Positions 1 to 64,000 of a stretch of 64,000 bases of DNA are shown piece after piece. The stretch is from contig JABJJO010000019.1 of the NCBI GenBank assembly GCA_018660825.1, positions 1-64,000 of the forward strand, written 5' to 3'. The translations under genes were made by a program, and so were the position numbers. Below the pieces are notes generated by a model, which saw only the letters and a program-made list of their open reading frames with translations, had not been told where the DNA came from and ran no database searches. The DNA is from Planctomycetaceae bacterium. Its GTDB lineage: Bacteria; Planctomycetota; Planctomycetia; Pirellulales; Pirellulaceae. Positions within the stretch are counted from its first letter, which is position 1. Each line of letters begins with the position of its first letter.

Positions 1-672
1 AGCGCCGTCCTTATCTTCATCCATTTCCGCGACCCGCGATTGCATGCGTTCACTGATTTCAGAACCCGAAAGCAAACCATCCATATCCTCGTCCCTATCC
101 GCAAAAATTTGTGCCGGATCAAAACTGCGACGACCCGTATCTTGCCCACCTTCATTCTCACCTTGACCGCCGTCCGTTGGAGCGCCGCCAAAACCACCGC
201 CACTGGCCCCCATTTCCGCATCCATCTTCTTTTCTTCCTCAGTCCGTTCCGGCTGTTCTACTGCATATTCGGAATAATCTGGTGGTCCTTTGCTTGCCGC
301 GGTTTGTCTCAGTAACTCTTTTTGGTATTCAGACAAACCAGTTGGTGCCTCATCTTCCCACAATTCCACGGCATTGTCGTAAATCAAATATCCGCCACCA
401 CTTATGACGCCAACTAAAACCACCACCATAACCAGACGTGTAATGAGGGTTTTACCGGCACCTAACTCAACAGTACCACTTGAGTCACTTGCTAATGTTG
501 TTTGCGACGGTTCCTCTTGCTGAGTTTGGTTTTCCTCAGTTGCTACTTCCACCACACCGCGTTGAATCAACACTTCCGTACTGCATGCCGGGCAAACGCC
601 CATTTCACCGGCAGCAGAATTGTCCATTTGCATGGTGTGTTTGCACTGAGGGCAAGAAAATTCAAAAGCCAT
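1..672 (-). CDS. Zinc-ribbon / single-TM / EF-hand protein (C-terminus beyond window)
   Basis: An open frame runs from ATG at 672 off the left edge, giving 224 codons. The N-terminus has a zinc-ribbon pattern: CPQC at residues 7-10 and CPAC at 27-30. A Gln/Glu/Ser-rich linker follows, then one hydrophobic segment (about residues 75-95, LVMVVVLVGVISGGG). After it come an acidic, Gly-rich stretch and an EF-hand loop (DRDEDMDGLLSGSE); a second (EMDEDKDGA) starts at the edge. This predicts a membrane-anchored protein with a cytoplasmic zinc ribbon and an exported calcium-binding tail. The layout (zinc ribbon, TM, EF-hand) is common among planctomycete proteins of unknown function. I cannot name a function. 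The gene points away from the dipeptidase gene at 938, so the 265-nt gap between them should hold both promoters. Confidence 0.75.
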   Translation of the reverse strand, partial: MAFEFSCPQCKHTMQMDNSAAGEMGVCPACSTEVLIQRGVVEVATEENQTQQEEPSQTTLASDSSGTVELGAGKTLITRLVMVVVLVGVISGGGYLIYDNAVELWEDEAPTGLSEYQKELLRQTAASKGPPDYSEYAVEQPERTEEEKKMDAEMGASGGGFGGAPTDGGQGENEGGQDTGRRSFDPAQIFADRDEDMDGLLSGSEISERMQSRVAEMDEDKDGA

Positions 673-937
673 AGTCGTCAATCTAAAAGAATTATATATA
701 TTGTAAAACTCTCGTTATTCTATCAAATCCAGCGACCAATACCTAGATTCTCATGCCTTGTCGCGAATTTTTTTATAAAACTAGCGCCCCGAACTGAACT
801 GTACCCCCAATCAATTACGGTTCCTGCTTGAAAACACACATACGCCGACAAAAGCACAACAACAGTTCCCAACAGGTTATACTGAAATACTAGCAACAGG
901 TAACCACCTCAGCCACAAGGCATGAAAGTCTCGACCA

Positions 938-2167
938 ATGCGCAAATTGATTCGCCTCGCCACCAATGTTATGTGCCTTACCGCACTCGCTTGTGTCCCC
1001 ATTGACCGCGTATCCGCTTTTCAAATAGCCGACGTCATTGTTTCACCTCGCGCCGCTAGGATACATAATGCCACTTTCGTTTTTGATGGCCATAACGACC
1101 TACCCTACACCCTCAAAAAGGTGGCCTCGTCCTCTTTCGTAACGATGGATATTGCAAAACCACAACCTACCATTCATACCGACATTCCACGACTGCTCCA
1201 GGGGAATGTTGGCGGCCAATATTGGTCTGTGTATGTGCCGGCCGCTACCGCCAGTCGAGGAACGGCTTTGTTGGAGACGCTAGAGCAAATTCAGATAGTA
1301 CACGCCATGATCAATAAATACCCCGAAACGTTTGCAGCCGTTTCCAACTATCAAGATATCGTTCGCGCTCGCCGACAGGGAAAAATCGCGTCGCTCATTG
1401 GTGTAGAAGGCGGACATTCCATAGAAAACTCGGTCGGAAACCTACACCGATTATATGATCTTGGTGCCCGCTACATGACTCTGACTCACTCCGACACTCT
1501 AAAATGGGCGGATTCCGCGACGGACGACGCAAAACATCAAGGACTCAATGCTTTCGGTGAGGAAATTGTTCGGCAAATGAATTCTCTCGGAATGATCGTT
1601 GACCTTTCACATGTTTCCCAATCCACGATGCATGATGCTCTTGATACTACCAAAGCACCCATTATGTTTTCACACTCTTCGGCTCGCAGTGTAGCCAATC
1701 ACGTTAGGAACGTTCCCGACAGCGTGTTAGAGCGTATGCGAAGTAACGGTGGTATCGTCATGGTCAATTTTTTTTCCGGCTTCGTCGACCCTGAAGCAGC
1801 AGTGATTATGTCCACCATGTTTGACGTTTCGCGGGAATTGCGACTTAAATATTCGGACGATGATGAATTTGATACCGCCGTTAAACGCTGGCGAGCAGCC
1901 AACCCCTACCCACGTGGAACAATTTACGACGTGGTCGACCACATCGATCATATCGTCAAGATCGCTGGTATTGACCATGTTGGCATCGGGTCTGATTTTG
2001 ACGGTGTTTCAAAACTGCCCGTGGGACTTGAAGACGTGTCAACCTACCCCCGCATCACGCAAATATTACTGGATCGGGGATATTCCAGACGAGATGTCGA
2101 TAAAATTATGAGCAGCAATATGATGAGAGTGATTCGTCAAGTTGAACGAGTTGCCGCCCAACAATAA
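938..2167 (+). CDS. Exported membrane dipeptidase (renal dipeptidase family, peptidase M19)
   Basis: 409 residues, usual for M19. It is a binuclear zinc dipeptidase that cleaves dipeptides, including ones with a C-terminal D-residue. A signal peptide covers about residues 1-28. The metal ligands of the family are visible: HND at 52-54, the bridging Glu in GVEGGH (Glu158), His226 in DLSHVS, His247 in FSHSSAR, and Asp354 in GIGSDFDG. A clear ATG at 938 precedes the signal peptide. It is the first of three same-strand genes for exported hydrolases (isoaspartyl peptidase at 2238, beta-lactamase-family enzyme at 3227), which suggests joint use in turnover of external peptides or cell-wall fragments. 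Family assignment is firm; the natural substrate is not known. Confidence 0.93.
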   Translation: MRKLIRLATNVMCLTALACVPIDRVSAFQIADVIVSPRAARIHNATFVFDGHNDLPYTLKKVASSSFVTMDIAKPQPTIHTDIPRLLQGNVGGQYWSVYVPAATASRGTALLETLEQIQIVHAMINKYPETFAAVSNYQDIVRARRQGKIASLIGVEGGHSIENSVGNLHRLYDLGARYMTLTHSDTLKWADSATDDAKHQGLNAFGEEIVRQMNSLGMIVDLSHVSQSTMHDALDTTKAPIMFSHSSARSVANHVRNVPDSVLERMRSNGGIVMVNFFSGFVDPEAAVIMSTMFDVSRELRLKYSDDDEFDTAVKRWRAANPYPRGTIYDVVDHIDHIVKIAGIDHVGIGSDFDGVSKLPVGLEDVSTYPRITQILLDRGYSRRDVDKIMSSNMMRVIRQVERVAAQQ

Positions 2168-2237
2168 CTTAAGTCGCGGCGGTTTTGGTCGATTGCCTTT
2201 GCGGTTTGATCAACATCCCTAATTTATATAAGGATAC

Positions 2238-3227
2238 TTGATTTTGAAAACACTACTTACCCTAATGTTAATAACATCGTCGATTTTTCTTTCTCTGGAT
2301 TCAGTGATGGCTCAAAAAAGACACTGTAAATATGCTTTAGTGATTCACGGAGGTGCTGGCAGCGCAACCAACGATGAACAAGTCATAGCTGCGCGGGAAA
2401 TCGTCCTTGGCGCCGCATTAAATAAGGGAACATCCATCTTAAGTGGCGGCGGTACTAGCCTCGACGCTGTCGAGCAGGTTATCCGCATTCTAGAAGATTC
2501 GCCACTTTTTAACGCAGGGAAAGGCGCGGTACTTACGGCAACAAGCACCAACGAACTCGATGCAACCATTATGGACGGCAGCACCCGCGCCTGTGGCGCC
2601 GCCGGTGGAGTCACAAACGTCAAAAATCCTATTTCCCTTGCCAGGCTCGTTATGACAGAGACTCGCCACGTATTACTCGCTGCGGATGGCGCCAACGCAT
2701 TCGCCGCGAGCCTTGAACACCCGAACATCGAAATAGTCTCTCCAGAATATTTCCGAACAGAACATCAAGAACAACGACTGCAGCGAGCTCAAGAAAAATC
2801 TCGCTTGACAGATGCGGAACAAATGGGCACCGTGGGATGTGTCGCGCTAGATTGGCGCGGAAACATCGCCGCCGGCACGTCGACCGGAGGGTTAGTCAAC
2901 AAGAAGCATGGCCGTATTGGCGATTCGCCAATTGTCGGAGCGGGTACTTTTGCGGATAACCGCACCTGTGGAATTTCCTGCACCGGCGTGGGCGAAGACT
3001 TTATTCGAAATTCCGTCGCCTACGACGTAACAGCGCGTATGCTATATAAACGCCAACGAATGGAGAACGCTGTCCAAGACATTCTACGGCAGGAAGATTT
3101 CCAAGTCCGAGGTGGAATGATTGGGATCGACCACAAGGGACGAATTACAATGCAATTCAATACTGCCGGTATGTCCCGAGCAGCGGCGGATTCTGATGGA
3201 TTACACTATATCAAGATTGGGAAATAA
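2238..3227 (+). CDS. Exported isoaspartyl peptidase / L-asparaginase (Ntn hydrolase, T2 family)
   Basis: 329 residues. Enzymes of this family autocleave to free an N-terminal Thr nucleophile, then hydrolyse beta-aspartyl (isoaspartyl) dipeptides and asparagine. The nucleophile is Thr198 in GTVGCVALD. The substrate-binding stretch GRIGDSPIVGAGTFAD and the later Gly-rich GTSTGGLVNKK are present. An N-terminal hydrophobic segment (about residues 3-25) reads as a signal peptide. The start is TTG at 2238 (AAGGA only a few bases upstream); TTG at 2244 has better Shine-Dalgarno spacing and would drop two residues. The stop codon overlaps the next start by one base (TAATG at 3225-3229), implying translational coupling with the gene at 3227. 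Confidence 0.92.
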   Translation: MILKTLLTLMLITSSIFLSLDSVMAQKRHCKYALVIHGGAGSATNDEQVIAAREIVLGAALNKGTSILSGGGTSLDAVEQVIRILEDSPLFNAGKGAVLTATSTNELDATIMDGSTRACGAAGGVTNVKNPISLARLVMTETRHVLLAADGANAFAASLEHPNIEIVSPEYFRTEHQEQRLQRAQEKSRLTDAEQMGTVGCVALDWRGNIAAGTSTGGLVNKKHGRIGDSPIVGAGTFADNRTCGISCTGVGEDFIRNSVAYDVTARMLYKRQRMENAVQDILRQEDFQVRGGMIGIDHKGRITMQFNTAGMSRAAADSDGLHYIKIGK

Positions 3228-4396
3228 TGTCGGCACCCCTTGTTCGCTTGGAAAATTCCGGCGTCTGCAAACACGCCTATCGACTACTACTAACGTCGCT
3301 CGTCATTTTGTTGCCCGCTCGTTTTTTGACGGCCCAGCAAACTTCCATCGAAGACGCTGTTCATGCAGCAGTTGAAATGGAAGCCGAGAGGCAAAACGCT
3401 GTGGGCGTCGCGGTCGCCGTGCTACTAGACGGCAAAATAGCATTCTACAGTAGCACCGGTTTTCAAGACTTAAAATCCAAAATTCCTGTTTCACGCGAAA
3501 CCATGTTCCGCTGGGCGTCCATCTCCAAATCGCTAACAGCGATCACATTGTTGCAGTTAGCTGAGCAGGAAGACCTTTCAATTAATCAAACGGTCAAACA
3601 TTTCCTGCCAGACTATCCACCGCAGCGAACCCAAGATGGTCAATCCCACGAAATCACCCTGAAACAACTCTTGACGCACCAAGCCGGTATTATCCATTAC
3701 ACAAACGGTGTCGTGAAAGGAACTCCGCAAGACTATGTAAGGCCTCACCCAACTAGACATGTTAAGTTGGCACTTAATGGTTTCAATCGATCCCAATTAG
3801 TACATGTGCCCGGTACCGCATATTCCTACACCACACGTGGTTATATCCTGCTGAGTGCTATCGTCGAACAAGCGGCCGGTCGACCATTTCATATCCACGT
3901 AGATCGCATGATCGCCCAACCGCTCGGCATGCACACACTACAACCCGATTATCAATGGAAACGCATCCAAAACCGCGCCGTAGGCTATCGCAAATTGACC
4001 ACCGGAAAAATCGTTCCTTCAAGCGATACCGACGTAAGTTGGAAACTGGGAGGCGGTGGATTCATTTCTACCATCGATGACTTGGCCAAATTCGCCGAGG
4101 GACTCCTCCAAGGTAAACTCGTAAGCAAACAAACTGAAACATTGATGTTTACCCCACAAACAATTGCAGATGGCACGACGACAAACTACGGGCTTGGATT
4201 TCAAAGTTTACAACTTAACGGTCGACAAACAATTGGACACGGTGGATCACAAGAAAAGACAAAGACTCGGCTTGCTATCGATCAAAAGTCGAACACCGGA
4301 GTGGTCTTGATGAGTAACAGCGAATACGTCGATACGACGACGTTTGCAGAAGTCATCTTCAAGGCAATCTCCGATAATCGCCGCATTTCACCTTGA
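3227..4396 (+). CDS. Exported serine hydrolase, beta-lactamase / class C (LACTB-like) family
   Basis: 389 residues. The family includes class C beta-lactamases, DD-peptidases and LACTB-like proteases. The SxxK nucleophile motif is SISK at 98-101, the second motif is YSY near residue 199 (Tyr-Ser-Asn in classical enzymes), and the third is HGG in GHGGSQEKTKTRL. A hydrophobic segment at about 18-36 is a likely signal peptide or anchor. The start overlaps the stop of the isoaspartyl peptidase gene. In the setting of an M19 dipeptidase and an isoaspartyl peptidase, a D-peptide or isopeptide protease role fits better than antibiotic resistance, but that is inference. Confidence 0.9.
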   Translation: MSAPLVRLENSGVCKHAYRLLLTSLVILLPARFLTAQQTSIEDAVHAAVEMEAERQNAVGVAVAVLLDGKIAFYSSTGFQDLKSKIPVSRETMFRWASISKSLTAITLLQLAEQEDLSINQTVKHFLPDYPPQRTQDGQSHEITLKQLLTHQAGIIHYTNGVVKGTPQDYVRPHPTRHVKLALNGFNRSQLVHVPGTAYSYTTRGYILLSAIVEQAAGRPFHIHVDRMIAQPLGMHTLQPDYQWKRIQNRAVGYRKLTTGKIVPSSDTDVSWKLGGGGFISTIDDLAKFAEGLLQGKLVSKQTETLMFTPQTIADGTTTNYGLGFQSLQLNGRQTIGHGGSQEKTKTRLAIDQKSNTGVVLMSNSEYVDTTTFAEVIFKAISDNRRISP

Positions 4397-4452
4397 TCGG
4401 CAACCATCACCGCCGCCACATTTTGGGCAAACCAATATTAACAATAGGTTCT

Positions 4453-4860
4453 CTAGAATGGAATGTCGTCCGCCGCCATCCCCACTAATTCCGGTTCGGG
4501 TTTGCTATTTCCATCAGCTATATCTGTCCCCGCCTTATTACCCACGAAGCTAAATTCTGTTCCACGGACTTTCAGTTTCGAAAAGTGCTTACCGTCCTTC
4601 TCCCAACGTTCTAGTTGAAGCGATCCCTCAATCAAAATGGGAGAACCTTTTTGGAAATATTGGGCAATTACCTCCGCTTTGCGATTCCAAAACGTAACGT
4701 CCACGAATTGAGTTACGTCAACCCATTCCCCATTATCCCCCGGACGCCGCTCGTTAACCGCGACACCCAAGTCGATTACGGAATGCCCTCCGCTTGTTGT
4801 TCGCAACTCCACGCCCCTTGTTAATCGACCCATAATTATTACTTTGTTAAAACTGCTCAT
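4453..4860 (-). CDS. ssb: Single-stranded DNA-binding protein
   Basis: 135 residues. It has the bacterial SSB OB-fold: N-terminal FNKVIIMGRLTRGVELR, central VDVTFWNRKAEVIAQYFQKG, and GSLQLERWEKDGK. The linker is short and the acidic tip DDIPF at the C-terminus recruits partner proteins. An excellent ribosome-binding site (AGGAGG, 7 nt before the ATG) lies on the minus strand. The gene stands apart from rpsF/rpsR, so it is either a second copy or a relocated one. Upstream at 4893-4923 is a copy of the bipartite promoter-like element also found before the ARPP-1 gene and the 99-residue ORF, suggesting stress-sigma control. Convergent with the beta-lactamase-family gene. Confidence 0.95.
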   Translation of the reverse strand: MSSFNKVIIMGRLTRGVELRTTSGGHSVIDLGVAVNERRPGDNGEWVDVTQFVDVTFWNRKAEVIAQYFQKGSPILIEGSLQLERWEKDGKHFSKLKVRGTEFSFVGNKAGTDIADGNSKPEPELVGMAADDIPF

Positions 4861-4892
4861 CGTTAATCCTCCTAAAAAACAATCTTTTCACT

Positions 4893-4923
4893 ACTTAAGA
4901 GATTGAGATGATCCAATTTCCGG
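4893..4923 (-). promoter_or_regulatory. Bipartite promoter-like element upstream of ssb
   Basis: Read on the minus strand this is CCGGAAATT, 12 nt, then TCTCTTAAGT, which points at ssb with about 32 nt to the start codon. The same two boxes with the same 12-nt spacer occur before the ARPP-1 gene (9057-9087) and, less exactly, before the ORF at 5098 (5001-5031). The ssb and ARPP-1 copies match over 18 contiguous bases (4887-4904 versus 9051-9068) and again in AATTTCCGG. A GGAA-type upstream box is typical of -35 elements read by ECF sigma factors. Confidence 0.6.
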
Positions 4924-5000
4924 ATTATTCCCTTAAGAAATTCAAAATACACGCGGGCTGTCACCACAACTGTCAATCGCCCGTTTTCCGTTCAATTTTT

Positions 5001-5031
5001 TCGGAAAAATACCCTTGCCGTTCTCTTAAGT
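5001..5031 (+). promoter_or_regulatory. Bipartite promoter-like element upstream of the 99-residue ORF
   Basis: Plus strand: TCGGAAAAA (5001-5009), 12 nt, then TCTCTTAAGT (5022-5031), ending 66 nt before the ATG at 5098. The downstream box is identical to those before ssb and the ARPP-1 gene; the upstream box differs at two of nine positions. It shares the ssb intergenic region but faces the other way, so the pair forms a divergent promoter region. Confidence 0.5.
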
Positions 5032-5097
5032 GGTAGAGGAACGCGGCTATTTCGCGTTCTCATTGCAAACTAGATTTTTGTAGAAAGCAAAAGTATC

Positions 5098-5397
5098 ATG
5101 AAAACGACCAAAACAGCCACCATACCTACGATCAGTGAAGGCTGCATCAGAGCGGTATCCGAAGCGGGGTTTCGTGAGAGCATGTCCAAATATGCAATTC
5201 ATGGGTATGAAATGCTAGACGCAGAGAATCTCGAAATTGGGATTTGGATCGATAGCGTAGCACGACATGTGTTCGGCAATAAAGATATCAAACTCTGCGA
5301 CGAATACCGTAACTATTTACAATTTGCTTGGGCCGCGCATGCCGTGATGCTCTATAAGGTGATATCCGCCCAAATCGAAGGAAATGCGTTGGAATAA
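5098..5397 (+). CDS. Small protein of unknown function (99 residues)
   Basis: I do not recognise a family. The product looks soluble and mainly helical, with no signal peptide, membrane segment or Cys pair. Features include GCIRAVSEAGFRESMSKYAI and a C-terminal NYLQFAWAAHAVMLYKVISA helix. The ATG lacks a strong Shine-Dalgarno sequence. Evidence that it is real is the copy of the shared promoter-like element 66 nt upstream, the lack of a competing gene on the other strand, and a fit between ssb and the sigma-factor gene (convergent, 40 nt apart). If real, it belongs to the same putative regulon as ssb and the ARPP-1/kinase/sigma series. Confidence 0.6.
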   Translation: MKTTKTATIPTISEGCIRAVSEAGFRESMSKYAIHGYEMLDAENLEIGIWIDSVARHVFGNKDIKLCDEYRNYLQFAWAAHAVMLYKVISAQIEGNALE

Positions 5398-5437
5398 GCA
5401 ATATTGCCCATTTTTCAAATTCGCGTCAGGTTTTGGT

Positions 5438-6055
5438 TCAATTCCCCTCATCCCCCCGCGACACTTGCTGACGCAATAACTCGATTGCCGTTTGAAATCG
5501 ATCGTACGCTGTAGACAACGGTATGTCATATTCTCTACTTATCTCAGCAAACGTCATATCCAAAAGTAGATGTCCATTAACAATGCACTGCAAAGAGTCG
5601 TCCAGGGAGCCAAGTTTTGACATCACGAATTGCAACATTTCGTGATCAGCAGCGTAGTGGTCGTCAGGCAATTGGACAACATCCGGTACGTCCGGCATGA
5701 AATCGACACGTCGTTTTTTGAATTCATCTAGCATCGCCCAGCGAAAGTGGGTACACGCCGTGGCGAAAAAATGATGTCGATCTGCTATTTCGTCGTTACC
5801 CATCCTTACCTGCAACTTCTCGTACACCCCGTTGATCAACTCATCGGGATCTTCAATGCTAGAGTTCGGGAAAGTCGCGAGCACTCGGGCCGCAGTTTCC
5901 CGCAACGTTACAAGAACGGCTTTCCATAAATATTCCTGGTGAATCGACTCGCCCCTACCGGCATTTTGAATCAATAGCGTAATCGACCCGTAACCTGTTT
6001 TTCTAGCGGGACGGAGTTGGTTAATTACCGAATCAAATGGTTCCGATTGCGACAT
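5438..6055 (-). CDS. ECF-type RNA polymerase sigma factor (planctomycete Sigma70_ECF type)
   Basis: About 205 residues from ATG at 6055; the longer reading from TTG at 6061 would overlap the kinase stop. The ATG is preferred because AAGG sits 7 nt upstream and the kinase stop is 2 nt away (TGAGTATG). Region 2 lies around EYLWKAVLVTLRETAARVLA and DPDELINGVYEKL, with the FKKRRVDF segment after it. Region 4 carries the helix-turn-helix at MTFAEISREYDIPLSTAYDR, which reads the -35 box. The family (ECF-like, TIGR02999-type) is expanded in planctomycetes and often lies next to Ser/Thr kinase genes. Here it directly follows a kinase-macro fusion, so kinase control of the sigma factor is a reasonable inference. 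The bipartite elements nearby are candidate target promoters. Confidence 0.88.
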   Translation of the reverse strand: MSQSEPFDSVINQLRPARKTGYGSITLLIQNAGRGESIHQEYLWKAVLVTLRETAARVLATFPNSSIEDPDELINGVYEKLQVRMGNDEIADRHHFFATACTHFRWAMLDEFKKRRVDFMPDVPDVVQLPDDHYAADHEMLQFVMSKLGSLDDSLQCIVNGHLLLDMTFAEISREYDIPLSTAYDRFQTAIELLRQQVSRGDEGN

Positions 6056-6057
6056 AC

Positions 6058-7791
6058 TCAACCTTGCTCTGGGAGTAGAATAATTCGAATTTCTTGCAAC
6101 GGAGTCATACCTAATTCAAATTCCCTTGAAATATATTCAATCATGGTATGCAAACAAACCTCGGGGTCCATCCCCGCATTGCCGGTGCCCAGCAAGGGAA
6201 ACGCAATACTAGTGACTTCCAGTGATTGTGCGTGATGGAAACAATCACCTAGGATACTGCGAATCAAGTCCGGAGTGGGAATAAAACGCCTATTACCTTT
6301 GGCAGCGCCAAGATCGGGGATCGTGATCGCATGGAAAACGAACCGATGCGGCAACCTCCCCGCTCCCGACGGCATGACCCGCCCCAGCAAAACCGGCGCC
6401 AAGTGCCGTGTTGTCTCAAAATATTTATCGCCTGCCGATTCTCTAATTTTTCCGGCCACGCCGGCCGTCATTGTCAGTCTACCGTCATCGCTACTAACCA
6501 AAACCTCACAACCCTCGGCACTCTCAACAATATCACCCTCCAACAACACCAACTTCCGTGTGTCACCGAATCGTTGCACGCATTTCTCACCCCATAATGT
6601 ACCCGCGCGAGATTCACGCGGTGCCGACAAACCGGACTTCTTCTCCTGCGAGGGACTGAATTCCGAAGGCATCGCAAGACTGCAGGATACACTGGACGAC
6701 AAAAGCAGACCGCGATCCGAGTCATCACGGACAATTGTTTCGACTTCAACCTCTGGCAACTCGTTAAGGATTTCAGCAAAATTTGAAAACCTATCACGCG
6801 CCTGTTTGGCCATGCATCGTTCAATGATATCCGCCAAGTCCTTGTCCAAATTGGGATTTCGTGATCGCGGCGATTCCAATATTTCCATGCGATGTTTATA
6901 GACGACCTCGACAAAATCAACGCCCTCAAACGGCGGCGACCCAGTCAATAAATGATAAAACGTCGCGCCGAAACTATAGACATCATTCCGCAAGTCGACG
7001 ACCGCCGAATCAAAACCTTGTTCAGGTGACATGTAGTGTGGCGTGCCAAGCATTTGCCCCGATTTAGTCAACACGCGTCCGTTGAGAGGACGTTCCCCAT
7101 TGGGTAATGCTATAGCGAGCCCAAAGTCGAGCAACTTAACCGAATTATCCTCGGCTGCGACTATCAAATTTGCAGGCTTAATATCACGATGTACGATACC
7201 ACGCTCTGTCGCGGCAACCATCGCTTGGCATACTTGCCCCATCCATCGAATTCCGTTTTGGGCGGATTGGGGGTTCCCCTTGTTACTTGCGATTACATCA
7301 CTCAAATAACGACCGTCAATGTACTCCATCACAATTGCCGCTTCGGAGTGTAGATCATCTCCGTTGTCAAAAAAGGCGAGTTGCCGCACGATATGCTTTG
7401 ATTCCAGTTGTTGCAGCAACGTAGACTCGCGCACAAATCGTTCTAATGACTCGCCTGGTTTTATTATCTTTACAGCAACGTCAAGCTCATGCCGATCGTC
7501 ATTTGCAAGATAAACATGTGATGTCGCTCCCGCGCCAATTTCACGAACGCACCGGTAATGCCTCGGAATCCAATCTGGAAAACTATATGACTTGTGCAAA
7601 GCTCTTAGACGCGCAATAAACGCCGCCAAGTTCGACATTTCCACTGGCGGACGGGAACTTTTAGCGTTATGTGCATCGATCAATAATTCAATATCATCAT
7701 TCGTCACCAACGCTAAATCACCAAAAATCCGAACGATCTCCAACATCAACGGTTCAATATCATCCTCGATATTTTTTGGCGTTCCCTGCAT
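6058..7791 (-). CDS. Ser/Thr protein kinase fused to a C-terminal macro domain
   Basis: 577 residues. Residues 1-75 are helical and unassigned. A complete Hanks-type kinase covers about 80-345: glycine loop GAGATSHVY (86-94), catalytic Lys108 in VAVKII, HRDIKPAN (201-208), DFG (222-224), and GTPHYMSPEQG. A low-complexity linker (350-410) leads to a macro domain at about 413-577, shown by LLEGDIVESAEGCEVLVSSDD, TAGVAGKIRESAG and SIAFPLLGTGNAG. Macro domains bind ADP-ribose or related nucleotides; here the usual NAAN is SSDD, so binding may be altered. No membrane segment, so it should be cytosolic. No Shine-Dalgarno precedes the ATG, while TACAAT at 7798-7803 (minus) ends six bases before it, allowing a leaderless transcript. 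It lies 143 nt downstream of the ARPP-1 gene and 2 nt upstream of the sigma factor. Confidence 0.9.
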   Translation of the reverse strand: MQGTPKNIEDDIEPLMLEIVRIFGDLALVTNDDIELLIDAHNAKSSRPPVEMSNLAAFIARLRALHKSYSFPDWIPRHYRCVREIGAGATSHVYLANDDRHELDVAVKIIKPGESLERFVRESTLLQQLESKHIVRQLAFFDNGDDLHSEAAIVMEYIDGRYLSDVIASNKGNPQSAQNGIRWMGQVCQAMVAATERGIVHRDIKPANLIVAAEDNSVKLLDFGLAIALPNGERPLNGRVLTKSGQMLGTPHYMSPEQGFDSAVVDLRNDVYSFGATFYHLLTGSPPFEGVDFVEVVYKHRMEILESPRSRNPNLDKDLADIIERCMAKQARDRFSNFAEILNELPEVEVETIVRDDSDRGLLLSSSVSCSLAMPSEFSPSQEKKSGLSAPRESRAGTLWGEKCVQRFGDTRKLVLLEGDIVESAEGCEVLVSSDDGRLTMTAGVAGKIRESAGDKYFETTRHLAPVLLGRVMPSGAGRLPHRFVFHAITIPDLGAAKGNRRFIPTPDLIRSILGDCFHHAQSLEVTSIAFPLLGTGNAGMDPEVCLHTMIEYISREFELGMTPLQEIRIILLPEQG

Positions 7792-7934
7792 GCGACCATT
7801 GTAACATACTATCCAAATTATTCGGGCACTTTTGCCATATCCCTGACACTCGCACAGCGAAACAAGTCCCGGTTTACATATCCGCTCGCCTTACAATATC
7901 TGACATGCGACGACTACCACGTAAGGAACAGGCC

Positions 7935-8933
7935 CTAAACAACAGCGCTTAAATGCACTAACCGCCCATCCAGACGCAATTGGGATCCGATCAAGCTGCC
8001 TTCGTCTCCGCGGTATTCTTCGCCAGCCGACACAGCGACCACTCGTTCCCAGCTCAATTTACTGAGGCGATCAAGAGCCCGCAGAATTTGTTGTTCTTTA
8101 ACTCTGCTGGGCGTCGACTGCTCACCTTTTTTGTCAAGTTGCCGCCTCTGCGCTTTACCCATCGTTTCAAGCACGCAGCCACGCATTACTCGATCCCATG
8201 CCTTTTTACACAACTTCTTCTTGGCAAACATTTCAATCGTTTGAACATCGCCATTAATCGCGATGATCCATCCCCGCGCATTCTGCGGATATATAAAAGT
8301 CTTTAGCGCGCGTTCAATCAGCCCCCGTTTCGACTCAAACACATCTTCCATTGAATTTGTATGACTTGATGCGGCGTGGGAATACTGCATGGTTTCCACC
8401 TTTTCCCATACCGCTCCCTGCGACGCATGGTGTACAGCGGCCTGTTCGCGTGCCATGGAGCCGGGTTCTTCGGACTGACTGGCCTGTTGTTGAAGCATAT
8501 AGGCTTCCCGCGCCTCTCGTTTACTCTCCTTCAGGATTTTACGCATCTCTGGAGTGGCGGCATTATTAGACGTTGAAAAAGCCGCTGATTTGCGGGCCCA
8601 GCGACCCTGCTCCACGCAGGATACAGGAATTTCCGCGAAGGATTTGGGCGCAATCAGGACGGTCGAATTACATATTCGATTCTGCTTTGCACCGACAAGC
8701 TGGTCGCCTTCCACAAACAAAACGTTGCACGGGCTGTTATTGGTCACGCATAGGGTTGGAACACTGCCCGCATCGCTAACTTCTTTCACATTAACCAAGC
8801 CCTCGTCAATCATTTCTAGCCCCGATTTTACGACCGTCTTCAATCCAATCTTTAAATATAATGGAAACACAGACAATCCGTCTGATTCAATGCGTTTGCC
8901 AATAGTCGTGGTTGGTAATTTGATATTATTCAT
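7935..8933 (-). CDS. ARPP-1 family (DUF6569-like) protein
   Basis: 332 residues from ATG at 8933, chosen because AGAGGTG lies 7 nt upstream and the protein then begins MNNIKLPTTTIG; the open frame extends to 9017 without a good start. The hallmark stretches are VEGDQLVGAKQNRI and the following IPVSCVEQGRW, which I recognise from the ARPP-1 family. That family is named for its association with ADP-ribosylglycohydrolase and rhodanese/phosphatase-type proteins; its biochemistry is not established to my knowledge. No signal peptide or TM segment. The second half has a charged helical region (KILKESKREAREAYMLQQQ). It heads a same-strand series with the kinase-macro and sigma-factor genes, and its 5' region holds the best-conserved copy of the bipartite promoter-like element, about 123 nt from the start codon. 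Confidence 0.8.
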   Translation of the reverse strand: MNNIKLPTTTIGKRIESDGLSVFPLYLKIGLKTVVKSGLEMIDEGLVNVKEVSDAGSVPTLCVTNNSPCNVLFVEGDQLVGAKQNRICNSTVLIAPKSFAEIPVSCVEQGRWARKSAAFSTSNNAATPEMRKILKESKREAREAYMLQQQASQSEEPGSMAREQAAVHHASQGAVWEKVETMQYSHAASSHTNSMEDVFESKRGLIERALKTFIYPQNARGWIIAINGDVQTIEMFAKKKLCKKAWDRVMRGCVLETMGKAQRRQLDKKGEQSTPSRVKEQQILRALDRLSKLSWERVVAVSAGEEYRGDEGSLIGSQLRLDGRLVHLSAVV

Positions 8934-9056
8934 CGCGTAACACCTCTTGCAAGTAACTAATTTAAGGATTGTTAACTGTTGATGAGCTTGCTTCTTCCGC
9001 ACCACAATTAACGACATTTTTGATGGCAGGCCTTAGACAAAAGTACCGCCTTCACT

Positions 9057-9087
9057 ACTTAAGAGATTTGCAAGATCGAATTTCCGG
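9057..9087 (-). promoter_or_regulatory. Bipartite promoter-like element upstream of the ARPP-1/kinase/sigma series
   Basis: Minus strand: CCGGAAATT, 12 nt, TCTCTTAAGT. Together with flanking bases it matches the ssb copy at 28 or more of 37 positions (9051-9087 versus 4887-4923), including 18 contiguous identities. The leader to the ARPP-1 start is about 123 nt, longer than the leader for ssb. If this is the target of the sigma factor encoded in the same series, the locus is autoregulated. Confidence 0.6.
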
Positions 9088-9169
9088 TACAAAATATTTT
9101 TTTTGCGAAATTAGTTTTCGATATAATAAATACCACCTAAAAACTCGCATACCGTCGCAAAGCACAAAA

Positions 9170-9364
9170 ATGAGCACCCAACAAATCCGCGATCAAAAGG
9201 GGCACCTGCTCGGAACGATATCTAGCAGTCCTAATAATCAACAAAATGCTCGTGATAGCCATGGGCGTTTCCTCGGGTCGTATGACCCGCATACCAATGT
9301 CACTCGGGACGCCTCCGGTCGTGCCATCGGTACCGGTAATTCTCTCGCATCACTGATTCGATAG
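9170..9364 (+). CDS. Small DxxGRxxG repeat protein (64 residues)
   Basis: Translated from ATG at 9170; the reading frame is open further upstream, but that part covers the promoter-like element and lacks a sensible start. The 64 residues contain three copies of a short hairpin-like motif: RDQKGHLLGTI, RDSHGRFLGSY and RDASGRAIGTG. The general form is Asp-x-x-Gly-[Arg/His]-x-x-Gly. The last two are separated by DPHTNVT. Small proteins with this repeat occur in many bacteria, but I know of no assigned function. It is divergent from the ARPP-1 gene and 86 nt upstream of the phosphoesterase gene on the same strand. A TATAAT-like box is at 9122-9127. Confidence 0.65.
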   Translation: MSTQQIRDQKGHLLGTISSSPNNQQNARDSHGRFLGSYDPHTNVTRDASGRAIGTGNSLASLIR

Positions 9365-9413
9365 CCCTTCCCCAAATCACCATTCAATTAGTATTATTTC
9401 GTGCGCTGTTTTA

Positions 9414-9435
9414 GTGTATTATGGCTCTAATACAC
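9414..9435 (+). promoter_or_regulatory. Perfect 8-bp inverted repeat before the phosphoesterase gene
   Basis: GTGTATTA (9414-9421) and TAATACAC (9428-9435) are separated by 6 nt. It lies directly upstream of the ribosome-binding site (AAGAGGA) and the ATG at 9451. It is AT-rich and lacks a T-tract, so it reads better as an operator or 5'-UTR hairpin than as a terminator. Confidence 0.4.
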
Positions 9436-9450
9436 CAAAGAGGACCATAA

Positions 9451-10389
9451 ATGTACGACATCATTGGCGATATCCACGGTCACGCCCAACCCCTCGAAGC
9501 TCTATTAGAAACGCTCGGATATACCAAACACGACGAAGTGTACTCGCACCCTGAAAACCGCCAGGTGATCTTCCTTGGCGATTTTATAGATCGCGGGCCC
9601 CACATACTCGAAACGCTAATCATAGCAAAATCCATGGTCGAATCAGGTACAGCCCTCGTCGTAATGGGCAACCATGAGTTCAACGCGTTGGCCTATCACA
9701 CCAAACACCCGACCGACGATCGGTTTCTCCGCGCCCACACCGAGAAGAACCAAAAACAACACCAAGCAACGCTTGATGCTCTAAATGAATCACAACTCGC
9801 GGACTACCTAACTTGGTTTGCTACGCTTCCGACACACCTTGACTTGGGAAGTCTAAGAATCGTACACGCCTGCTGGGACCAGACTCAACTAGACCTCATC
9901 ACACACATCTTCGCTGACCATGATAGCTTCAACGCTTCCTTGCTCACGGCAGCTAGTAGTCCCGGCGACCCATTATTCAACGCTATAGAAACGGTTTTGA
10001 AGGGACCGGAGGCACCACTGCCAGTGGGACACTCATACCAAGACAAAGAAGGTAACGTACGCTACCGCATCCGTATCAAATGGTATGAACCGTTTAACGG
10101 CCAAACGATCGCGCAATACATGATGCCCCCCACAACACCACCAGACCCCAACCTCAACAGACCATTAGTATTACCGTCTCATGCCAAACCGCAAGGCTAT
10201 CCAGCGACAGATCCCCCCGTGTTTGTGGGGCATTATTGGATGCCCAGCAAGTCCCCCGCACCGCTAACGCCGAACGTCACCTGCGTTGATTACAGCGTCG
10301 CCAAGCAGGGACTGCTCGTCGCATATCGATACAACGGCGAAAGCATCCTCGACGCAACCAACTATGTAGCGGTTCCCGCGCAAGCTTGA
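9451..10389 (+). CDS. Calcineurin-like metallophosphoesterase (Ser/Thr phosphatase / ApaH-PrpE type)
   Basis: 312 residues. The dinuclear-metal motifs are complete: GDIHG with Asp7 and His9, GDFIDRG with Asp44 and Asp47, GNHE with Asn74 and His75, and later histidines in VHACWD and VGHYWM. This arrangement is shared by PPP-type protein phosphatases and symmetric or asymmetric diadenosine-polyphosphate hydrolases. No signal peptide, so it is cytosolic. AGAGGA lies just upstream of the ATG. Its position beside a Ser/Thr kinase-macro locus makes two roles plausible: reversing the kinase, or hydrolysing a nucleotide signal. The sequence alone does not choose between them. Confidence 0.9.
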   Translation: MYDIIGDIHGHAQPLEALLETLGYTKHDEVYSHPENRQVIFLGDFIDRGPHILETLIIAKSMVESGTALVVMGNHEFNALAYHTKHPTDDRFLRAHTEKNQKQHQATLDALNESQLADYLTWFATLPTHLDLGSLRIVHACWDQTQLDLITHIFADHDSFNASLLTAASSPGDPLFNAIETVLKGPEAPLPVGHSYQDKEGNVRYRIRIKWYEPFNGQTIAQYMMPPTTPPDPNLNRPLVLPSHAKPQGYPATDPPVFVGHYWMPSKSPAPLTPNVTCVDYSVAKQGLLVAYRYNGESILDATNYVAVPAQA

Positions 10390-10418
10390 GCACACTGCGA
10401 CAAGTCCTCCCACAGTCG

Positions 10419-11618
10419 TTAATCACTGACGATATTCGAATCCACAACGTTGTTTGACTTTTCATCAGCTAACGCGGAGTGGTCACTTTCTACGTCAACA
10501 AGTACATTGTTGCTAAACAGCACGGACTTGGGTTTTGAATCGTCCACTGCGATTGCTTTAGTTTGCAACGATGAAAAAACGTTCCCAGAAATCGCAATAT
10601 TACTTGTACTTTCCAATTGTATTCCAGCAGCCATTAAGTCATCTGTATTGCGTCTGACCTTTCCCTCGCCAATATAACTGTTACAAAAATTATTGCCCGT
10701 CACCGCAACCCGCCCTGAAGACTCGCCAATTTTCAATGCCGGCTGGGTCATCAGTGTAAACGTGTTTGCACTCACTGCAATTCCATGGGCATCCCGCAAA
10801 TCAACGCCAGCGCCGTTATGTGCAATGACATTTGCGGATATCGTATTGCCGTAACAATCTCGGTCTAAAATAATAGCCGTTCCTTGGCACTCTTCGATCA
10901 TGTTGCCACTTACCACAGAGCCGTACGTATTTTCAATAATAACGCCGTGGCGTAGATGGTCGTCTAGATTATTCCCCGACATACATAAATTGAAACCATC
11001 AGCTATCTTAACCGCATCGAAGTTCTCCTCGAACTGGTTTGCTGACACCACAATATCGTGACACCCAGGCAGATTTAGACCAACTTGTTTGTTATAGGTA
11101 ATCAGGCAATCTGCGACCCGCGCATCCTCGTAGCAATAATCCAGCAATACTCCATCCCCGCCATGATGACTGACGGTTACGTTATGCAAGAAAATTTCGT
11201 TAACCAGAATTGCATGAATTCCGTTACCACTCTTCGGATTTCCAGTGATTCGTAGATTCGCGACCTGCACTCGCCACAACCGATCGTTTGTTTTCACATC
11301 ACGCATTTTTTCGTGAGCGATCACCAGTGCGGACCCGCCTTCTTCATTGACGTTAACAATGTGCGTCGAGTTTCCGGAGCCTTCAATACGCACATCCCCA
11401 GTTTTGAGACGCAGGGGGGCCGTAATCTCGTATGTCCCGGATGGAATCACCACTCGTCCACCCGTTTCAGGAACAGCATCTAATGCAGCTTGCAGCGATT
11501 GGTAATCACCAGCATTGATTTCCGCAATATTTTCATTTCGGTTTATCTGAGTTGGCAACGTAACCGCGCTGACTATCGACCCCAACAAAATACTCGCGAC
11601 TAACATAATCTTAAACAT
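10419..11618 (-). CDS. Exported right-handed parallel beta-helix protein (pectate-lyase / NosD-like fold)
   Basis: 399 residues with a signal peptide at about 1-18 (MLVASILLGSIVSAV). The start of the domain, GDYQSLQAALDAVPETGGRVVIPSGTY, is typical of pectate lyase-3 superfamily proteins. It is followed by many coil repeats of the form ISGNxF/VSANxI: VSANQFEENF, MSGNNLDDHL, VSGNMIEECQ, ISANVIAHNG, VSANTFTLM, VTGNNFCNS, ISGNVFSS. The fold usually binds or cleaves polysaccharide; catalytic residues cannot be assigned from sequence alone. Tail-to-tail with the phosphoesterase gene (about 29 nt). Two nearby in-frame ATGs (11618 and 11606) are both possible. Confidence 0.85.
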   Translation of the reverse strand: MFKIMLVASILLGSIVSAVTLPTQINRNENIAEINAGDYQSLQAALDAVPETGGRVVIPSGTYEITAPLRLKTGDVRIEGSGNSTHIVNVNEEGGSALVIAHEKMRDVKTNDRLWRVQVANLRITGNPKSGNGIHAILVNEIFLHNVTVSHHGGDGVLLDYCYEDARVADCLITYNKQVGLNLPGCHDIVVSANQFEENFDAVKIADGFNLCMSGNNLDDHLRHGVIIENTYGSVVSGNMIEECQGTAIILDRDCYGNTISANVIAHNGAGVDLRDAHGIAVSANTFTLMTQPALKIGESSGRVAVTGNNFCNSYIGEGKVRRNTDDLMAAGIQLESTSNIAISGNVFSSLQTKAIAVDDSKPKSVLFSNNVLVDVESDHSALADEKSNNVVDSNIVSD

Positions 11619-11678
11619 AATGTTTTTCTCACCCCTAGCGGATAATTTGTAATATTTTTTGTGTATTCAGTGTCTAGT

Positions 11679-13844
11679 TCAAGGGAAAAAGACGTCGTAA
11701 TCTTCTACCGACTTCACTGGCCATTTTTCAAACTGAAGTGTAGTAGCCCTCACGGTAAAGGGAATAATGCCGCGTAGTAAACGTGAGTTAGAACATCGTA
11801 CCTTAAGTAGGCCTTCAGTCTGATTCACGTCAAGTTTCAACGGTTTATACTCTAACAAGGCAGCCAATTCATTGTCGAGCTCCAAATCAATTGTGACAGC
11901 GGTTTGTAACTTACTCGAGCGTACGATTTTCACTGGTAATTCGACCACTTGTCCAGGTGCGGTTTCGAGTTCAACTTGCAAAGGCGCTACCTTCAACAAC
12001 GCTCCCTCTAGTATCATTGTTATTCTCGCATCTGCTGCAACGCCCACATAGCGAACTTGTCCTTGGGGATCGATGACCTCACCGAAACCCAAAACAACCA
12101 TTCTGGAAGTCCGATCAGTAGCCAACCATTCTGGCATAAAGCAGGGGTAGAATACATCTTTTACTCCGGCCTCAACGTCTACAAATGGTCCCTGAATCCC
12201 CATTCTGTATCGTGCTTGTTGCGATTTCATCATCAAATGCACCACTCCGTCATACCCATCATCACGCAACACCTGCAATGGCGCGGGATATGTTGTTCCT
12301 CGATGCACCACGCGTTGGCGATCCTTATCGACCACGTGTAGTTTAAACGGAGCTTTGAGCGTTACGCCCAATACCAAATCATCATTTCGATTTTCATCAC
12401 TGGAGCGTGACACCAAACTTCCACCGCTCACGGCACTCGCAACAACGGTTAACGCTGGCCAATTCTTTTCGGCGTCGCCAGAACTCGTGCCCACAACTTG
12501 AATCACAGTCGCCCTTACCGCCGCCTCGTCTCCCAACAATAGAACGACCGTCCCTTTCTTCTGACCGAGGGCAATCACAGGCTCCCCCTCGACCGATATT
12601 CCCTCCGGAAGGCCAAGTACTTTCAGGTTGACTTCTTGGGCGAATCCACCCTGCGGAATCAGTGTGACCGCGAGACTCATCTTTTCTCCAACCGCCGCAA
12701 CCGCCGTCGCCGCCGTTATCAATTCAAACCCCCGTTCCAGTTCATCGACCTGCAATTCATAGAACAGGTCGGCGGACTGTCCCCTCAAACTTGAACCCGT
12801 CACCACGGCAACCAACTCGCCATCGTTCTTGGCCACAAATCGCACTTCCGCGTCAAGCGACTCCGCCGTCGCGTCATCGTTCTCCGCGACCAACTTACCT
12901 TCTCCATCCACCACCTTTAGCGCAACATCTAAGTCTCCCCCTAATGACAAACTAACAGCTCGCACCTGATACTCACGTCCAGTTCTCACAGTGAACGTTT
13001 GCCTATCAAACGCCCCGTTCAATCGACGTCGCCGATCGTTACTCTTCTCCTCGGATTTTGTTGTTTCCGTTACGACATTCTCTAGCAATAAACGGTATAC
13101 GAACTGAGCAGCGCCGCGGAAATCCGAGTCGTGTATCACGACTCGATAGCGTGCACCTTTTTTTGCCGAGAACTTAATATCCAAATCGCGTCCTTCAGTA
13201 TCAACTTCATCAACTAACTTTATATCATTAGGTCCATAAACCTGAACCGCCGCGTAAAAATCGCTGCCCACTCGGCGAGCAAACACTTGCAGGGACACTG
13301 TGCCTGTTTTTGTTGCCACAAATCCATATTCATCTTTCTCCGTCAAACGTGTAATTTGTCCGGAAACAGCGACTGGCAATTCCCCTAATTCCATTGTCAA
13401 AGAGCGAAACCGGGACTCAACTCGTTCGACCATATCACTAACATAAAACAGACCTCGTTTTGATACTCCGTTCGCATTGGCCACTTGCCATGACACCCGA
13501 CCTAAGGCACAATTTTCATCTGGACTTATCACGGCCGCAATTTCACGGGGTATTGGCAAAGCGTTAGCGAAAATCCGTGGCCCTTCCCAATAGGGTCGAG
13601 GAGGGATTAGAAATGGACCAACTGGCCCTACTTCCATTAGTGACACCTCCGCAGAATGAACCATGATTTGTAAATCTGGCGTAAAATCATAACCGCCGAA
13701 TTGAACAGATGTTGCCGTTCCTTGTTGCACAAAGGGTGGGTATACGTAACCCACATCAGGAGATTGTGCTGACAGAGTGGACTGTAACCCCAACAAGTCG
13801 GTAACCACCACCAAGGCAAACAGCATCGTCGGCAATTTCCTCAT
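11679..13844 (-). CDS. Large exported protein with PPC (pre-peptidase C-terminal) domain, function unknown
   Basis: About 721 residues from ATG at 13844 (MRKLPTMLFALVVV, giving a normal signal peptide). The frame is open to ATG at 13937, which would overlap the upstream DUF1501 stop by 17 nt, and ATG 13868 is a third option. The mature start VGYVYPPFVQQGTATSVQFGG is the Ig-like opening found in planctomycete PPC proteins. A PPC-like beta domain (FTVRTGREYQVRAVSLSLGG, LKVVDGEGKLVAENDD) sits around the middle and all-beta segments follow. No protease triad is visible. It is the last gene of the PSD1 > DUF1501 > PSD1 > DUF1501 series and probably acts with it at the cell surface. Confidence 0.8.
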   Translation of the reverse strand: MRKLPTMLFALVVVTDLLGLQSTLSAQSPDVGYVYPPFVQQGTATSVQFGGYDFTPDLQIMVHSAEVSLMEVGPVGPFLIPPRPYWEGPRIFANALPIPREIAAVISPDENCALGRVSWQVANANGVSKRGLFYVSDMVERVESRFRSLTMELGELPVAVSGQITRLTEKDEYGFVATKTGTVSLQVFARRVGSDFYAAVQVYGPNDIKLVDEVDTEGRDLDIKFSAKKGARYRVVIHDSDFRGAAQFVYRLLLENVVTETTKSEEKSNDRRRRLNGAFDRQTFTVRTGREYQVRAVSLSLGGDLDVALKVVDGEGKLVAENDDATAESLDAEVRFVAKNDGELVAVVTGSSLRGQSADLFYELQVDELERGFELITAATAVAAVGEKMSLAVTLIPQGGFAQEVNLKVLGLPEGISVEGEPVIALGQKKGTVVLLLGDEAAVRATVIQVVGTSSGDAEKNWPALTVVASAVSGGSLVSRSSDENRNDDLVLGVTLKAPFKLHVVDKDRQRVVHRGTTYPAPLQVLRDDGYDGVVHLMMKSQQARYRMGIQGPFVDVEAGVKDVFYPCFMPEWLATDRTSRMVVLGFGEVIDPQGQVRYVGVAADARITMILEGALLKVAPLQVELETAPGQVVELPVKIVRSSKLQTAVTIDLELDNELAALLEYKPLKLDVNQTEGLLKVRCSNSRLLRGIIPFTVRATTLQFEKWPVKSVEDYDVFFP

Positions 13845-13920
13845 GATTCTCGCCATATTGTGGTTCATTGAATTTTGACCGGCTGCTAAGCCTTGAGAGA
13901 CCTGACTAACTGTTAAGTGG

Positions 13921-15270
13921 CTATGCAATAATTTCATCTATTCGTTTACCGCCGGTGACCAGCGGAACTGGGCGACCCAACGAATCCGGATAGATCTTAG
14001 CAGGATTTATGCCCATCAAATCCAAGATCGTATACAACAAATCCTGCACACCATAGGGAGTCGTCGTCGGATAACTCGCCGTGTCATCGCTAGCGCCAAT
14101 AACAGCACCGCGTTTTATCCCTCCGCCGGCAAGAATTACACTCTGACACATCGACCAATGATCTCTACCGGCATCCTTATTAATTCGCGGCGTCCTTCCC
14201 ATTTCCCCCATCATCACAACCAACGTTTCGTCCAACATCCCCCGTTGATCCAAATCCTCAATCAACGCACTAAACGCCTGATCCGTGGGCGGCACCAACG
14301 CTTTACGATGTCCCGTAAAATTATCAAAGTGCGTATCCCAACTTCCATGTGACACTCCGATAAATCGCGAGCCTGCTTCCACCAGTCGCCGCGATAATAA
14401 CGAACACTGGCCAATCGATGTCATGCCGTAACGCTCTCGAACCGCGGACTTCTCGCCTTGGATATTAAAAGCTCGGCGGGCAGCGGGACTTGTCACCATT
14501 TCCAGAGCCTTTTCATAATATGTGTCCATCGTTTTGGCTCGCCCCACACCCCCTCCTCCAGCGCCCAATGCATTAGCGCGTTCCAACAAAGTTTTTCGTC
14601 GTTCAAACCGGTTTTCATCTATCCCTTCCACAACATTCAAATCACGCACGGCGAACGTTGGCTCAACCGGATCCGTTTCAATCGTAAAGGGAGCGTAACG
14701 AGGTCCGTAGAATCCTGGTCCGCCCGGACCAAGCGGTTCAGGAACTTCAATATAAGGCGGGACAGCGCCTCGATGGCCCAACTCCCGCGACACAATGGAT
14801 CCAATCGAAGGGTAATGCTCATTGAAGGGAACTCCCTTGGCCTGACCATCTGGGAAATTGGGTTTATAGCCGGTCATAACCCAATGCCGGCCCGTTTGAT
14901 GAGCATTATCACCGTGACTGTGACTACGCAAAATCGTGAATTGGTCGACAATCTTCGAACACATCGGCAGAATTTCACTGATTTGTGTACCTGGTACATT
15001 CGTTGAGATTGGACTAAAAGGACCTCGAATTTCGCTCGGGGCATTGGGTTTCAAATCCCACATGTCTATATGACTTGGCCCCCCTTCAAGCATCAAAAAT
15101 ATACAGGACTTAACTCGGGCTGGTTTCGCACTAGCAGCAACAGCTTGCATTTGCAACATGCTCGGCAATGACAAACCACCAAGCAATCCGGTAGCACCTA
15201 GTGTCAATACGTTTCGACGCGAGATCTTGTCGCAGAATCCGCCCTGTTTGCTAAATGAAACTTTAAACAT
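13921..15270 (-). CDS. DUF1501 protein (Tat-exported, alkaline phosphatase/sulfatase-like fold), GRDHW subtype
   Basis: 449 residues. The twin-arginine signal is SRRNVLTLGATGLLGG. Conserved DUF1501 stretches: LEGGPSHIDMWDLKP near the N-terminus, SHGSWDTHFDNF, and GEMGRTPRINKDAGRDHW near residue 365, which resemble metal-site regions of the alkaline phosphatase superfamily. No activity has been firmly assigned to the family. It lies 33 nt after the PSD1 gene at 15304; PSD1 then DUF1501 is the recurring order in this window. The partner lacks a canonical N-terminal CxxCH, as does the partner of the other paired GRDHW member at 37008. Confidence 0.92.
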   Translation of the reverse strand: MFKVSFSKQGGFCDKISRRNVLTLGATGLLGGLSLPSMLQMQAVAASAKPARVKSCIFLMLEGGPSHIDMWDLKPNAPSEIRGPFSPISTNVPGTQISEILPMCSKIVDQFTILRSHSHGDNAHQTGRHWVMTGYKPNFPDGQAKGVPFNEHYPSIGSIVSRELGHRGAVPPYIEVPEPLGPGGPGFYGPRYAPFTIETDPVEPTFAVRDLNVVEGIDENRFERRKTLLERANALGAGGGGVGRAKTMDTYYEKALEMVTSPAARRAFNIQGEKSAVRERYGMTSIGQCSLLSRRLVEAGSRFIGVSHGSWDTHFDNFTGHRKALVPPTDQAFSALIEDLDQRGMLDETLVVMMGEMGRTPRINKDAGRDHWSMCQSVILAGGGIKRGAVIGASDDTASYPTTTPYGVQDLLYTILDLMGINPAKIYPDSLGRPVPLVTGGKRIDEIIA

Positions 15271-15303
15271 CTGATACTCCTAGGGTTAGGCAACAATCCC
15301 AAA

Positions 15304-17715
15304 TCAATGATTAAACACAAACTCTCGCGTATTGATTAACGTCCACAAAATATCTTCTACTGCGGTCTGCCGACTGGACACTGGATCATCAAACACGCCT
15401 ACCATCAACTCCCGTTCATCCGTCGTTGGAAATCTAGACAACGTCGATAAATACAATTCATCCACAATTTCGGACTCGGAAAGATTGGACTCCACTAATC
15501 GTCGCACCGCCCCAAACCGACTACGAAGTTTGGACATCGTCTCGGGCGCATTCATCAAATGTAACGCCTGCGCTATACTCGGTTCCGTTCCTCGCTCACA
15601 TTCACAGACGCTCACCCGTCGTGGTTTGCCAAAAATTCGAAAAAAATAATTGGGCATGCGGTTATCCCAAACTTGAATGGCTCGGTATCCCTCTGGCCAC
15701 CCGTTAAAGGATTCACTTATGCCTGTCGCCTGCGAAATGGCATCGAGCAAAACTTCTGCCGACATCGCTTTCCAGCGCGCGTGGGAAAAGTTTTGCTCAT
15801 CCAATTCATTGGATTGATTTACGTCGGAACTCAATTGGTAAACGCGACTGGTCAAAATAAATTTTGTGATCTTCTTAACATCAAACCCATTCTCAATAAA
15901 ACGATCCGCTAACATATTCAACAGCGGTTCGTTCGAGGCCGGATTGGTGCTCCGCATATCATCAATCGGATCCGCCAAACCTCTACCAAAATAATGAGCC
16001 CACAATCGATTTACTAACATCCTCGCCAAAAAGGGATTTGTGGTTTTCGTCATCCACGCGGCCAATACGGTTCGCCTCGATACATCCTCACCAATCATCG
16101 CTGGCCCCGCTCCGAGTCCCGCCGCAGGCACTATTTGCTGCGTCCTCGGATGCGCTAAATCCTGCCCTGGGCCGTCCAGAATCTTCTGAGCCTGAGCTCC
16201 CATTTTCTTTTGTTTAACGCCCGTAAAAAAACCCGCAAACGCAAAGTAATCGTGTTGTCCCCATTTTTCGAAGGGATGATGGTGGCACTGCGCACATTCG
16301 ATACGGACTCCCAGAAAAGCTTGGCTAATGCTACGAGCCATTTTTTCTGCGTCATTATGCACCACGTAAAATGCCGCCGGGCTTTCACTTACGGTACTAC
16401 CGACCGCTGTAATCACAGCGGTAACAAATTCGTCGTAGGGCCGATTATTCGCAAACTGATACCTTAACCAGCGTGTCATCGCGATGGTGCCGTTAGACTG
16501 AATTCGTTCTCGATCCACCCGCAGGATATCGGCCCATTTCATTGCCCAAAAATCAGCATACTCAGACCGCCTTAACAAATCGTCAATTAGTTTTTCACGT
16601 TTATCCAAAGCACGATTGCTCAAAAATGCACGCGCCTCCTCAACGGTTGGCAACGTCCCTATCGAATCCAAATAAACTCGCCGCAAGAAGTCTGCATCGT
16701 CCACTAATTCACTCGGCCGTATCCCTAGCAAGCTAAAACGATCCCACACCAAGACATCGATGGGATGCGTCAACACCGGGCGCGCCACGTTGCCCCCTTG
16801 TGGTAAACGCACCCGCGCCACCGAAACCACTCCTCGGTAGCGAGCCAGGATTGCCGCCTCGCCGGGTACCGTACTTACTTGTACTAACCCACTCGAATCA
16901 ACTTCCGCCACATCCGTTGCATTGGAAATAAACTCCGCTTCCCGTGTCACGCAGCGCCTGGTGCCATCGGAATCGACGGCAAACACTTGCAGTTGTTGGC
17001 CACTATCGTGCCGCATACTTGCTGCCGCTGGATATATTTCAAGTCGAACAGTATCAAGTTCATTCGGTTCATCAAGCTTCGCGCCTTCCCGCAACCAACG
17101 CAGAATACGAGCGTACCATAGCCCACTGGTTTCAATTTTTCGGCCACCGCCGTGTGGCAAATCTCCAGTTGCTTTACGCAAAAAAAGACTCCTGTCCGGT
17201 GCGGAAATATTTACGCGACGCCCCCGGGCCGCTTTGACAACGGCTGCAAAATCAAATTCATCATCAAAGCCGAACAGACTCAATTTGAAACCATTCTGGC
17301 CGTCCGCCTTGCCATGGCAGCCACCCGAATTACACGCCGCTTTTGTCAAAATTGGCTGTATGTCCCGCCGGAAACTTATCGGTTTGGGGTTCTGTAAGCC
17401 TTGCACTCGCACTGGAATATTTTTCGTTCCAACGCTGCTAGAAACTCGCACCTCGGTGATCCCTTCACCGACCGGACGAACAATCCCCTGCTCATTAACT
17501 ATCGCCACCGCTTCGTTTTTCGAGCGATATTTTGCCTCATGCGTCAAGTCACTTAAACCGTTTTCCGTTTCCTGTGTCACCACTAGTTGCTGCGTGCTCT
17601 CGGGACCGACCAACGCAACCTCGACTGGGCTTATCATCGGCACTGCAACGACTGTCCACGGCAACAATACAATTGCAAGGAGGGTAGTTATCAATAAAAC
17701 ACGCGGTTGGGACAT
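15304..17715 (-). CDS. PSD1-type protein with bacterial Ig-like domain, DUF1549 and DUF1553
   Basis: About 803 residues from ATG at 17715 (MSQPRVLLITTLLAIVLLPW, a signal peptide); the frame is open to ATG 17754. A bacterial Ig-2-like domain covers roughly residues 40-120. Next is a variant haem-type motif, ACNSGGCHG: the spacing is C-x4-C-H, not CxxCH, so covalent haem attachment is doubtful. DUF1549 follows (DDADFLRRVYLDSIGTLPT, IECAQCHHHPFEKW), then DUF1553 (NPFLARMLVNRLWAHYFGRG, near-C-terminal EFVFNH). A TATAAT at 17722-17727 on the minus strand sits just before the preferred start. The DUF1501 gene is 33 nt downstream. Confidence 0.88.
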   Translation of the reverse strand: MSQPRVLLITTLLAIVLLPWTVVAVPMISPVEVALVGPESTQQLVVTQETENGLSDLTHEAKYRSKNEAVAIVNEQGIVRPVGEGITEVRVSSSVGTKNIPVRVQGLQNPKPISFRRDIQPILTKAACNSGGCHGKADGQNGFKLSLFGFDDEFDFAAVVKAARGRRVNISAPDRSLFLRKATGDLPHGGGRKIETSGLWYARILRWLREGAKLDEPNELDTVRLEIYPAAASMRHDSGQQLQVFAVDSDGTRRCVTREAEFISNATDVAEVDSSGLVQVSTVPGEAAILARYRGVVSVARVRLPQGGNVARPVLTHPIDVLVWDRFSLLGIRPSELVDDADFLRRVYLDSIGTLPTVEEARAFLSNRALDKREKLIDDLLRRSEYADFWAMKWADILRVDRERIQSNGTIAMTRWLRYQFANNRPYDEFVTAVITAVGSTVSESPAAFYVVHNDAEKMARSISQAFLGVRIECAQCHHHPFEKWGQHDYFAFAGFFTGVKQKKMGAQAQKILDGPGQDLAHPRTQQIVPAAGLGAGPAMIGEDVSRRTVLAAWMTKTTNPFLARMLVNRLWAHYFGRGLADPIDDMRSTNPASNEPLLNMLADRFIENGFDVKKITKFILTSRVYQLSSDVNQSNELDEQNFSHARWKAMSAEVLLDAISQATGISESFNGWPEGYRAIQVWDNRMPNYFFRIFGKPRRVSVCECERGTEPSIAQALHLMNAPETMSKLRSRFGAVRRLVESNLSESEIVDELYLSTLSRFPTTDERELMVGVFDDPVSSRQTAVEDILWTLINTREFVFNH

Positions 17716-17790
17716 GCTTCTATTATAGGAAATATCACCTGCCCACGGCGACATCGACTTACCAATATTTCACAATTTGTGAAAACTAGA

Positions 17791-19155
17791 TCAGCCTAGT
17801 ACGGCCTTCGCTACCTTACCAGCAACGTCCGTCAGACGAAAATCTCTGCCCGCATATTTGTAGGTCAAACGTTCATGGTCGATGCCCAATAAATGCAACA
17901 CTGTCGCGTGCACATCATGTACATGCATCCGATCTTGCACGGCGCGAAAGCCAAATTCGTCTGTCGCGCCGTGAGCATAACCTCCGCGGGAACCACCGCC
18001 AGCCAGCCACATCGTCATACCATAGTGATTGTGATCGCGCCCGCTACCATTCTCCGACACTGGCGTACGTCCGAATTCACCCCCCCAGATTACCAACGTG
18101 TCATCGAGCATTCCCCGACGTTTCAAATCTGTGAGCAAGGCTGCAATCGGTTTATCAATCGATTGTGCTAGTCCCTTTACGGCCTCGTTGTGTTTGCTAT
18201 GAGTATCCCAGGGTTGACCATTGCCATAATAGACCTGTACAAACCGGACATCGCGTTCCACTAAACGTCTCGCTAGTAAACACCCATTAGCAAAATGCCC
18301 CTTACCATATTCTTCGCGAATCGCACTCGGTTCGGCGCGTATATCAAAGGCCTCGTGCCCCGCGGACTGCATGCGAAAAGCCGTTTCCATCGCGGAAATG
18401 CGAGCGTTCAATTGTTGGTCGTCGCCTCGTGATCGCCCGTACATTCGATTCAGCGAGCCTACCAAATCGAGTTCATCACGTTGCTCTTGGAAATTCAACT
18501 GGTCGTTCTTCAGAAACGGAATCATCGAATCTGGTGAGATCGTCGAATGATTGACATAACTGCCTTGGAATTGAGAAGGCAAAAATGCGCTACTCCACAA
18601 AATAGAAAACCGCACGGGACGTCCTGGACACAACACGACATACCCCGGTAAATTTTGATTCACACTCCCCAAACCATACATTAACCAAGAACCCATACTT
18701 GGAACGGTGGGACTAATCGTACCATTATTCATCAACAACAACGCTGGGCCGTGATTTGGGTTATCCGTGTAAACGCTTCGCAGAACGCAAATATCGTCTG
18801 CATGGCGACTTAGCCGTGGCAACAATTCGCTGATCTCAAGACCACTCGCTCCATGTCGACCAAACTTGTAGGGCGAACCCAACAAACCGCCGGTCTTCCG
18901 TTCTGTACGCAACTCAACCTCACCTGGCCGCTGTCCCTCGTATTTATTAAGCGCGGGCTTGGGATCAAAGAAATCCCCCTGAAACGGCCCACCATTCATG
19001 AACAATTGAATCACGCGACGAGCGCGGGGATGGTGATGACAACCACGACCTTGCTCAGTTGCCAGTGCGATGTGATCTGACAACCCCAACAACCCCAATC
19101 CTCCGCCCAACGCAGAAATCGCAGCACGTCTATCCAAGTTTCCAACAAATGACAT
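17791..19155 (-). CDS. DUF1501 protein, exported, PKPAL/GRDHN subtype
   Basis: 454 residues. N-terminal DRRAAISALGGGLGLLGL is Tat-like. Diagnostic stretches: MNGGPFQGDFFDPKPAL, NGQPWDTHSKHNEAV and GGEFGRTPVSENGSGRDHN. This subtype has PKPAL and GRDH followed by a residue other than Trp; its partner PSD1 (19226) has an N-terminal CxxCH. The two other such members (43194 and 51067) also pair with cytochrome-bearing PSD1s. It also has the LLLMNNG and PGYVVLCPG stretches seen in that subtype. It lies 70 nt downstream of its PSD1 partner. Confidence 0.9.
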   Translation of the reverse strand: MSFVGNLDRRAAISALGGGLGLLGLSDHIALATEQGRGCHHHPRARRVIQLFMNGGPFQGDFFDPKPALNKYEGQRPGEVELRTERKTGGLLGSPYKFGRHGASGLEISELLPRLSRHADDICVLRSVYTDNPNHGPALLLMNNGTISPTVPSMGSWLMYGLGSVNQNLPGYVVLCPGRPVRFSILWSSAFLPSQFQGSYVNHSTISPDSMIPFLKNDQLNFQEQRDELDLVGSLNRMYGRSRGDDQQLNARISAMETAFRMQSAGHEAFDIRAEPSAIREEYGKGHFANGCLLARRLVERDVRFVQVYYGNGQPWDTHSKHNEAVKGLAQSIDKPIAALLTDLKRRGMLDDTLVIWGGEFGRTPVSENGSGRDHNHYGMTMWLAGGGSRGGYAHGATDEFGFRAVQDRMHVHDVHATVLHLLGIDHERLTYKYAGRDFRLTDVAGKVAKAVLG

Positions 19156-19225
19156 TCTATTTCATTTCCAATATTCAAATTTCTCAATTTTCGTTTTTTG
19201 TGTCCAACCCCAAGATCGCCATGTG

Positions 19226-21559
19226 TCAATCCAAGAAAGCAAATTCATTGGATATCAGCAGTGCGTGAATATAGCGCCGTAAACCATCAGGTCCAGTTTT
19301 GTTGAGGTACTCTAGAGCCACGTCATACTCCTGCGACGTCGCGTCGCGCGAGTAAACCTTGTGGTACAGTTCGGTCACAATCAGTTTCAAATCTTTGAGC
19401 GGTTTTACCGTATAGGAAGACGCTAAATGATTGGCGCATCTCCAAATAAACGCACTGTTGAGCGAATAAAGTTGCTGTAACGGCGTATTCATTTTGTCTC
19501 GTTTTGGACTGTGCGTCGTTGGCTCCGGGAAGCCAAACATCTTCAGGACTTCATCCAATTCTCGCCGTTTGATCGTCGCATACAACGTCCGCCGGTTATT
19601 ATCAACGTTGGAAAGCAAGGCAGGTTTTCCGCCAACACTTGGATCAAGTAAACCCGTTACTTGTAACATAGAGTCACGCCATGCCTCTATGTCATGTTGC
19701 CGACGATTCATTCGCCCATACCAGTGATTACTTGGATCCTTAACAATAGTCGCCTCATCTGCGCGACAACTCAGCCGATACGTGTCACTCGTCACAATCA
19801 CTCGCTGTAACCATTTCATCGACCACTGGTTCTCAATAAGTCCTAGGGCCAACGTTTCCAATAACTCCGGATGGCTAGGCACCCCTCCTTGTAATCCAAA
19901 ATTACTAGGGGTATCGACGATTCCTTCGCCAAAATGGTGTCGCCAAACACGATTTACTATCACCCGCGCCAACAAACCCTCTGAATTGGATACCAAAGAT
20001 TGGGCCAATTCCAATCGCCCGCTACCGTTCACAAACGATATCTTTTGTGGATCCATCAATTCAATAAACCTCCGGGGAATGACCTCACCTAGCGTCGCTG
20101 GGTTGCCTCGAAGTTGAACCGCCACGTCAATCGCATGATTGGGCGTGTAAACGACTTTGGTCATTTCCGGACCGTCAGCCACTACCGAAATACTATCCTC
20201 CACTACCGCCATCACCCGTGGGGAATCCAAATGAGGAGTCGACGTGGACAACGCCTCCAACTCCGCCTGCAGTTCGACGATTAGTTTCGCATGTACCTCT
20301 TTATCCTCGGCTCCTTTTTCCAAAACCTTCTGTTGTTGAATTTTAACGCGAATCGCCGTCGCTTTCTTAAACGCCGCACGGACAACCGCTTGTTCACTTT
20401 GAACCACCAAGGGTATATCCAAAATCCGACTGCTCGCAAACACTCCAGCCAATGCGTAATAATCTTCTTGTGTAACCGGGTCCATCTTGTGGTCATGGCA
20501 CCGCGCACAAGCTAACGATAAACCCAGAAACGTTCGACCAACCATGTCGATACGTTCCTCCCACTCTTCCGCCACTACGGCCTTAATCACAAGCGGAGCC
20601 AAACGAGGTTCTTTCCAGTACGTCGGGCTCAAGCCAACCAAACCGAGCGCGGCGACATCCTCGACCTCGCTGTCCTCCATTAAGTCCGCCGCAAATTGCA
20701 ATTTTATAAAACGGTCATAAGGGACATCATCGTTGAAAGCCGTAACAACCCAGTCACGATATCGGAACGAACCCGCCGTGCTTTCTAACCAACTAGCTGT
20801 CGTATCCGTATAACGAACGAGATCTAACCAATGCCGCGCCCAACGTTCACCATACGCTGGTGATGACAAATACTGACTAACCAACTTGCGGTATTGGGCT
20901 TCGGTTGGATCAGCACTGTACGCTGCAACGTCCCGCCATTCCGGAGCCAGTCCTGTCAGATTAAAACTCAAACGCCTTATTAACTGCTGCGGTGACGCTG
21001 GCCCCGCACCGTGCAACCGATTCTTTTTTTGATAATGTAATACCCAGCGGTCGACTGGGTTCAAACGCAACTTACGGTCGACTCTCGTGGACACAGCGTC
21101 GAGTGGACGAAAAGCCCAATGCGAGCGCGCCGCAGCAATATCGATTCCCGCACGGGGATTGTCCTTCGTTTGCTTAGCATCGCCCAGTGGCATCGCGGCA
21201 CCTGTGCGAATCCAATCCGCAATTAAATCTCTTTCAGGCTGCGGCAACTTTCCTCCCGGTGGCATTTCCAAGTCACCGAGGCGATAACTTAAAGCCTTCA
21301 TCAGCGTGCTCTCGGTCGGCTTACCCACCACTACAGCAATTCCGCGATCGCCACCTTCTAGCAATCCAGCGCGTGTGTCCATATCGAATCCGGATTCGAC
21401 AACCCCCGCCTGAGCGCTATGGCACTCGTAACAATGTTGCACCAATAACGGACGGATTTTGGCTTCAAAGAAATTAATATCGTCAGCGGACAAACGCCAA
21501 CTACACAGCATCACACAAATGAAAACCGTGACCTGAACATATGTAATGATCTTTTTCAT
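19226..21559 (-). CDS. PSD1-type protein with N-terminal cytochrome-c-like domain, DUF1549 and DUF1553
   Basis: 777 residues with an N-terminal signal peptide (VTVFICVMLCSWRLSA). The planctomycete cytochrome-c domain has CYECH at about residues 43-47, with the usual MPPGGKLP stretch downstream that may supply the distal Met ligand. DUF1549 carries LIRRLSFNLTGLAP, YGERWARHWLDLVRY and ACARCHDHKMDPVTQEDYY. DUF1553 has LLARVIVNRVWRHHFGEGIV and MNTPLQQLYSLNSAFIW. A coiled-coil-prone segment (KIQQQKVLEKGAEDKEVHAK) separates the two. Predicted periplasmic and possibly haem-binding. Reaction unknown. Confidence 0.9.
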   Translation of the reverse strand: MKKIITYVQVTVFICVMLCSWRLSADDINFFEAKIRPLLVQHCYECHSAQAGVVESGFDMDTRAGLLEGGDRGIAVVVGKPTESTLMKALSYRLGDLEMPPGGKLPQPERDLIADWIRTGAAMPLGDAKQTKDNPRAGIDIAAARSHWAFRPLDAVSTRVDRKLRLNPVDRWVLHYQKKNRLHGAGPASPQQLIRRLSFNLTGLAPEWRDVAAYSADPTEAQYRKLVSQYLSSPAYGERWARHWLDLVRYTDTTASWLESTAGSFRYRDWVVTAFNDDVPYDRFIKLQFAADLMEDSEVEDVAALGLVGLSPTYWKEPRLAPLVIKAVVAEEWEERIDMVGRTFLGLSLACARCHDHKMDPVTQEDYYALAGVFASSRILDIPLVVQSEQAVVRAAFKKATAIRVKIQQQKVLEKGAEDKEVHAKLIVELQAELEALSTSTPHLDSPRVMAVVEDSISVVADGPEMTKVVYTPNHAIDVAVQLRGNPATLGEVIPRRFIELMDPQKISFVNGSGRLELAQSLVSNSEGLLARVIVNRVWRHHFGEGIVDTPSNFGLQGGVPSHPELLETLALGLIENQWSMKWLQRVIVTSDTYRLSCRADEATIVKDPSNHWYGRMNRRQHDIEAWRDSMLQVTGLLDPSVGGKPALLSNVDNNRRTLYATIKRRELDEVLKMFGFPEPTTHSPKRDKMNTPLQQLYSLNSAFIWRCANHLASSYTVKPLKDLKLIVTELYHKVYSRDATSQEYDVALEYLNKTGPDGLRRYIHALLISNEFAFLD

Positions 21560-21608
21560 ATCAGTTAAATCGCAATTGACTCCAGCCTTAGAGCGATCCT
21601 CCTAGCGG

Positions 21609-22727
21609 TTATTTGAGGATTTGATCGAGAGCAACTTGATAATGCTCAGCATATCGCATGAAGCCCAGATCATTCGGATGTGAACCGTCCGTAGCAGCCT
21701 CACCGTCACCGCCAAGCAAGTTCTCCCCCTTTAAATAATGCAAGTTCTCGTCCCCTGCCTTTCTCAGCGTGTCGTAACCTGAACGAAATGCCCCTCGACT
21801 GCCCGCGTGCCGATCTCGCATTCGCTTGTAAAAGGGGGAGTTCGTGTACGAACGATCTTCCACCATCAAGATAGGCGTGTCAGGTTTGTGTTTTCGAAGT
21901 CGTTCAAAAAACGGAATCGTCCTCTGTTTTACCAAGTCAGGCACAAGATTGGGGAGGCAATCAATGCAATAGACGCTCGCATCCAATTCGCCGAGCAAGT
22001 CCGCTAATTCCAACTCAAGCATCCCGTTGCCTGAAAAACCAAGGTTAATAATCGGCCGGTTGTACCACCGTCCTAAGATTGCTGGCAACGCCATGCCTGG
22101 CCTTGATGCACACGCGCCGTGCATAATTGAAGTACCGTAAAACACAATCGTACCTTTTTTGCGTGGAGCCATTGGAGCGAACCGACTCCCGGAACGAACG
22201 CCAACTTCCATTTTTTCAACGCCGTTGTATAACGGCAAATACGCCGTATAAAGGCGCCCGTCACGACCTGGTAGGTCAATACCCGTGGCCCACTTGTACT
22301 TAACATCTTGGGCCGTGGGTCGTGAAACACTAATCCAGCGATCATGGCCCTCTTCATTGGTTCCATAAAGGTCTACGCCACTCACTCCAGTAGCCGGCAT
22401 GTGAGGCATGGCAACGTTACCCGATTTCAAACGATACCGTACGTGTAGGTCGCCGCTATCAGTATTGAATCGCGCCGACATCCCAGCGCTATGTAAACTC
22501 AAACCCCAAACCGCCTTGCGAACGACACCCTCAGCCTTAGCCGGTAAACGGTCAAAATAACTTTTCGTTTCGCTGAATCCCCGCCCCTCGACTCCCCATT
22601 GCTGAACATTATACCAATCGATGCCTTCTTCGGTTATTGCCGTCGGCACCGCATCCGCTATTGAATAACAGCCAAAAAGCCCTAAAACCGTTCCGCTACT
22701 GCCCAACACAAATTCTCGTCGTTGCAT
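21609..22727 (-). CDS. Exported SGNH/GDSL hydrolase (esterase)
   Basis: 372 residues from ATG at 22727, chosen because AAGGATAGGTG lies just upstream and the protein then starts MQRREFVLGSSG, a Tat-like signal. The longer frame begins with TTG at 22799, overlapping the previous stop. An N-terminal beta domain (about 30-160) precedes the SGNH fold. There, block I is YGTSIMHGACASRPG (the Ser of GTS replaces the GDS Ser), block II Gly and block III Asn are in NLGFSGNGMLE, and block V is DGSHPNDLGF with the Asp/His pair. The likely activity is deacetylation of polysaccharide or another ester. It follows the amidohydrolase gene and precedes a PSD1 gene on the same strand. Confidence 0.88.
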   Translation of the reverse strand: MQRREFVLGSSGTVLGLFGCYSIADAVPTAITEEGIDWYNVQQWGVEGRGFSETKSYFDRLPAKAEGVVRKAVWGLSLHSAGMSARFNTDSGDLHVRYRLKSGNVAMPHMPATGVSGVDLYGTNEEGHDRWISVSRPTAQDVKYKWATGIDLPGRDGRLYTAYLPLYNGVEKMEVGVRSGSRFAPMAPRKKGTIVFYGTSIMHGACASRPGMALPAILGRWYNRPIINLGFSGNGMLELELADLLGELDASVYCIDCLPNLVPDLVKQRTIPFFERLRKHKPDTPILMVEDRSYTNSPFYKRMRDRHAGSRGAFRSGYDTLRKAGDENLHYLKGENLLGGDGEAATDGSHPNDLGFMRYAEHYQVALDQILK

Positions 22728-22795
22728 ATCGACACCTATCCTTGTTTTCATTTTGAAATTACGAACGTATCCTTTGAACTTCCCAAACCTGCCTA

Positions 22796-24544
22796 TCAAT
22801 CACGCGTCGTATATACCAATCGACCTCCTATGTATGTGCTTAATACCCGCGTGTCCTTTATATCATCTAACTTAACTTTGAGGATATCTCTATCTACAAT
22901 AACGAAATCTGCTAACTTGCCCGCCTCCAACGAACCCTTGACTTTCTCTTCAAAAGTCAGATAGGCGTTGTTGATCGTATACAACCGTAAAGCCTCGTGC
23001 CGTTTGAGACACTGCTCAGCGTGTAATAATCCGTCCATGTTACGCGGCTGACGTTTTAGTGTAATCCACATACCGAGGAATGGATTATATGGATTCACAC
23101 TGCGTAAGCTACCAATTTTCTGCATGTGATCCGAACCGCCCCCAACAATCACGCCCCGATCAAAAAGTGAACGGTAGGGTTGGAAATACTTGGTACGTAT
23201 TTCCCCAAACTGTTTTAGTAGCGTCTTCCCATCCATATAAAGCCACGCCGGTTGTAAATCCGCGACGATACCCAGTCTCGCCATCTCTTTAATCGATTCA
23301 CGACTCATGAAGTTACAATGTGTAATACAAGGCCGAGCTGCGGCAACTCTAAAATCGTCCGCATCGATCGTTGCATATGCCTGAACCAATGCACTAACTG
23401 CTCCATCACCGACGCTATGAGCCGTCATTTGCAAGCCCGCGTCTAGGACACGCAAGCTAACCTGATAAAGTCGCTCGGGATCTATATATCGAGTTCCTCG
23501 ATATTCCGGATCAGTTATAGAATAGATTTTGCTGACACCCCAAGGTTCGTTCATATACGCACTGCCAGTCAACATGCCACCATCCAAAAACACCTTAACG
23601 CCGCGTAACCACAACATATTATTGTACTCATGCAGTGGATCATTGATCGCTTTCTTGATACGGGCGTCTACCTCGGCCAACGGCACATTCGCATTTAGAG
23701 AGTAATACAGAAAGACCCGTACATTCAAGCCGCCCTCATTCATCAGGGCTCGCCATTGTTTCACGGCAGAATCCGAGGCGTTGCGATCAGAAATACTCGT
23801 AATGCCTACCGAATTGTAATTTGCGATAAGTTTCTTTAGCTCTAACTGGCGGTCAGAAAACTCAGGACTGCGCTCAGCCGACTGGTACTTAACCAGTGAA
23901 CCACCATTTCGAATGATTCCCGTCAACTCGCCCGTCTGTGGATCCTTTTCAATAACGCCGACACGACCTGCTGGAAATTCTGTGTCTCGATCAATACCCG
24001 ACAACTTAAGCGCGAGACTATTCAACGCTTGGTCAGGACCTGTACGAAAAACTACCGGGTTATGTGGGGCAACTGCATCCAACTCTTGACGAGTCGGAAA
24101 GCGTTGATCTGCAAGACGCGTAATAAATACTTGGCTCAACCGAATCCATTGACCGTCCTGCAATGCATCTGCTCGCTGCTTTACGTGCTCCAATACATCT
24201 GCAATTGTATTCATAACGGGAACCGGGTGGTCGTACTCATAGACTGCAGCGCCGGTGGAATGGACATGCGAATCGATCAAACCTGGAATTACCATTTTTC
24301 CGTCGAGGTCGATGACCTTGGTATCCGGTCCTGCGAGTTTGAGAAGCTTGCTGTCCCTCCCAACTGCCATAATGCGTTCCCCACGCACCGCCATCGCTTC
24401 GGCGATTTCAAACCGCGGGTTCACTGTTACAATCTTTCCCGAATGCAAAATCAGATCTGCTGACTGTCGCTCGGCTAACAATTCGGACCGCAACAACATT
24501 GACAGAACCAATGTCGTTACAAAAATCATCGTCGATGTCTTCAT
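22796..24544 (-). CDS. Exported amidohydrolase (YtcJ-like, amidohydrolase-3 family)
   Basis: 582 residues with a signal peptide (about 1-24). Metal-dependent TIM-barrel hydrolase features: N-terminal LILHSGKIVTVNPRF beta-sandwich start, HxH in GLIDSHVHSTGA, later SVGDGAV, the ITHCNF histidine and GGGSDHM aspartate. C-terminal sandwich: GSLEAGKLADFVIVDRD. Substrates of this branch vary (cyclic amides, N-substituted formamides) and cannot be set here. AAAGGAAAAC lies before the ATG. It is the first gene of a co-directional set that continues to 11679 and is divergent from the sulfatase at 24663 across a 118-nt promoter region. Confidence 0.9.
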   Translation of the reverse strand: MKTSTMIFVTTLVLSMLLRSELLAERQSADLILHSGKIVTVNPRFEIAEAMAVRGERIMAVGRDSKLLKLAGPDTKVIDLDGKMVIPGLIDSHVHSTGAAVYEYDHPVPVMNTIADVLEHVKQRADALQDGQWIRLSQVFITRLADQRFPTRQELDAVAPHNPVVFRTGPDQALNSLALKLSGIDRDTEFPAGRVGVIEKDPQTGELTGIIRNGGSLVKYQSAERSPEFSDRQLELKKLIANYNSVGITSISDRNASDSAVKQWRALMNEGGLNVRVFLYYSLNANVPLAEVDARIKKAINDPLHEYNNMLWLRGVKVFLDGGMLTGSAYMNEPWGVSKIYSITDPEYRGTRYIDPERLYQVSLRVLDAGLQMTAHSVGDGAVSALVQAYATIDADDFRVAAARPCITHCNFMSRESIKEMARLGIVADLQPAWLYMDGKTLLKQFGEIRTKYFQPYRSLFDRGVIVGGGSDHMQKIGSLRSVNPYNPFLGMWITLKRQPRNMDGLLHAEQCLKRHEALRLYTINNAYLTFEEKVKGSLEAGKLADFVIVDRDILKVKLDDIKDTRVLSTYIGGRLVYTTRD

Positions 24545-24662
24545 TTAGTTTTCCTTTGTCCGTGACTATCGCATTGATAATGTACAATAACGATACCGGC
24601 AGGCGACCCCGCACTGCATCTTAAATCCACAGCGCAACTTTACCTTTCGAGTATCTGGTCTC

Positions 24663-26078
24663 ATGATACGAAACTTCTGGCTCCCCTGCATTGTAGTCGT
24701 TCAACTAGTTCCGTTGCTGCAGGCAGCCAACCCCCAACCCAATATTATTTTGTTGATTTCCGACGATCAACGGTCCGATACTATCGCCGCGCTTGGCAAT
24801 GATACTATCCAAACACCAAACCTTGATTCTTTGGTAAAACTGGGCACATCCTTCACCCGCGCAACTTGTGGCAACCCGCTATGTGTCCCCGCTCGAGCCG
24901 AACTTCTCAGTGGCCAAACAGGGTTTCGCAATGGCGTCCATCCACCTAACAATAAACCAGACCTAACACATACAACACTCGCTCAAGCACTAACAAACGG
25001 TGGTTACAATACGTATTGGGTCGGTAAATGGATGATCGCGGGTAGGCCGTCCACTCGTGGATTTCAGGAAAGCCTCGGTTTATTTGCATCTGGAAAACGG
25101 CCCGCTCAACCGCAATATGATGCCGCCGGACGAGTTGTTACTGGCTACCGCGGATGGATGTTTCAAACAGATGATCGGCAACTCTTCCCCGAGCAGGGCG
25201 TTGGACTAACACCCGACATAGAAAGTAAATTCGCCGACGCCGCCATTGAATTCATTAGTCGCAAATCCACCAAACCATATTTTCTCCAAGTCAATTTTAC
25301 CGCGCCACATGATCCGCTGCTAAACCCACCCGACTGGGACGACACTTATACGGCCAAGGACATGCCGCTACCAGAAAATTTTCGTGCCAAACATCCGTTC
25401 GACCACGGCAACTTTTCCGGTCGTGACGAAATGCTCAACCCGTGGCCGCGAAAAAAGAAGGATATTCAGCGTGACCTCGTAACCTACTATCGCGTCATCT
25501 CCTATATGGACCAACAAATTGGTCGCATCCTCGATGCGCTGAAACAAACAGATCCGGAGTTGAACAACACCATCATTATCTTCACGAGTGATCATGGTTT
25601 GGCGATCGGTAGCCACGGGTTGATGGGTAAACAAAACATGTACGAACATACCATTGGCATACCACTACTTTTTACAGGCGTCAACATTCCCCGTGGCGAA
25701 CAACGATCAGCTCAATGCTATTTACGCGATCTCTATCCAACCATTTGCGAACTCGCAGACGTCGAAGTGCTGCCGGCCGTTGAAGCAACTAGCTTGATGC
25801 CGATTCTACGGAATGAACTCAAAGAGGTTTATCCATTCATTATCGGGTACTATCACGATCAACAGCGAATGATCCGTATGCAAAACTGGAAATACATCTA
25901 TTACCCCAAGGCGAATCGCGAACAGTTATTCCACCTCAGTGCTGATCCCCATGAAATGCGAGACCTCTCCAACAGCAAACGCGCAACGAGAGTGAAAGAA
26001 CAATTACGAGAGGAAATGATCGTGTGGCTTCAGAATCACGGCGATTCCATGTTTTCCGCGGTAAATTCCGATGAATAG
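24663..26078 (+). CDS. Exported type I sulfatase
   Basis: 471 residues with a signal peptide (1-22). N-terminal metal ligands are in LLISDDQRSD (Asp34 and Asp35). The formylglycine signature CVPAR is at Cys74 (CGNPLCVPARAELLSG), so an FGE maturase is needed. TSDHGLAIGSHG supplies the second metal pair. The overall pattern, with YYRVISYMDQQIGRILDAL and PYFLQVNFTAPHDPL, is that of choline/iduronate-type sulfatases acting on sulfated polymers. It starts a plus-strand region; the DUF1501 gene is 114 nt downstream. Confidence 0.93.
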   Translation: MIRNFWLPCIVVVQLVPLLQAANPQPNIILLISDDQRSDTIAALGNDTIQTPNLDSLVKLGTSFTRATCGNPLCVPARAELLSGQTGFRNGVHPPNNKPDLTHTTLAQALTNGGYNTYWVGKWMIAGRPSTRGFQESLGLFASGKRPAQPQYDAAGRVVTGYRGWMFQTDDRQLFPEQGVGLTPDIESKFADAAIEFISRKSTKPYFLQVNFTAPHDPLLNPPDWDDTYTAKDMPLPENFRAKHPFDHGNFSGRDEMLNPWPRKKKDIQRDLVTYYRVISYMDQQIGRILDALKQTDPELNNTIIIFTSDHGLAIGSHGLMGKQNMYEHTIGIPLLFTGVNIPRGEQRSAQCYLRDLYPTICELADVEVLPAVEATSLMPILRNELKEVYPFIIGYYHDQQRMIRMQNWKYIYYPKANREQLFHLSADPHEMRDLSNSKRATRVKEQLREEMIVWLQNHGDSMFSAVNSDE

Positions 26079-26192
26079 AAACTTTGATATCGTTATAATA
26101 CAGCTCATATAGCAGCCCTAAGAAAGTACAACGATTCGAATCGAATGCTCGCGACTAGCCTTTTATCTCCGTCAGATTCAAATACGCAATAA

Positions 26193-27551
26193 ATGGCCCA
26201 TTCAACAATTGACCGCCGTGGTTTCATGCAAGTGGGTGCTCTCGCTTTGGGCGGTGTCTCGCTACCGGAGGTGCTCGCGCTGCGCGCGGCAAGTAACCAG
26301 TCTCGAAAAGACACATCAGTCATCATGCTTTATCAGCACGGAGGCGCATCGCATTTTGAAACATGGGATTTAAAACCTAACGCACCTTCGGAAATGCGAA
26401 GTCAATTTTCCAGTATAGCGACTAACATTGCGGGAATCGATATTTGCGAGCATTTCCCCTTACAGGCGAAAATTGCTGACAAATTTGCACTTATTCGTTC
26501 GATGCACCACGACGTTGATATTCATAGCGATGGCGGAATCATTGCACTCACTGGCAAACGCCCTGCTCAACTCGACCCTACATCTCAATCCAAAAGTGAC
26601 CACCCGGATTTCGGGCACATCGCTAGCCATGTACTCGGATTTACGAATACTGGGATGCCTCCATACGTGACATTACCACAACGCCCTTATATGACTCGTC
26701 CGACGTACCTAGGACTCCACCACAGTTCTTTTGAAATCACCGATCCCAGCAAACCAGACTACCAAACTCCGCAATTGAAACTCGCGGCAGGCCACAATTC
26801 ACAATCACTGCTTGACCGCAAATCGCTCCTATCTCGACTCGACACCCTCCGCCGTGATATTGATATCCGTGGCGAACTGGCCGGCGTCGATGAATTCAGG
26901 CAACTCGCCTATCAAATGCTTGCTAGCCCCACCGCGGCTGCTGCCTTTGACCTTGAGCAAGAATCGCTTGACCTCCGCAAACGCTACGGGATGAACACTT
27001 GGGGCCAGAGTTGTTTGCTAGCACGCCGACTGGCCGAGGCCCACGTCCCTGTGATAAATATCTATTGCAACACTCCCCTGTCAGGACCGGAACATACGAA
27101 CTGGGATGACCATGCTGGTAACGCGGGACGCAGTGGCCATTTTGCGACATTCATGCGGACTCGGCTTCCCTTTCTAGATCAATGCTTATCAGCACTAATC
27201 ACGGATATCTACGAGCGGAACCTTGATCGTAAAATCATGGTCTGCGTCGTCGGTGAGTTCGGACGCACTCCTAAAATTAGAACCGGAGCACCTAATAATT
27301 CGGTGGGGCGCGATCATTGGCCACAGGCCTATACGGCTTTGGTATCCGGCGGTGGAATGCGAATGGGTCAAGTCATTGGTGCGACCAACTCCAAAGGGGA
27401 ATACCCAACACAACGACCAACCACACCTCAAGATCTACTGTCCACAATATATCATCACCTCGGAATCGACGATCATGCGACCATTCCCGACTTCTTTGGC
27501 CGCCCGGTCCATATACTGCCACACGGGCAACCCATCCGGGAATTACTATAA
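26193..27551 (+). CDS. DUF1501 protein (Tat-exported), GRDHW subtype, no adjacent PSD1
   Basis: 452 residues. Tat motif DRRGFMQVGALALGG. Family stretches: YQHGGASHFETWDLKP, TNWDDHAGN and GEFGRTPKIRTGAPNNSVGRDHW. ATG at 26193 without a strong Shine-Dalgarno. It has no PSD1 partner; it lies between a sulfatase and a degraded dehydrogenase remnant. The loss of that neighbour may explain its isolated state, though that is speculation. Confidence 0.9.
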   Translation: MAHSTIDRRGFMQVGALALGGVSLPEVLALRAASNQSRKDTSVIMLYQHGGASHFETWDLKPNAPSEMRSQFSSIATNIAGIDICEHFPLQAKIADKFALIRSMHHDVDIHSDGGIIALTGKRPAQLDPTSQSKSDHPDFGHIASHVLGFTNTGMPPYVTLPQRPYMTRPTYLGLHHSSFEITDPSKPDYQTPQLKLAAGHNSQSLLDRKSLLSRLDTLRRDIDIRGELAGVDEFRQLAYQMLASPTAAAAFDLEQESLDLRKRYGMNTWGQSCLLARRLAEAHVPVINIYCNTPLSGPEHTNWDDHAGNAGRSGHFATFMRTRLPFLDQCLSALITDIYERNLDRKIMVCVVGEFGRTPKIRTGAPNNSVGRDHWPQAYTALVSGGGMRMGQVIGATNSKGEYPTQRPTTPQDLLSTIYHHLGIDDHATIPDFFGRPVHILPHGQPIRELL

Positions 27552-27581
27552 CTCATAACCCCATTTTACCCCCCCGATATC

Positions 27582-27808
27582 ATGAGCTCCTTGACCTCAG
27601 TCGTACTGCTGTTGTTAACTGCTTCCTGCACGAAAGCACAAGGCTACGGTTTAGACGAGGTCATATCGAAAATGACCTCTGCCCGGGTGTCCACGTCAAG
27701 TTGTTTGCCGGGGAGCCTGGAATTCGACAACCTATCCTAGTTAAGCATGGTCCCCGAGGCCGACTTTGGACAATCCAGTATTTACGGTATCCCAAACCGA
27801 TTGACTAA
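27582..27808 (+). pseudogene. Frameshifted N-terminal remnant of a PVC-type membrane-bound dehydrogenase
   Basis: This 308-nt gap holds a decayed gene start. From ATG 27582 the frame reads a lipoprotein-like signal (MSSLTSVVLLLLTASCTKAQ) then GYGLDEVISKMT. At about 27675 homology moves to another frame: CPGVHVKLFAGEPGIRQP, then GPRGRLWTIQYLRYPKP, and a stop at 27806. The order (signal peptide, GY-x-EEA-x-x-x-M, PGF-x-VELFA-x-EP, D-x-RGRLW-x-x-xYL-x-YP) is the start of the planctomycete/verrucomicrobial Piru_Ver dehydrogenases, which normally run for many hundreds of residues. A 1-nt loss or 2-nt gain explains the frame change, and everything beyond about 75 codons is missing. Recognition is from memory of the family, so moderately sure. 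Confidence 0.55.
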
Positions 27809-27859
27809 CAAGGATTACGTGAAAAAACCGCCAACGAACCCGAAAATGAGCGAGATAAA

Positions 27860-28555
27860 ATGAAATGGCAAGTCAAAATGGGATGGCACAATGCACTCTT
27901 CTTGCATTGGAAAATCGCCCCGGACGTTCTTCGCCCCTTACTGCCGCCAACGGTAGAACTGGACTTGTTTGGTGACCACGCTTGGCTAGGGATTGTAGCA
28001 TTTGAAATGCATGATGTTCGTCGGCGCTGGTTGCCGCGAGTTCCCGGCATGCTTTCCTTTCCGGAAATCAATGTCAGAACCTATTGTCGTCATGGTGGCA
28101 TCGATGGAATCTTTTTCCTATCACTGGATACACCAGAGTTCTTCACCCGTACATTCGGCAAACGCCATTTTCACCTGCCCTATCGCAAACGCCGTATGGA
28201 TTACGAAATAACCGCCAATTCCTCCACGCGGTATCGAAGTTACCACCCCGATGGCAAATTAGAATTTGACGCGTGCTATGAACCTGCGGACGACGGAGCA
28301 GAGGAACTTACGGCCTTTGCTCCATCTGACTTCATCCATTGGAGCAGCGAGCGCTACTCGCTCTATTCTCAAACTCCCGATGGGACCCTGATGCGTGGAG
28401 ATGTTGAACACCCGCCGTGGCCCACGAGTCAGGTTGCTTTTGAACTGGCAACCAATCACCTGTTGACATCTTACATGGGACCAGCAACAACCCCCGATGC
28501 GGCGCATTACTCAACCGGCGTTGATACCTTTGCCGGCGGACTCGTAAAACCATAA
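27860..28555 (+). CDS. DUF2071 (YqjF-like) protein
   Basis: 231 residues, usual length for DUF2071. Typical features: WHNALFLHWKIAPDVLRPLLP at the N-terminus, GDHAWLGIVAFEMHDVRRRWLP, FPEINVRTYCRHGGIDGIFFLSLD, and PFxLPYRKRRM-like FHLPYRKRRM. Family members are soluble, with a fold distantly like acetoacetate decarboxylase, and lack an assigned role. The frame is open upstream to the remnant's stop codon, but ATG 27860 matches the family start. Confidence 0.88.
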   Translation: MKWQVKMGWHNALFLHWKIAPDVLRPLLPPTVELDLFGDHAWLGIVAFEMHDVRRRWLPRVPGMLSFPEINVRTYCRHGGIDGIFFLSLDTPEFFTRTFGKRHFHLPYRKRRMDYEITANSSTRYRSYHPDGKLEFDACYEPADDGAEELTAFAPSDFIHWSSERYSLYSQTPDGTLMRGDVEHPPWPTSQVAFELATNHLLTSYMGPATTPDAAHYSTGVDTFAGGLVKP

Positions 28556-28785
28556 CCTCGATCCATGATTACCCCTTCGTAACACATCGACGATCTATAT
28601 AATGCAACCTGATGTTTCTTCGGACCTTGCCATTACCAATACTCGTTTCCATACGATTCAGTTCCTCACTTCGATACTTTTTCAAGCCCCGAAGATAGTT
28701 TTTGCTTTTTAATTCAACCAGTAAACAATTCAACAGCCTGGTAGATTCCTCAGGGCTTGTGTTTGACAGACCTAGGTTTAATAAT

Positions 28786-30099
28786 ATGCCGCCTCTTCAC
28801 CGATTGTACTTGTTGACTTTCATTCTACTCGCTGCTCCTGCTGTACTGAACGCAGAATCCAGTAAGCCAAATATTTTGTTTTTCCTAGCAGATGACTTAG
28901 GCTGGCGCGACCTGGGGTGTTACGACACTACGTTCTACGAGAGCCCGACGCTCGACCAACTTGCCCGGGACGGTATGCGTTTCACCCATGCTTATACCGC
29001 AGGCACTGTTTGTTCGCCCACCCGGGCGAGCATCATTACGGGGCAAACACCCGCGCGGCATGGTTGTACCAATTGGGGCGGAAACATTAATCCCGCTGAC
29101 CACATCGGACTGGCCCGCGCCCTGCATGACGGAGGCTACGAGACTTTCTTCACAGGCAAATGGCATATAGGCACCATGACGCCCGCGATGGCCGGTTTCA
29201 ATACCTCCCATGAGATTGCCACGAGGGGCGGCTCCAACGATGACCCCAAATCCACCCGGAAAATAACTAGTAACACTATTGCATTTCTCAAACAACAAGC
29301 GGCAAACAAGCCGTTCTTTGCGTACGTAAATTACCATGCTGTTCATCTTCCCCTCAGGGAAGCGCCTCATGCCGTCGATAAATATCGACGCAAACTGATA
29401 ACCAACCCCCCTCCTTCCGTGGGACCAACCGGACTAGAAAAAGAACGTGAACGAACCAACAAACAACTACAGGACAATCCTCAATACGCGGCCATGGTGG
29501 AGGCCGTCGATCACTCGGTTGCTCAAATTCTAATGACTTTGAAAATGCAAGACCTGGAAAAGAATACCTTGGTTATTTTCACTTCCGACAATGGTGGCCT
29601 TTCGACAAAGCCATGCACCTCCAACCTTCCGCTACGAGCCGGTAAGGGATGGGTATATGAAGGAGGAATTCGCGTGCCCATGATCGTCCGATGGACCGGA
29701 CACGTTGCTGCCAACACCTCAACGGATATTCCCGTAACCAGCATGGACTTCTATCCCACTTTGTTAACAATCGCGGGATTACCCCTTAAACCCAAACAGC
29801 ATCTGGACGGCGTAAGCATAGCGAAACTACTCATCACCGGCGAACCTCTCATCCGAGACACGCTCTATTGGCACTATCCCCATTATCACGGTGCGGGTTG
29901 CATCCCAGTCGGTGCCCTGAGAGAAGGGAACCTAAAGCTCGTCCATTGGTTCGCCGAAAATCGTTACGAATTATACGACCTCGACGACGACCCGAGTGAA
30001 CTGAACGACCAAGCTCAATCGTTGGCAAGCGTCATTCCCCAAAATCAAGTTCGATTCGGCCAATCCGGTCAAATAGTCCCCCAGTCCGCCGACCCATGA
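28786..30099 (+). CDS. Exported type I sulfatase
   Basis: 437 residues from ATG at 28786, which gives a clean signal peptide (LYLLTFILLAAPAVLNA); the frame is open from 28702 but the extra 28 residues look non-homologous. Metal ligands FFLADDLGWRDLGCYD. Formylglycine signature CSPTRASIITG. The motif HGCTNW follows, then GKWHIG, the substrate-site Lys/His stretch, and FTSDNGG for the C-terminal metal ligands. The pattern is that of arylsulfatase A-like enzymes active on sulfated polysaccharide. The C-terminus is slightly short and ends after the ELYDLDDDPSELND stretch. Confidence 0.93.
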   Translation: MPPLHRLYLLTFILLAAPAVLNAESSKPNILFFLADDLGWRDLGCYDTTFYESPTLDQLARDGMRFTHAYTAGTVCSPTRASIITGQTPARHGCTNWGGNINPADHIGLARALHDGGYETFFTGKWHIGTMTPAMAGFNTSHEIATRGGSNDDPKSTRKITSNTIAFLKQQAANKPFFAYVNYHAVHLPLREAPHAVDKYRRKLITNPPPSVGPTGLEKERERTNKQLQDNPQYAAMVEAVDHSVAQILMTLKMQDLEKNTLVIFTSDNGGLSTKPCTSNLPLRAGKGWVYEGGIRVPMIVRWTGHVAANTSTDIPVTSMDFYPTLLTIAGLPLKPKQHLDGVSIAKLLITGEPLIRDTLYWHYPHYHGAGCIPVGALREGNLKLVHWFAENRYELYDLDDDPSELNDQAQSLASVIPQNQVRFGQSGQIVPQSADP

Positions 30100-30198
30100 T
30101 TGAATAACGCGGTGGATTCTCCATTTCCTAACATGAAAAAGCGTGCGGCCCGTTATAATATGACCAACAATTCAATCGTCATTTAGCCCATTCATCCG

Positions 30199-31221
30199 TT
30201 GAAAAACCGTTCGTCATTAAACCGCCGTCAGGTCATCGCCGCTGCAACAGCGTTCACGGCGCATTCTGCCATCTCCGGAGTACGGGCAGAACAATTGCTT
30301 GATTCCCAAATTCGCGAAAAAGCGCAAGTTGCAATCACGTTCGATTTGGAGATGAGTCGCCACTATCCCAAACGAGGGCAAACAGAATGGGACTACCAGA
30401 AGGGCAATCTGGATGCGGCGACAAAACAGTATTCGCTCGAGGCGGGGGATATTGCGGCAAAACGTGGAATATCTATCCATTTTTTTGCCGTGGGACGTGT
30501 CTTAGAGCAAGCCAACATAGACTGGCTAAAAACGTTGTCCAAACAGGGCCATGCGATCGGCAACCACACTTATGACCACATCAACGTCTTAGCGGCGACC
30601 GCCGAACAGACTCAGTTTCGTTTCCAACGTGCGCCTTGGCTGGTCGAGGGAAAATCGGTTCACGACGTGATTCGCGAAAACATTAAAATGACGCAAGTCG
30701 CCTTACGAAAACGAGCCGGAATAAAACAAAATGGATTCAGGACACCGGGTGGTTTTTACAAAGCACTTGACGAACGCGAAGATCTTCAAAAATTGATGCT
30801 GGAGCTCGGATTTCAATGGATCAGCTGTAAATACCCGTCTCACAAGTCCGAGCGAACGGACACTGGCGTTTCAACCGAGGTTTATGCCGATATCGTTCGA
30901 GCCCAGCAATACGCCCAACCCTACCGATATCCATCCGGGCTGATTGAAATCCCAATGAGTCCCATCAGCGATGTAACAGCGTTTCGCAGTCGTTTCTGGA
31001 AACTTCCCGAATTTCTTAAGTCGATTGAGATGTCCGTTTCTTGGACGATTAAGGAACAGGCGGTTTTTGATTTCCTCTGCCACCCATCCTGTCTGGTCGT
31101 GGAGGACCCCAAGCATGAAGCCCTGAAATTAATATGTGATCTGGTTGAGTCTGCTTCGAACCGCGCGGAAATTGTTTCCCTAGACAAAATTGCAGCTACC
31201 GTTGCAGACAAGGATAGTTAA
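30199..31221 (+). CDS. Tat-exported polysaccharide deacetylase (NodB-type)
   Basis: 340 residues with a TTG start at 30199. The Tat signal is NRRQVIAAATAFTAHSAISG. The NodB domain shows VAITFDLEMSRHYP, with Asp49 matching the metal or base Asp of TFDD; Glu51 replaces the following position. The metal histidines are His123 and His127 in GNHTYDHINV. RTPGGFYKAL matches motif 3 (R-x-P) and a late HPSC matches the His motif. Expected role: removal of N- or O-acetyl groups from extracellular glycan. It lies 99 nt downstream of the sulfatase and upstream of the cysteine hydrolase. Confidence 0.88.
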   Translation: MKNRSSLNRRQVIAAATAFTAHSAISGVRAEQLLDSQIREKAQVAITFDLEMSRHYPKRGQTEWDYQKGNLDAATKQYSLEAGDIAAKRGISIHFFAVGRVLEQANIDWLKTLSKQGHAIGNHTYDHINVLAATAEQTQFRFQRAPWLVEGKSVHDVIRENIKMTQVALRKRAGIKQNGFRTPGGFYKALDEREDLQKLMLELGFQWISCKYPSHKSERTDTGVSTEVYADIVRAQQYAQPYRYPSGLIEIPMSPISDVTAFRSRFWKLPEFLKSIEMSVSWTIKEQAVFDFLCHPSCLVVEDPKHEALKLICDLVESASNRAEIVSLDKIAATVADKDS

Positions 31222-31271
31222 CGCATTCATCCACACCGAGTTCCGACAGATAACACTAGGAGAGATTAGAA

Positions 31272-32342
31272 ATGAGCTATGCACTTAGAGTGGTCGTGTT
31301 GACTCTCGTACTTTGGATTCCACAAGCCGAAGGGGCCAAACGCAGAACCTATCCCAACACGCTCACCCCGATTAGAAATCCCAAACCAATTTTGGCAGAC
31401 TATCCACAATATGTCGCGCCAATACTAGAGCACAGGCACTACGAGTCACCTCCGCTCGTCCAGGATTCCCAAGCCACACTGGAGCTCCGGGCCTGGCGAT
31501 TTTCATACAACGCACGAGGCATTATTGAAATCCCCAACTACCTCAATGGTTCAAAAACGGCCGTCGTCTGTGTGCATCCGTGGGGAGTCGACGACGGCCA
31601 GGGTTGGAAAACACCCGAACCGGCAGGTGTCGCTTTTGGTGGTACACCAACCAAAAATGGCGATATTCGCCGTCATGCGGGCGAAGTCATTAATCCTCTC
31701 CTAAAACGACTGCGACCACACGTAAATACCCTTTTATTCAGTTTACCGCGGGATTCGGACGCGGCGAGATTAAAGGCCTATCGGTCCATTAATCACAACC
31801 CCACCGCGTCGGAACGCGCCGCAGGAAAATGCGAAATGTACCGACAACTAGCCGCTTTCGACTATAGCGGCAATCCTGTTCCAGCTGCGCTCGATCTTTC
31901 AGTCGACTTACCCGTTGTTGACTACTTCCGACAGTTTCCCGGTATTGATGCCAGCGATCATTACAACCGAGCTGGTTTTTGGCAACTGCCCATCCCCGTG
32001 ATTGATACGATCGATGTACACCCTGACGACATCGTGTTCTATGACAATCAGGGATATCCGGCGTTGCGTGATCACTTGAAAAATAAGGGAATCAAGCACA
32101 TTTTAATGATGGGCTACGCAACCGATATGTGTATCTGTTCAACTACCGCCGGTTACGAAAACTTGCGAAAGGACTTCAACGTATTTTTGGTTGGTGACGC
32201 CACGCAGGCGACACTTCCAGCCAATAAGACCGCGGCACACGCTACAAATCAGTCGCTAAGCTATGCTGCGCTGAACCTGTTAATCACTCAGGTGTCATGG
32301 ATTAAGAGTCCACGTCGTGTCGCCCGAGACACCTCTCGCTAA
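31272..32342 (+). CDS. Exported cysteine hydrolase, isochorismatase-like family
   Basis: 356 residues with a signal peptide (1-21, VVVLTLVLWIPQAEG). Isochorismatase-like hydrolases use an Asp-Lys-Cys triad; the Cys is in YATDMCICSTTAGYENL near residue 285, and FLVGDATQATLPA follows as in the family. The N-terminal third (ELRAWRFSYNARGIIEIPNY, VVCVHPWGVDDGQGWKTPEP) precedes the active-site region. An exported member is uncommon; most act in the cytosol on nicotinamide, N-carbamoyl compounds or isochorismate. AGGAG is just upstream of the ATG. It ends tail-to-tail with the DUF1501 gene at 32378. Confidence 0.85.
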   Translation: MSYALRVVVLTLVLWIPQAEGAKRRTYPNTLTPIRNPKPILADYPQYVAPILEHRHYESPPLVQDSQATLELRAWRFSYNARGIIEIPNYLNGSKTAVVCVHPWGVDDGQGWKTPEPAGVAFGGTPTKNGDIRRHAGEVINPLLKRLRPHVNTLLFSLPRDSDAARLKAYRSINHNPTASERAAGKCEMYRQLAAFDYSGNPVPAALDLSVDLPVVDYFRQFPGIDASDHYNRAGFWQLPIPVIDTIDVHPDDIVFYDNQGYPALRDHLKNKGIKHILMMGYATDMCICSTTAGYENLRKDFNVFLVGDATQATLPANKTAAHATNQSLSYAALNLLITQVSWIKSPRRVARDTSR

Positions 32343-32377
32343 CCACGGTCGTGAAATCCCGATTTTTTTGCTAGGCA

Positions 32378-33745
32378 TCACCCCAGTTCAGAGATGGGAC
32401 GACCACCTTCTTGAATAATTGGAATCGGACGACCCTGCGGGTTGATCCAACTAGATTCTAAATCGATGCCGAGATGTCTAAACGTAGTGGCGGCGATATC
32501 TTGCGGGCGAACTTTCCCCGACCGAATCTCGCCTCCAACTCGGTCCGAGCTACCGATTACCTGACCCGTTTGCATTCCGCCGCCCGACATAATCATCGAC
32601 ATCACGGGTACCCAGTGATCGCGACCGGCTTGCGTATTGATTTTCGGAGAGCGACCAAATTCGCCCATCATCATGACTAGCGTATCATCAAGCATTCCGC
32701 GTTGTTCAAGGTCATTTACTAGGGCATAGTATGCTCTATCGACTCGAGGCACTAAAGGTTTCAACCCTTTCACAATACCACCCCAACGAACATTGTCGCC
32801 GTGATGATCAAAATATCCCCAAGCACCGCTGACGAGCACAAAAGAAACGCCTGACTGGACCAACCGCCGCGCCAGCAATGCCTTTTCGCCAACACTAACT
32901 CGACCGTATTCGTCCCGCAACGAGTCATCCTCTTTGCTCAAATCAAACGCTTTTTCAACTTTACCCGAGAGCACCATCTCAAACGCTCGTTGCGTATTGC
33001 GATCGAACTGATCAATTGTCGTATTTTCATCCAACGCTTTACGGGCTGTATTAAACTGCTGCTGCAACTCCTGCCGGTTCTCCAATCGATCGACATTAAT
33101 TCCCGTTGGCAACTTAAACTTATTGGCTAATTCCAAACCCTTGACCGGCTCAAATCTGGAACCCAACTGGCCAGCGCCCCATACATCTGAGACCCAGCTT
33201 TTTGCCAGACCGACGAAAGCTGGCATCACTGGATCGTTAGCGCCTCTAAATTTTGCGACAACCGATCCCATCGACGGATATCCTGCGCCGTCTTTACCGT
33301 CATTGGTGCGCCGCGCAAGTGGGTTACCAGCCTGCATTGTAATTGGTGTATGATTACTAGCGGAACAATCTACGCCCCGCAACACGGACATCTTATGAGC
33401 GATTGAGGCTTGCAACGGCATGCATTCTGTGAACTGGACTCCGGGGACACTCGTCGATATCGTTTCAAAGGGACTCCGAATTTCAGCAGGTGCATTTGGC
33501 TTGGGGTCCCACATATCAATTTGACTTGGGCCACCCGACAGCCAAAACAGAATCACAGATTTTTTATCCGCGGTTCCATCTTGAGCCGCGTCGATTTGAC
33601 GCAATGTACTCAACGGTAACGCGGCCATAGCTGCCGCGCCGGTCTTTAGAAACCAACGCCGCCCCCCGATAGAAATGTCGCTACCAACCAACCCCGCAAG
33701 CGGATTATTAGTAGTGAAAACACTATGATGGTCGTTATGTTTCAT
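32378..33745 (-). CDS. DUF1501 protein (Tat-exported), GRDHW subtype, no adjacent PSD1
   Basis: 455 residues. Tat motif GGRRWFLKTGAAAMAALPL is placed about 30 residues in. Family stretches: WLSGGPSQIDMWDPKP, GAWGYFDHHGDN and GEFGRSPKINTQAGRDHW. No PSD1 gene adjoins it: the gene upstream on this strand is the amidohydrolase at 33911, 165 nt away. The interval has no other clear gene. Confidence 0.92.
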   Translation of the reverse strand: MKHNDHHSVFTTNNPLAGLVGSDISIGGRRWFLKTGAAAMAALPLSTLRQIDAAQDGTADKKSVILFWLSGGPSQIDMWDPKPNAPAEIRSPFETISTSVPGVQFTECMPLQASIAHKMSVLRGVDCSASNHTPITMQAGNPLARRTNDGKDGAGYPSMGSVVAKFRGANDPVMPAFVGLAKSWVSDVWGAGQLGSRFEPVKGLELANKFKLPTGINVDRLENRQELQQQFNTARKALDENTTIDQFDRNTQRAFEMVLSGKVEKAFDLSKEDDSLRDEYGRVSVGEKALLARRLVQSGVSFVLVSGAWGYFDHHGDNVRWGGIVKGLKPLVPRVDRAYYALVNDLEQRGMLDDTLVMMMGEFGRSPKINTQAGRDHWVPVMSMIMSGGGMQTGQVIGSSDRVGGEIRSGKVRPQDIAATTFRHLGIDLESSWINPQGRPIPIIQEGGRPISELG

Positions 33746-33910
33746 GTTTTGATCCGGAACGAAGTAAGAACCAATATGTCCTATTATACTATCGAACTCA
33801 TTTAACTAGCAACTCCAAGTCTTTTTACTCTCTCCCATTCTGGGGGGAGATATCGCGATGCCGTTACGCTAGGACGCCTGTTCCATCACAACACTCATTA
33901 TTTAATAACC

Positions 33911-34891
33911 CTAAACATCTAACTGAAACTCTCTCTGAGCATTCTTGAAAAATATTTTATCGAGGTCGGTTCGATCCAGTCCCGTGATGTCGGCCGCCTG
34001 TTTCATGCTCAACAACTGCTCATAAATCGCCAGAATTGGTCGCGCATCACAATGTGGGAATTGCAACGCAGTCCGCGTGACATCCAGTCCTTGCCAAGCC
34101 CGCCCAAACGCCACGTACTTGCCATAAAAATACATCGATTCAACACCGTCACTGCCATAAAATATGCGATCGGACGATTCATGTTTAAACAGCGTTACAA
34201 GGGGCATCAATTCTGTGACAGCGGACGTGTCGTAATAGATGTTCGGCAACAGTCGCAGACGCTCAATTCCGTGCTTTATCGGCCAGTAGGTAAAACTACG
34301 CGCGACGTGGGCGAGGATCCATTTAATATTTGGATATCGTCGAGTCGTGTACTCTTCCAAATCAGATAAGTTTTGCTCATCCGCACAAGCGTCTTGGCGT
34401 GACAGGTGTAGCGTCACCCATAACCCCAAATCATTTGCCAATTCCAATTGCTCGTATGGTAGAAATTCGTGAATCCGACATTCCTTGATATCTCCGGTAA
34501 CGGAGAATATTCGATACGGCTTTAACCCCACCACCCCCGAATGTTGACAATCATTATATATATCTTCAACATCGCAGGCAGGAGTGACAAGTCTTTGAAA
34601 CCTCGACTGGGCATCGCCTTCGATTTCCTGCATACACCATTTGTTGTGTTCTCGAACATCAATTTTGGGCAAGGGTGATCCGAGTGCTAAAAAACTTGTC
34701 GGGCGGCCATTGTACAAGCTAGTCGCCCATCGTCGCAGCACGTCTAAACCTGCCAAATCCCATGGAGCGCGCTCGGGTTGCGGCATGTGTTCTGGGGAAA
34801 ACATATGTATATGCGCATCGAAAACACGCTCGGAGACGAAGTCCGAAAGTTCTTCTTCCCAGATCAATTGGTCATGTTCATTCAATTCCAT
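33911..34891 (-). CDS. Amidohydrolase family protein (amidohydrolase-2, metal-dependent TIM barrel)
   Basis: 326 residues, no signal peptide, so cytosolic. HxH metal motif in VFDAHIHMFSPEHMP, later WVTLHLSR, WILAHVARSF and FYGSDGVESMYF, the Asp expected at the end of strand 8. Family members hydrolyse or decarboxylate small organic acids and lactones. It is the last gene of a compact minus-strand series with the aminotransferase (52 nt upstream), WD40, DUF1501 and PSD1 genes, which suggests catabolism of an amino-bearing compound released by the surface proteins; that link is inference. Confidence 0.87.
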   Translation of the reverse strand: MELNEHDQLIWEEELSDFVSERVFDAHIHMFSPEHMPQPERAPWDLAGLDVLRRWATSLYNGRPTSFLALGSPLPKIDVREHNKWCMQEIEGDAQSRFQRLVTPACDVEDIYNDCQHSGVVGLKPYRIFSVTGDIKECRIHEFLPYEQLELANDLGLWVTLHLSRQDACADEQNLSDLEEYTTRRYPNIKWILAHVARSFTYWPIKHGIERLRLLPNIYYDTSAVTELMPLVTLFKHESSDRIFYGSDGVESMYFYGKYVAFGRAWQGLDVTRTALQFPHCDARPILAIYEQLLSMKQAADITGLDRTDLDKIFFKNAQREFQLDV

Positions 34892-34943
34892 AGTCTACTC
34901 TGCTAATTCGTCAAGCAATTTCCCGCTCTTACGATACTAACGT

Positions 34944-35867
34944 TTAAAGTTGCGACTCTGCTTGCAGCTGAATGTCAATTCCGACGAGCGCACTCCAGGC
35001 GACTAGGATTTGCCTCGTGATAACCCCAACCTCTCCGTTTCCAACCGGCAGTCCGTTAAATTTCGTCGCTGGCATAATACAATACGGCGTACTAGTGAAA
35101 AACAACTCGTCGGCCGTATAAAGATCGTACGGTTGCAAACTCATCTCCTCGCAAGGAACATCTAACGTCCGCGCCAACGCCAGCACAGTGGCGCGACTAA
35201 CCCCGGCCAAGCAATTACTTGTAGAGGGTGTTTTGAGAACTCCTTCACTGATGATGAATACATTCCCTCCTTTGTTTTCCGACACGTTACCGTGGATATC
35301 CAATAAAACACTTTGGGCATCCTGATCGACCAACTTGACCTCAACTTCAGCCAAGGTGTAATGCATTCGTGAACGATTTTTAATTCGCGCATCCATTGAT
35401 TGACTCGGTATGGCGCGACTCATTGGCGTGACTGCATGGCAACCTTGCGCGTAGAACTTCGCCCACCCCGTCAGGTCCAGCGGCGAGTTGTGGATTATTA
35501 CGGTCGCGCCACTTTGCGCAACCGTTGGGTCCGGTCCGGCCACCGCCAACCCGCGAGAAATATTGTGAACGACCCAAAAGTCCTCGCCTTGTCCAATCGT
35601 CTGCAAGTTCTGTTGCAACAACTCCAAAGTAACCGTCTTCATTTCCGCTGGCGAAAGGCCCGGGTCAATCCGGGCCACCTTTAACGATTTATAGAGCCTC
35701 GTAATATGCTCGTCGAGTTTGAAAGGGTTGTGCGCGAAAGTCCGAGTCGACTCCGTAACACAATCTCCGAGCATCACCGCACTGTCGAAAATAGAAATAT
35801 TCGCCTGCGATTCCGGTACCAGATCGCCACTCAAATAAACATTGCGTTCGCTATTCATCTCGGCCAT
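34944..35867 (-). CDS. Class-IV PLP aminotransferase (branched-chain / D-amino-acid type)
   Basis: 307 residues. The N-terminus MNSERNVYLSGDLVPESQA, then SIFDSAVMLGDCVTESTRTF, is typical of fold-type IV aminotransferases. The PLP Lys is expected in DARIKNRSRMHYTLAEVE. GNVSENKGGNVFII matches the E-x-x-x-x-N phosphate-binding stretch, and CLAGVSRATVLALA the L-x-G-[IV]-x-R motif. Members include IlvE, D-amino-acid aminotransferase and aminodeoxychorismate lyase; the exact substrate is undecided. The ATG overlaps the WD40 stop by one base (TAATG), showing translational coupling. Confidence 0.88.
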   Translation of the reverse strand: MAEMNSERNVYLSGDLVPESQANISIFDSAVMLGDCVTESTRTFAHNPFKLDEHITRLYKSLKVARIDPGLSPAEMKTVTLELLQQNLQTIGQGEDFWVVHNISRGLAVAGPDPTVAQSGATVIIHNSPLDLTGWAKFYAQGCHAVTPMSRAIPSQSMDARIKNRSRMHYTLAEVEVKLVDQDAQSVLLDIHGNVSENKGGNVFIISEGVLKTPSTSNCLAGVSRATVLALARTLDVPCEEMSLQPYDLYTADELFFTSTPYCIMPATKFNGLPVGNGEVGVITRQILVAWSALVGIDIQLQAESQL

Positions 35868-36952
35868 TATTCCTGGTCTGCACTGACACTGGGTTGCATT
35901 AAGTAAATAGGACTGTGGTTTCCCACATAATTTCCATCCTTATCCAAACGCCGCCCGTTGCCGTTACTCCCCTTACTCGTAGTCGTTACGGCAAATTGAT
36001 CACCATCCGGGTGCAGTGAAATGGAATGGCAATTTGACAGTTTATTATTACGATAAGGTAATTCACTTTTAGCCGTTTCGCCTTCGCCAGCTACGGCATT
36101 CGTGTCAATAAACAACAGCTGTCCGGTTCCTGGATTACCACTGGTAACGGCCATCAAATATCCGTTGTTATGAAACTGCATCTCGTGCACATACACGTCA
36201 CCCACCGCGCCAAATTCGCGATTGAACACCTCTATTCCGCTGTTCCAATCAAAGCCAATAATAAGTGGAACGCCTTGTACGTTTCCCCCGCCCTTGGGTC
36301 GAGTGCCACCAACATACAACGTTTTACCGTCCGGTGAAAACACCATACACTTGACTCCTCCGACATCCTGCAGTCGATGCTGCAGAAACAATTCTGAGGC
36401 GTCGAATCTTTTGTCCGACGTACCCTTTTTCCGATTCCACACAATAACTTCGCCGTGCGCATCGCCTGACACTAAGGTCTGAGTTTCGGCATGAACCGCC
36501 AGGCTGTATACATCGGTTTTATGACCCTCCAAGCGTTGCGTCAATTTTCCATTTTTGGTCTTCCAACATTGCACGTTATAGTCTTTCCCACAGCTAGCGA
36601 GCCAACTCCCATCCGCACCAACTGCGATCGCCCGCAGCCAACCGTCATGAGCGGACTCGCGATTCCACAGCGTCAGCGGGTTATCCCCACGATAATCATG
36701 GCATGCCAAACCACCCCACGAGTCGCCACTGAAAACCTTCGATTCGGTGGGATGAAAACCGATCGCTGCAACCCAGCCGTGGTGTCCTTTGATGACAGCG
36801 AGTTCCGTTCGTTGATCACCCGTCATCGGCCAACGATGCAACAAACCTTCAAACCCACCTGCTATTAAATAGTCCCCACACGGTGTGAATCGCGCGGACA
36901 ACCGTTGAGCGGTCGGAGTGATCGTCTCGATTGTTTCCAACGTTACAGCCAT
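35867..36952 (-). CDS. WD40-repeat protein
   Basis: 361 residues, no signal peptide. At least five WD40-type blades are visible: GDYLIAGGFEGLLHRWPM, KVFSGDSWGGLACHDYRG, WLASCGKDYNVQCWKTKNG, TLVSGDAHGEVIVWNRKKG and TLYVGGTRPKGGGNVQGVP. The C-terminal blade ends near ISLHPDGDQFAVTTTS. WD40 propellers are binding scaffolds. It sits between the DUF1501 gene (55 nt upstream) and the aminotransferase, to which it is translationally coupled, so it probably serves the same pathway. Partner unknown. Confidence 0.9.
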   Translation of the reverse strand: MAVTLETIETITPTAQRLSARFTPCGDYLIAGGFEGLLHRWPMTGDQRTELAVIKGHHGWVAAIGFHPTESKVFSGDSWGGLACHDYRGDNPLTLWNRESAHDGWLRAIAVGADGSWLASCGKDYNVQCWKTKNGKLTQRLEGHKTDVYSLAVHAETQTLVSGDAHGEVIVWNRKKGTSDKRFDASELFLQHRLQDVGGVKCMVFSPDGKTLYVGGTRPKGGGNVQGVPLIIGFDWNSGIEVFNREFGAVGDVYVHEMQFHNNGYLMAVTSGNPGTGQLLFIDTNAVAGEGETAKSELPYRNNKLSNCHSISLHPDGDQFAVTTTSKGSNGNGRRLDKDGNYVGNHSPIYLMQPSVSADQE

Positions 36953-37007
36953 AAGTCCTATTGTCCAAATTGTATTGCCAATACGGAAACAAACGTTCCC
37001 ATTTCAA

Positions 37008-38321
37008 CTACGTCAATAATCCCTTAATTGGGCCGCATTCGTCATGAGCAATCGGTAATGGTTGCCCGTTATTTAGATACTCCGTTTTCGAACTATCGAT
37101 GCCTAGAGCACTAAACCATGTATGAAAGAAATCGCCAATATCGTGGGCATCATTTTCCACGAAGATACCCGTCTTATTCGTCTCGCCAATCACAACTCCC
37201 CGCCGTATTCCCGTACCTGTCATCACGATGGACCAAGCCTCCGGCCAATGATCCCGTCCGACATGGCCATTAATACGCGGCGTGCGGCCGAATTCGCTCA
37301 TGGCAACCACCAGCGTATTATCAAGCATACCTCGTTGCTGCAGGTCCAACACGATCGCTGTAAATGATTGGTCAAACCGTGGCATCAAACTGGCGTGCCC
37401 ATTGAAATTATCGCCATGCGTGTCCCAACCGTACGAGTTCACCTTAACAAACCGCACACCGGCCTCAAGCATTTTCCGCCCAATGAGCATATCCCGTCCC
37501 AACTCAGTGTCACCATAGAGTTCAACATCTGCGGGGTCAGGATCCGCGAATAACGCTTGGCGATTCATCAGCGCTTGCGCAGAATCAAACACAAAGCTTT
37601 GAGCTTCACCAAATATGGGGTTTCGCCCGGCGGCGTACTGCGCGTTTGCAAAATTCCGCAACCGGTTCCGTGACGAATTATCGTCGTGATTAAGTGTTTC
37701 TGGTAATAACAGATTCGGCGGTGGTTGACCGTCACCGATGGCCAAAGCACCATACCGTGGCCCCAGAAATCCCGCATCTTGATACTTAAAACCCCCACTA
37801 CCAGGTTTGACCCAGATATATGGTGGTAACTGACTGTTTCCTTGCCCCATCAATTTCGCCACCGCCGAACCAAAATAGGGGTAAATCACCCCGCGGTCTT
37901 TTGGATCACCCCGTTGAATACGTGGCACACCAGCAGAATGTGAGTTATCAACGGTGGTCACACCGCGATCTAGCGCCAGCAAATGCATGATCTCTGCCGT
38001 CTTGGGCATCAATTCACTGATCCGAACACCAGGCAGCGACGTTTGAATCGACCGAAAGGGTCCGCCAAATTTAGTATTGGGTTTAGGATCCCAACTTTCG
38101 AGTTGGCTCATTCCTCCATCAATCCAGATAAACAATACTTGCTTATTGCTTTGTGATAATTCGTCCGCTACCAACGGATGAACCAATCCACCCAACCCGT
38201 CCATTCCCAACAACCCTGAGGCCGCCGTGGCACCCAACAGCCGACGCCTCGACAACACGTGTTGCGCAGGTGTGCACAGTTGTTTGGAAACCGAGGAATG
38301 CAGGTTGATTTTTGGTTTCAT
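37008..38321 (-). CDS. DUF1501 protein (Tat-exported), GRDHW subtype
   Basis: 437 residues. Tat motif LSRRRLLGATAASGLLGM at about residues 24-41. Family stretches: WIDGGMSQLESWDPKP, YGWDTHGDNF and SEFGRTPRINGHVGRDHW. It lies 20 nt downstream of the PSD1 gene at 38342 and 55 nt upstream of the WD40 gene. Like the other GRDHW member with a PSD1 partner (13921), that partner has no N-terminal CxxCH domain. Confidence 0.92.
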   Translation of the reverse strand: MKPKINLHSSVSKQLCTPAQHVLSRRRLLGATAASGLLGMDGLGGLVHPLVADELSQSNKQVLFIWIDGGMSQLESWDPKPNTKFGGPFRSIQTSLPGVRISELMPKTAEIMHLLALDRGVTTVDNSHSAGVPRIQRGDPKDRGVIYPYFGSAVAKLMGQGNSQLPPYIWVKPGSGGFKYQDAGFLGPRYGALAIGDGQPPPNLLLPETLNHDDNSSRNRLRNFANAQYAAGRNPIFGEAQSFVFDSAQALMNRQALFADPDPADVELYGDTELGRDMLIGRKMLEAGVRFVKVNSYGWDTHGDNFNGHASLMPRFDQSFTAIVLDLQQRGMLDNTLVVAMSEFGRTPRINGHVGRDHWPEAWSIVMTGTGIRRGVVIGETNKTGIFVENDAHDIGDFFHTWFSALGIDSSKTEYLNNGQPLPIAHDECGPIKGLLT

Positions 38322-38341
38322 GTTACGGTTATTATCTACGG

Positions 38342-39982
38342 TCAGTGATTGATCAGAAATTCATTGCAAGACATGAGTGCCCAGACAAGTTGACCGATCG
38401 CCTCAGGGCGGTCGGAGTTTGAAACCAAGAACTCCCGCATCTGCTTCAATTCAAATGAGGTTGCGGGCCTCGATAGCACTGTGTAGTACAACGAATTTAC
38501 AACCTCAGCGTTGTCGGATATTCTCAGCACTTGTTCCGTTGAGTTGTTCCCGCCAACATTCACCCAGGATTGCACCAATTCGCTGTTTAACAAAAACAAC
38601 GAACCGCGTACCGACGGAGCAAATTCAACTTCGGGTTCACGAGGCGGATTAGCAAACGATGCGATAAACTGCTCCTGCACCTGATCGATAGTTGTCGGCA
38701 ACGTGTTTTCCAGTTTTTGTTCGTCATCTAATTCGATCGGATACCTCGTTTTCGCGGCGGTTGCTTTGAGAATACTCCACATCAATTGTTCTGGTGACAA
38801 CGCTTTCTCTCGAAACACTCGGTACTCTGCTTCCGCTTTTTGGACGGTTGATGTCGGCGTTTGCAAGATACTGCTGCGCTGATAGGTCTTGGTCAACGCT
38901 AACTCACGAATAAACCATTTGATGTCAAAGTCGTGTTTAACAAACTCCGACGCTAACAGCGACAACAACTCAGGATGAGACGCGGGGTTATCACTGTGGT
39001 GCAGATCTAAAGGCCAGACTAATCCGCGACCCATCATGGATGCCCAAAGCCGATTGACCAGGTTAGTCTGAAATTGTGCATTTTTTGCCGTCGGGAGCGT
39101 TGTGGAAAGATAATGCAGCGGGTTAAAAACTGGGACGCCCGGCGCCTTTGACTTCGGATCGGGCGCAATGGCAAATTCATTATCCTTGTCGTATTCAGGA
39201 ACCTCAAGTTCCGTCCCACCGGGTATTCGCGGCCCCGTGGTGAACATTTCTTCTTCAAACACGGATTGAAACTCTAATGGTATTTTCATCACCTTTTGGC
39301 CAATCGCCGGGAATTCCGTATCGCTGCGTATGAAAGTATTACTGACAAACGCAAACAGACCTTGGAAATCCGATTGACTATAGTCATCGACAAACAAATG
39401 ATCGTGACATTGGGCACAAGCCAAATCAACGCCCATAAACAACCTACCTATATCTGACGCTAGGCCTGGGTGGTCGGTGGGATTTTGACCATATTTTTCT
39501 AACCTTTTCGTCAGAAAATAACCTGCGCCTTGCTCACTCTCATTCGTTAGGTCCGGTTCAATGATTGTTTCTACCATCGAATCCCAGTGCCGATTTGACT
39601 TAAAACTATCAACAAGGAATCGATTCCAAGCGGGATCCGTTCCGCGGCGTTCCATCAACATTACGTTAAACAACTCGGACATCCTCCGCGCGTAACGATC
39701 ATCTCGTAACAGGCGATCAATCATAATCGTGCGCTTATTAGCTGTGGTATCTGCAGCGAACTTATTAACGTCAACGGAAGCTGGAATTTCTCCCGTAAGG
39801 TCTAAAAACAGTCGTCTCAGAAATTCATAGTCATTCGCTTGTGCAGCGAACATCCCGTCAGCCGATTCCTCAACGAGGTGGTCAATGGCAGTATGTAGTT
39901 CTGCACCTCGCGCCAGCGAGATGCCGCTTAACGCAACTGCAATAATAATTGTCATGCCCAACGATATTCGCAAACTTGTCAT
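38342..39982 (-). CDS. Short PSD1-type protein (DUF1549 + DUF1553, no cytochrome domain)
   Basis: 546 residues, the shortest PSD1 in the window. A signal peptide (ISLGMTIIIAVALSGISLARG) leads straight into DUF1549: YEFLRRLFLDLTGEIP and ACAQCHDHLFVDDYSQSDF, which retains the internal CxxCH. DUF1553 follows with NLVNRLWASMMGRGLVWPLD and ends with CNEFLINH. It lacks the N-terminal haem-type domain of the longer paralogues. First gene of the five-gene minus-strand series ending with the amidohydrolase at 33911. Confidence 0.88.
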   Translation of the reverse strand: MTSLRISLGMTIIIAVALSGISLARGAELHTAIDHLVEESADGMFAAQANDYEFLRRLFLDLTGEIPASVDVNKFAADTTANKRTIMIDRLLRDDRYARRMSELFNVMLMERRGTDPAWNRFLVDSFKSNRHWDSMVETIIEPDLTNESEQGAGYFLTKRLEKYGQNPTDHPGLASDIGRLFMGVDLACAQCHDHLFVDDYSQSDFQGLFAFVSNTFIRSDTEFPAIGQKVMKIPLEFQSVFEEEMFTTGPRIPGGTELEVPEYDKDNEFAIAPDPKSKAPGVPVFNPLHYLSTTLPTAKNAQFQTNLVNRLWASMMGRGLVWPLDLHHSDNPASHPELLSLLASEFVKHDFDIKWFIRELALTKTYQRSSILQTPTSTVQKAEAEYRVFREKALSPEQLMWSILKATAAKTRYPIELDDEQKLENTLPTTIDQVQEQFIASFANPPREPEVEFAPSVRGSLFLLNSELVQSWVNVGGNNSTEQVLRISDNAEVVNSLYYTVLSRPATSFELKQMREFLVSNSDRPEAIGQLVWALMSCNEFLINH

Positions 39983-40049
39983 GTTACATATTTTAACAAA
40001 CTCGACGGCGAAAATGGAACATTGAATTGATCTTGAGGCGAGGATTTTC

Positions 40050-41486
40050 CTAGGGAAACATCTTTAGCAGCGGATCGTCCGTTGACTGCATATGCGTTCT
40101 GACCATTTCCTGGAGACGTTTCAATTGTTCTTTGTGGTTGGTCGAGTCGCTATTCGCTAGATTCACTCGCTCCTGAGGGTCGTTGCGCAAATCAAACATC
40201 TCTACCCTACCTTGATGTTGCAAATCGATCATCAATTTCCAGTCCGGTGTTCTCACGCCCCGCATATGAGTCGTGGCGCCGTGCTTCATGCTGTACTGCA
40301 AATAAATATCGGGATCCCACCGCCGCGTATTACCAGTCAACACGGGCGTGAAATCCTCGCCTCGCAATTCGAGTCTCCGACTAGGTTTAATGCCAGCCAT
40401 TGCTAACAACGTCGGGAACCAATCCAGGTTGGAAAACGTCTGATCAAACACAGTACCGGGATCGATCGTTCCTGGCCAACGAATTGCAGTAGGCACTCGT
40501 AAGGAAGTATCCCACAGATTAGGTCGACGTTGTGCAGGTATATCATCCCATTGTTTAGGTGGGTTTACGTTCAGAATGCGGATCGCGTTACCTTTAAACC
40601 AGGTGCCATGCTCACCTAAATTATAGCCATGGTCACTAGTGAAAACCACGATCGTGTTTGCGGCCAATTTGAGAGCATCCAACAAGTCCAGCACCCGGCC
40701 AACATTGCGATCGACGCTTTTCACCGCAGCTAGATATTCGCGTGTGCGTTTCTTAACCAACTCCACGTTGAGATTTGGAAAATCGGGGTTCGGGATTTCT
40801 GGGTCGAGATCCTTAAACGGTTCCCAGTCCTCTGGTCGTACCGGCAGCCACGCTGAATGCGGTGCTCGGAAATGCAAACTCAACAAAAATGGTTTACTCT
40901 GATTGCTTTCAATAAACTCCAAAGCATGGTCGGTAAAAATGTCGCAGGTATAGCCCAACACCTTTTTAGTTTCTCCTGCTAACGTTTCCATCACGGGGTC
41001 TTTAGGAGGGCAACCACCGCTGCGGATGCCAGCAAATTGATGGTAGCCAAATTTCGTAGGATGGTGATGATCTTGGATTCCTAGATGCCATTTTCCAAAC
41101 AGCGCCGTTTGGTACCCAGCGGCTTGAAACAACTGTGGAAATGTTACCGTATCGGCGGGTAGGCCAAGTTGTTTTTCAGCACCAGGATTTATCCAATCCG
41201 TAATGCCAAATTCAAACGCATAGCGACTGGAAATCAAACCGACCCGACTGGGACTGCAAACCGGCGTCGTCACAAAACTGTTAGTCAGATGCGCTCCGCC
41301 ATGAAAAATCTTATCGATATTGGGAGTGATAAAACGGTTATCGCCCGCCGCATTCACAGCAAATGGAGCCTGATCGTCGGTATAGATAAATACGATATTC
41401 GGTTGTTCGGCAGATACAAGCCTAGTAACAATTACGCACAACAGAAATAACGATAAAATAAATTTATACTTCATAGGGTCAGCCAT
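40050..41486 (-). CDS. Exported type I sulfatase
   Basis: 478 residues (474 if ATG at 41474 is used), with a signal peptide FILSLFLLCVIVTRLVSA. Metal ligands FIYTDDQAP. Formylglycine signature CSPSRVGLISSR. GKWHLGIQDHHHP supplies the Lys/His active-site region and FTSDHGYNLGEHG the second Asp/His pair. Similar in layout to the iduronate-type sulfatase at 24663. It is divergent from the PQQ-propeller gene at 41657; the 170-nt region between them has a pair of imperfect direct repeats that may be a shared control site. Confidence 0.93.
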   Translation of the reverse strand: MADPMKYKFILSLFLLCVIVTRLVSAEQPNIVFIYTDDQAPFAVNAAGDNRFITPNIDKIFHGGAHLTNSFVTTPVCSPSRVGLISSRYAFEFGITDWINPGAEKQLGLPADTVTFPQLFQAAGYQTALFGKWHLGIQDHHHPTKFGYHQFAGIRSGGCPPKDPVMETLAGETKKVLGYTCDIFTDHALEFIESNQSKPFLLSLHFRAPHSAWLPVRPEDWEPFKDLDPEIPNPDFPNLNVELVKKRTREYLAAVKSVDRNVGRVLDLLDALKLAANTIVVFTSDHGYNLGEHGTWFKGNAIRILNVNPPKQWDDIPAQRRPNLWDTSLRVPTAIRWPGTIDPGTVFDQTFSNLDWFPTLLAMAGIKPSRRLELRGEDFTPVLTGNTRRWDPDIYLQYSMKHGATTHMRGVRTPDWKLMIDLQHQGRVEMFDLRNDPQERVNLANSDSTNHKEQLKRLQEMVRTHMQSTDDPLLKMFP

Positions 41487-41500
41487 CTACTTAATAAATT

Positions 41501-41570
41501 AACATTTCTTTATGACATTTTATCGTACCACGTTGCGACGCCTATCCCCAACGTTTCTTTATGATATTTA
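41501..41570. repeat. Pair of 21-nt imperfect direct repeats in a divergent promoter region
   Basis: AACATTTCTTTATGACATTTT (41501-41521) and AACGTTTCTTTATGATATTTA (41550-41570) agree at 18 of 21 positions and lie 49 nt apart start to start. They sit between the divergent sulfatase and PQQ-propeller genes. The placement suggests paired binding sites for one regulator, or two copies of one promoter element. No other copy was noticed in the window. Confidence 0.4.
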
Positions 41571-41656
41571 CCCCCTTCAATTAACCGCTGCATTTGCATC
41601 TATATTTACGATCATGTCTAATTAACATATTGACCACGACAATCATGGAGAATCCG

Positions 41657-43147
41657 ATGCGCATCACATACGCTATTACATTTAGTCTGCTACTACTTAC
41701 CGCCACTTTCTTGCCCCAACTGCAAGGCGAAGATTGGCCCCAGTTTCGTGGCCCTAATTGCGCGGGAATCAGCGTTTCAAAACTACCCCTCGCAACCACC
41801 TTCTCACCCACTCAAAATGTCGCATGGCAAGCCGATCTCGGCGACGGTATCGGTTGCCCCGTCGTCGCTGCGGGACGGGTTTTTGTCTCCTCGATGTTAG
41901 ACGAAAAAACCGTCGCACTCACGGGATTTGATGCTAAAACTGGCAAGCAACTGTGGCAACGCAGTTGGCCCACCGGCGCTCTTGTTGAGATACACAAAAC
42001 AAACAGCCAAGCCGCTACCACTCCCTGTGCTGACTCCGAACGCGTTTACTTTTACTTCAGCACACTGGGCCTCATCTCCGTCAACGCAAAAACCGGCGTA
42101 GACGAATGGAAAATTGAGATGCCAACACCGTTTTTTGTCTTCAAATGGGGTGCCGGCATGTCACCCGTGCTCCATGCAGACAAACTAATTTTTTGCCAAG
42201 ACGACGACATCTACCCAGGGATCATGGTCGTACAATCTGCGACTGGTAAAATACTTTGGCAGGAAGCCCGCGATGATATGGCCGTCAATTATTCGCACCC
42301 GGTTATTGTTACAACACCCGAACGCACAGAACTCGTTGTAGCCGGAACGGGAAAAGTGGTCGCTTACGACATCGACAACGGTAAAAGACTTTGGGAATCG
42401 CGAACCTTATTGCGGAACATCAAAACGACGCCGGTTGTTAACGGCGACACAGTTTATATCTCACTACAAAGTGGAGGCATCGCAAATCAATGGCTTGCCT
42501 CCATTGATCGCGCCGAAACTGGCAATAACGACAACCGTATCGACAAAGCGGAAATCCAAGCCTTCGTCGGTGCTCAGAAAATACCCCCTGCATTTTACCG
42601 AAGAACGTTTGATCGAGGTGACGAAAACCAGGATGGATTCCTAGAAGGTGTCGAACTTGACAAAGCATTTTTACATCCCGACAACATGGCCGGCGCGGCT
42701 TTTGACACGGAAGACCCTGCCGACGAATATATCCTCGCTATCAAAGCTGGGGGAGATGGTGACGTTACAGAAACGCACACCCAATGGAAAACCAACACCA
42801 AGTATACTGACCATATCGTTTCACCACTCGTATACGATGGCCGGATGCTCTTAATTAAAGGTGGAGGTATCAGCACCGTATATAGCATCAAGCAAGGTAG
42901 ACAATTGCGGGGTGCCAAAAGAATTCAAAACTCGAGCGAATATTTCGCATCGCCCATCATCGGTGACAACAAAGTCTATATCGCGGGCGAGAACGGAGTT
43001 ATCGTGGTGCTCGACGCAGCCGACAACTTTAAAGTATTAGCCAAAAATGACATGCAAGATTCAATTCTCGGCACCCCCGCCATCGCCGACGGTTCCCTCT
43101 TCGTGCGAACACGGTCGAAATTATACTGCATCCGCCCTAGCAATTAG
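41657..43147 (+). CDS. Exported PQQ-type beta-propeller protein with inserted EF-hand pair
   Basis: 496 residues from ATG at 41657, chosen for GGAG 6 nt upstream and the signal peptide MRITYAITFSLLLLTATF; the frame is open from 41594. The mature start WPQFRGPNCAGIS is the standard opening of planctomycete PQQ/BamB-like propellers. Blades include VALTGFDAKTGKQLWQRSW, GLISVNAKTGVDEWKIEMP and VVAYDIDNGKRLWESR. At about residues 290-335 the propeller is interrupted by a calcium-binding pair: a degenerate NNDNRIDKAEIQAF, then a full EF-hand loop GDENQDGFLEGVE. After the insert the propeller resumes (TKYTDHIVSPLVYDGRMLLI). No dehydrogenase catalytic Asp pair is evident, so a binding role is more likely than enzymatic. 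Confidence 0.88.
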   Translation: MRITYAITFSLLLLTATFLPQLQGEDWPQFRGPNCAGISVSKLPLATTFSPTQNVAWQADLGDGIGCPVVAAGRVFVSSMLDEKTVALTGFDAKTGKQLWQRSWPTGALVEIHKTNSQAATTPCADSERVYFYFSTLGLISVNAKTGVDEWKIEMPTPFFVFKWGAGMSPVLHADKLIFCQDDDIYPGIMVVQSATGKILWQEARDDMAVNYSHPVIVTTPERTELVVAGTGKVVAYDIDNGKRLWESRTLLRNIKTTPVVNGDTVYISLQSGGIANQWLASIDRAETGNNDNRIDKAEIQAFVGAQKIPPAFYRRTFDRGDENQDGFLEGVELDKAFLHPDNMAGAAFDTEDPADEYILAIKAGGDGDVTETHTQWKTNTKYTDHIVSPLVYDGRMLLIKGGGISTVYSIKQGRQLRGAKRIQNSSEYFASPIIGDNKVYIAGENGVIVVLDAADNFKVLAKNDMQDSILGTPAIADGSLFVRTRSKLYCIRPSN

Positions 43148-43193
43148 ATTTTCGCGTGACGGGCCCGTTGGTCGTAATCTATGCCGCGGGTGC

Positions 43194-44654
43194 CTACGTT
43201 AAAATATCGTGGATTGGTAAACCGTTATCAATGTCGAGCCGTTTTCGACCCGGCACCACTAGGCGGCGATTATCGAGGCCTAACAGATGCAGCACGGTTG
43301 CATGTAAATCTGTTACATAATGCGCATCCCCCAATGCATGGTACCCTAACTCGTCTGTTTCACCGTGGACGTATCCCCGCTTTAACCCCGCTCCCGCCAG
43401 CCAAATTGTGAACCCATTGGGATGGTGATCTCGACCTGTTGTCCCGCCACTGCGCTGCTCTAATCCAGGCGTCCGCCCAAACTCCGTACAGAACACGACG
43501 ACCGTGTCCTCCATCAAGCCACGCCGCTTCAGATCCTTAATCAAACCTGTGATTGGTTTGTCGATCGTCGCACACAACGCCGAATGCTTCTTCTTTAAAT
43601 CGCGGTGCGAATCCCAAGTTCCATACGCCGACGGAAACACTTGAACAAATCGAACGCCCCTTTCAACCATCCGCCGCGCCGTCAAAAGTCGTTGACCTGC
43701 AATCCGCGTATTGTCTTGATCCAATCCGTAAAGCTCTGTCGTCTCCACGGTCTCGTTAGCCAAATCCGCTGCCTCAGGAACCGAGGACTGCATCCGAAAG
43801 GCCAGTTCATAGGACTTCATGCGAGCCTCAAGTTGCGTATCCCCTGGACGTTCCGCCAACGTCAGTTGATTCAACTCACGGGCAAGTTCAAACTCTCGTG
43901 ACTGCTCAACCTCAGTCTGCTTCTCGTTTCTGACACCAAACGGTAACGGCTGCGGCTTATCAATAGCCAGCGGAACTCCGGCGTGCGCCGGACCCAAATA
44001 ATATGAACCGATGCTGTCACGAGTGTTCGTTCGAGTGGGCCCGCCCAACACCACAAATTTAGGTAAATTCTCGTTAAGGGAACCGAGCCCATAATGAGCC
44101 CAGGCCCCGACGCTCGGTTGTACTTCGTCTAACCGATGGCGGCCCGTATGCATTTGGTTTTCCGCTGCATGGTCATTGTCCGTTGTCCACATATTACGAA
44201 CAAAACTAATCTCGTCGACAACGGAAGAAAAGTGCGGCCACCAATCCGTGATCCCAATCTTATTCTCACCGTAATAATCAAACCCGACTTGCATCGGATA
44301 AATAATCGGGTAAACATCCCGCACATTAATCTCTTGCGCGGCGACACTGCGAAAACGTTTTTCGTGCAACGGCGAATCAACCGGATTCGAAAACGGTGTT
44401 TGCGAGTACGTTTTACCAGCGTACTTGTTCAACGCAGGTTTAGGATCGAAGGTCTCTAGATGACTATACCCACCAGACAAGAAAACCCAAATTATCGATT
44501 TGGCACGCGGTCGATGATGAGGCGACCCGTCTGGCAAACGCCAGTCGTCCGCCCTCAGAAAACCGTCTTCCGCTAGCATTGCCCCCGTCGCTAAACCACC
44601 AAATCCCATACCAAGGTTCGAAAGGAATTCACGTCGATTGTTGTGACTGTTCAT
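43194..44654 (-). CDS. DUF1501 protein (Tat-exported), PKPAL/GRDHH subtype
   Basis: 486 residues. Tat motif NNRREFLSNLGMGFGGLA. Family stretches: FLSGGYSHLETFDPKPAL, YGTWDSHRDL and TEFGRTPGLEQRSGGTTGRDHH. Its partner PSD1 (44691, 36 nt upstream) has an N-terminal CxxCH, in line with the subtype rule seen at 17791 and 51067. It contains extra sequence (residues about 85-150) around the QEINVRDVYPIIYPMQVG region, compared with the shorter paralogues. Tail-to-tail with the PQQ-propeller gene. Confidence 0.9.
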   Translation of the reverse strand: MNSHNNRREFLSNLGMGFGGLATGAMLAEDGFLRADDWRLPDGSPHHRPRAKSIIWVFLSGGYSHLETFDPKPALNKYAGKTYSQTPFSNPVDSPLHEKRFRSVAAQEINVRDVYPIIYPMQVGFDYYGENKIGITDWWPHFSSVVDEISFVRNMWTTDNDHAAENQMHTGRHRLDEVQPSVGAWAHYGLGSLNENLPKFVVLGGPTRTNTRDSIGSYYLGPAHAGVPLAIDKPQPLPFGVRNEKQTEVEQSREFELARELNQLTLAERPGDTQLEARMKSYELAFRMQSSVPEAADLANETVETTELYGLDQDNTRIAGQRLLTARRMVERGVRFVQVFPSAYGTWDSHRDLKKKHSALCATIDKPITGLIKDLKRRGLMEDTVVVFCTEFGRTPGLEQRSGGTTGRDHHPNGFTIWLAGAGLKRGYVHGETDELGYHALGDAHYVTDLHATVLHLLGLDNRRLVVPGRKRLDIDNGLPIHDILT

Positions 44655-44690
44655 AGCTCGCTACTGGTTGGATTTTTAGGTGATCATATT

Positions 44691-47600
44691 CTATTGGATG
44701 GACACAAAATCACTGTGGTTAATCAACACTCGAATTAACCCCGCCCGCGCTTTATCGCCGTAACTAGACAAAAACTCTTCGCATTTGGTCGATTCTTCTA
44801 CCGACGGTGAGCGTGATAACACTGCCAAAAAAGCCGTCTCAACGAAGTGACGGTCAGACAGTTTATCCGAATCAGGATCGAGCAACGCCTCCACCCGCCG
44901 GACTGCTTTCTGGGAGACCTGATGCACAAAGTCACTATTATTAAGCGCCAAGGCCTGTTGGGGCACAATCGTGCTGGTTCTTCGATAACACTCAAATGGA
45001 TTTGGCGCGTCAAATAATTCACCCAGCGGATTCGCACCACCGGCTTCCGGATAGGTTTCATAATACAAGGAACGTCGATTTGTTGTTAACGCTTCAGCAT
45101 TTCCCAACGAACGCCCACCCGCCGAGACATCCAAATCGTCCGCTATATATAGCAAACTGTCGCGTATAACCTCCGCCTCCATCCTGCCCGTATTCATCCG
45201 CCACAGCCACACGTTGTCAGGATCAATTTGACTGTTTCCAGCATCATCTTGCGAACCCCGCTGGTACGCCGCACTCTTGACAATCAATCGATGAATATGT
45301 TTCATGTCCCAACCCGATTCCATCAACTCAACCGCCAAATAATCCAATATTCTCGGGTGCGTTGGCGGCTTGCCGTTACGGCCGAAATCGAAAACCGTTT
45401 CAACTAGCGGAACGTGAAAATGACGAAGCCAGATATGGTTGACTGCGACACGCGCCGTTAATGGATTATTTCGATGTATTAACATGCTAGCCAATGCGGT
45501 CCGCCGACCCGTGCTGGTTTTTGCAGTCTGTACACTCAGTGGTTCATAATCATCGGGGGGAGTCGCGACCGCTTTGTTTGCCGCTACAACAGCGGTGTTC
45601 GCTTTTGTAATCCTTAACTGAGCAACTGCCATCGCCGTCTTCCGCTGATCAGCATCGGCGATCTTTTCGGCCGTAGCCAACGCCACCCGTGACGCAAACA
45701 GTTCCGCCGTCCCACGCGACACATCTGCTTCTATCGATTTTGAAATCGCGGTACTAATTAACTCCTGTGTGCGATCTATTGCGGGTGCTTCACTGTACCG
45801 AAGGACATCCGCCGCGATTACCGATTCCACGGCCAAAACCCTCGCTTCTGCAGCTGCCACTGCAGACACGGCTGCGTCCCGCACTAAAGTTAATCGCGAA
45901 ACCGCGGCACTAGCAGCGTCGACAGAATTGCGTAGACCCCGCACCAACTCGGAATCAAACACTTCGATCGTCTGCGACGTTGCCGGCGCGACCGAACTGC
46001 CGCCAATTTTCCAATTATCCACTCCACCTACGTCCTGACCGTCGGAATACTGTTTACCTTCAAAGTTCAATACGATTTCATTCTGCTGGGGAACCGCGAT
46101 GCGAATGTCGTCGAATACCGCCAGCGTTCCGGATCGACAATCTAATAAAATCGGTTTATTATCCGTTCCAACTGGATCCCAACCGTTGATGGCCATCACA
46201 ACGGTTTCCAGCTTACGAACGCGCATAGTTACTACGTTCAAGACGTCAAGACTTAACTCAGCGTTATCGGTCGCCGGATGCAAAACTAACTTGGCTATAA
46301 ATCGGCTCTCTCCGTTTTTAAAATCATACTTCCCCACAACAAACCTTGAAAAACCACCTGGCAAATAGGCATAGATCAGCCCATTTTCAAAACCGACATA
46401 TCCGGCCGTCAATAAACCTTTGTGGTCACGGATCAATTGAAAGTTAACTGCACCCTCTTCCAAGATCCGTAATTGAAATGCGATAGACGTACCATCAACA
46501 AGTTCCTGAACTTCGGGTAAATGATTCGACAATACTCGACGACCTTGTCGGGCGTCTAGCCGCAACGAAAAGCGCCCTTCTAGAGCCCCGCCTTGGCCCT
46601 CGGACTGCACCTGTTCAATGGCGTGATCTAAATCAATTTGAGCTTTTTTTCGCAGGGCTTCTGCCGCTTGTAATTGCCCATCTTCAAGCGGCGGCACCTT
46701 GTTTAGTGCTGTTCTCGCGTGCGATAGTTGTTCCGCCACCTGCGCCGTTTCGTACTCGTGCACCGACGCACGCACCCCGGGGTACCAAGCTTCCGTTGGC
46801 AAATATTGTTTCTTTACCACCGGCAACAAATGCTCTAAAAACCGAGGCACTCCGGGCTCAATAACATTATGGTCTGCGACCCGATTCCGTTCGTCGCCGC
46901 CGTTATAGAAATGAGTAATTGCATCATGATTCTTGTCGAATACCCTAGCCATCCCGATCAGCGCTGGTTGACGTGATCCAGCATAAAGATATTCAACAAA
47001 CTTTTCCGGACGAGGTTCACCCGCAACTTGGTCCATGCGAATACTCATCGGTTCAAAAAAAGCTCGGAAACGAAAATAGTCGTCATGTTCAATAGGGTCG
47101 TATTTATGATCGTGACAATGTGCACAATTAAAGGTCAATCCAAGAAATGCTTTACCTGTGTATTCAACATTATGTCTCATCCATTCGTTGGGGTTTAAAG
47201 AATAGTAATTGCGTACGAGGTATCCCGTAGCGGGCCATTGTGAATCATCCAACGGTGACGTTTCGTCCGCCGCTAACATCTGCTGTACCATCACGTCGTA
47301 ACCAGCGTTATTATTGAGCGAATTAACAATCCAATCTCGCCACATCCATATTTGTGCGGAACTGTTACGGACGTCGTTTTGGTTGCGGCGACCGTACCAA
47401 TCGGAATATCGCCAAATATCCATCCAGTGTCTCGCCCAGCGTTGCCCGTACCGCGCGTCAGCCAACAAACGATCCACAACTTTCGCATAAGCTTCGCCCG
47501 ACGCGTCTTCCGCAAACGCAGTCAGTTCCGCTGGCGTGGGTGGCAAACCGATTAGGTCGAGATAGACTCGACGTAGTCGCTGAGCCGCCGTTGCTACCTC

Positions 47601-48092
47601 CATCGCCTTAAGTTTGTGCGAACGCAGCTGACGCTCCGTCAGAAAATCGATCTCTTTCGATTCGAACCTACGTGGGATCGTGGGCGTTTTCGGAGGCACA
47701 AATGCCCAGTGATCCGCAGGGTCAGATTCAGCTGATTCATTTGCTGGAGATTCAGCACCGCCGGCAACCCACTGTTTAAACTTGTCGATTTCCTCTAGCG
47801 TTAATGGTTCCCCGATAGGTGGCATCCGCAATTCCTCATCACTAGACGAAATTCGTTCCAACACAACCGCACCGTTATCAGTTGCGCTACGGAGCGCGGC
47901 ACCCGTATCCAGTCGCAATTCGCCTTCTTGCTTTAGCACGCCATGACACGCGTAACACCTAGCCTGGAGGATGGGCTTAATGTCCGTCAGGTAACCTTGC
48001 GCTTGGGCCGTACAGTAAGGAATCACCCAACACGCCAACGCAGCAATGGCTGGAAATGACCACATCCTGACTTTTTTAGATCCAACCAGCAT
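44691..48092 (-). CDS. Very large PSD1-type protein with cytochrome-c-like, DUF1549, laminin-G-like and DUF1553 regions
   Basis: 1133 residues from ATG at 48092, one base after the upstream stop (TAAAATG); a longer frame to 48122 would overlap that gene. Signal peptide WSFPAIAALACWVIPYCTAQA. Cytochrome-c domain with CYACHG and later MPPIGEPLTLEE. DUF1549: AQRLRRVYLDLIGLPPTPAE, YGQRWARHWMDIWRYSD and NCAHCHDHKYDPIEHDDYF. A long central insert (about residues 470-760) contains a beta-sandwich-like region (FQLRILEEGAVNFQLIRDHK) that resembles laminin-G/concanavalin-type domains, and a helical Ala-rich segment (AASAAVSRLTLVRDAAVSAV). DUF1553 ends the protein. Twice the size of the short paralogue at 38342. 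Confidence 0.88.
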   Translation of the reverse strand: MLVGSKKVRMWSFPAIAALACWVIPYCTAQAQGYLTDIKPILQARCYACHGVLKQEGELRLDTGAALRSATDNGAVVLERISSSDEELRMPPIGEPLTLEEIDKFKQWVAGGAESPANESAESDPADHWAFVPPKTPTIPRRFESKEIDFLTERQLRSHKLKAMEVATAAQRLRRVYLDLIGLPPTPAELTAFAEDASGEAYAKVVDRLLADARYGQRWARHWMDIWRYSDWYGRRNQNDVRNSSAQIWMWRDWIVNSLNNNAGYDVMVQQMLAADETSPLDDSQWPATGYLVRNYYSLNPNEWMRHNVEYTGKAFLGLTFNCAHCHDHKYDPIEHDDYFRFRAFFEPMSIRMDQVAGEPRPEKFVEYLYAGSRQPALIGMARVFDKNHDAITHFYNGGDERNRVADHNVIEPGVPRFLEHLLPVVKKQYLPTEAWYPGVRASVHEYETAQVAEQLSHARTALNKVPPLEDGQLQAAEALRKKAQIDLDHAIEQVQSEGQGGALEGRFSLRLDARQGRRVLSNHLPEVQELVDGTSIAFQLRILEEGAVNFQLIRDHKGLLTAGYVGFENGLIYAYLPGGFSRFVVGKYDFKNGESRFIAKLVLHPATDNAELSLDVLNVVTMRVRKLETVVMAINGWDPVGTDNKPILLDCRSGTLAVFDDIRIAVPQQNEIVLNFEGKQYSDGQDVGGVDNWKIGGSSVAPATSQTIEVFDSELVRGLRNSVDAASAAVSRLTLVRDAAVSAVAAAEARVLAVESVIAADVLRYSEAPAIDRTQELISTAISKSIEADVSRGTAELFASRVALATAEKIADADQRKTAMAVAQLRITKANTAVVAANKAVATPPDDYEPLSVQTAKTSTGRRTALASMLIHRNNPLTARVAVNHIWLRHFHVPLVETVFDFGRNGKPPTHPRILDYLAVELMESGWDMKHIHRLIVKSAAYQRGSQDDAGNSQIDPDNVWLWRMNTGRMEAEVIRDSLLYIADDLDVSAGGRSLGNAEALTTNRRSLYYETYPEAGGANPLGELFDAPNPFECYRRTSTIVPQQALALNNSDFVHQVSQKAVRRVEALLDPDSDKLSDRHFVETAFLAVLSRSPSVEESTKCEEFLSSYGDKARAGLIRVLINHSDFVSIQ

Positions 48093-48093
48093 T

Positions 48094-49515
48094 TTATTTG
48101 ACCAGCAAAGAGAACAACTCACCGCCTGTTATTGAAATGTGTAATTTCACCACATTTCCCGCTAGCGCATCAAGCGAACGACCATCACGCCATTTAATTT
48201 CACACTCAATTGAGTCGTTCTCAAAGGGCACAGCATCTTTCTCCGTATATCCCGGAATCGGACTACCCGCAGCGTCCAGCAATGAAACGATAATCGAACC
48301 GCCTTTCTTAGTGCGAGCGTTAAGGAATATTGCCTTACCGTCAATAACCACTGGGTGGGTGACAATCACACCCAGTTTTGCCTGTAGTGCCACAAACCCG
48401 TCTGTGCGGTACTCAAAACGCCGAACTCGGGAATCTGCGCCAGTGTAGTAGGCTTCCGTACCATAAATTGACATATGTTGGGGATCAGCCGGCAACTGCA
48501 ACACGCCAGCCGCCGCATAGTTGCTGCGATTTCCAGCGCGATCTGCAGGTGCACTTTCCGGTATGATTGCCTTTGACCAGCGTTGGAACACCAGCCCATC
48601 ACGGCTAAACATAAACAACGGCTCAACGCGACTATTGGCTGGCAAAAATCGAGTTGGTAAACCAATATAAATTTTTGCGTTACGAGCGTAGGGAGCTATT
48701 GCATTGGTATAGAGATGCTCGTTGGGACTGTCTACGTACTTCAGCTTGAGAGGCTCTGTCCAATTAACAAAATCACTCGATTCGCAAAATTGGATGGACC
48801 TTACACCGTCAATAAACAATCGCGAATAGCATACATACTTTTTGCGATTAACGTCCCAGAAACCCAGGTTTTGGGAATCAAACGCTCCCTTAGTGATAAC
48901 CGGTTTGGCCGAAGTCTGTTTCCAATGTAAACCGTCCGCGGAGGAAAATGTATATAAACCTACAACACCCTTTTGACGCTCCGGAGTATCAAACGAACCT
49001 CTGACATACCGACCACGCGACAACGCCTTGTATTTCTCAGAGGATTTGCTATCAGGATTAGCGTCAACAAAAGGAGCAAAGCAATGGGTTCCAATTCCAT
49101 CCCATACAATGTTATTAGATTTGGAACCGTCAAAATCAACTATGTCCAACTTTGGTTTATTCCAGTGAACACCATCTTTACTAATGGCAACACAGGTAAC
49201 CTCTCGATGTGTCATTACTTTTTTCACTGTGTCATAATGGGCACCGCGATAGTAAGCCCGGTAATCATCACCATCTTGCAAAAAAGTAAAGTATGCACTG
49301 ACGTTGCCTTCCCATGACTCGCCCGTCGTCAAAATCACCTCTTTTGCAGCAGGTTGCTGTAACACAAAATCCACGTCGCCCGTTTTGCTTTCAAGCAACG
49401 CGTCATCCCAAAACAACTGCAAATCATTGCCGATCTCAATCGGTTCAGCAGCAGCAACGCCCAATATACAAAAAAACCCTAGCGTCAAAGCCATGACAAT
49501 ACAAAAGCGTTCCAC
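48094..49515 (-). CDS. Exported five-bladed-propeller protein (GH32/GH43-like fold)
   Basis: 473 residues with a signal peptide (FCIVMALTLGFFCILGVAAA). The start of the mature chain, IEIGNDLQLFWDDALLESKTG, and the repeated VTCVAISKDGVHWNKPKLD, GLYTFSSADGLHWKQTSA and PLFMFSRDGLVFQRWSK stretches are Asp-box-like turns of glycoside-hydrolase or sialidase-type propellers. These proteins are frequent in planctomycetes, near DUF1501 and PSD1 genes. Catalytic acids cannot be assigned from sequence alone, so carbohydrate binding or hydrolysis is inference. The stop is 1 nt before the next start. Confidence 0.82.
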   Translation of the reverse strand: MERFCIVMALTLGFFCILGVAAAEPIEIGNDLQLFWDDALLESKTGDVDFVLQQPAAKEVILTTGESWEGNVSAYFTFLQDGDDYRAYYRGAHYDTVKKVMTHREVTCVAISKDGVHWNKPKLDIVDFDGSKSNNIVWDGIGTHCFAPFVDANPDSKSSEKYKALSRGRYVRGSFDTPERQKGVVGLYTFSSADGLHWKQTSAKPVITKGAFDSQNLGFWDVNRKKYVCYSRLFIDGVRSIQFCESSDFVNWTEPLKLKYVDSPNEHLYTNAIAPYARNAKIYIGLPTRFLPANSRVEPLFMFSRDGLVFQRWSKAIIPESAPADRAGNRSNYAAAGVLQLPADPQHMSIYGTEAYYTGADSRVRRFEYRTDGFVALQAKLGVIVTHPVVIDGKAIFLNARTKKGGSIIVSLLDAAGSPIPGYTEKDAVPFENDSIECEIKWRDGRSLDALAGNVVKLHISITGGELFSLLVK

Positions 49516-49560
49516 GTGTGATACTCCCGTTAAGATGTTTATATAATTCGCAGTAGCGGT

Positions 49561-51051
49561 CTAAAGCAACTCTACAATCGGATTCCCGTGATAAATGCGA
49601 TGGGGTCTGTCTGCTTCATCCATCCAAGCAGCAGTTTTAGGTATTCCTAGCGCGTGATAAATGGTCGCTGCCATCTCCTCTGGCGTATGTGGGTCTGCTG
49701 CTGGATATCCACCAATACGATCCGACGCTCCGATCACCCGCCCACCCTGAATTCCTCCCCCTGCAAAAAACACCGACTGAATCGCTCCCCAATGATCGCG
49801 CCCCGGACCGGCAAACGACTCCGACAAAGTCGATATTTTTGGTGTTCGGCCAAATTCACCAGCCATGACAATCAACGTTTCATCAAGTAACCCGTTGGAG
49901 TCTAAGTCGTCGATCAACGCACAGAGCGCTCGGTCGGTAGGTGGGAACAGTTTATCCTTTAGCCGCGGCCATGCATCGCCGTGTGTATCCCAAGTTTCAT
50001 TATTGCCAAGATTAACTTGAATTAAGTTAACCCCTTGTTCGACTAAGCGATAAGCCATTAACAACGACCACCCAAAACTGTTAGCACCATAGCGTTCCTG
50101 AATTTTCGCATCAGCGTTGGTCACATCCACCGCATGGCGAATCTTAGGATCTGTCAACATGGAAACCACTCGCTGCCGTTGACTGTCATAACCTTGTACA
50201 GATGCCGCGTTTTCTAACGCGCGCCGCTGCCCGTCTATAACACTGAGTAACCCCAACCGATCACCTAGTCTATTATTGGTGAGACCGTGTGGTAATTTTA
50301 AATTTGGCGCTTGATACACACGCGTATCCGCTGCATTGGGCGGTTTCTTTCCAAGGTTCGGGTACGTGTACTCGGGATACGCACCACGCCACATAGGGTC
50401 GCCGTAGGGTGATGCTTCGATAAAGAACGGGTCACGGGAGGAGCCCATCAGACCACCGTATGCGCCGGGCAAAACACCGCCTGACCAGTGCACTAATCGT
50501 TCGGGCAATACTATCGCGGGCGGTAGGTTATTGTTGCGTCGTGGCAGCGATTCGCCAACTATAGAGGAAATAGATGGCCAGTCACTCGGACGTGGCGTTC
50601 GATCACCCCGAAAACCGGGGGACTTCTTACTGCGTCCGGTGAGCATATAAAAGTGGCCCTCGGTGTGCCCATTCGTCGGGTGCGTCATCGACCGTACGAC
50701 CGACCACTTATCTGCCCGTTTGGCTAGGCCGGGCAAGTGTTCACAAATCTGTGTTCCCGGAACTACAGTCGCAGCGGGTTTGAAACTACCGCGGATTTCC
50801 TCCGGGGCATCCGGCTTCAAGTCGAAACTCTCATGCTGAGCAAGTCCGCCGGACAGAAAAATATAGATTACCGACTTTGCCGTTTTCTGGGGAGCACCGT
50901 CTACCGGTTCAGCACCAAGAATTCCTTGCAGGTGGTTGGTGCCCAAACCCAACATACCCACCGCCCCGACCTGCATTGCTGTGCGGCGGGCAATATCAGG
51001 GTGGCTCATGATCGCCGAGCACGAGCGCCGTTTCTTGCATTTTTGTGCCAT
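49561..51051 (-). CDS. DUF1501 protein (Tat-exported), GRDHW subtype, tandem with another DUF1501
   Basis: 496 residues from ATG 51051 (AAAGA 8 nt upstream); ATG 51009 is an alternative that places the Tat motif ARRTAMQVGAVGMLGLG nearer the N-terminus. Family stretches: FLSGGLAQHESFDLKP, NETWDTHGDAW and GEFGRTPKISTLSESFAGPGRDHW. It begins 15 nt after the DUF1501 at 51067 and has no PSD1 of its own. Two adjacent DUF1501 genes of different subtypes behind one PSD1 gene suggests functional divergence of the copies. Confidence 0.9.
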   Translation of the reverse strand: MAQKCKKRRSCSAIMSHPDIARRTAMQVGAVGMLGLGTNHLQGILGAEPVDGAPQKTAKSVIYIFLSGGLAQHESFDLKPDAPEEIRGSFKPAATVVPGTQICEHLPGLAKRADKWSVVRSMTHPTNGHTEGHFYMLTGRSKKSPGFRGDRTPRPSDWPSISSIVGESLPRRNNNLPPAIVLPERLVHWSGGVLPGAYGGLMGSSRDPFFIEASPYGDPMWRGAYPEYTYPNLGKKPPNAADTRVYQAPNLKLPHGLTNNRLGDRLGLLSVIDGQRRALENAASVQGYDSQRQRVVSMLTDPKIRHAVDVTNADAKIQERYGANSFGWSLLMAYRLVEQGVNLIQVNLGNNETWDTHGDAWPRLKDKLFPPTDRALCALIDDLDSNGLLDETLIVMAGEFGRTPKISTLSESFAGPGRDHWGAIQSVFFAGGGIQGGRVIGASDRIGGYPAADPHTPEEMAATIYHALGIPKTAAWMDEADRPHRIYHGNPIVELL

Positions 51052-51066
51052 CGCAATATTCTTTGC

Positions 51067-52569
51067 TTACGCAAGAATCTCCTTAACTATTTGTGGCTCA
51101 AATAGATCGGTTAACTTTTCCTTCAAACCGTTCCGTTCAAAGTATAGCCTCTCATGGTTTAAACCGAGTAAATGCAATATCGTGGCGTGCCAATCCGCGA
51201 TACTTACGGGTTTATCTGCGGCCGCGTAACCAATTTCATCCGTTGCTCCATAGCTGATACCGGGTTTGATACCACCGCCCGCCATCCATAATGTAAATCC
51301 ACGCGGCCCATGGTCGCGACCGGCGCCGGCTACCTTTTTCTTATCACGAAGTTGAGCTATCGGAAGTCTGCCGAATTCCCCGCCCCAGATTACCAGCACG
51401 TCGTCGAGCAACCCTCGTTGTTTAAGGTCAGTCAAAAGCGCAGCAACCGGCTTATCCGTCTTACCAGCCGCACTACCAATAGATTGTTCGAGATTAGTGT
51501 GACTGTCCCAAGGCTGCGCGCTCATGAATATTTGAACATAACGAACGCCCCGCTCCACCATGCGCCGCGCCATCAAACAACGTTTGGCGTATGAATCCGT
51601 GGTTTTTTCGCCAACGCCATATGCTGTCAATGTTGCTTGAGTTTCCTGGTTAATGTCCAGTAAATCTTCGGCTTCTAGCTGCATTCTCGCGGCAAGTTCG
51701 TAACTACTAATGCGCGCGTCAAGCGCCTGTTGATTGGAACGTTTACCGCGATGCTCTTCATCTATCCGTCGCAAGAGATCCCGCTGTAGTTGCATGATAC
51801 CTGTCGGATAAGGTTTTTCTGCGTTTAGATTCAATATCGGCGCACCCTCGCTGCGAACGCGAGTTCCCTGATAGACGGGAGGCAAAAATCCGTTTTGCCA
51901 ACTTTGAACCGTATTAACCGGAAGACCGGCAGGGTCATCAAGCACGATATATGCTGGCAAGTTCTGATTAACACTACCCAAACCGTAGGTAACCCACGCG
52001 CCCAGCCCTGGGCGGCCCGGCAACAAACGCCCGGAATGAATTTTGAACAAGGCTGGTTCATGGTTGGGATGATTATTGTACATCGATTTGATGAATGAAA
52101 CGTTGTCAACAACTTTAGCTAGCTCCGGTAACGCATTGCTCACCCACGCGCCACTTTCACCATGTTGCTTAAATTTGAAAGGGCTTTTCAACAACCCACC
52201 AGCACTTTGTGGTGAACTAATGTCTTCCGCAATTTCATTAAAATACGGTTCGCCATGATGTTTGTCGAGAATCGGCTTGGGCTCGAACAAATCCATATGA
52301 GCCGGACCACCATTCATAAACAGTTGAATTACTGCCTTGGCTTTAGGTGGGTGGTGTGTGTCACGCGGTTGGTTATCAAATGACCGCCGTGCGCCGTCAC
52401 TCGGGGGTAATAAGTCCGCACCGACAGGAATCAAACTCTCAGCACGCAAATCCATATCCTGCATTGCTAGGAAGGCTAAAGCGGCGCCGCTGATACCACC
52501 CGCGGCCGAGTCAAGGAAGCCGCGGCGCGTAAGCGCTGAAATATTTAGCTGTTGTTTTTTAGTCCACAT
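51067..52569 (-). CDS. DUF1501 protein (Tat-exported), PKPIL/GRDHG subtype
   Basis: 500 residues. Tat motif LTRRGFLDSAAGGISGAAL. Family stretches: FMNGGPAHMDLFEPKPIL, SAQPWDSHTNL and GGEFGRLPIAQLRDKKKVAGAGRDHG, where Leu replaces the Thr of GRTP. Overlaps the end of its cytochrome-bearing PSD1 partner by 11 nt. Similar to the copy at 17791 in TYGLGSVNQNLPAYIVLDDP and MARRMVERGVRYVQIFMSAQ. Confidence 0.9.
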   Translation of the reverse strand: MWTKKQQLNISALTRRGFLDSAAGGISGAALAFLAMQDMDLRAESLIPVGADLLPPSDGARRSFDNQPRDTHHPPKAKAVIQLFMNGGPAHMDLFEPKPILDKHHGEPYFNEIAEDISSPQSAGGLLKSPFKFKQHGESGAWVSNALPELAKVVDNVSFIKSMYNNHPNHEPALFKIHSGRLLPGRPGLGAWVTYGLGSVNQNLPAYIVLDDPAGLPVNTVQSWQNGFLPPVYQGTRVRSEGAPILNLNAEKPYPTGIMQLQRDLLRRIDEEHRGKRSNQQALDARISSYELAARMQLEAEDLLDINQETQATLTAYGVGEKTTDSYAKRCLMARRMVERGVRYVQIFMSAQPWDSHTNLEQSIGSAAGKTDKPVAALLTDLKQRGLLDDVLVIWGGEFGRLPIAQLRDKKKVAGAGRDHGPRGFTLWMAGGGIKPGISYGATDEIGYAAADKPVSIADWHATILHLLGLNHERLYFERNGLKEKLTDLFEPQIVKEILA

Positions 52570-55528
52570 ATAAAAATCCTGCTGAATTCCATAACGCGTG
52601 TCCGAACGTCGATAATGCCTTTTGCGCTGCGTCGAGTTGCATCTGCTGCCGTTCTTTTTCCGTCAGCGAATCGAAGTGTTGCTGCCATTTATCCTCCAGC
52701 GACTCCAATACCTCAAGCGACTGCTGTAGTTGAGTTTCATCCGGAGTCCGTCCTGTGACAGCGAGGTAAATATTTTTGATGGCCGCCGATTTATCACCGT
52801 CGTTGGACGACATGTCCGCTACTTTCACGGCGAACTGGTCAGCGAGGTCTCGTACCATAGTACTATTGAGTAGATACAGTGCTTGTTGAGCTACGTTTGA
52901 TGTGGGTCGCTGCTGGCAAGCCGGATTCATCTGTGGCAAGTCAAAGGTTTCTAGAAAAGACGGCATCTCCTTACGACGCTGACGCAAATAAACACTACGG
53001 CGATACACACCATTGTTACCAACCGCAGTCACCAACCCATCGCCCCGCACCTTCACCGCATCCGGTTTGCCATATTGTTTTTGGTCTAAATTACCGGCAA
53101 TCTCGATAACTGCATCTCGTACCTCCTCAGCCGTAAGACGACGCAATGTCATATGGCTCAAATACAAATTGTCCGGATCTACCGCGAGTATCTCATTCGA
53201 GACATTGGAAACTTGCCGGTAGGTCCGAGAGGTAACCATTAAGCGGTGGAGATCTTTCATGCTCCAACCCGCCTCAATAAACCAACCGGAAAGCCAATCA
53301 AGTAGTTCAGGGTGCGTGGGTCTTACCCCAATACTACCGAAATTATCAATACTCGAAACTATCCCTCGCCCAAAGTGATGTGACCAGATGCGATTCACCA
53401 TGACCCGCGCCGTTAAGGGATGTTCGGGCGCAATAAGCCACTGTGCCAATGCTAACCGCCGCCCAGTTCCTTCCGCGGAAACGGTAAGCGGTACGGGCGC
53501 AAACGGAGTCTTTCCATTTGTGAGTACCGACGGGACGCCCGGGGCAATTAATCGACCCGGTTGTTGGAAGTCACCGCGGACAAATAAATACGTTGGGGAG
53601 GGGTCGCCTCGATCCCATAACGCGCGAATCGGTTCAATGGCGTCTTTCTTCGCGTTAAGTCGAGTGACCTCCGCGGCCGTCGCCTTTTTTGACGCTGCAA
53701 CGTTTTTGTCCGCTGCAAGTTGTTTTCCTGTGAGTTGCAACTCTTTGTTGAATTTATCAACTAAATAGCGTTGTACCTCATCTCGCGTGTCCGCCCCCTT
53801 CGCAAATGCTGCTGCAACGTCGCCACGAATGACTTCCGGTAACGTTGCTAGTTGTTTCCCAAAGTACGCAGCTTTAACCTCGGTCACCATGATCACGTGC
53901 TTCTTGTTAACCAAATCGATTTGTTGTTGGATTGCAGCGTTGTGCGCGGCTACCTCGGAAACACGTTGGGGAGTCGCCACTGCAAGCGACCGTGTACGCA
54001 TCACTCCATTGGACTGCCCAGGCACCGCGGTAGGTTTCAGCCAATCATGCACATCAAATGCACCCTGAAATGTGGCCACTAAACGGTAATAATCACGCTG
54101 TGGGATCGGGTCGTACTTGTGACTATGGCAACGAGCACATTTTATTGTCAAACCAAGCACGGTTGATGAAAAGATGTCAATTTCATCCGCGACAACTTCC
54201 ATCCGCTCTGGCACAGAATTAACGACGTCGGACCCTGTTCCATCGGGGGCCATCCGCAGGAATCCCGTCGCAATTAAATTCTCGACATGTTGTGAAGTGA
54301 TTTTTTTAGGGTCTGAATAATCTAGCAGTTCATCGCCAGCAATTTGCTCTAACAAAAACTGTGAATAGGGTTTGTCCGCGTTCATGCTACGGATGACGTA
54401 GTCCCGATAACGCCACGCTGAGTTGCGAATTGGGTCGGCACTGCGTTTTCCTTCCGAATCTGCGTAACCTGCAGCATCGAGCCAGAAACGCGCCCATCGT
54501 TCGCCGTAACGAGGGGATGCTAGTAGTTGCTGCACCAAACGTTCATAGGCGAGTGGTTCTTTGTCAGCGACGTACGCTGCAATCTCGGCGGGCGTCGGGG
54601 GCAAGCCGATTAAATCAAAATACAAACGCCTAACTAATACAACACGTGAAGCTTCCCCTGAAAACATCAATCCATTTGCTTTTAGTTTTTCGGCGACAAA
54701 AAGGTCAATTGCATTGGTGCCTTGGAAATCGGAGATCGCGGCGGGCGGCAAAATGGGTTGCAACGTTCGAAATGCCCAAAATTTGCGATCCTCGTCCGTC
54801 ACGATCGTATCCGGTTCTGCGCTAGCGCCGTCCGGTGTTATTTCGACTTCCGGAGCACCAATAGTTATCCAGCGAGTGAGTTTGTCAAGTTCACCGCTTG
54901 GCATTATTTTTACGCCGGAGGGAAGCAACTTGTCGCGGGGAGGCATTTCTTCCGCGTGGATACGCTTCAGCAATAGACTCTCCGTTGGTTTCCCAAGCAC
55001 CATTGCCGGACCTGATTTCCCGCCCTTTAACATTGACGCCCGGGTACGGAGGTCGAGGCCAGCTTCTTGGCGCCGATTTCCATGACAAACGGTACACCGC
55101 AACATCATAATTGGCTGGATGTCATGTTGATTAACTTCCGCGACTTCGGTAAATGACTTCGGATCCCTGCCGTCGGCAAAAGGTGTGCCGTTATCAAGCC
55201 ATGCTTTGATGGTTGCAACATCCTGTTTGGTGAGAGGCTTCCCTTCACCTTCCGGCGGCATCATGTGTTCATGAACGAGCTCGTACAGGTAGCTCGCCTC
55301 GGAATCTCCGGAAACAATTGTCGTCTCGGACTCACCGCCTTTAAACAACCCGTGTGGTGACGATAAATCGAGCTCTCCTTTACGAGCACTGGTGCTGTGA
55401 CAACGAACGCAGGCACGTTTGAAAATAGGCGCAATGTCGCCCTCATACGTTGGCCCCTCCGCCCCAAGAGTGACATCGAGCGTCACTGAGCCGAGTAAGA
55501 CTACGCTAAGGCAGGCTAAAATCCGCAT
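52559..55528 (-). CDS. PSD1-type protein with two cytochrome-c-like motifs, DUF1549 and DUF1553
   Basis: About 989 residues from ATG 55528, giving signal peptide MRILACLSVVLLGSVTLDVT; the frame is open to 55576. Two haem-type motifs, CVRCHS and CTVCHG, in tandem cytochrome-like domains, each with a downstream Met-Pro-Pro (MMPPEGEG, MPPRDKLL). DUF1549: VVLVRRLYFDLIGLPPTPAE, YGERWARFWLDAAGYAD and KCARCHSHKYDPIPQRDYY. A helical segment precedes DUF1553 (LTARVMVNRIWSHHFGRGIV, RPTSNVAQQALYLLNSTMV). First gene of a six-gene minus-strand series ending at 43194. Confidence 0.9.
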   Translation of the reverse strand: MRILACLSVVLLGSVTLDVTLGAEGPTYEGDIAPIFKRACVRCHSTSARKGELDLSSPHGLFKGGESETTIVSGDSEASYLYELVHEHMMPPEGEGKPLTKQDVATIKAWLDNGTPFADGRDPKSFTEVAEVNQHDIQPIMMLRCTVCHGNRRQEAGLDLRTRASMLKGGKSGPAMVLGKPTESLLLKRIHAEEMPPRDKLLPSGVKIMPSGELDKLTRWITIGAPEVEITPDGASAEPDTIVTDEDRKFWAFRTLQPILPPAAISDFQGTNAIDLFVAEKLKANGLMFSGEASRVVLVRRLYFDLIGLPPTPAEIAAYVADKEPLAYERLVQQLLASPRYGERWARFWLDAAGYADSEGKRSADPIRNSAWRYRDYVIRSMNADKPYSQFLLEQIAGDELLDYSDPKKITSQHVENLIATGFLRMAPDGTGSDVVNSVPERMEVVADEIDIFSSTVLGLTIKCARCHSHKYDPIPQRDYYRLVATFQGAFDVHDWLKPTAVPGQSNGVMRTRSLAVATPQRVSEVAAHNAAIQQQIDLVNKKHVIMVTEVKAAYFGKQLATLPEVIRGDVAAAFAKGADTRDEVQRYLVDKFNKELQLTGKQLAADKNVAASKKATAAEVTRLNAKKDAIEPIRALWDRGDPSPTYLFVRGDFQQPGRLIAPGVPSVLTNGKTPFAPVPLTVSAEGTGRRLALAQWLIAPEHPLTARVMVNRIWSHHFGRGIVSSIDNFGSIGVRPTHPELLDWLSGWFIEAGWSMKDLHRLMVTSRTYRQVSNVSNEILAVDPDNLYLSHMTLRRLTAEEVRDAVIEIAGNLDQKQYGKPDAVKVRGDGLVTAVGNNGVYRRSVYLRQRRKEMPSFLETFDLPQMNPACQQRPTSNVAQQALYLLNSTMVRDLADQFAVKVADMSSNDGDKSAAIKNIYLAVTGRTPDETQLQQSLEVLESLEDKWQQHFDSLTEKERQQMQLDAAQKALSTFGHALWNSAGFLYVD

Positions 55529-55669
55529 ACGATAGCTTTCCAAGATTAACTCATTCATTATTGATAAATCTGACAACTATATTCTACGTTTTATTATAAT
55601 CAAACGCACCATCAAACACTTGTTGGCAACCCACTAGATAACAACCAAAAGAGGGGAAAACCCAAACTA

Positions 55670-57199
55670 ATGACTAGAATTGCTATTTTTCAGTTGATGC
55701 AGGAAATTTCGTCGTTCAATCCTAGCAACAGTACCATTGCGGATTTCACCATTAACCGCGGCGCGGCTTGGATTGAACAGGACAGGAAAGCCAAGCACGA
55801 GATCGGCGGAGCACTGGCTCAGTTCGGTGAACACGACGACGTTATCGTTGTGCCAACGATCAGCGCACGCAGCAATTCTTCGGGTGCCATCCTAGCGGCT
55901 TCTTCGTGGGATGAACTCTCAACACAATTGACTAGTTCGATAGATGACTTGGCAACGCAACATGGTGGATCAATTGCGGCAGTCTATTTTTGCATGCACG
56001 GGGCCATGGCAGCCGAAAACGAAATGGACCCCGAGGGCTTCATCCTTGAATATGCGCGCAGTAAACTAGGCAGTGAAATTCCGTTTGTGACTTCTATGGA
56101 CCTGCACGGCATTTTGACCGAACGGATGTTTGAGCACAGCGATGTTATTGTGCCCTACCATACCTACCCCCACGTGGACCAATATGAAACAGGCAATCGT
56201 TCCGCCAAGGTGGTGATGCGACTGCTGAGGGAAGATTCGACTCCAGTAAGTGTACGAGTGCAGGTTCCGGCACTAGTTCGGGGCGACGAACTTGTAACGG
56301 AAACGGGACTCTTCGGCGAATGTCTACTTTTGGCCAAACAGATAGAAGACAGCGAAATTGGCTTAGCCGCGGGTATGCTCATTGGCAATCCGTTTACCGA
56401 TGTCCCGGAATTGCGGACGAACGTAGTGGTAACGTTTTTGGCGGAGTCAGCAACGGAAGCTGAAACGGAAGGAGAAGCAATACAATATGCAACGGAGATG
56501 GCGGAGTTGTTTTGGGTGCATCGAGAACGGATGCGGGTAAAACTTACTTCTATCGACGATGCTGTCATTGCTACCATAGACCATCACGCGGACCCAGAAA
56601 CCGACGGTACCGTGGTGCTGGTAGATGCAGCGGACGCAACGAGTTCGGGGGCATCTGGAGATAGCAATGCGATTTTCTCAGCGATTCTGGCGAGTGATTT
56701 CCAAGGGCGACTACTTGCGCCGCTTGTTGACGCTCCTGCGGTGCAAGCCGCCATTGAGGCGGGAGTTGGTAACAGTGTCACCGTCAGACTCGGTGGGACG
56801 GTCGATCCCGCGCGATTCAATCCCCTTGAGTGTCAGGCAAAGGTTCGACTGATTGCAGACGGCGATTTTTTAAGCGAGAGTTTTAAGCTGTTGTGGCGAG
56901 GTGGACCAACAGTCGTCCTCGACGTTAAAAACCATACGGTCGTCGTTAGCACATGCCCGGTGAACCTATTTGATCGATCCTTCTTTTTATCACACGGTTG
57001 CGACCCGTTTTCCTACGACGCGGTCGTTGTCAAATCACCCCATTGTGAACCGCATATGTACCAAGAACGAGCAGCGCTCTATATCGACGTCGACGCTCCC
57101 GGTTCGACCAGCGCCAACCTCAAGTCGCTCGGTCACACCCAATGTCCCCGCCCGATCTTTCCATTAGACGAAGATGTAGCATTCTGTCCGAATAAATAG
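55670..57199 (+). CDS. M81 family metallopeptidase (MlrC / microcystinase C-like)
   Basis: 509 residues, typical of MlrC. Starts TRIAIFQLMQEISSFNPS, then FCMHGAM (His110). The zinc ligands fall in TSMDLHG (Asp144, His146) and HTYPHVDQYETG (His168). The C-terminal domain ends VAFCPNK. No signal peptide, so cytosolic. MlrC of sphingomonads cleaves linear microcystin fragments, but most relatives occur in organisms with no link to microcystin and act on unknown peptides or amides. RBS AGAGGGGAAA upstream. Isolated on the plus strand, convergent with the dimethylformamidase-like gene. Confidence 0.92.
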   Translation: MTRIAIFQLMQEISSFNPSNSTIADFTINRGAAWIEQDRKAKHEIGGALAQFGEHDDVIVVPTISARSNSSGAILAASSWDELSTQLTSSIDDLATQHGGSIAAVYFCMHGAMAAENEMDPEGFILEYARSKLGSEIPFVTSMDLHGILTERMFEHSDVIVPYHTYPHVDQYETGNRSAKVVMRLLREDSTPVSVRVQVPALVRGDELVTETGLFGECLLLAKQIEDSEIGLAAGMLIGNPFTDVPELRTNVVVTFLAESATEAETEGEAIQYATEMAELFWVHRERMRVKLTSIDDAVIATIDHHADPETDGTVVLVDAADATSSGASGDSNAIFSAILASDFQGRLLAPLVDAPAVQAAIEAGVGNSVTVRLGGTVDPARFNPLECQAKVRLIADGDFLSESFKLLWRGGPTVVLDVKNHTVVVSTCPVNLFDRSFFLSHGCDPFSYDAVVVKSPHCEPHMYQERAALYIDVDAPGSTSANLKSLGHTQCPRPIFPLDEDVAFCPNK

Positions 57200-57234
57200 G
57201 ACTACTAAACAACAGGGCGGCGAGACCTTCATTT

Positions 57235-58839
57235 TCAACCGCTGCAGATTACATTTTTCGTAATTTGACTGACGGCATCATCCACTAAAATACTCGCGTT
57301 CCAACAAATCGACCCAACCGAAAACACCTCCCCACCGCTGGCGGTTGTGAAATGCACTATCTCTGCGCCACCACCGTCAGCGTTGATACCGCGTGCTAGC
57401 AACTTGGTTCCATCCGGTGATTGCGGTGACATCTTATCCGTCTCGTGCCCCGACGCACCACCAGGTACTCGTTGATGCAAGCTTTTCTCGCCAAACAGAT
57501 CACCGTTTTGAAGTCCCGTCCCTTCGAAACACCAGTGCGAGGCATCCACCACTTCATAAGGAGCTGCGGTCATGATCCCCGGAAACGTAAAAACGACACC
57601 TAGTAAATTTGCCTCAGACTCTACGCGGCGATCCATCCGACTTTCTTGCAACTCACCATCTTCACCGAAATTGTCTTCGCTGTGACACCATTCCGTGTTC
57701 TGGTAGACTATCCGCTGGTCATCGAGGAAGTCCACTTCACAGTTCACACCATTACCGCCGAGGTAAATCAGTTTACCTCCTTCCTCAAAAACCCATTTCT
57801 TCAATCGCCAGTACATTTTCGACGACCAATACTCTGGGTGCACGCTTAAGATCAACGTCTTGTAGTCTTCCAACGGTACACGATCAAAATGAAACAGCGT
57901 CTCGCTGTAGTAGTCATATTTCAATCGCTGCTGTTCCATCCAACCAAGCAGGCGCCATTCCGCGGATGCCATATGACACCCTTGACGACCGGCGATGGGA
58001 TCCGCCAACCCCTCGTCCAAATCGATATGGTTAAAAGGATCCGGACGGTCAAGGGATAGAGGGGCATAAGATTCTGTATCATAGGTGCGATGTCTGGCAT
58101 CCGTATATCGCTTTAACTCGAGGCGTGAATTGATCGTCGGCGTGGGCGGGAACTTATCGGCGTGAATATAGTTACTGCGTCCGCCGAAACTGTTGTAAGC
58201 GTTCCAGTTGATATCCGATGCAAAAATTGCAACGTCATTTTGAGATATTTTTGGCGCCACAATCCAGGGGAAACTGAAGAACTTTCCCGATTTGGTTTTC
58301 GCGTGCAAATAGTACAATCCCGATCGCTCTGGGGCTACGATTGTCTGACTAAGAATTTTACTTGCGTATCCGTGCTTGTTCCACTCAACTCCGTTTTGAG
58401 TGTAATCTCCGTCGGGCGTTATTTGCATCGTCGCTCGCGGACCATGTTCGTCAAAGGTGCCGATGCGGCGAATAAACTCCTTGGTGGCTCCGTAACGCCA
58501 TAGTTCGAGGGAATATTCTTCCACAGCGTGTACTCGAAATTCGGCGCACTCACCTGCGACAACAGCCCGCGGATACATATAACCTAATAAACAATCGGAC
58601 AGCAAGCGAAATTGATAAGGCTCGTTCTGGGAGATATTAACAGTTACAATTTTGCTGCCATAACCATCCTTGCCGAGGACAACTTCATAGGTGCCTGGTT
58701 TAAGATCCGCATATATCGCACCCGAGATGGTTGAATGCGCCAGCACGACTTGGTCGTCGCTACGGAATTCAAGTAGCACATCTGCCAAGGCAACATATCG
58801 TTCATCACTGACGTATCCGACTAATATTGATGTATCCAT
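57235..58839 (-). CDS. N,N-dimethylformamidase beta-subunit-like protein
   Basis: 534 residues. Residues 1-80 form a transthyretin-like (carboxypeptidase regulatory-like) domain: GYVSDERYVALADVLLEFRS, YADLKPGTYEVVLGKDGYG. The large C-terminal domain (NVAIFASDINWNAYNSFGGR; YDYYSETLFHFDRVPLEDYK; LSVHPEYWSSKMYWRLKKWV; GGKLIYLGGNGVNCEVDF) matches dimethylformamidase large subunits, which hydrolyse N,N-dimethylformamide with an iron site made of two Tyr and one Glu. I cannot confirm those ligands. No signal peptide and no small-subunit gene alongside. Related proteins are common in bacteria with no known formamide use, so the substrate is open. Confidence 0.82.
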   Translation of the reverse strand: MDTSILVGYVSDERYVALADVLLEFRSDDQVVLAHSTISGAIYADLKPGTYEVVLGKDGYGSKIVTVNISQNEPYQFRLLSDCLLGYMYPRAVVAGECAEFRVHAVEEYSLELWRYGATKEFIRRIGTFDEHGPRATMQITPDGDYTQNGVEWNKHGYASKILSQTIVAPERSGLYYLHAKTKSGKFFSFPWIVAPKISQNDVAIFASDINWNAYNSFGGRSNYIHADKFPPTPTINSRLELKRYTDARHRTYDTESYAPLSLDRPDPFNHIDLDEGLADPIAGRQGCHMASAEWRLLGWMEQQRLKYDYYSETLFHFDRVPLEDYKTLILSVHPEYWSSKMYWRLKKWVFEEGGKLIYLGGNGVNCEVDFLDDQRIVYQNTEWCHSEDNFGEDGELQESRMDRRVESEANLLGVVFTFPGIMTAAPYEVVDASHWCFEGTGLQNGDLFGEKSLHQRVPGGASGHETDKMSPQSPDGTKLLARGINADGGGAEIVHFTTASGGEVFSVGSICWNASILVDDAVSQITKNVICSG

Positions 58840-58978
58840 GCGATGTGAGAGTCATCCCAAAAAAGTGTTTTTAGCTGATGTTTTTTCTATACTTATTTGC
58901 GTCTAAACTGTTTATAACACATAGTTACCGATTCCTAGTTTAGCATCCATCAAACTATATATAACGTTGGAGTAATTC

Positions 58979-59677
58979 ATGGACCGCCGTCAATTCGTTC
59001 AGACTGCCACTGCCACGTCACTATTTTACACAACAGCAGGCCTGTTTGCTGAGCAACTGCAACCGTCTGCTCAAATGGGCGAGGGACCATTCTATCCCGA
59101 CCGCCTTCCGTTGGACACGGACAACGACCTGTTGATTATCAATGATTCTATCACCCCGGCCGTCGGAACGATTACGCATTTACATGGCACAGTGCGTGAC
59201 ACGAAGGGTAATCCACTGCGAAACGCTTTCGTAGAGATCTGGCAAGTTGATAATAGCGGTTCGTATATTCATTCACAGAGTAGTAACAAAGAAACCGCGG
59301 ACAAGAATTTCCAAGGCTATGGTCGCTTTATGACGAGTAGCACCGGTGAATACTATTTTCGCACGATCAAGCCCGTCGCCTATCCTGGGCGAACGCCACA
59401 CATTCACATTGCGGTGAGCACCAACGGTAAACGCATCTTTACAAGCCAAATTCTCGAAAAGGGCAACCGCGCCAATGCGACAGATGGGTTATTCCGCCAA
59501 GTACCTGATCCCAAACAGCGAGAAACCTTTTTAGCGGAATACAAACCCGTGAAGAACTGTCCCCTTGGATCCCAGAATGCTGGTTTCAATGTGGTCCTCG
59601 GTCACACTGCCGAAGAGAACGAAGACGGCACGATTAAGGGTGCCATCGGCAAGCCAATCTTTCGCCGCCGACGATAG
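58979..59677 (+). CDS. Exported intradiol ring-cleavage dioxygenase family protein
   Basis: 232 residues. The N-terminus DRRQFVQTATATSLFYTTAG is a Tat signal. Non-haem Fe(III) intradiol dioxygenases use two Tyr and two His: candidates are Tyr in EGPFYPDRLP and YPGRTP, and the two His of TPHIHIAV. The beta-sandwich core HLHGTVRDTKGNPLRNAFVEI then EIWQVDNSGSYIHS is classic for protocatechuate 3,4-dioxygenase-like proteins. An exported, single-chain form is typical of a subgroup of unknown substrate. It stands alone, tail-to-tail with the aldolase gene (17 nt). Confidence 0.88.
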   Translation: MDRRQFVQTATATSLFYTTAGLFAEQLQPSAQMGEGPFYPDRLPLDTDNDLLIINDSITPAVGTITHLHGTVRDTKGNPLRNAFVEIWQVDNSGSYIHSQSSNKETADKNFQGYGRFMTSSTGEYYFRTIKPVAYPGRTPHIHIAVSTNGKRIFTSQILEKGNRANATDGLFRQVPDPKQRETFLAEYKPVKNCPLGSQNAGFNVVLGHTAEENEDGTIKGAIGKPIFRRRR

Positions 59678-59694
59678 TTTTTTTGGGAATCGTC

Positions 59695-60456
59695 TTAATA
59701 ATTGGACCGCAACTGGTGCAAACACTGCGCCGCGCCACTGCGCAATGACAACGCATCTACTCCGGCTACGACTAAAGTATAGCCTTGATCCATATAAGGC
59801 TGGACTGCCTCAGCATCGACGCCAAAATATCCTAACGGCATCTTTGAGGATTGACACACTTTGGTAACATGATCGATCGCGGCCAATACATCCGCATCAT
59901 TTACTAGCCCCATTTTGCCCATGCTCGCGGCTAGGTCGTAAGGCCCCAACAATATCGCGTCCACTCCGTCCAGTTTCACAGTCTCTTCGATACACTGCAC
60001 CGCGTCAATATGCTCTGCTTGGATGACACAGGCGATTTGCGCGTTGGCAGATTCGACGTACTCTGTGAACTGACCACCATACCCGTGCGCTCGCGCTAGC
60101 CCGACGCCCCGTTGCCCCGCGGGAGCGTACCTAGTCCAAGAGACAACCTGGGCCGCGTGTTCCGTCGAATTCACTTGGGGAGCGATAATACCGTGTGCCC
60201 CCAAATCCAGGACCTTTTTAATCCACACCTCATCTGCAACCGGCACACGCACAACACAAGGTACCTGGTCACCTACCGTTTGCAGGATCGCGTTAAGCTC
60301 ACTGGTTTCCAGCGGTCCGTGTTCGGCGTCGACGAAGAACCAATCAAAACCGACATCCGCTAGTATCTCTGACACCGCGGGTGTCGAGAGCGTAATCATA
60401 GTGCCCAGCAGCAACTCGTGGTCGAGCAAACGTTGACGTAAATTATGCATTTTCAT
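59695..60456 (-). CDS. HpcH/HpaI-type class II aldolase
   Basis: 253 residues, standard size. These aldolases cleave 4-hydroxy-2-oxo acids such as 4-hydroxy-2-oxoheptanedioate or 2-keto-3-deoxyglucarate to pyruvate plus an aldehyde. Catalytic His46 in FFVDAEHGPLET, the substrate-binding Arg in VVRVPV, RGVGLARAHGYG, and metal ligands Glu in VIQAEHI and Asp in LGPYDLAASMG are all seen. Cytosolic. ATG 60456; ATG 60450 is an alternative. Role may be in aromatic or sugar-acid breakdown; the substrate is not settled. Confidence 0.92.
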   Translation of the reverse strand: MKMHNLRQRLLDHELLLGTMITLSTPAVSEILADVGFDWFFVDAEHGPLETSELNAILQTVGDQVPCVVRVPVADEVWIKKVLDLGAHGIIAPQVNSTEHAAQVVSWTRYAPAGQRGVGLARAHGYGGQFTEYVESANAQIACVIQAEHIDAVQCIEETVKLDGVDAILLGPYDLAASMGKMGLVNDADVLAAIDHVTKVCQSSKMPLGYFGVDAEAVQPYMDQGYTLVVAGVDALSLRSGAAQCLHQLRSNY

Positions 60457-60484
60457 AGTGTTATACAGGTTTCAAACAACAGGG

Positions 60485-61195
60485 CTAGGGCAATTCGCGA
60501 ATGCGGATATTGCGAAAGTGAATGGGTGAACCTTCGGCCTCGAGACACAAGTAACCGTGCGCCGGATTGCTGTCGGATCCACCCGATACCTCATAACCGT
60601 TCACCCACAGTCGAACTTGGCCGTTGATCGCCCGTACATAATAGTGGTTCCATTCACCGTGTCCGTTGGAATGGTTGGCTCGGGGAAAACTACGGTTCCC
60701 GTTGGGCGACAACGGCGGGAAGGGTTTCATCGTGGACTTGCCCACAGCAAAGATGTCGCCGTTCGTGGTAAACCACTCGGGGTCTTTGCCGTTCTTCTTT
60801 TTGAAGTTCGTAGCGTAGCCGTGATCTAACGCTTGTACTTCAATGCCACTTCTTGGCAGACTACCGTTTGGTAGACCCTCGAGTGCAGCTGGGTCGACCC
60901 AGACGAAGACACCGGAGTTACCCGCAGCCTTGAGATGTTTCCACTCAAGGACCATCTCCAGATTTGTATATTGTTTAGCGGTTCGCATGACACCGATGGG
61001 TACGCCGGTACCCTTTATAAGTGCGCCCTCGAATACCCACGTATCTTCAACGCCGTTGACGTCAGCGAAATCTTTTTCGCCAAGCGTCACCCAACCGGGA
61101 CCAGTGCCATCAATGATCGCGTGTTTATTTTCTTCTGTTTGCCCTGTCAAAGTTACCAACGTCACTAACGTTGCAACAAATATCTTTTTAATCAT
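60485..61195 (-). CDS. Exported DUF1080 (3-keto-disaccharide hydrolase-like) protein
   Basis: 236 residues from ATG 61195, where MIKKIFVATLVTLVTLTG forms a signal peptide and GGGGAAGCAAGGG lies upstream; the 49 residues of the longer frame do not resemble the family. The DUF1080 jelly roll shows NLEMVLEWKHLKAAGNSGVF, PRSGIEVQALDHG, EWNHYYVRAINGQVRLWVNG and a terminal GYLCLEAEGSPIHFRNIRIR. The family has a concanavalin-like fold; some members hydrolyse 3-keto-glycosides. It starts about 80 nt after the end of the APC transporter gene. Confidence 0.92.
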   Translation of the reverse strand: MIKKIFVATLVTLVTLTGQTEENKHAIIDGTGPGWVTLGEKDFADVNGVEDTWVFEGALIKGTGVPIGVMRTAKQYTNLEMVLEWKHLKAAGNSGVFVWVDPAALEGLPNGSLPRSGIEVQALDHGYATNFKKKNGKDPEWFTTNGDIFAVGKSTMKPFPPLSPNGNRSFPRANHSNGHGEWNHYYVRAINGQVRLWVNGYEVSGGSDSNPAHGYLCLEAEGSPIHFRNIRIRELP

Positions 61196-61277
61196 CCCTT
61201 GCTTCCCCGATAAATGAATTTGAAGACCAACCACTGCTATTTTATTGTACCAAAAAACAAAATGCGGGAACGACCTC

Positions 61278-63020
61278 TTAAATTCCGTCGCCCTCGTCGG
61301 GCGCAGGGTCCGCGACGTCGCCTCCGAGCAACTCGCCTTCAAACTGCGCTAAGAACTGATCAATCACGATGACACCGTCACCATTTTCATCCGCGGCATG
61401 AAAAATTTCCCGCAACTGAAAATCATAATAATCATAACCCAATACGTGCATTGCACGTTGAAACTCGGACAGGGTCAAGTGTTGGTGCCGTCCAGCATCG
61501 GCTGCATTAAAGGCAGCCACTCGCCGGTCGTGTTCGACCTGGGTAGGGTTTCGCATCATTTCACGAAATTGTTGCACCGGCACGGTCTCTAACTCGTACT
61601 CATCATGTGTTGGATTGAGTATCCGAGCGCGATATTCCTCAAAAGGAGTTCTGCGACTACCGGCATGATATCGACCGTATCCAAAGAACGTCACGACTCC
61701 TAGGGCCGAGACAGCCATCGCGCCATAAGCAGCCTTATCACCCATCATGTAAAGCAAGAACACACCACCGACAATTCCCAACCACTGAGTGTATGGAAAC
61801 AGCGGTGAACGATATGTTGGAGCATACCAACCGGAGCCGTCGTCTTTTTTCTCCACTGTTGCACGCAGGATGATCACGATAAGATTTTCCAGGCAGAAGA
61901 TCATAATCTGAAACCCCGAAACCAGCTTGGCGATATCGGAAACAGGCAGAAACAAAATGGCACCCGCCATCACGACGCCCGTGATGACGATTGCCCAATG
62001 CGGCGTTTCGAAACGCGCGTTCACATTTTCCAACGATTCGGGCAATAAACTGTCTTGTGCCATCGCAAATCCGAAGCGGGAAGCCGCCAGCAAACCTGCC
62101 AGCGCCATTGACGCCATCGTAAGGATAGCAAGTACGGCAATTGCTAGTCCCAGCTTCTTTCCGCCGACAGCTTCGGCCAAATGGTTTATCGAATCCTTAA
62201 CGGCAACGACTTTATCATCTTTAAGTTCCGTAAGAGTTTCGGCGGGCACAACTGCCATCAGAGCATAGCCGACGAGGACGTAAAGCAAAGTTGAAATAAC
62301 GAGTGATATCAATATTCCACGAGGGAGATTTTTCCCGGGAGACTTCACTTCGCCAGCGATTGCTGCTACGTTCGTCACGCCAAGATATGCTACAAAAACG
62401 AAGGCGGCGGTTTCAGCAACTCCAAATAATTGTTGCTGGAGTCCCTCGCCCCTAAATGCACTGCTTCGCAGGGGCCGCATCAAATCGGCTTCGGGCAAAA
62501 GGAGAGCCGCGGCACAGAGAAACAACATTACCACGACGATGACCATGGTGATCGGTACTTGAACCGCCTTTACCTTTTTGACACCAAGAATATTGAGGCC
62601 GACAATTAACAACAAAAAACCCATGCTTACAGTCATGGCATTAAGTTCTGCGCCAAAGTAATCGGTTACCACAAAGAGATAGGCCTGAAAGCCGATCAAC
62701 GCAAAAGCGGATTTCAATAAGAACGACGACCAGAGACCAAGCCCAGCTATTGTGCCAATAAAGGCACCGAATGCTTTTTCGGTATAAACGTATGATCCGC
62801 CTGAGGAGGGCATAGCGGATGCAAGTTCGGACTTCGAGAGCGCGGCGGGCAGAACGATGAGGGCCGCAAGTAGATAGGCAAGCCAGATACCTTCACCCAT
62901 CATGTTCGCAGCAAACGCTGGTAGGACGAAAACGCCTGAGCCAAGCATCGAAGCGAGACTAATGACGATTACGCCAGTTAGTCCAAGTGTACGAGCGGGG
63001 GAGTGGCTTTTGACGTTGAT
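61278..63020 (-). CDS. APC-type amino-acid permease with C-terminal EF-hand; start codon non-standard
   Basis: 556 residues from the first ATG (62948), but homologous sequence continues upstream in frame. TM1 reads LGLTGVIVISLAS-MLGSGVFVLP, and that ATG falls in its middle. No ATG, GTG or TTG occurs between the ATG and the in-frame stop at 63048-63050. ATC at 63018-63020 has AAAGG exactly 7 nt upstream, so I place the start there (580 residues). The APC core has the GSG unwound segment in TM1 and about 12 membrane segments, with SSGGSYVYTEKAFG as in the family. After the last TM a cytoplasmic tail (about 120 residues) holds a degenerate EF-hand (NAADAGRHQHLTLSEF) and a complete one (DENGDGVIVIDQF). 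Calcium control of transport is inference. Confidence 0.8.
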   Translation of the reverse strand: MNVKSHSPARTLGLTGVIVISLASMLGSGVFVLPAFAANMMGEGIWLAYLLAALIVLPAALSKSELASAMPSSGGSYVYTEKAFGAFIGTIAGLGLWSSFLLKSAFALIGFQAYLFVVTDYFGAELNAMTVSMGFLLLIVGLNILGVKKVKAVQVPITMVIVVVMLFLCAAALLLPEADLMRPLRSSAFRGEGLQQQLFGVAETAAFVFVAYLGVTNVAAIAGEVKSPGKNLPRGILISLVISTLLYVLVGYALMAVVPAETLTELKDDKVVAVKDSINHLAEAVGGKKLGLAIAVLAILTMASMALAGLLAASRFGFAMAQDSLLPESLENVNARFETPHWAIVITGVVMAGAILFLPVSDIAKLVSGFQIMIFCLENLIVIILRATVEKKDDGSGWYAPTYRSPLFPYTQWLGIVGGVFLLYMMGDKAAYGAMAVSALGVVTFFGYGRYHAGSRRTPFEEYRARILNPTHDEYELETVPVQQFREMMRNPTQVEHDRRVAAFNAADAGRHQHLTLSEFQRAMHVLGYDYYDFQLREIFHAADENGDGVIVIDQFLAQFEGELLGGDVADPAPDEGDGI

Positions 63021-63032
63021 AGCGGAACCTTT
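63018..63032 (-). promoter_or_regulatory. Ribosome-binding site and putative ATC start of the APC permease
   Basis: Minus strand: AAAGG (63032-63028), 7-nt spacer, ATC (63020-63018). No standard start codon lies in frame between the upstream stop and the middle of TM1. Either a true non-canonical ATC start, a recent ATG-to-ATC change, or a base error at 63018. Confidence 0.4.
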
Positions 63033-63189
63033 ATAGCTGTATGTACATCAACACGGTGGTATTTATATCAAACGATGAAAGGAGTTGGCTACGAGCTTAG
63101 TTACATTCATTGATTGGCGTGCCTGCGAATCGAAATCGTGATTACTCGCGACATGATTTATAACATAATCCGCCCGATTCTCGCGACAC

Positions 63190-64000
63190 CTAACCAGCCA
63201 ACATCGCTTTGACCTTGGTAAACGCGCCGATTGCGAACTCTAGATCCTCGCTGCTGTGAGACGCGGAAATTTGAGTACGTATTCGTGCGGCGCCGTCTGG
63301 CACAACGGGGTAGGAGAATCCGATGACGTAGATGCCTTCTGAGAGCATGGCATCTGCAAAGCGTGTGGCAAGTGCGGCGCCGCCGAGCATGATCGGTACG
63401 ATGGGGTGCTCGCCCTCAAGAATGTCAAAACCAGCAGCCACCATTCCTGCGCGAAACATCTTCGTATTAGCTTCGAGTTTATCGCGGAGAACGGTTGACT
63501 CACTCAGCATGTCAATTGCTTTGATGGAAGCGCCGACGATGGGAGGCGCGACTGAGTTGGAAAACAAGTAGGGCCGTGATCGCTGACGAAGCAGTTCAAT
63601 AATTTCCCGGCGACCGCTTGTGTAACCGCCGCTGGCACCACCCAATGCTTTGCCCAGCGTTCCGGTGATGATGTCGATGCGGCCCATAACATCGTGGTAT
63701 TCATGAGTGCCACGACCACGAGCGCCCATAAATCCAACGCTGTGCGAATCGTCGACCATAACCATCGCGTTATATTTATCCGCGAGCTCACAGATTGCCG
63801 GTAGGTTAGCGATGTAGCCGTCCATAGAGAACGTCCCATCAGTGGCGATCAGGCGATAACGAGCATCGGTTGCGGATCGCAGTTGTTTTTCAAGGTCTGC
63901 CATGTCGCTGTTGGCATAGCGATAGCGAGCGGCCTTACAGAGTCTGACGCCGTCGATTATGCTAGCGTGGTTTAGCTCATCGCTGATGACCGCATCTTCG
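63190..64000 (-). CDS. kbl: Glycine C-acetyltransferase (2-amino-3-ketobutyrate CoA ligase), N-terminus beyond window
   Basis: The frame is open to the right edge (270 codons seen; the ATG at 63903 is internal). PLP enzyme of the alpha-oxoamine synthase family. It makes 2-amino-3-oxobutyrate from glycine and acetyl-CoA or works in threonine breakdown. Visible motifs: [20 protein letters not shown] and [12 protein letters not shown] (upstream of the ATG), [22 protein letters not shown] (Asp and His of the PLP pocket) and [16 protein letters not shown], whose Lys binds PLP. The C-terminal domain ends at KVKAMLAG. About the first 120 residues lie outside. The 169-nt gap to the transporter gene has nothing else I can identify. 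Confidence 0.93.

Follow-up and report, generated by a model that had tools for sequence, protein, structure and literature searches.

Does the juxtaposition of genes for an ARPP-1 family protein, a Hanks kinase fused to a macro domain, and an ECF sigma factor reflect a single signaling system, and if so, what are its parts? These genes lie in a 64,000-nucleotide stretch of a Planctomycetaceae genome (contig JABJJO010000019.1, positions 1 to 64,000), referred to here as the window. A preliminary description, made from the sequence alone, had proposed that the three genes form an ADP-ribose-linked cassette. Pfam profiles confirmed all three genes at the place described, each on the minus strand. 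The ARPP-1 gene occupies positions 7935 to 8933 (332 aa counted from the ATG at 8933; PF20208, 247.9 bits against a cut-off of 27); an alternative in-frame ATG is present at 9017. The kinase-macro fusion protein (KM; 577 aa) is encoded at 6058 to 7791 and adjoins the sigma factor gene at 5438 to 6061, for which the listed start is a TTG, with an in-frame ATG downstream at 6055. The score of the sigma factor against PF07638 was just 32.9 bits (cut-off, 21.1), marking it as divergent, and it fell below the curated cut-off of the ECF subfamily model TIGR02999 of NCBIfam (42.8 bits versus 126.15). Beyond the sigma gene lies an ssb gene (4453 to 4860, minus strand; PF00436, 90 bits), which encodes a single-stranded-DNA-binding protein with the acidic tip DDIPF.

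The KM, sigma, and ssb genes were found together and intact in seven of nine genomes of this planctomycete genus, and in an eighth (G003) the block reaches the end of a contig inside the sigma gene. An intact sigma gene adjoins KM in all seven intact loci, those of the window and six relatives; for G007 and G002, this was established by tblastn and six-frame ORFs. The ssb gene, previously regarded as a bystander, proved to be the most constant partner of the KM-sigma pair. At least two SSBs are encoded in each of the seven genomes with an intact cassette, the only ones among 15 genomes searched to have more than one; G004 and each of six other family genomes tested have a single SSB. Judged from sequence comparison, the conserved unit is KM-sigma-ssb, larger than the three genes originally named, and its ssb is a cassette-specific second SSB (SSB2). 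ARPP-1 is found in six of the nine genus genomes. It shares a contig with KM-sigma-ssb in four, where the two are adjacent (in the window) or 8 to 9 kb apart, and it keeps to the cassette block in these four although gene order differs. A search of G004 (89% complete) for KM, ARPP-1, and a second SSB detected none of them. DUF1549 and DUF1501 genes travel with the same block.

Outside the genus, at least 12 strong macro domain matches were present in at least 11 of 397 genomes of the class, and all 12 matches listed are kinase-macro fusions; up to nine candidates were scored per genome, so these counts are lower bounds. The domain order is kept and the macro domain loop is similarly altered in all 12 listed homologs. 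Profiles detected an ECF sigma factor within the 6- to 18-kb stretch around only one of the 12, and none of them, unlike the cassette KM, has ARPP-1 or SSB2 in that stretch. ARPP-1 occurred in 4 of the 11 KM-bearing genomes outside the genus versus 84 of the other 383 (Fisher P = 0.27). The KM family extends more widely among planctomycetes, and beyond the genus no association with ARPP-1 could be detected. The expected co-occurrence held in part: the cassette is conserved within the genus, and a general ARPP-1/kinase-macro/ECF sigma system is not supported, with a single sigma factor and no ARPP-1 among the 12 listed neighborhoods. Our literature search found no paper on a macro domain fused to a bacterial serine/threonine kinase and linked to ADP-ribose, and a search for macrodomain and kinase domain in planctomycetes returned only PMC9503650. 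The main text of a planctomycete kinase survey (PMC11032199) does not mention the macro domain; its supplementary domain table may list the fusion.

The ssb gene had also been described as having a promoter-like element in common with the other genes, and this was borne out: TCTCTTAAGTRGT occurs three times without mismatch in the window. With one more occurrence elsewhere in the 4.94-Mb assembly, there are four copies, all of which precede ORFs: ssb, ARPP-1, a 99-aa ORF at 5098, and, on another contig, a 97-aa zinc-ribbon-like ORF. This element is the −10 half of a bipartite sequence, the −35 half of which lies 18 bases upstream and reads CCGG in three of the four copies and TCGG before the 99-aa ORF. 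The result resembles an ECF-type promoter, CCGG-N18-CTCTTA, or in fuller form TTCCGGA(A/C)-about N16-CTCTTA(A/C). In the window, it is located at 4894 to 4927 (minus strand) for ssb2, at 9058 to 9091 (minus strand) for ARPP-1, and, as the TCGG variant, at 4997 to 5030 (plus strand; score, 22.6) for the 99-aa ORF (5098 to 5397, plus strand). The latter is a candidate regulon member whose G007 copy is 84% identical and has the same promoter. The sites listed in the window include none of the ssb2 type upstream of a 64-aa glycine-repeat ORF (9170 to 9364, plus strand), which is divergent from ARPP-1 and lies beside it in five relatives.

A promoter model was built from eight ssb2 promoters alone. 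Five of six ARPP-1 upstream regions scored at least 19.7 with this model, the window site scoring exactly that, and zero to one of 3,000 shuffles scored as high; the exception was G001, at 7.0, a score equaled or exceeded by 753 of 3,000 shuffles. Among 127 control genes, the sole scores of 17 or more belonged to five candidate regulon members; the controls on L048 and L006 to L010 are not neutral, since those stretches were fetched for their motif-like sites, and the remaining loci were selected from the surroundings of the cassette. The promoter also precedes the gene for a small membrane protein in all eight genus copies found. It precedes none of 19 family homologs in other genera; for these, the longest ORF defined the start and 90 bases within it were included, so that the count would overlook a site lying further inside an ORF that had been extended too far. 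G004 carries it before the membrane-protein gene (score, 23.2) despite having no detected cassette. Upstream of KM, the promoter was absent in six of six genomes tested (the KM of G007, where the contig ends, was unscored), so that autoregulation is not general. A looser pattern, TCCGGA-N15-17-CTCTTA, matched two of four genomes outside the genus at six sites, two of them before ORFs. A clade-2 promoter pattern matched one of nine genomes, a result that is not evidence of absence because the gap fixed at 4 bases in the pattern is 5 bases there by eye. The cassette and its shared promoter are both evident at the level of sequence, and the promoter sequences suggest that the cassette genes act as one stress response in the genus.

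The kinase domain of KM spans residues 79 to 343 (150.5 bits with the Pfam profile), and its macro domain spans residues 436 to 550 (PF01661, 52.2 bits against a cut-off of 22). The seven genus KM proteins, 42 to 79% identical to the window KM, all retain the catalytic Lys and Glu and the HRD and DFG motifs of Hanks kinases. No strongly hydrophobic segment was found in 19 KM proteins (best 19-residue mean, 1.48), and the kinase is predicted to be soluble. The macro half (residues 408 to 577; 6061 to 6570, minus strand), modeled from seven sequences with a pLDDT of 72, had PARP9 macro domain 2 as its top PDB match (Z score, 16.3; rmsd, 2.7; 152 aligned), and reader-type and hydrolase-type macro domains scored no more than 1 Z apart, which means that the fold search cannot tell a reader from an eraser. 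The usual adenine-site Asp of macro domains is present in all seven genus proteins and in 9 of 12 KM proteins of other genera, and is absent from the remaining 3. GDI/GDL and PLLG(T/S)G are likewise retained in the genus. The catalytic loop of MacroD-type hydrolases, NAAN and GGGVD, was not found in any of the seven, which have SSDD or CDD plus GVAG, GTAK, or GTAR.

The sigma factor invites comparison with EcfK-PknS and EcfP-PknT (ECF43, ECF59, and former ECF60), which the sources consulted describe as kinase-controlled ECF sigma pairs (PMC8103513, PMC13147305). As in those pairs, an ECF sigma gene lies beside a Hanks kinase gene, here in all seven intact genus loci. Unlike EcfP and EcfK, the cassette sigma factors have Asp, Asn, or His at the phospho-switch Thr position (D, D, D, N, H, D, and D) and Ser or Thr in none of the seven, as placed by eye on the region 2.2 motif of these two papers. 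Nor do they show the ECF43-like trait, in which uncharged residues that include a phosphorylatable Ser/Thr take the place of the acidic motif in region 2.2. PknS is described as a transmembrane kinase (PMC13147305), whereas KM is predicted to be soluble and carries a macro domain.

ARPP-1 was linked to ADP-ribosylglycohydrolases in the preliminary description, in agreement with PMC9503650, which ties ARPP to ADP-ribose-processing systems; the section on ARPP in that paper presents the role as a prediction and describes no assay. Searches of the literature for ARPP-1 by name gave unrelated papers only, and none that paired it with ADP-ribosylglycohydrolase. C106, C242, Q84, and Q172 are invariant among 13 aligned ARPP-1 proteins; the same section names absolutely conserved Cys and Gln residues without positions. 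The alignment covers 13 of 19 genes, with two G021 pieces counted as one; the G002 gene, truncated where its contig stops, was left out, as were five divergent genes. A single-sequence structure model was poor (pLDDT, 39). We suspect that ARPP-1 is a sugar- or DNA-damage-handling enzyme. The window resembles the ARG-centered ARPP systems in having ARPP-1, a macro domain nearby, and a calcineurin-like phosphoesterase gene (9451 to 10389) close by, and differs in its kinase-sigma control, compared with a Nudix or WYL repressor as described there (PMC9503650). ARG, NADAR, Nudix, WYL, HIRAN, and rhodanese-phosphatase were not called in 46 window ORFs (one edge ORF excluded), on a contig whose first base lies about 4.4 kb from ssb. 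A link between a macro domain fusion and an ECF sigma gene in bacterial signaling is also described for the EACC2-caspase conflict systems, which vary in their C-terminal domains (macro in some) and have ECF sigma genes nearby; there, macro is fused to caspase/EACC2, and the portion consulted notes no kinase-macro fusion, SSB, or ARPP (PMC8195603). A phage or defense origin was rejected for want of support: no ARPP-1 relatives turned up among viral contigs, and apart from one weak hit for the sigma factor, the PADLOC matches were confined to the kinase domain, with general kinase models such as PD-T4-6.

We favor, with about even confidence, a reading in which KM and the sigma factor form a cytosolic one-signal switch that controls an SSB2/ARPP-1 regulon through the shared promoter. 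We infer that the macro domain would bind a ligand of the ADP-ribose type, either free ADP-ribose or DNA or protein that carries it, that this binding would make the fused kinase more or less active, and that the kinase would activate the neighboring ECF sigma factor, directly or via a partner. The sigma factor would then read the promoter and turn on a small regulon of SSB2, ARPP-1, the small protein anchored in the membrane, and a handful of short ORFs. Single-stranded DNA would then be coated by SSB2, and the substrate of ARPP-1 would be ribose or sugar damage of the abasic type.

Alternatively, another genus-specific sigma factor might own the promoter, and KM-sigma would merely live beside some of its targets. 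This would account for the promoter in G004, which has no detected cassette, and for its absence before KM in the six genomes tested. We consider it unlikely, however, given that the G004 genome is incomplete, that promoter and cassette have the same range (this genus, as far as tested), and that two of the best-conserved promoter targets are inside the cassette block. It is similarly improbable that KM and the sigma factor are simply cotranscribed, with SSB2, ARPP-1, or something else as the target of the kinase and with the sigma factor controlled by its level or a partner. The phospho-switch position is indeed mostly acidic already (Asp in five of seven sigma factors, Ser/Thr in none), and KM outside the genus is seldom near a sigma gene (1 of 12 listed), but the two genes adjoin in all seven intact genus loci, and kinases of the EcfK-PknS type are reported in the source consulted to phosphorylate the neighboring ECF sigma factor outside the region 2.2 switch position as well (PMC13147305). 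Least probable, and in our view quite doubtful, is an ordinary lineage-specific neighborhood in which close relatives inherited a common gene order and the cassette genes do not work as a single system. In the genomes tested, the linkage does not go beyond one genus, and the DUF1549/DUF1501 genes accompany it; yet the modules stay linked in a rearranged block whose KM proteins have diverged to 42 to 79% identity with that of the window, and the promoter is also kept at a gene on another contig.

Few signals of soluble kinase-sigma pairs are known. With its macro domain as a candidate signal class, a candidate promoter, and a short output list that includes a second SSB, this locus makes the chain from ligand to kinase, sigma factor, promoter, and SSB2/ARPP-1 testable stepwise in a heterologous host. 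The cassette may, as a tentative possibility, constitute a complete transcriptional response to single-stranded DNA that has been ADP-ribosylated or has suffered abasic-type damage. Through its macro domain, a soluble kinase would read ADP-ribose, whether free or attached to DNA; a dedicated ECF sigma factor would be activated without the known region 2.2 phospho-switch; and the regulon would supply a second SSB and also ARPP-1, the latter to capture or repair the damaged sugar. For ADP-ribose-type damage, the genus would then possess a counterpart of SOS built on a kinase and a sigma factor.

Transcribed in order from the minus strand of the window are an ARPP-1 family gene (7935-8933), a gene for a Hanks kinase fused to a C-terminal macro domain (KM; 6058-7791), a divergent ECF sigma factor gene (5438-6061) and an SSB gene (4453-4860), confirming the same-strand arrangement of the first three reported in the preliminary description. 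Between the SSB and sigma factor genes, the plus strand carries a 99-aa ORF. Divergent from ARPP-1 is a 64-aa glycine-repeat ORF (9170-9364, plus strand), also found beside ARPP-1 in five relatives. DUF1501, DUF1549 and DUF1553 genes are numerous between 13921 and 56000, together with sulfatases, as is typical of planctomycetes.

The genus set comprised nine genomes, G000 (the source assembly; 4.94 Mb in 221 contigs) to G008, of which G003 is 69% and G004 89% complete. KM is present in seven (G000, G001, G002, G005, G006, G007 and G008), the relatives' proteins being 42-79% identical to that of the window, and all seven carry an intact sigma factor gene directly after KM, followed by SSB. A macro-domain scan of the named genome collection returned six loci, all from planctomycete MAGs and apparently equivalent to those of G001, G002 and G005-G008. 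The G003 contig appears to end within the sigma factor gene, just upstream of SSB, with the SSB promoter in place. A search of G004 for KM, ARPP-1 and a second SSB found none. ARPP-1 occurs in six of the nine genomes. In G002, G006 and G008 it shares a strand with KM and follows at a distance of 8-9 kb downstream, with DUF1549/DUF1553, DUF1501 and an uncharacterised gene in between; the window holds the same modules in another order, with ARPP-1 adjoining KM. Contigs of G001 and G005 break within this block, and the lack of ARPP-1 in G007 is uninformative because its contig ends at KM.

The cassette SSB (SSB2) is a second copy. Two SSBs are encoded in G000, G001, G002, G005 and G006, three in G007 and G008, and one each in G003 (the cassette copy, in an incomplete genome), G004 and the six other family genomes tested. 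The third copies lie outside the cassette (G007:C300:2081-2383 and G008:C1:7828-8136). The acidic tip DDIPF is conserved in all six aligned cassette SSBs.

The promoter-like element shared by ssb2 and ARPP-1 is bipartite, its CCGG and CTCTTA halves being spaced by 17-19 bases (mostly 18). A two-block model trained on the eight ssb2 promoters alone, which scored 17.7-26.8 when each was left out in turn, was used to scan 300 bases upstream of genes. ARPP-1 upstream regions scored 19.7, 23.9, 20.0, 20.0 and 21.2 in five of six genomes and just 7.0 in G001; KM upstream regions scored at most 7.6 (six tested). Only 5 of 127 control genes reached 17 (next best, 14.7), namely the 99-aa ORF (22.6 in both copies), two members of a 131-136-aa family encoded next to ARPP-1, and a zinc-ribbon-like ORF. 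Stretches around the genus loci contained 21 matches of at least 17 in 187,311 bases, including seven of the eight training sites and two that are second registers of a site already counted, and stretches from other genera contained one in 451,846 bases. Genome-wide, CGGAAA-N14-TCTCTTAAGTRGT with up to three mismatches gave 8 matches versus 1 for the reversed control in G000, 4 versus 2 in G007, 1 versus 4 in G003 and 0 versus 0 in G004. The looser TCCGGA-N15-17-CTCTTA was nonspecific, matching 10 of 13 genomes, including two of four outside the genus, where four of six sites fell within ORFs.

The 131-136-aa family has three members (L030:3909-4319, L069:13831-14241 and L075:65-460); two score at least 17 within 300 bases, a strong site precedes the remaining one at a greater distance, and a Pfam scan of two gave no match. 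By eye, KM is preceded in three loci (L070, L071 and L072) by another common stretch, approximately TATCsTAACACACTTT, possibly its own control site.

The element also precedes a gene on another contig, encoding a protein of 145-239 aa that bears a membrane segment at its N terminus (L192 1501-1938, from G000 contig C202). All eight copies, from eight of the nine genus genomes, carry it (scores, 15.4-24.9). A profile of the protein matched 19 of 27 genomes from other genera of the family, and none of these 19 homologs has the element (best score, 9.0; starts are uncertain in several), so as far as tested the promoter is confined to the cassette-holding genus. Speaking against a simple account, G004 has a promoter-bearing copy though no cassette was detected there; the explanation is either a cassette hidden in the unassembled portion of that genome or a different sigma factor reading the promoter. 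The protein matched no Pfam family above its cutoff; its C terminus shows, by eye, an LTxxQ-like helical repeat recalling CpxP/Spy proteins.

Kinase catalytic residues are conserved in 7/7 KM proteins. Hydrophobicity over 19-residue segments peaks at mild values in each of the 19 examined (best mean, 1.48), so we read KM as soluble. The modeled macro domain (pLDDT 72) adopts a macro fold, matching PARP9 macro domain 2 (Z, 16.3; rmsd, 2.7; 152 aligned). Genus members retain the GDI/GDL and PLLG(T/S)G motifs, with SSDD or CDD in place of NAAN and the catalytic GGGVD lost; taking NAAN and GGGVD to be the usual macro-domain motifs, these changes favor a reader over an eraser. GD is retained in 9 of 12 KM proteins outside the genus. 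Across all 19, SSDD, CDD, SSED, SSDT or SSTD replaces NAAN in loop 1, pointing to a distinct macro subtype.

Kinase-ECF sigma pairs are a known kind in the sections consulted (PMC8103513, PMC13147305). At the position of the phosphorylated Thr of EcfP/EcfK, the seven cassette sigma factors have Asp, Asp, Asp, Asn, His, Asp and Asp, which argues that this switch is not used. EcfK is phosphorylated at other places too, according to the part seen of PMC13147305, and by analogy the cassette sigma factor could possibly be phosphorylated elsewhere.

Among 397 genomes of the class, 12 macro matches outside the genus reached E ≤ 2.7e-27, in at least 11 genomes, a lower bound because up to nine candidates per genome were scored; four of the 11 belong to a single genus, g53. 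Each of the 12 proteins joins a kinase to a macro domain, marking the fusion as a wider planctomycete architecture. Among the weaker matches listed (E of 1e-17 and up), open frames span about 140-340 residues, plus one of 602 without a kinase domain. The wiring of KM to the cassette sigma factor, SSB2 and ARPP-1 was seen in the studied genus alone: stretches of 6-18 kb around the 12 non-genus KM genes held SSB2 or ARPP-1 in none and an ECF sigma factor, as recognised by our own profile, in one. ARPP-1 occurs in 4 of 11 KM-bearing non-genus genomes, compared with 84 among the other 383 (Fisher p = 0.27, assuming that two draws of the 397 genomes were identical).

As far as the consulted part of PMC9503650 goes, ARPP partners are ARG, HIRAN, WYL and polysaccharide-deacetylase proteins, whereas 46 window ORFs (≥90 aa; one edge ORF excluded) include no ARG, NADAR, Nudix, WYL or HIRAN family. 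The same part draws an analogy to SRAP and mentions absolutely conserved Cys and Gln residues at positions it does not state; C106, C242, Q84 and Q172 are invariant across our 13 aligned ARPP-1 sequences. We infer from the HIRAN partner, which binds DNA 3' ends, and the SRAP analogy that an SSB partner for ARPP-1 would be sensible. The excerpt consulted of PMC8195603 describes EACC2-caspase systems in which proteins fused to a macro domain are encoded close to an ECF sigma gene. The literature searched, seen in part, yielded no description of KM, sigma factor, SSB2 and ARPP-1 combined.

The proposal of an ADP-ribose-linked signalling cassette is partly supported and reshaped by these results: the cassette and common promoter hold within the genus, but no ARPP-1 was found in the stretches around the 12 KM genes outside it. 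The cassette and its shared promoter are very probably functional, and the cassette sigma factor is likely to be what reads that promoter. We lean towards control of the sigma factor by the KM kinase, while sensing of an ADP-ribose-type ligand by the macro domain is a matter of even chances. That the outputs would protect or repair single-stranded DNA in these planctomycetes is a tentative suggestion, and rather doubtful.
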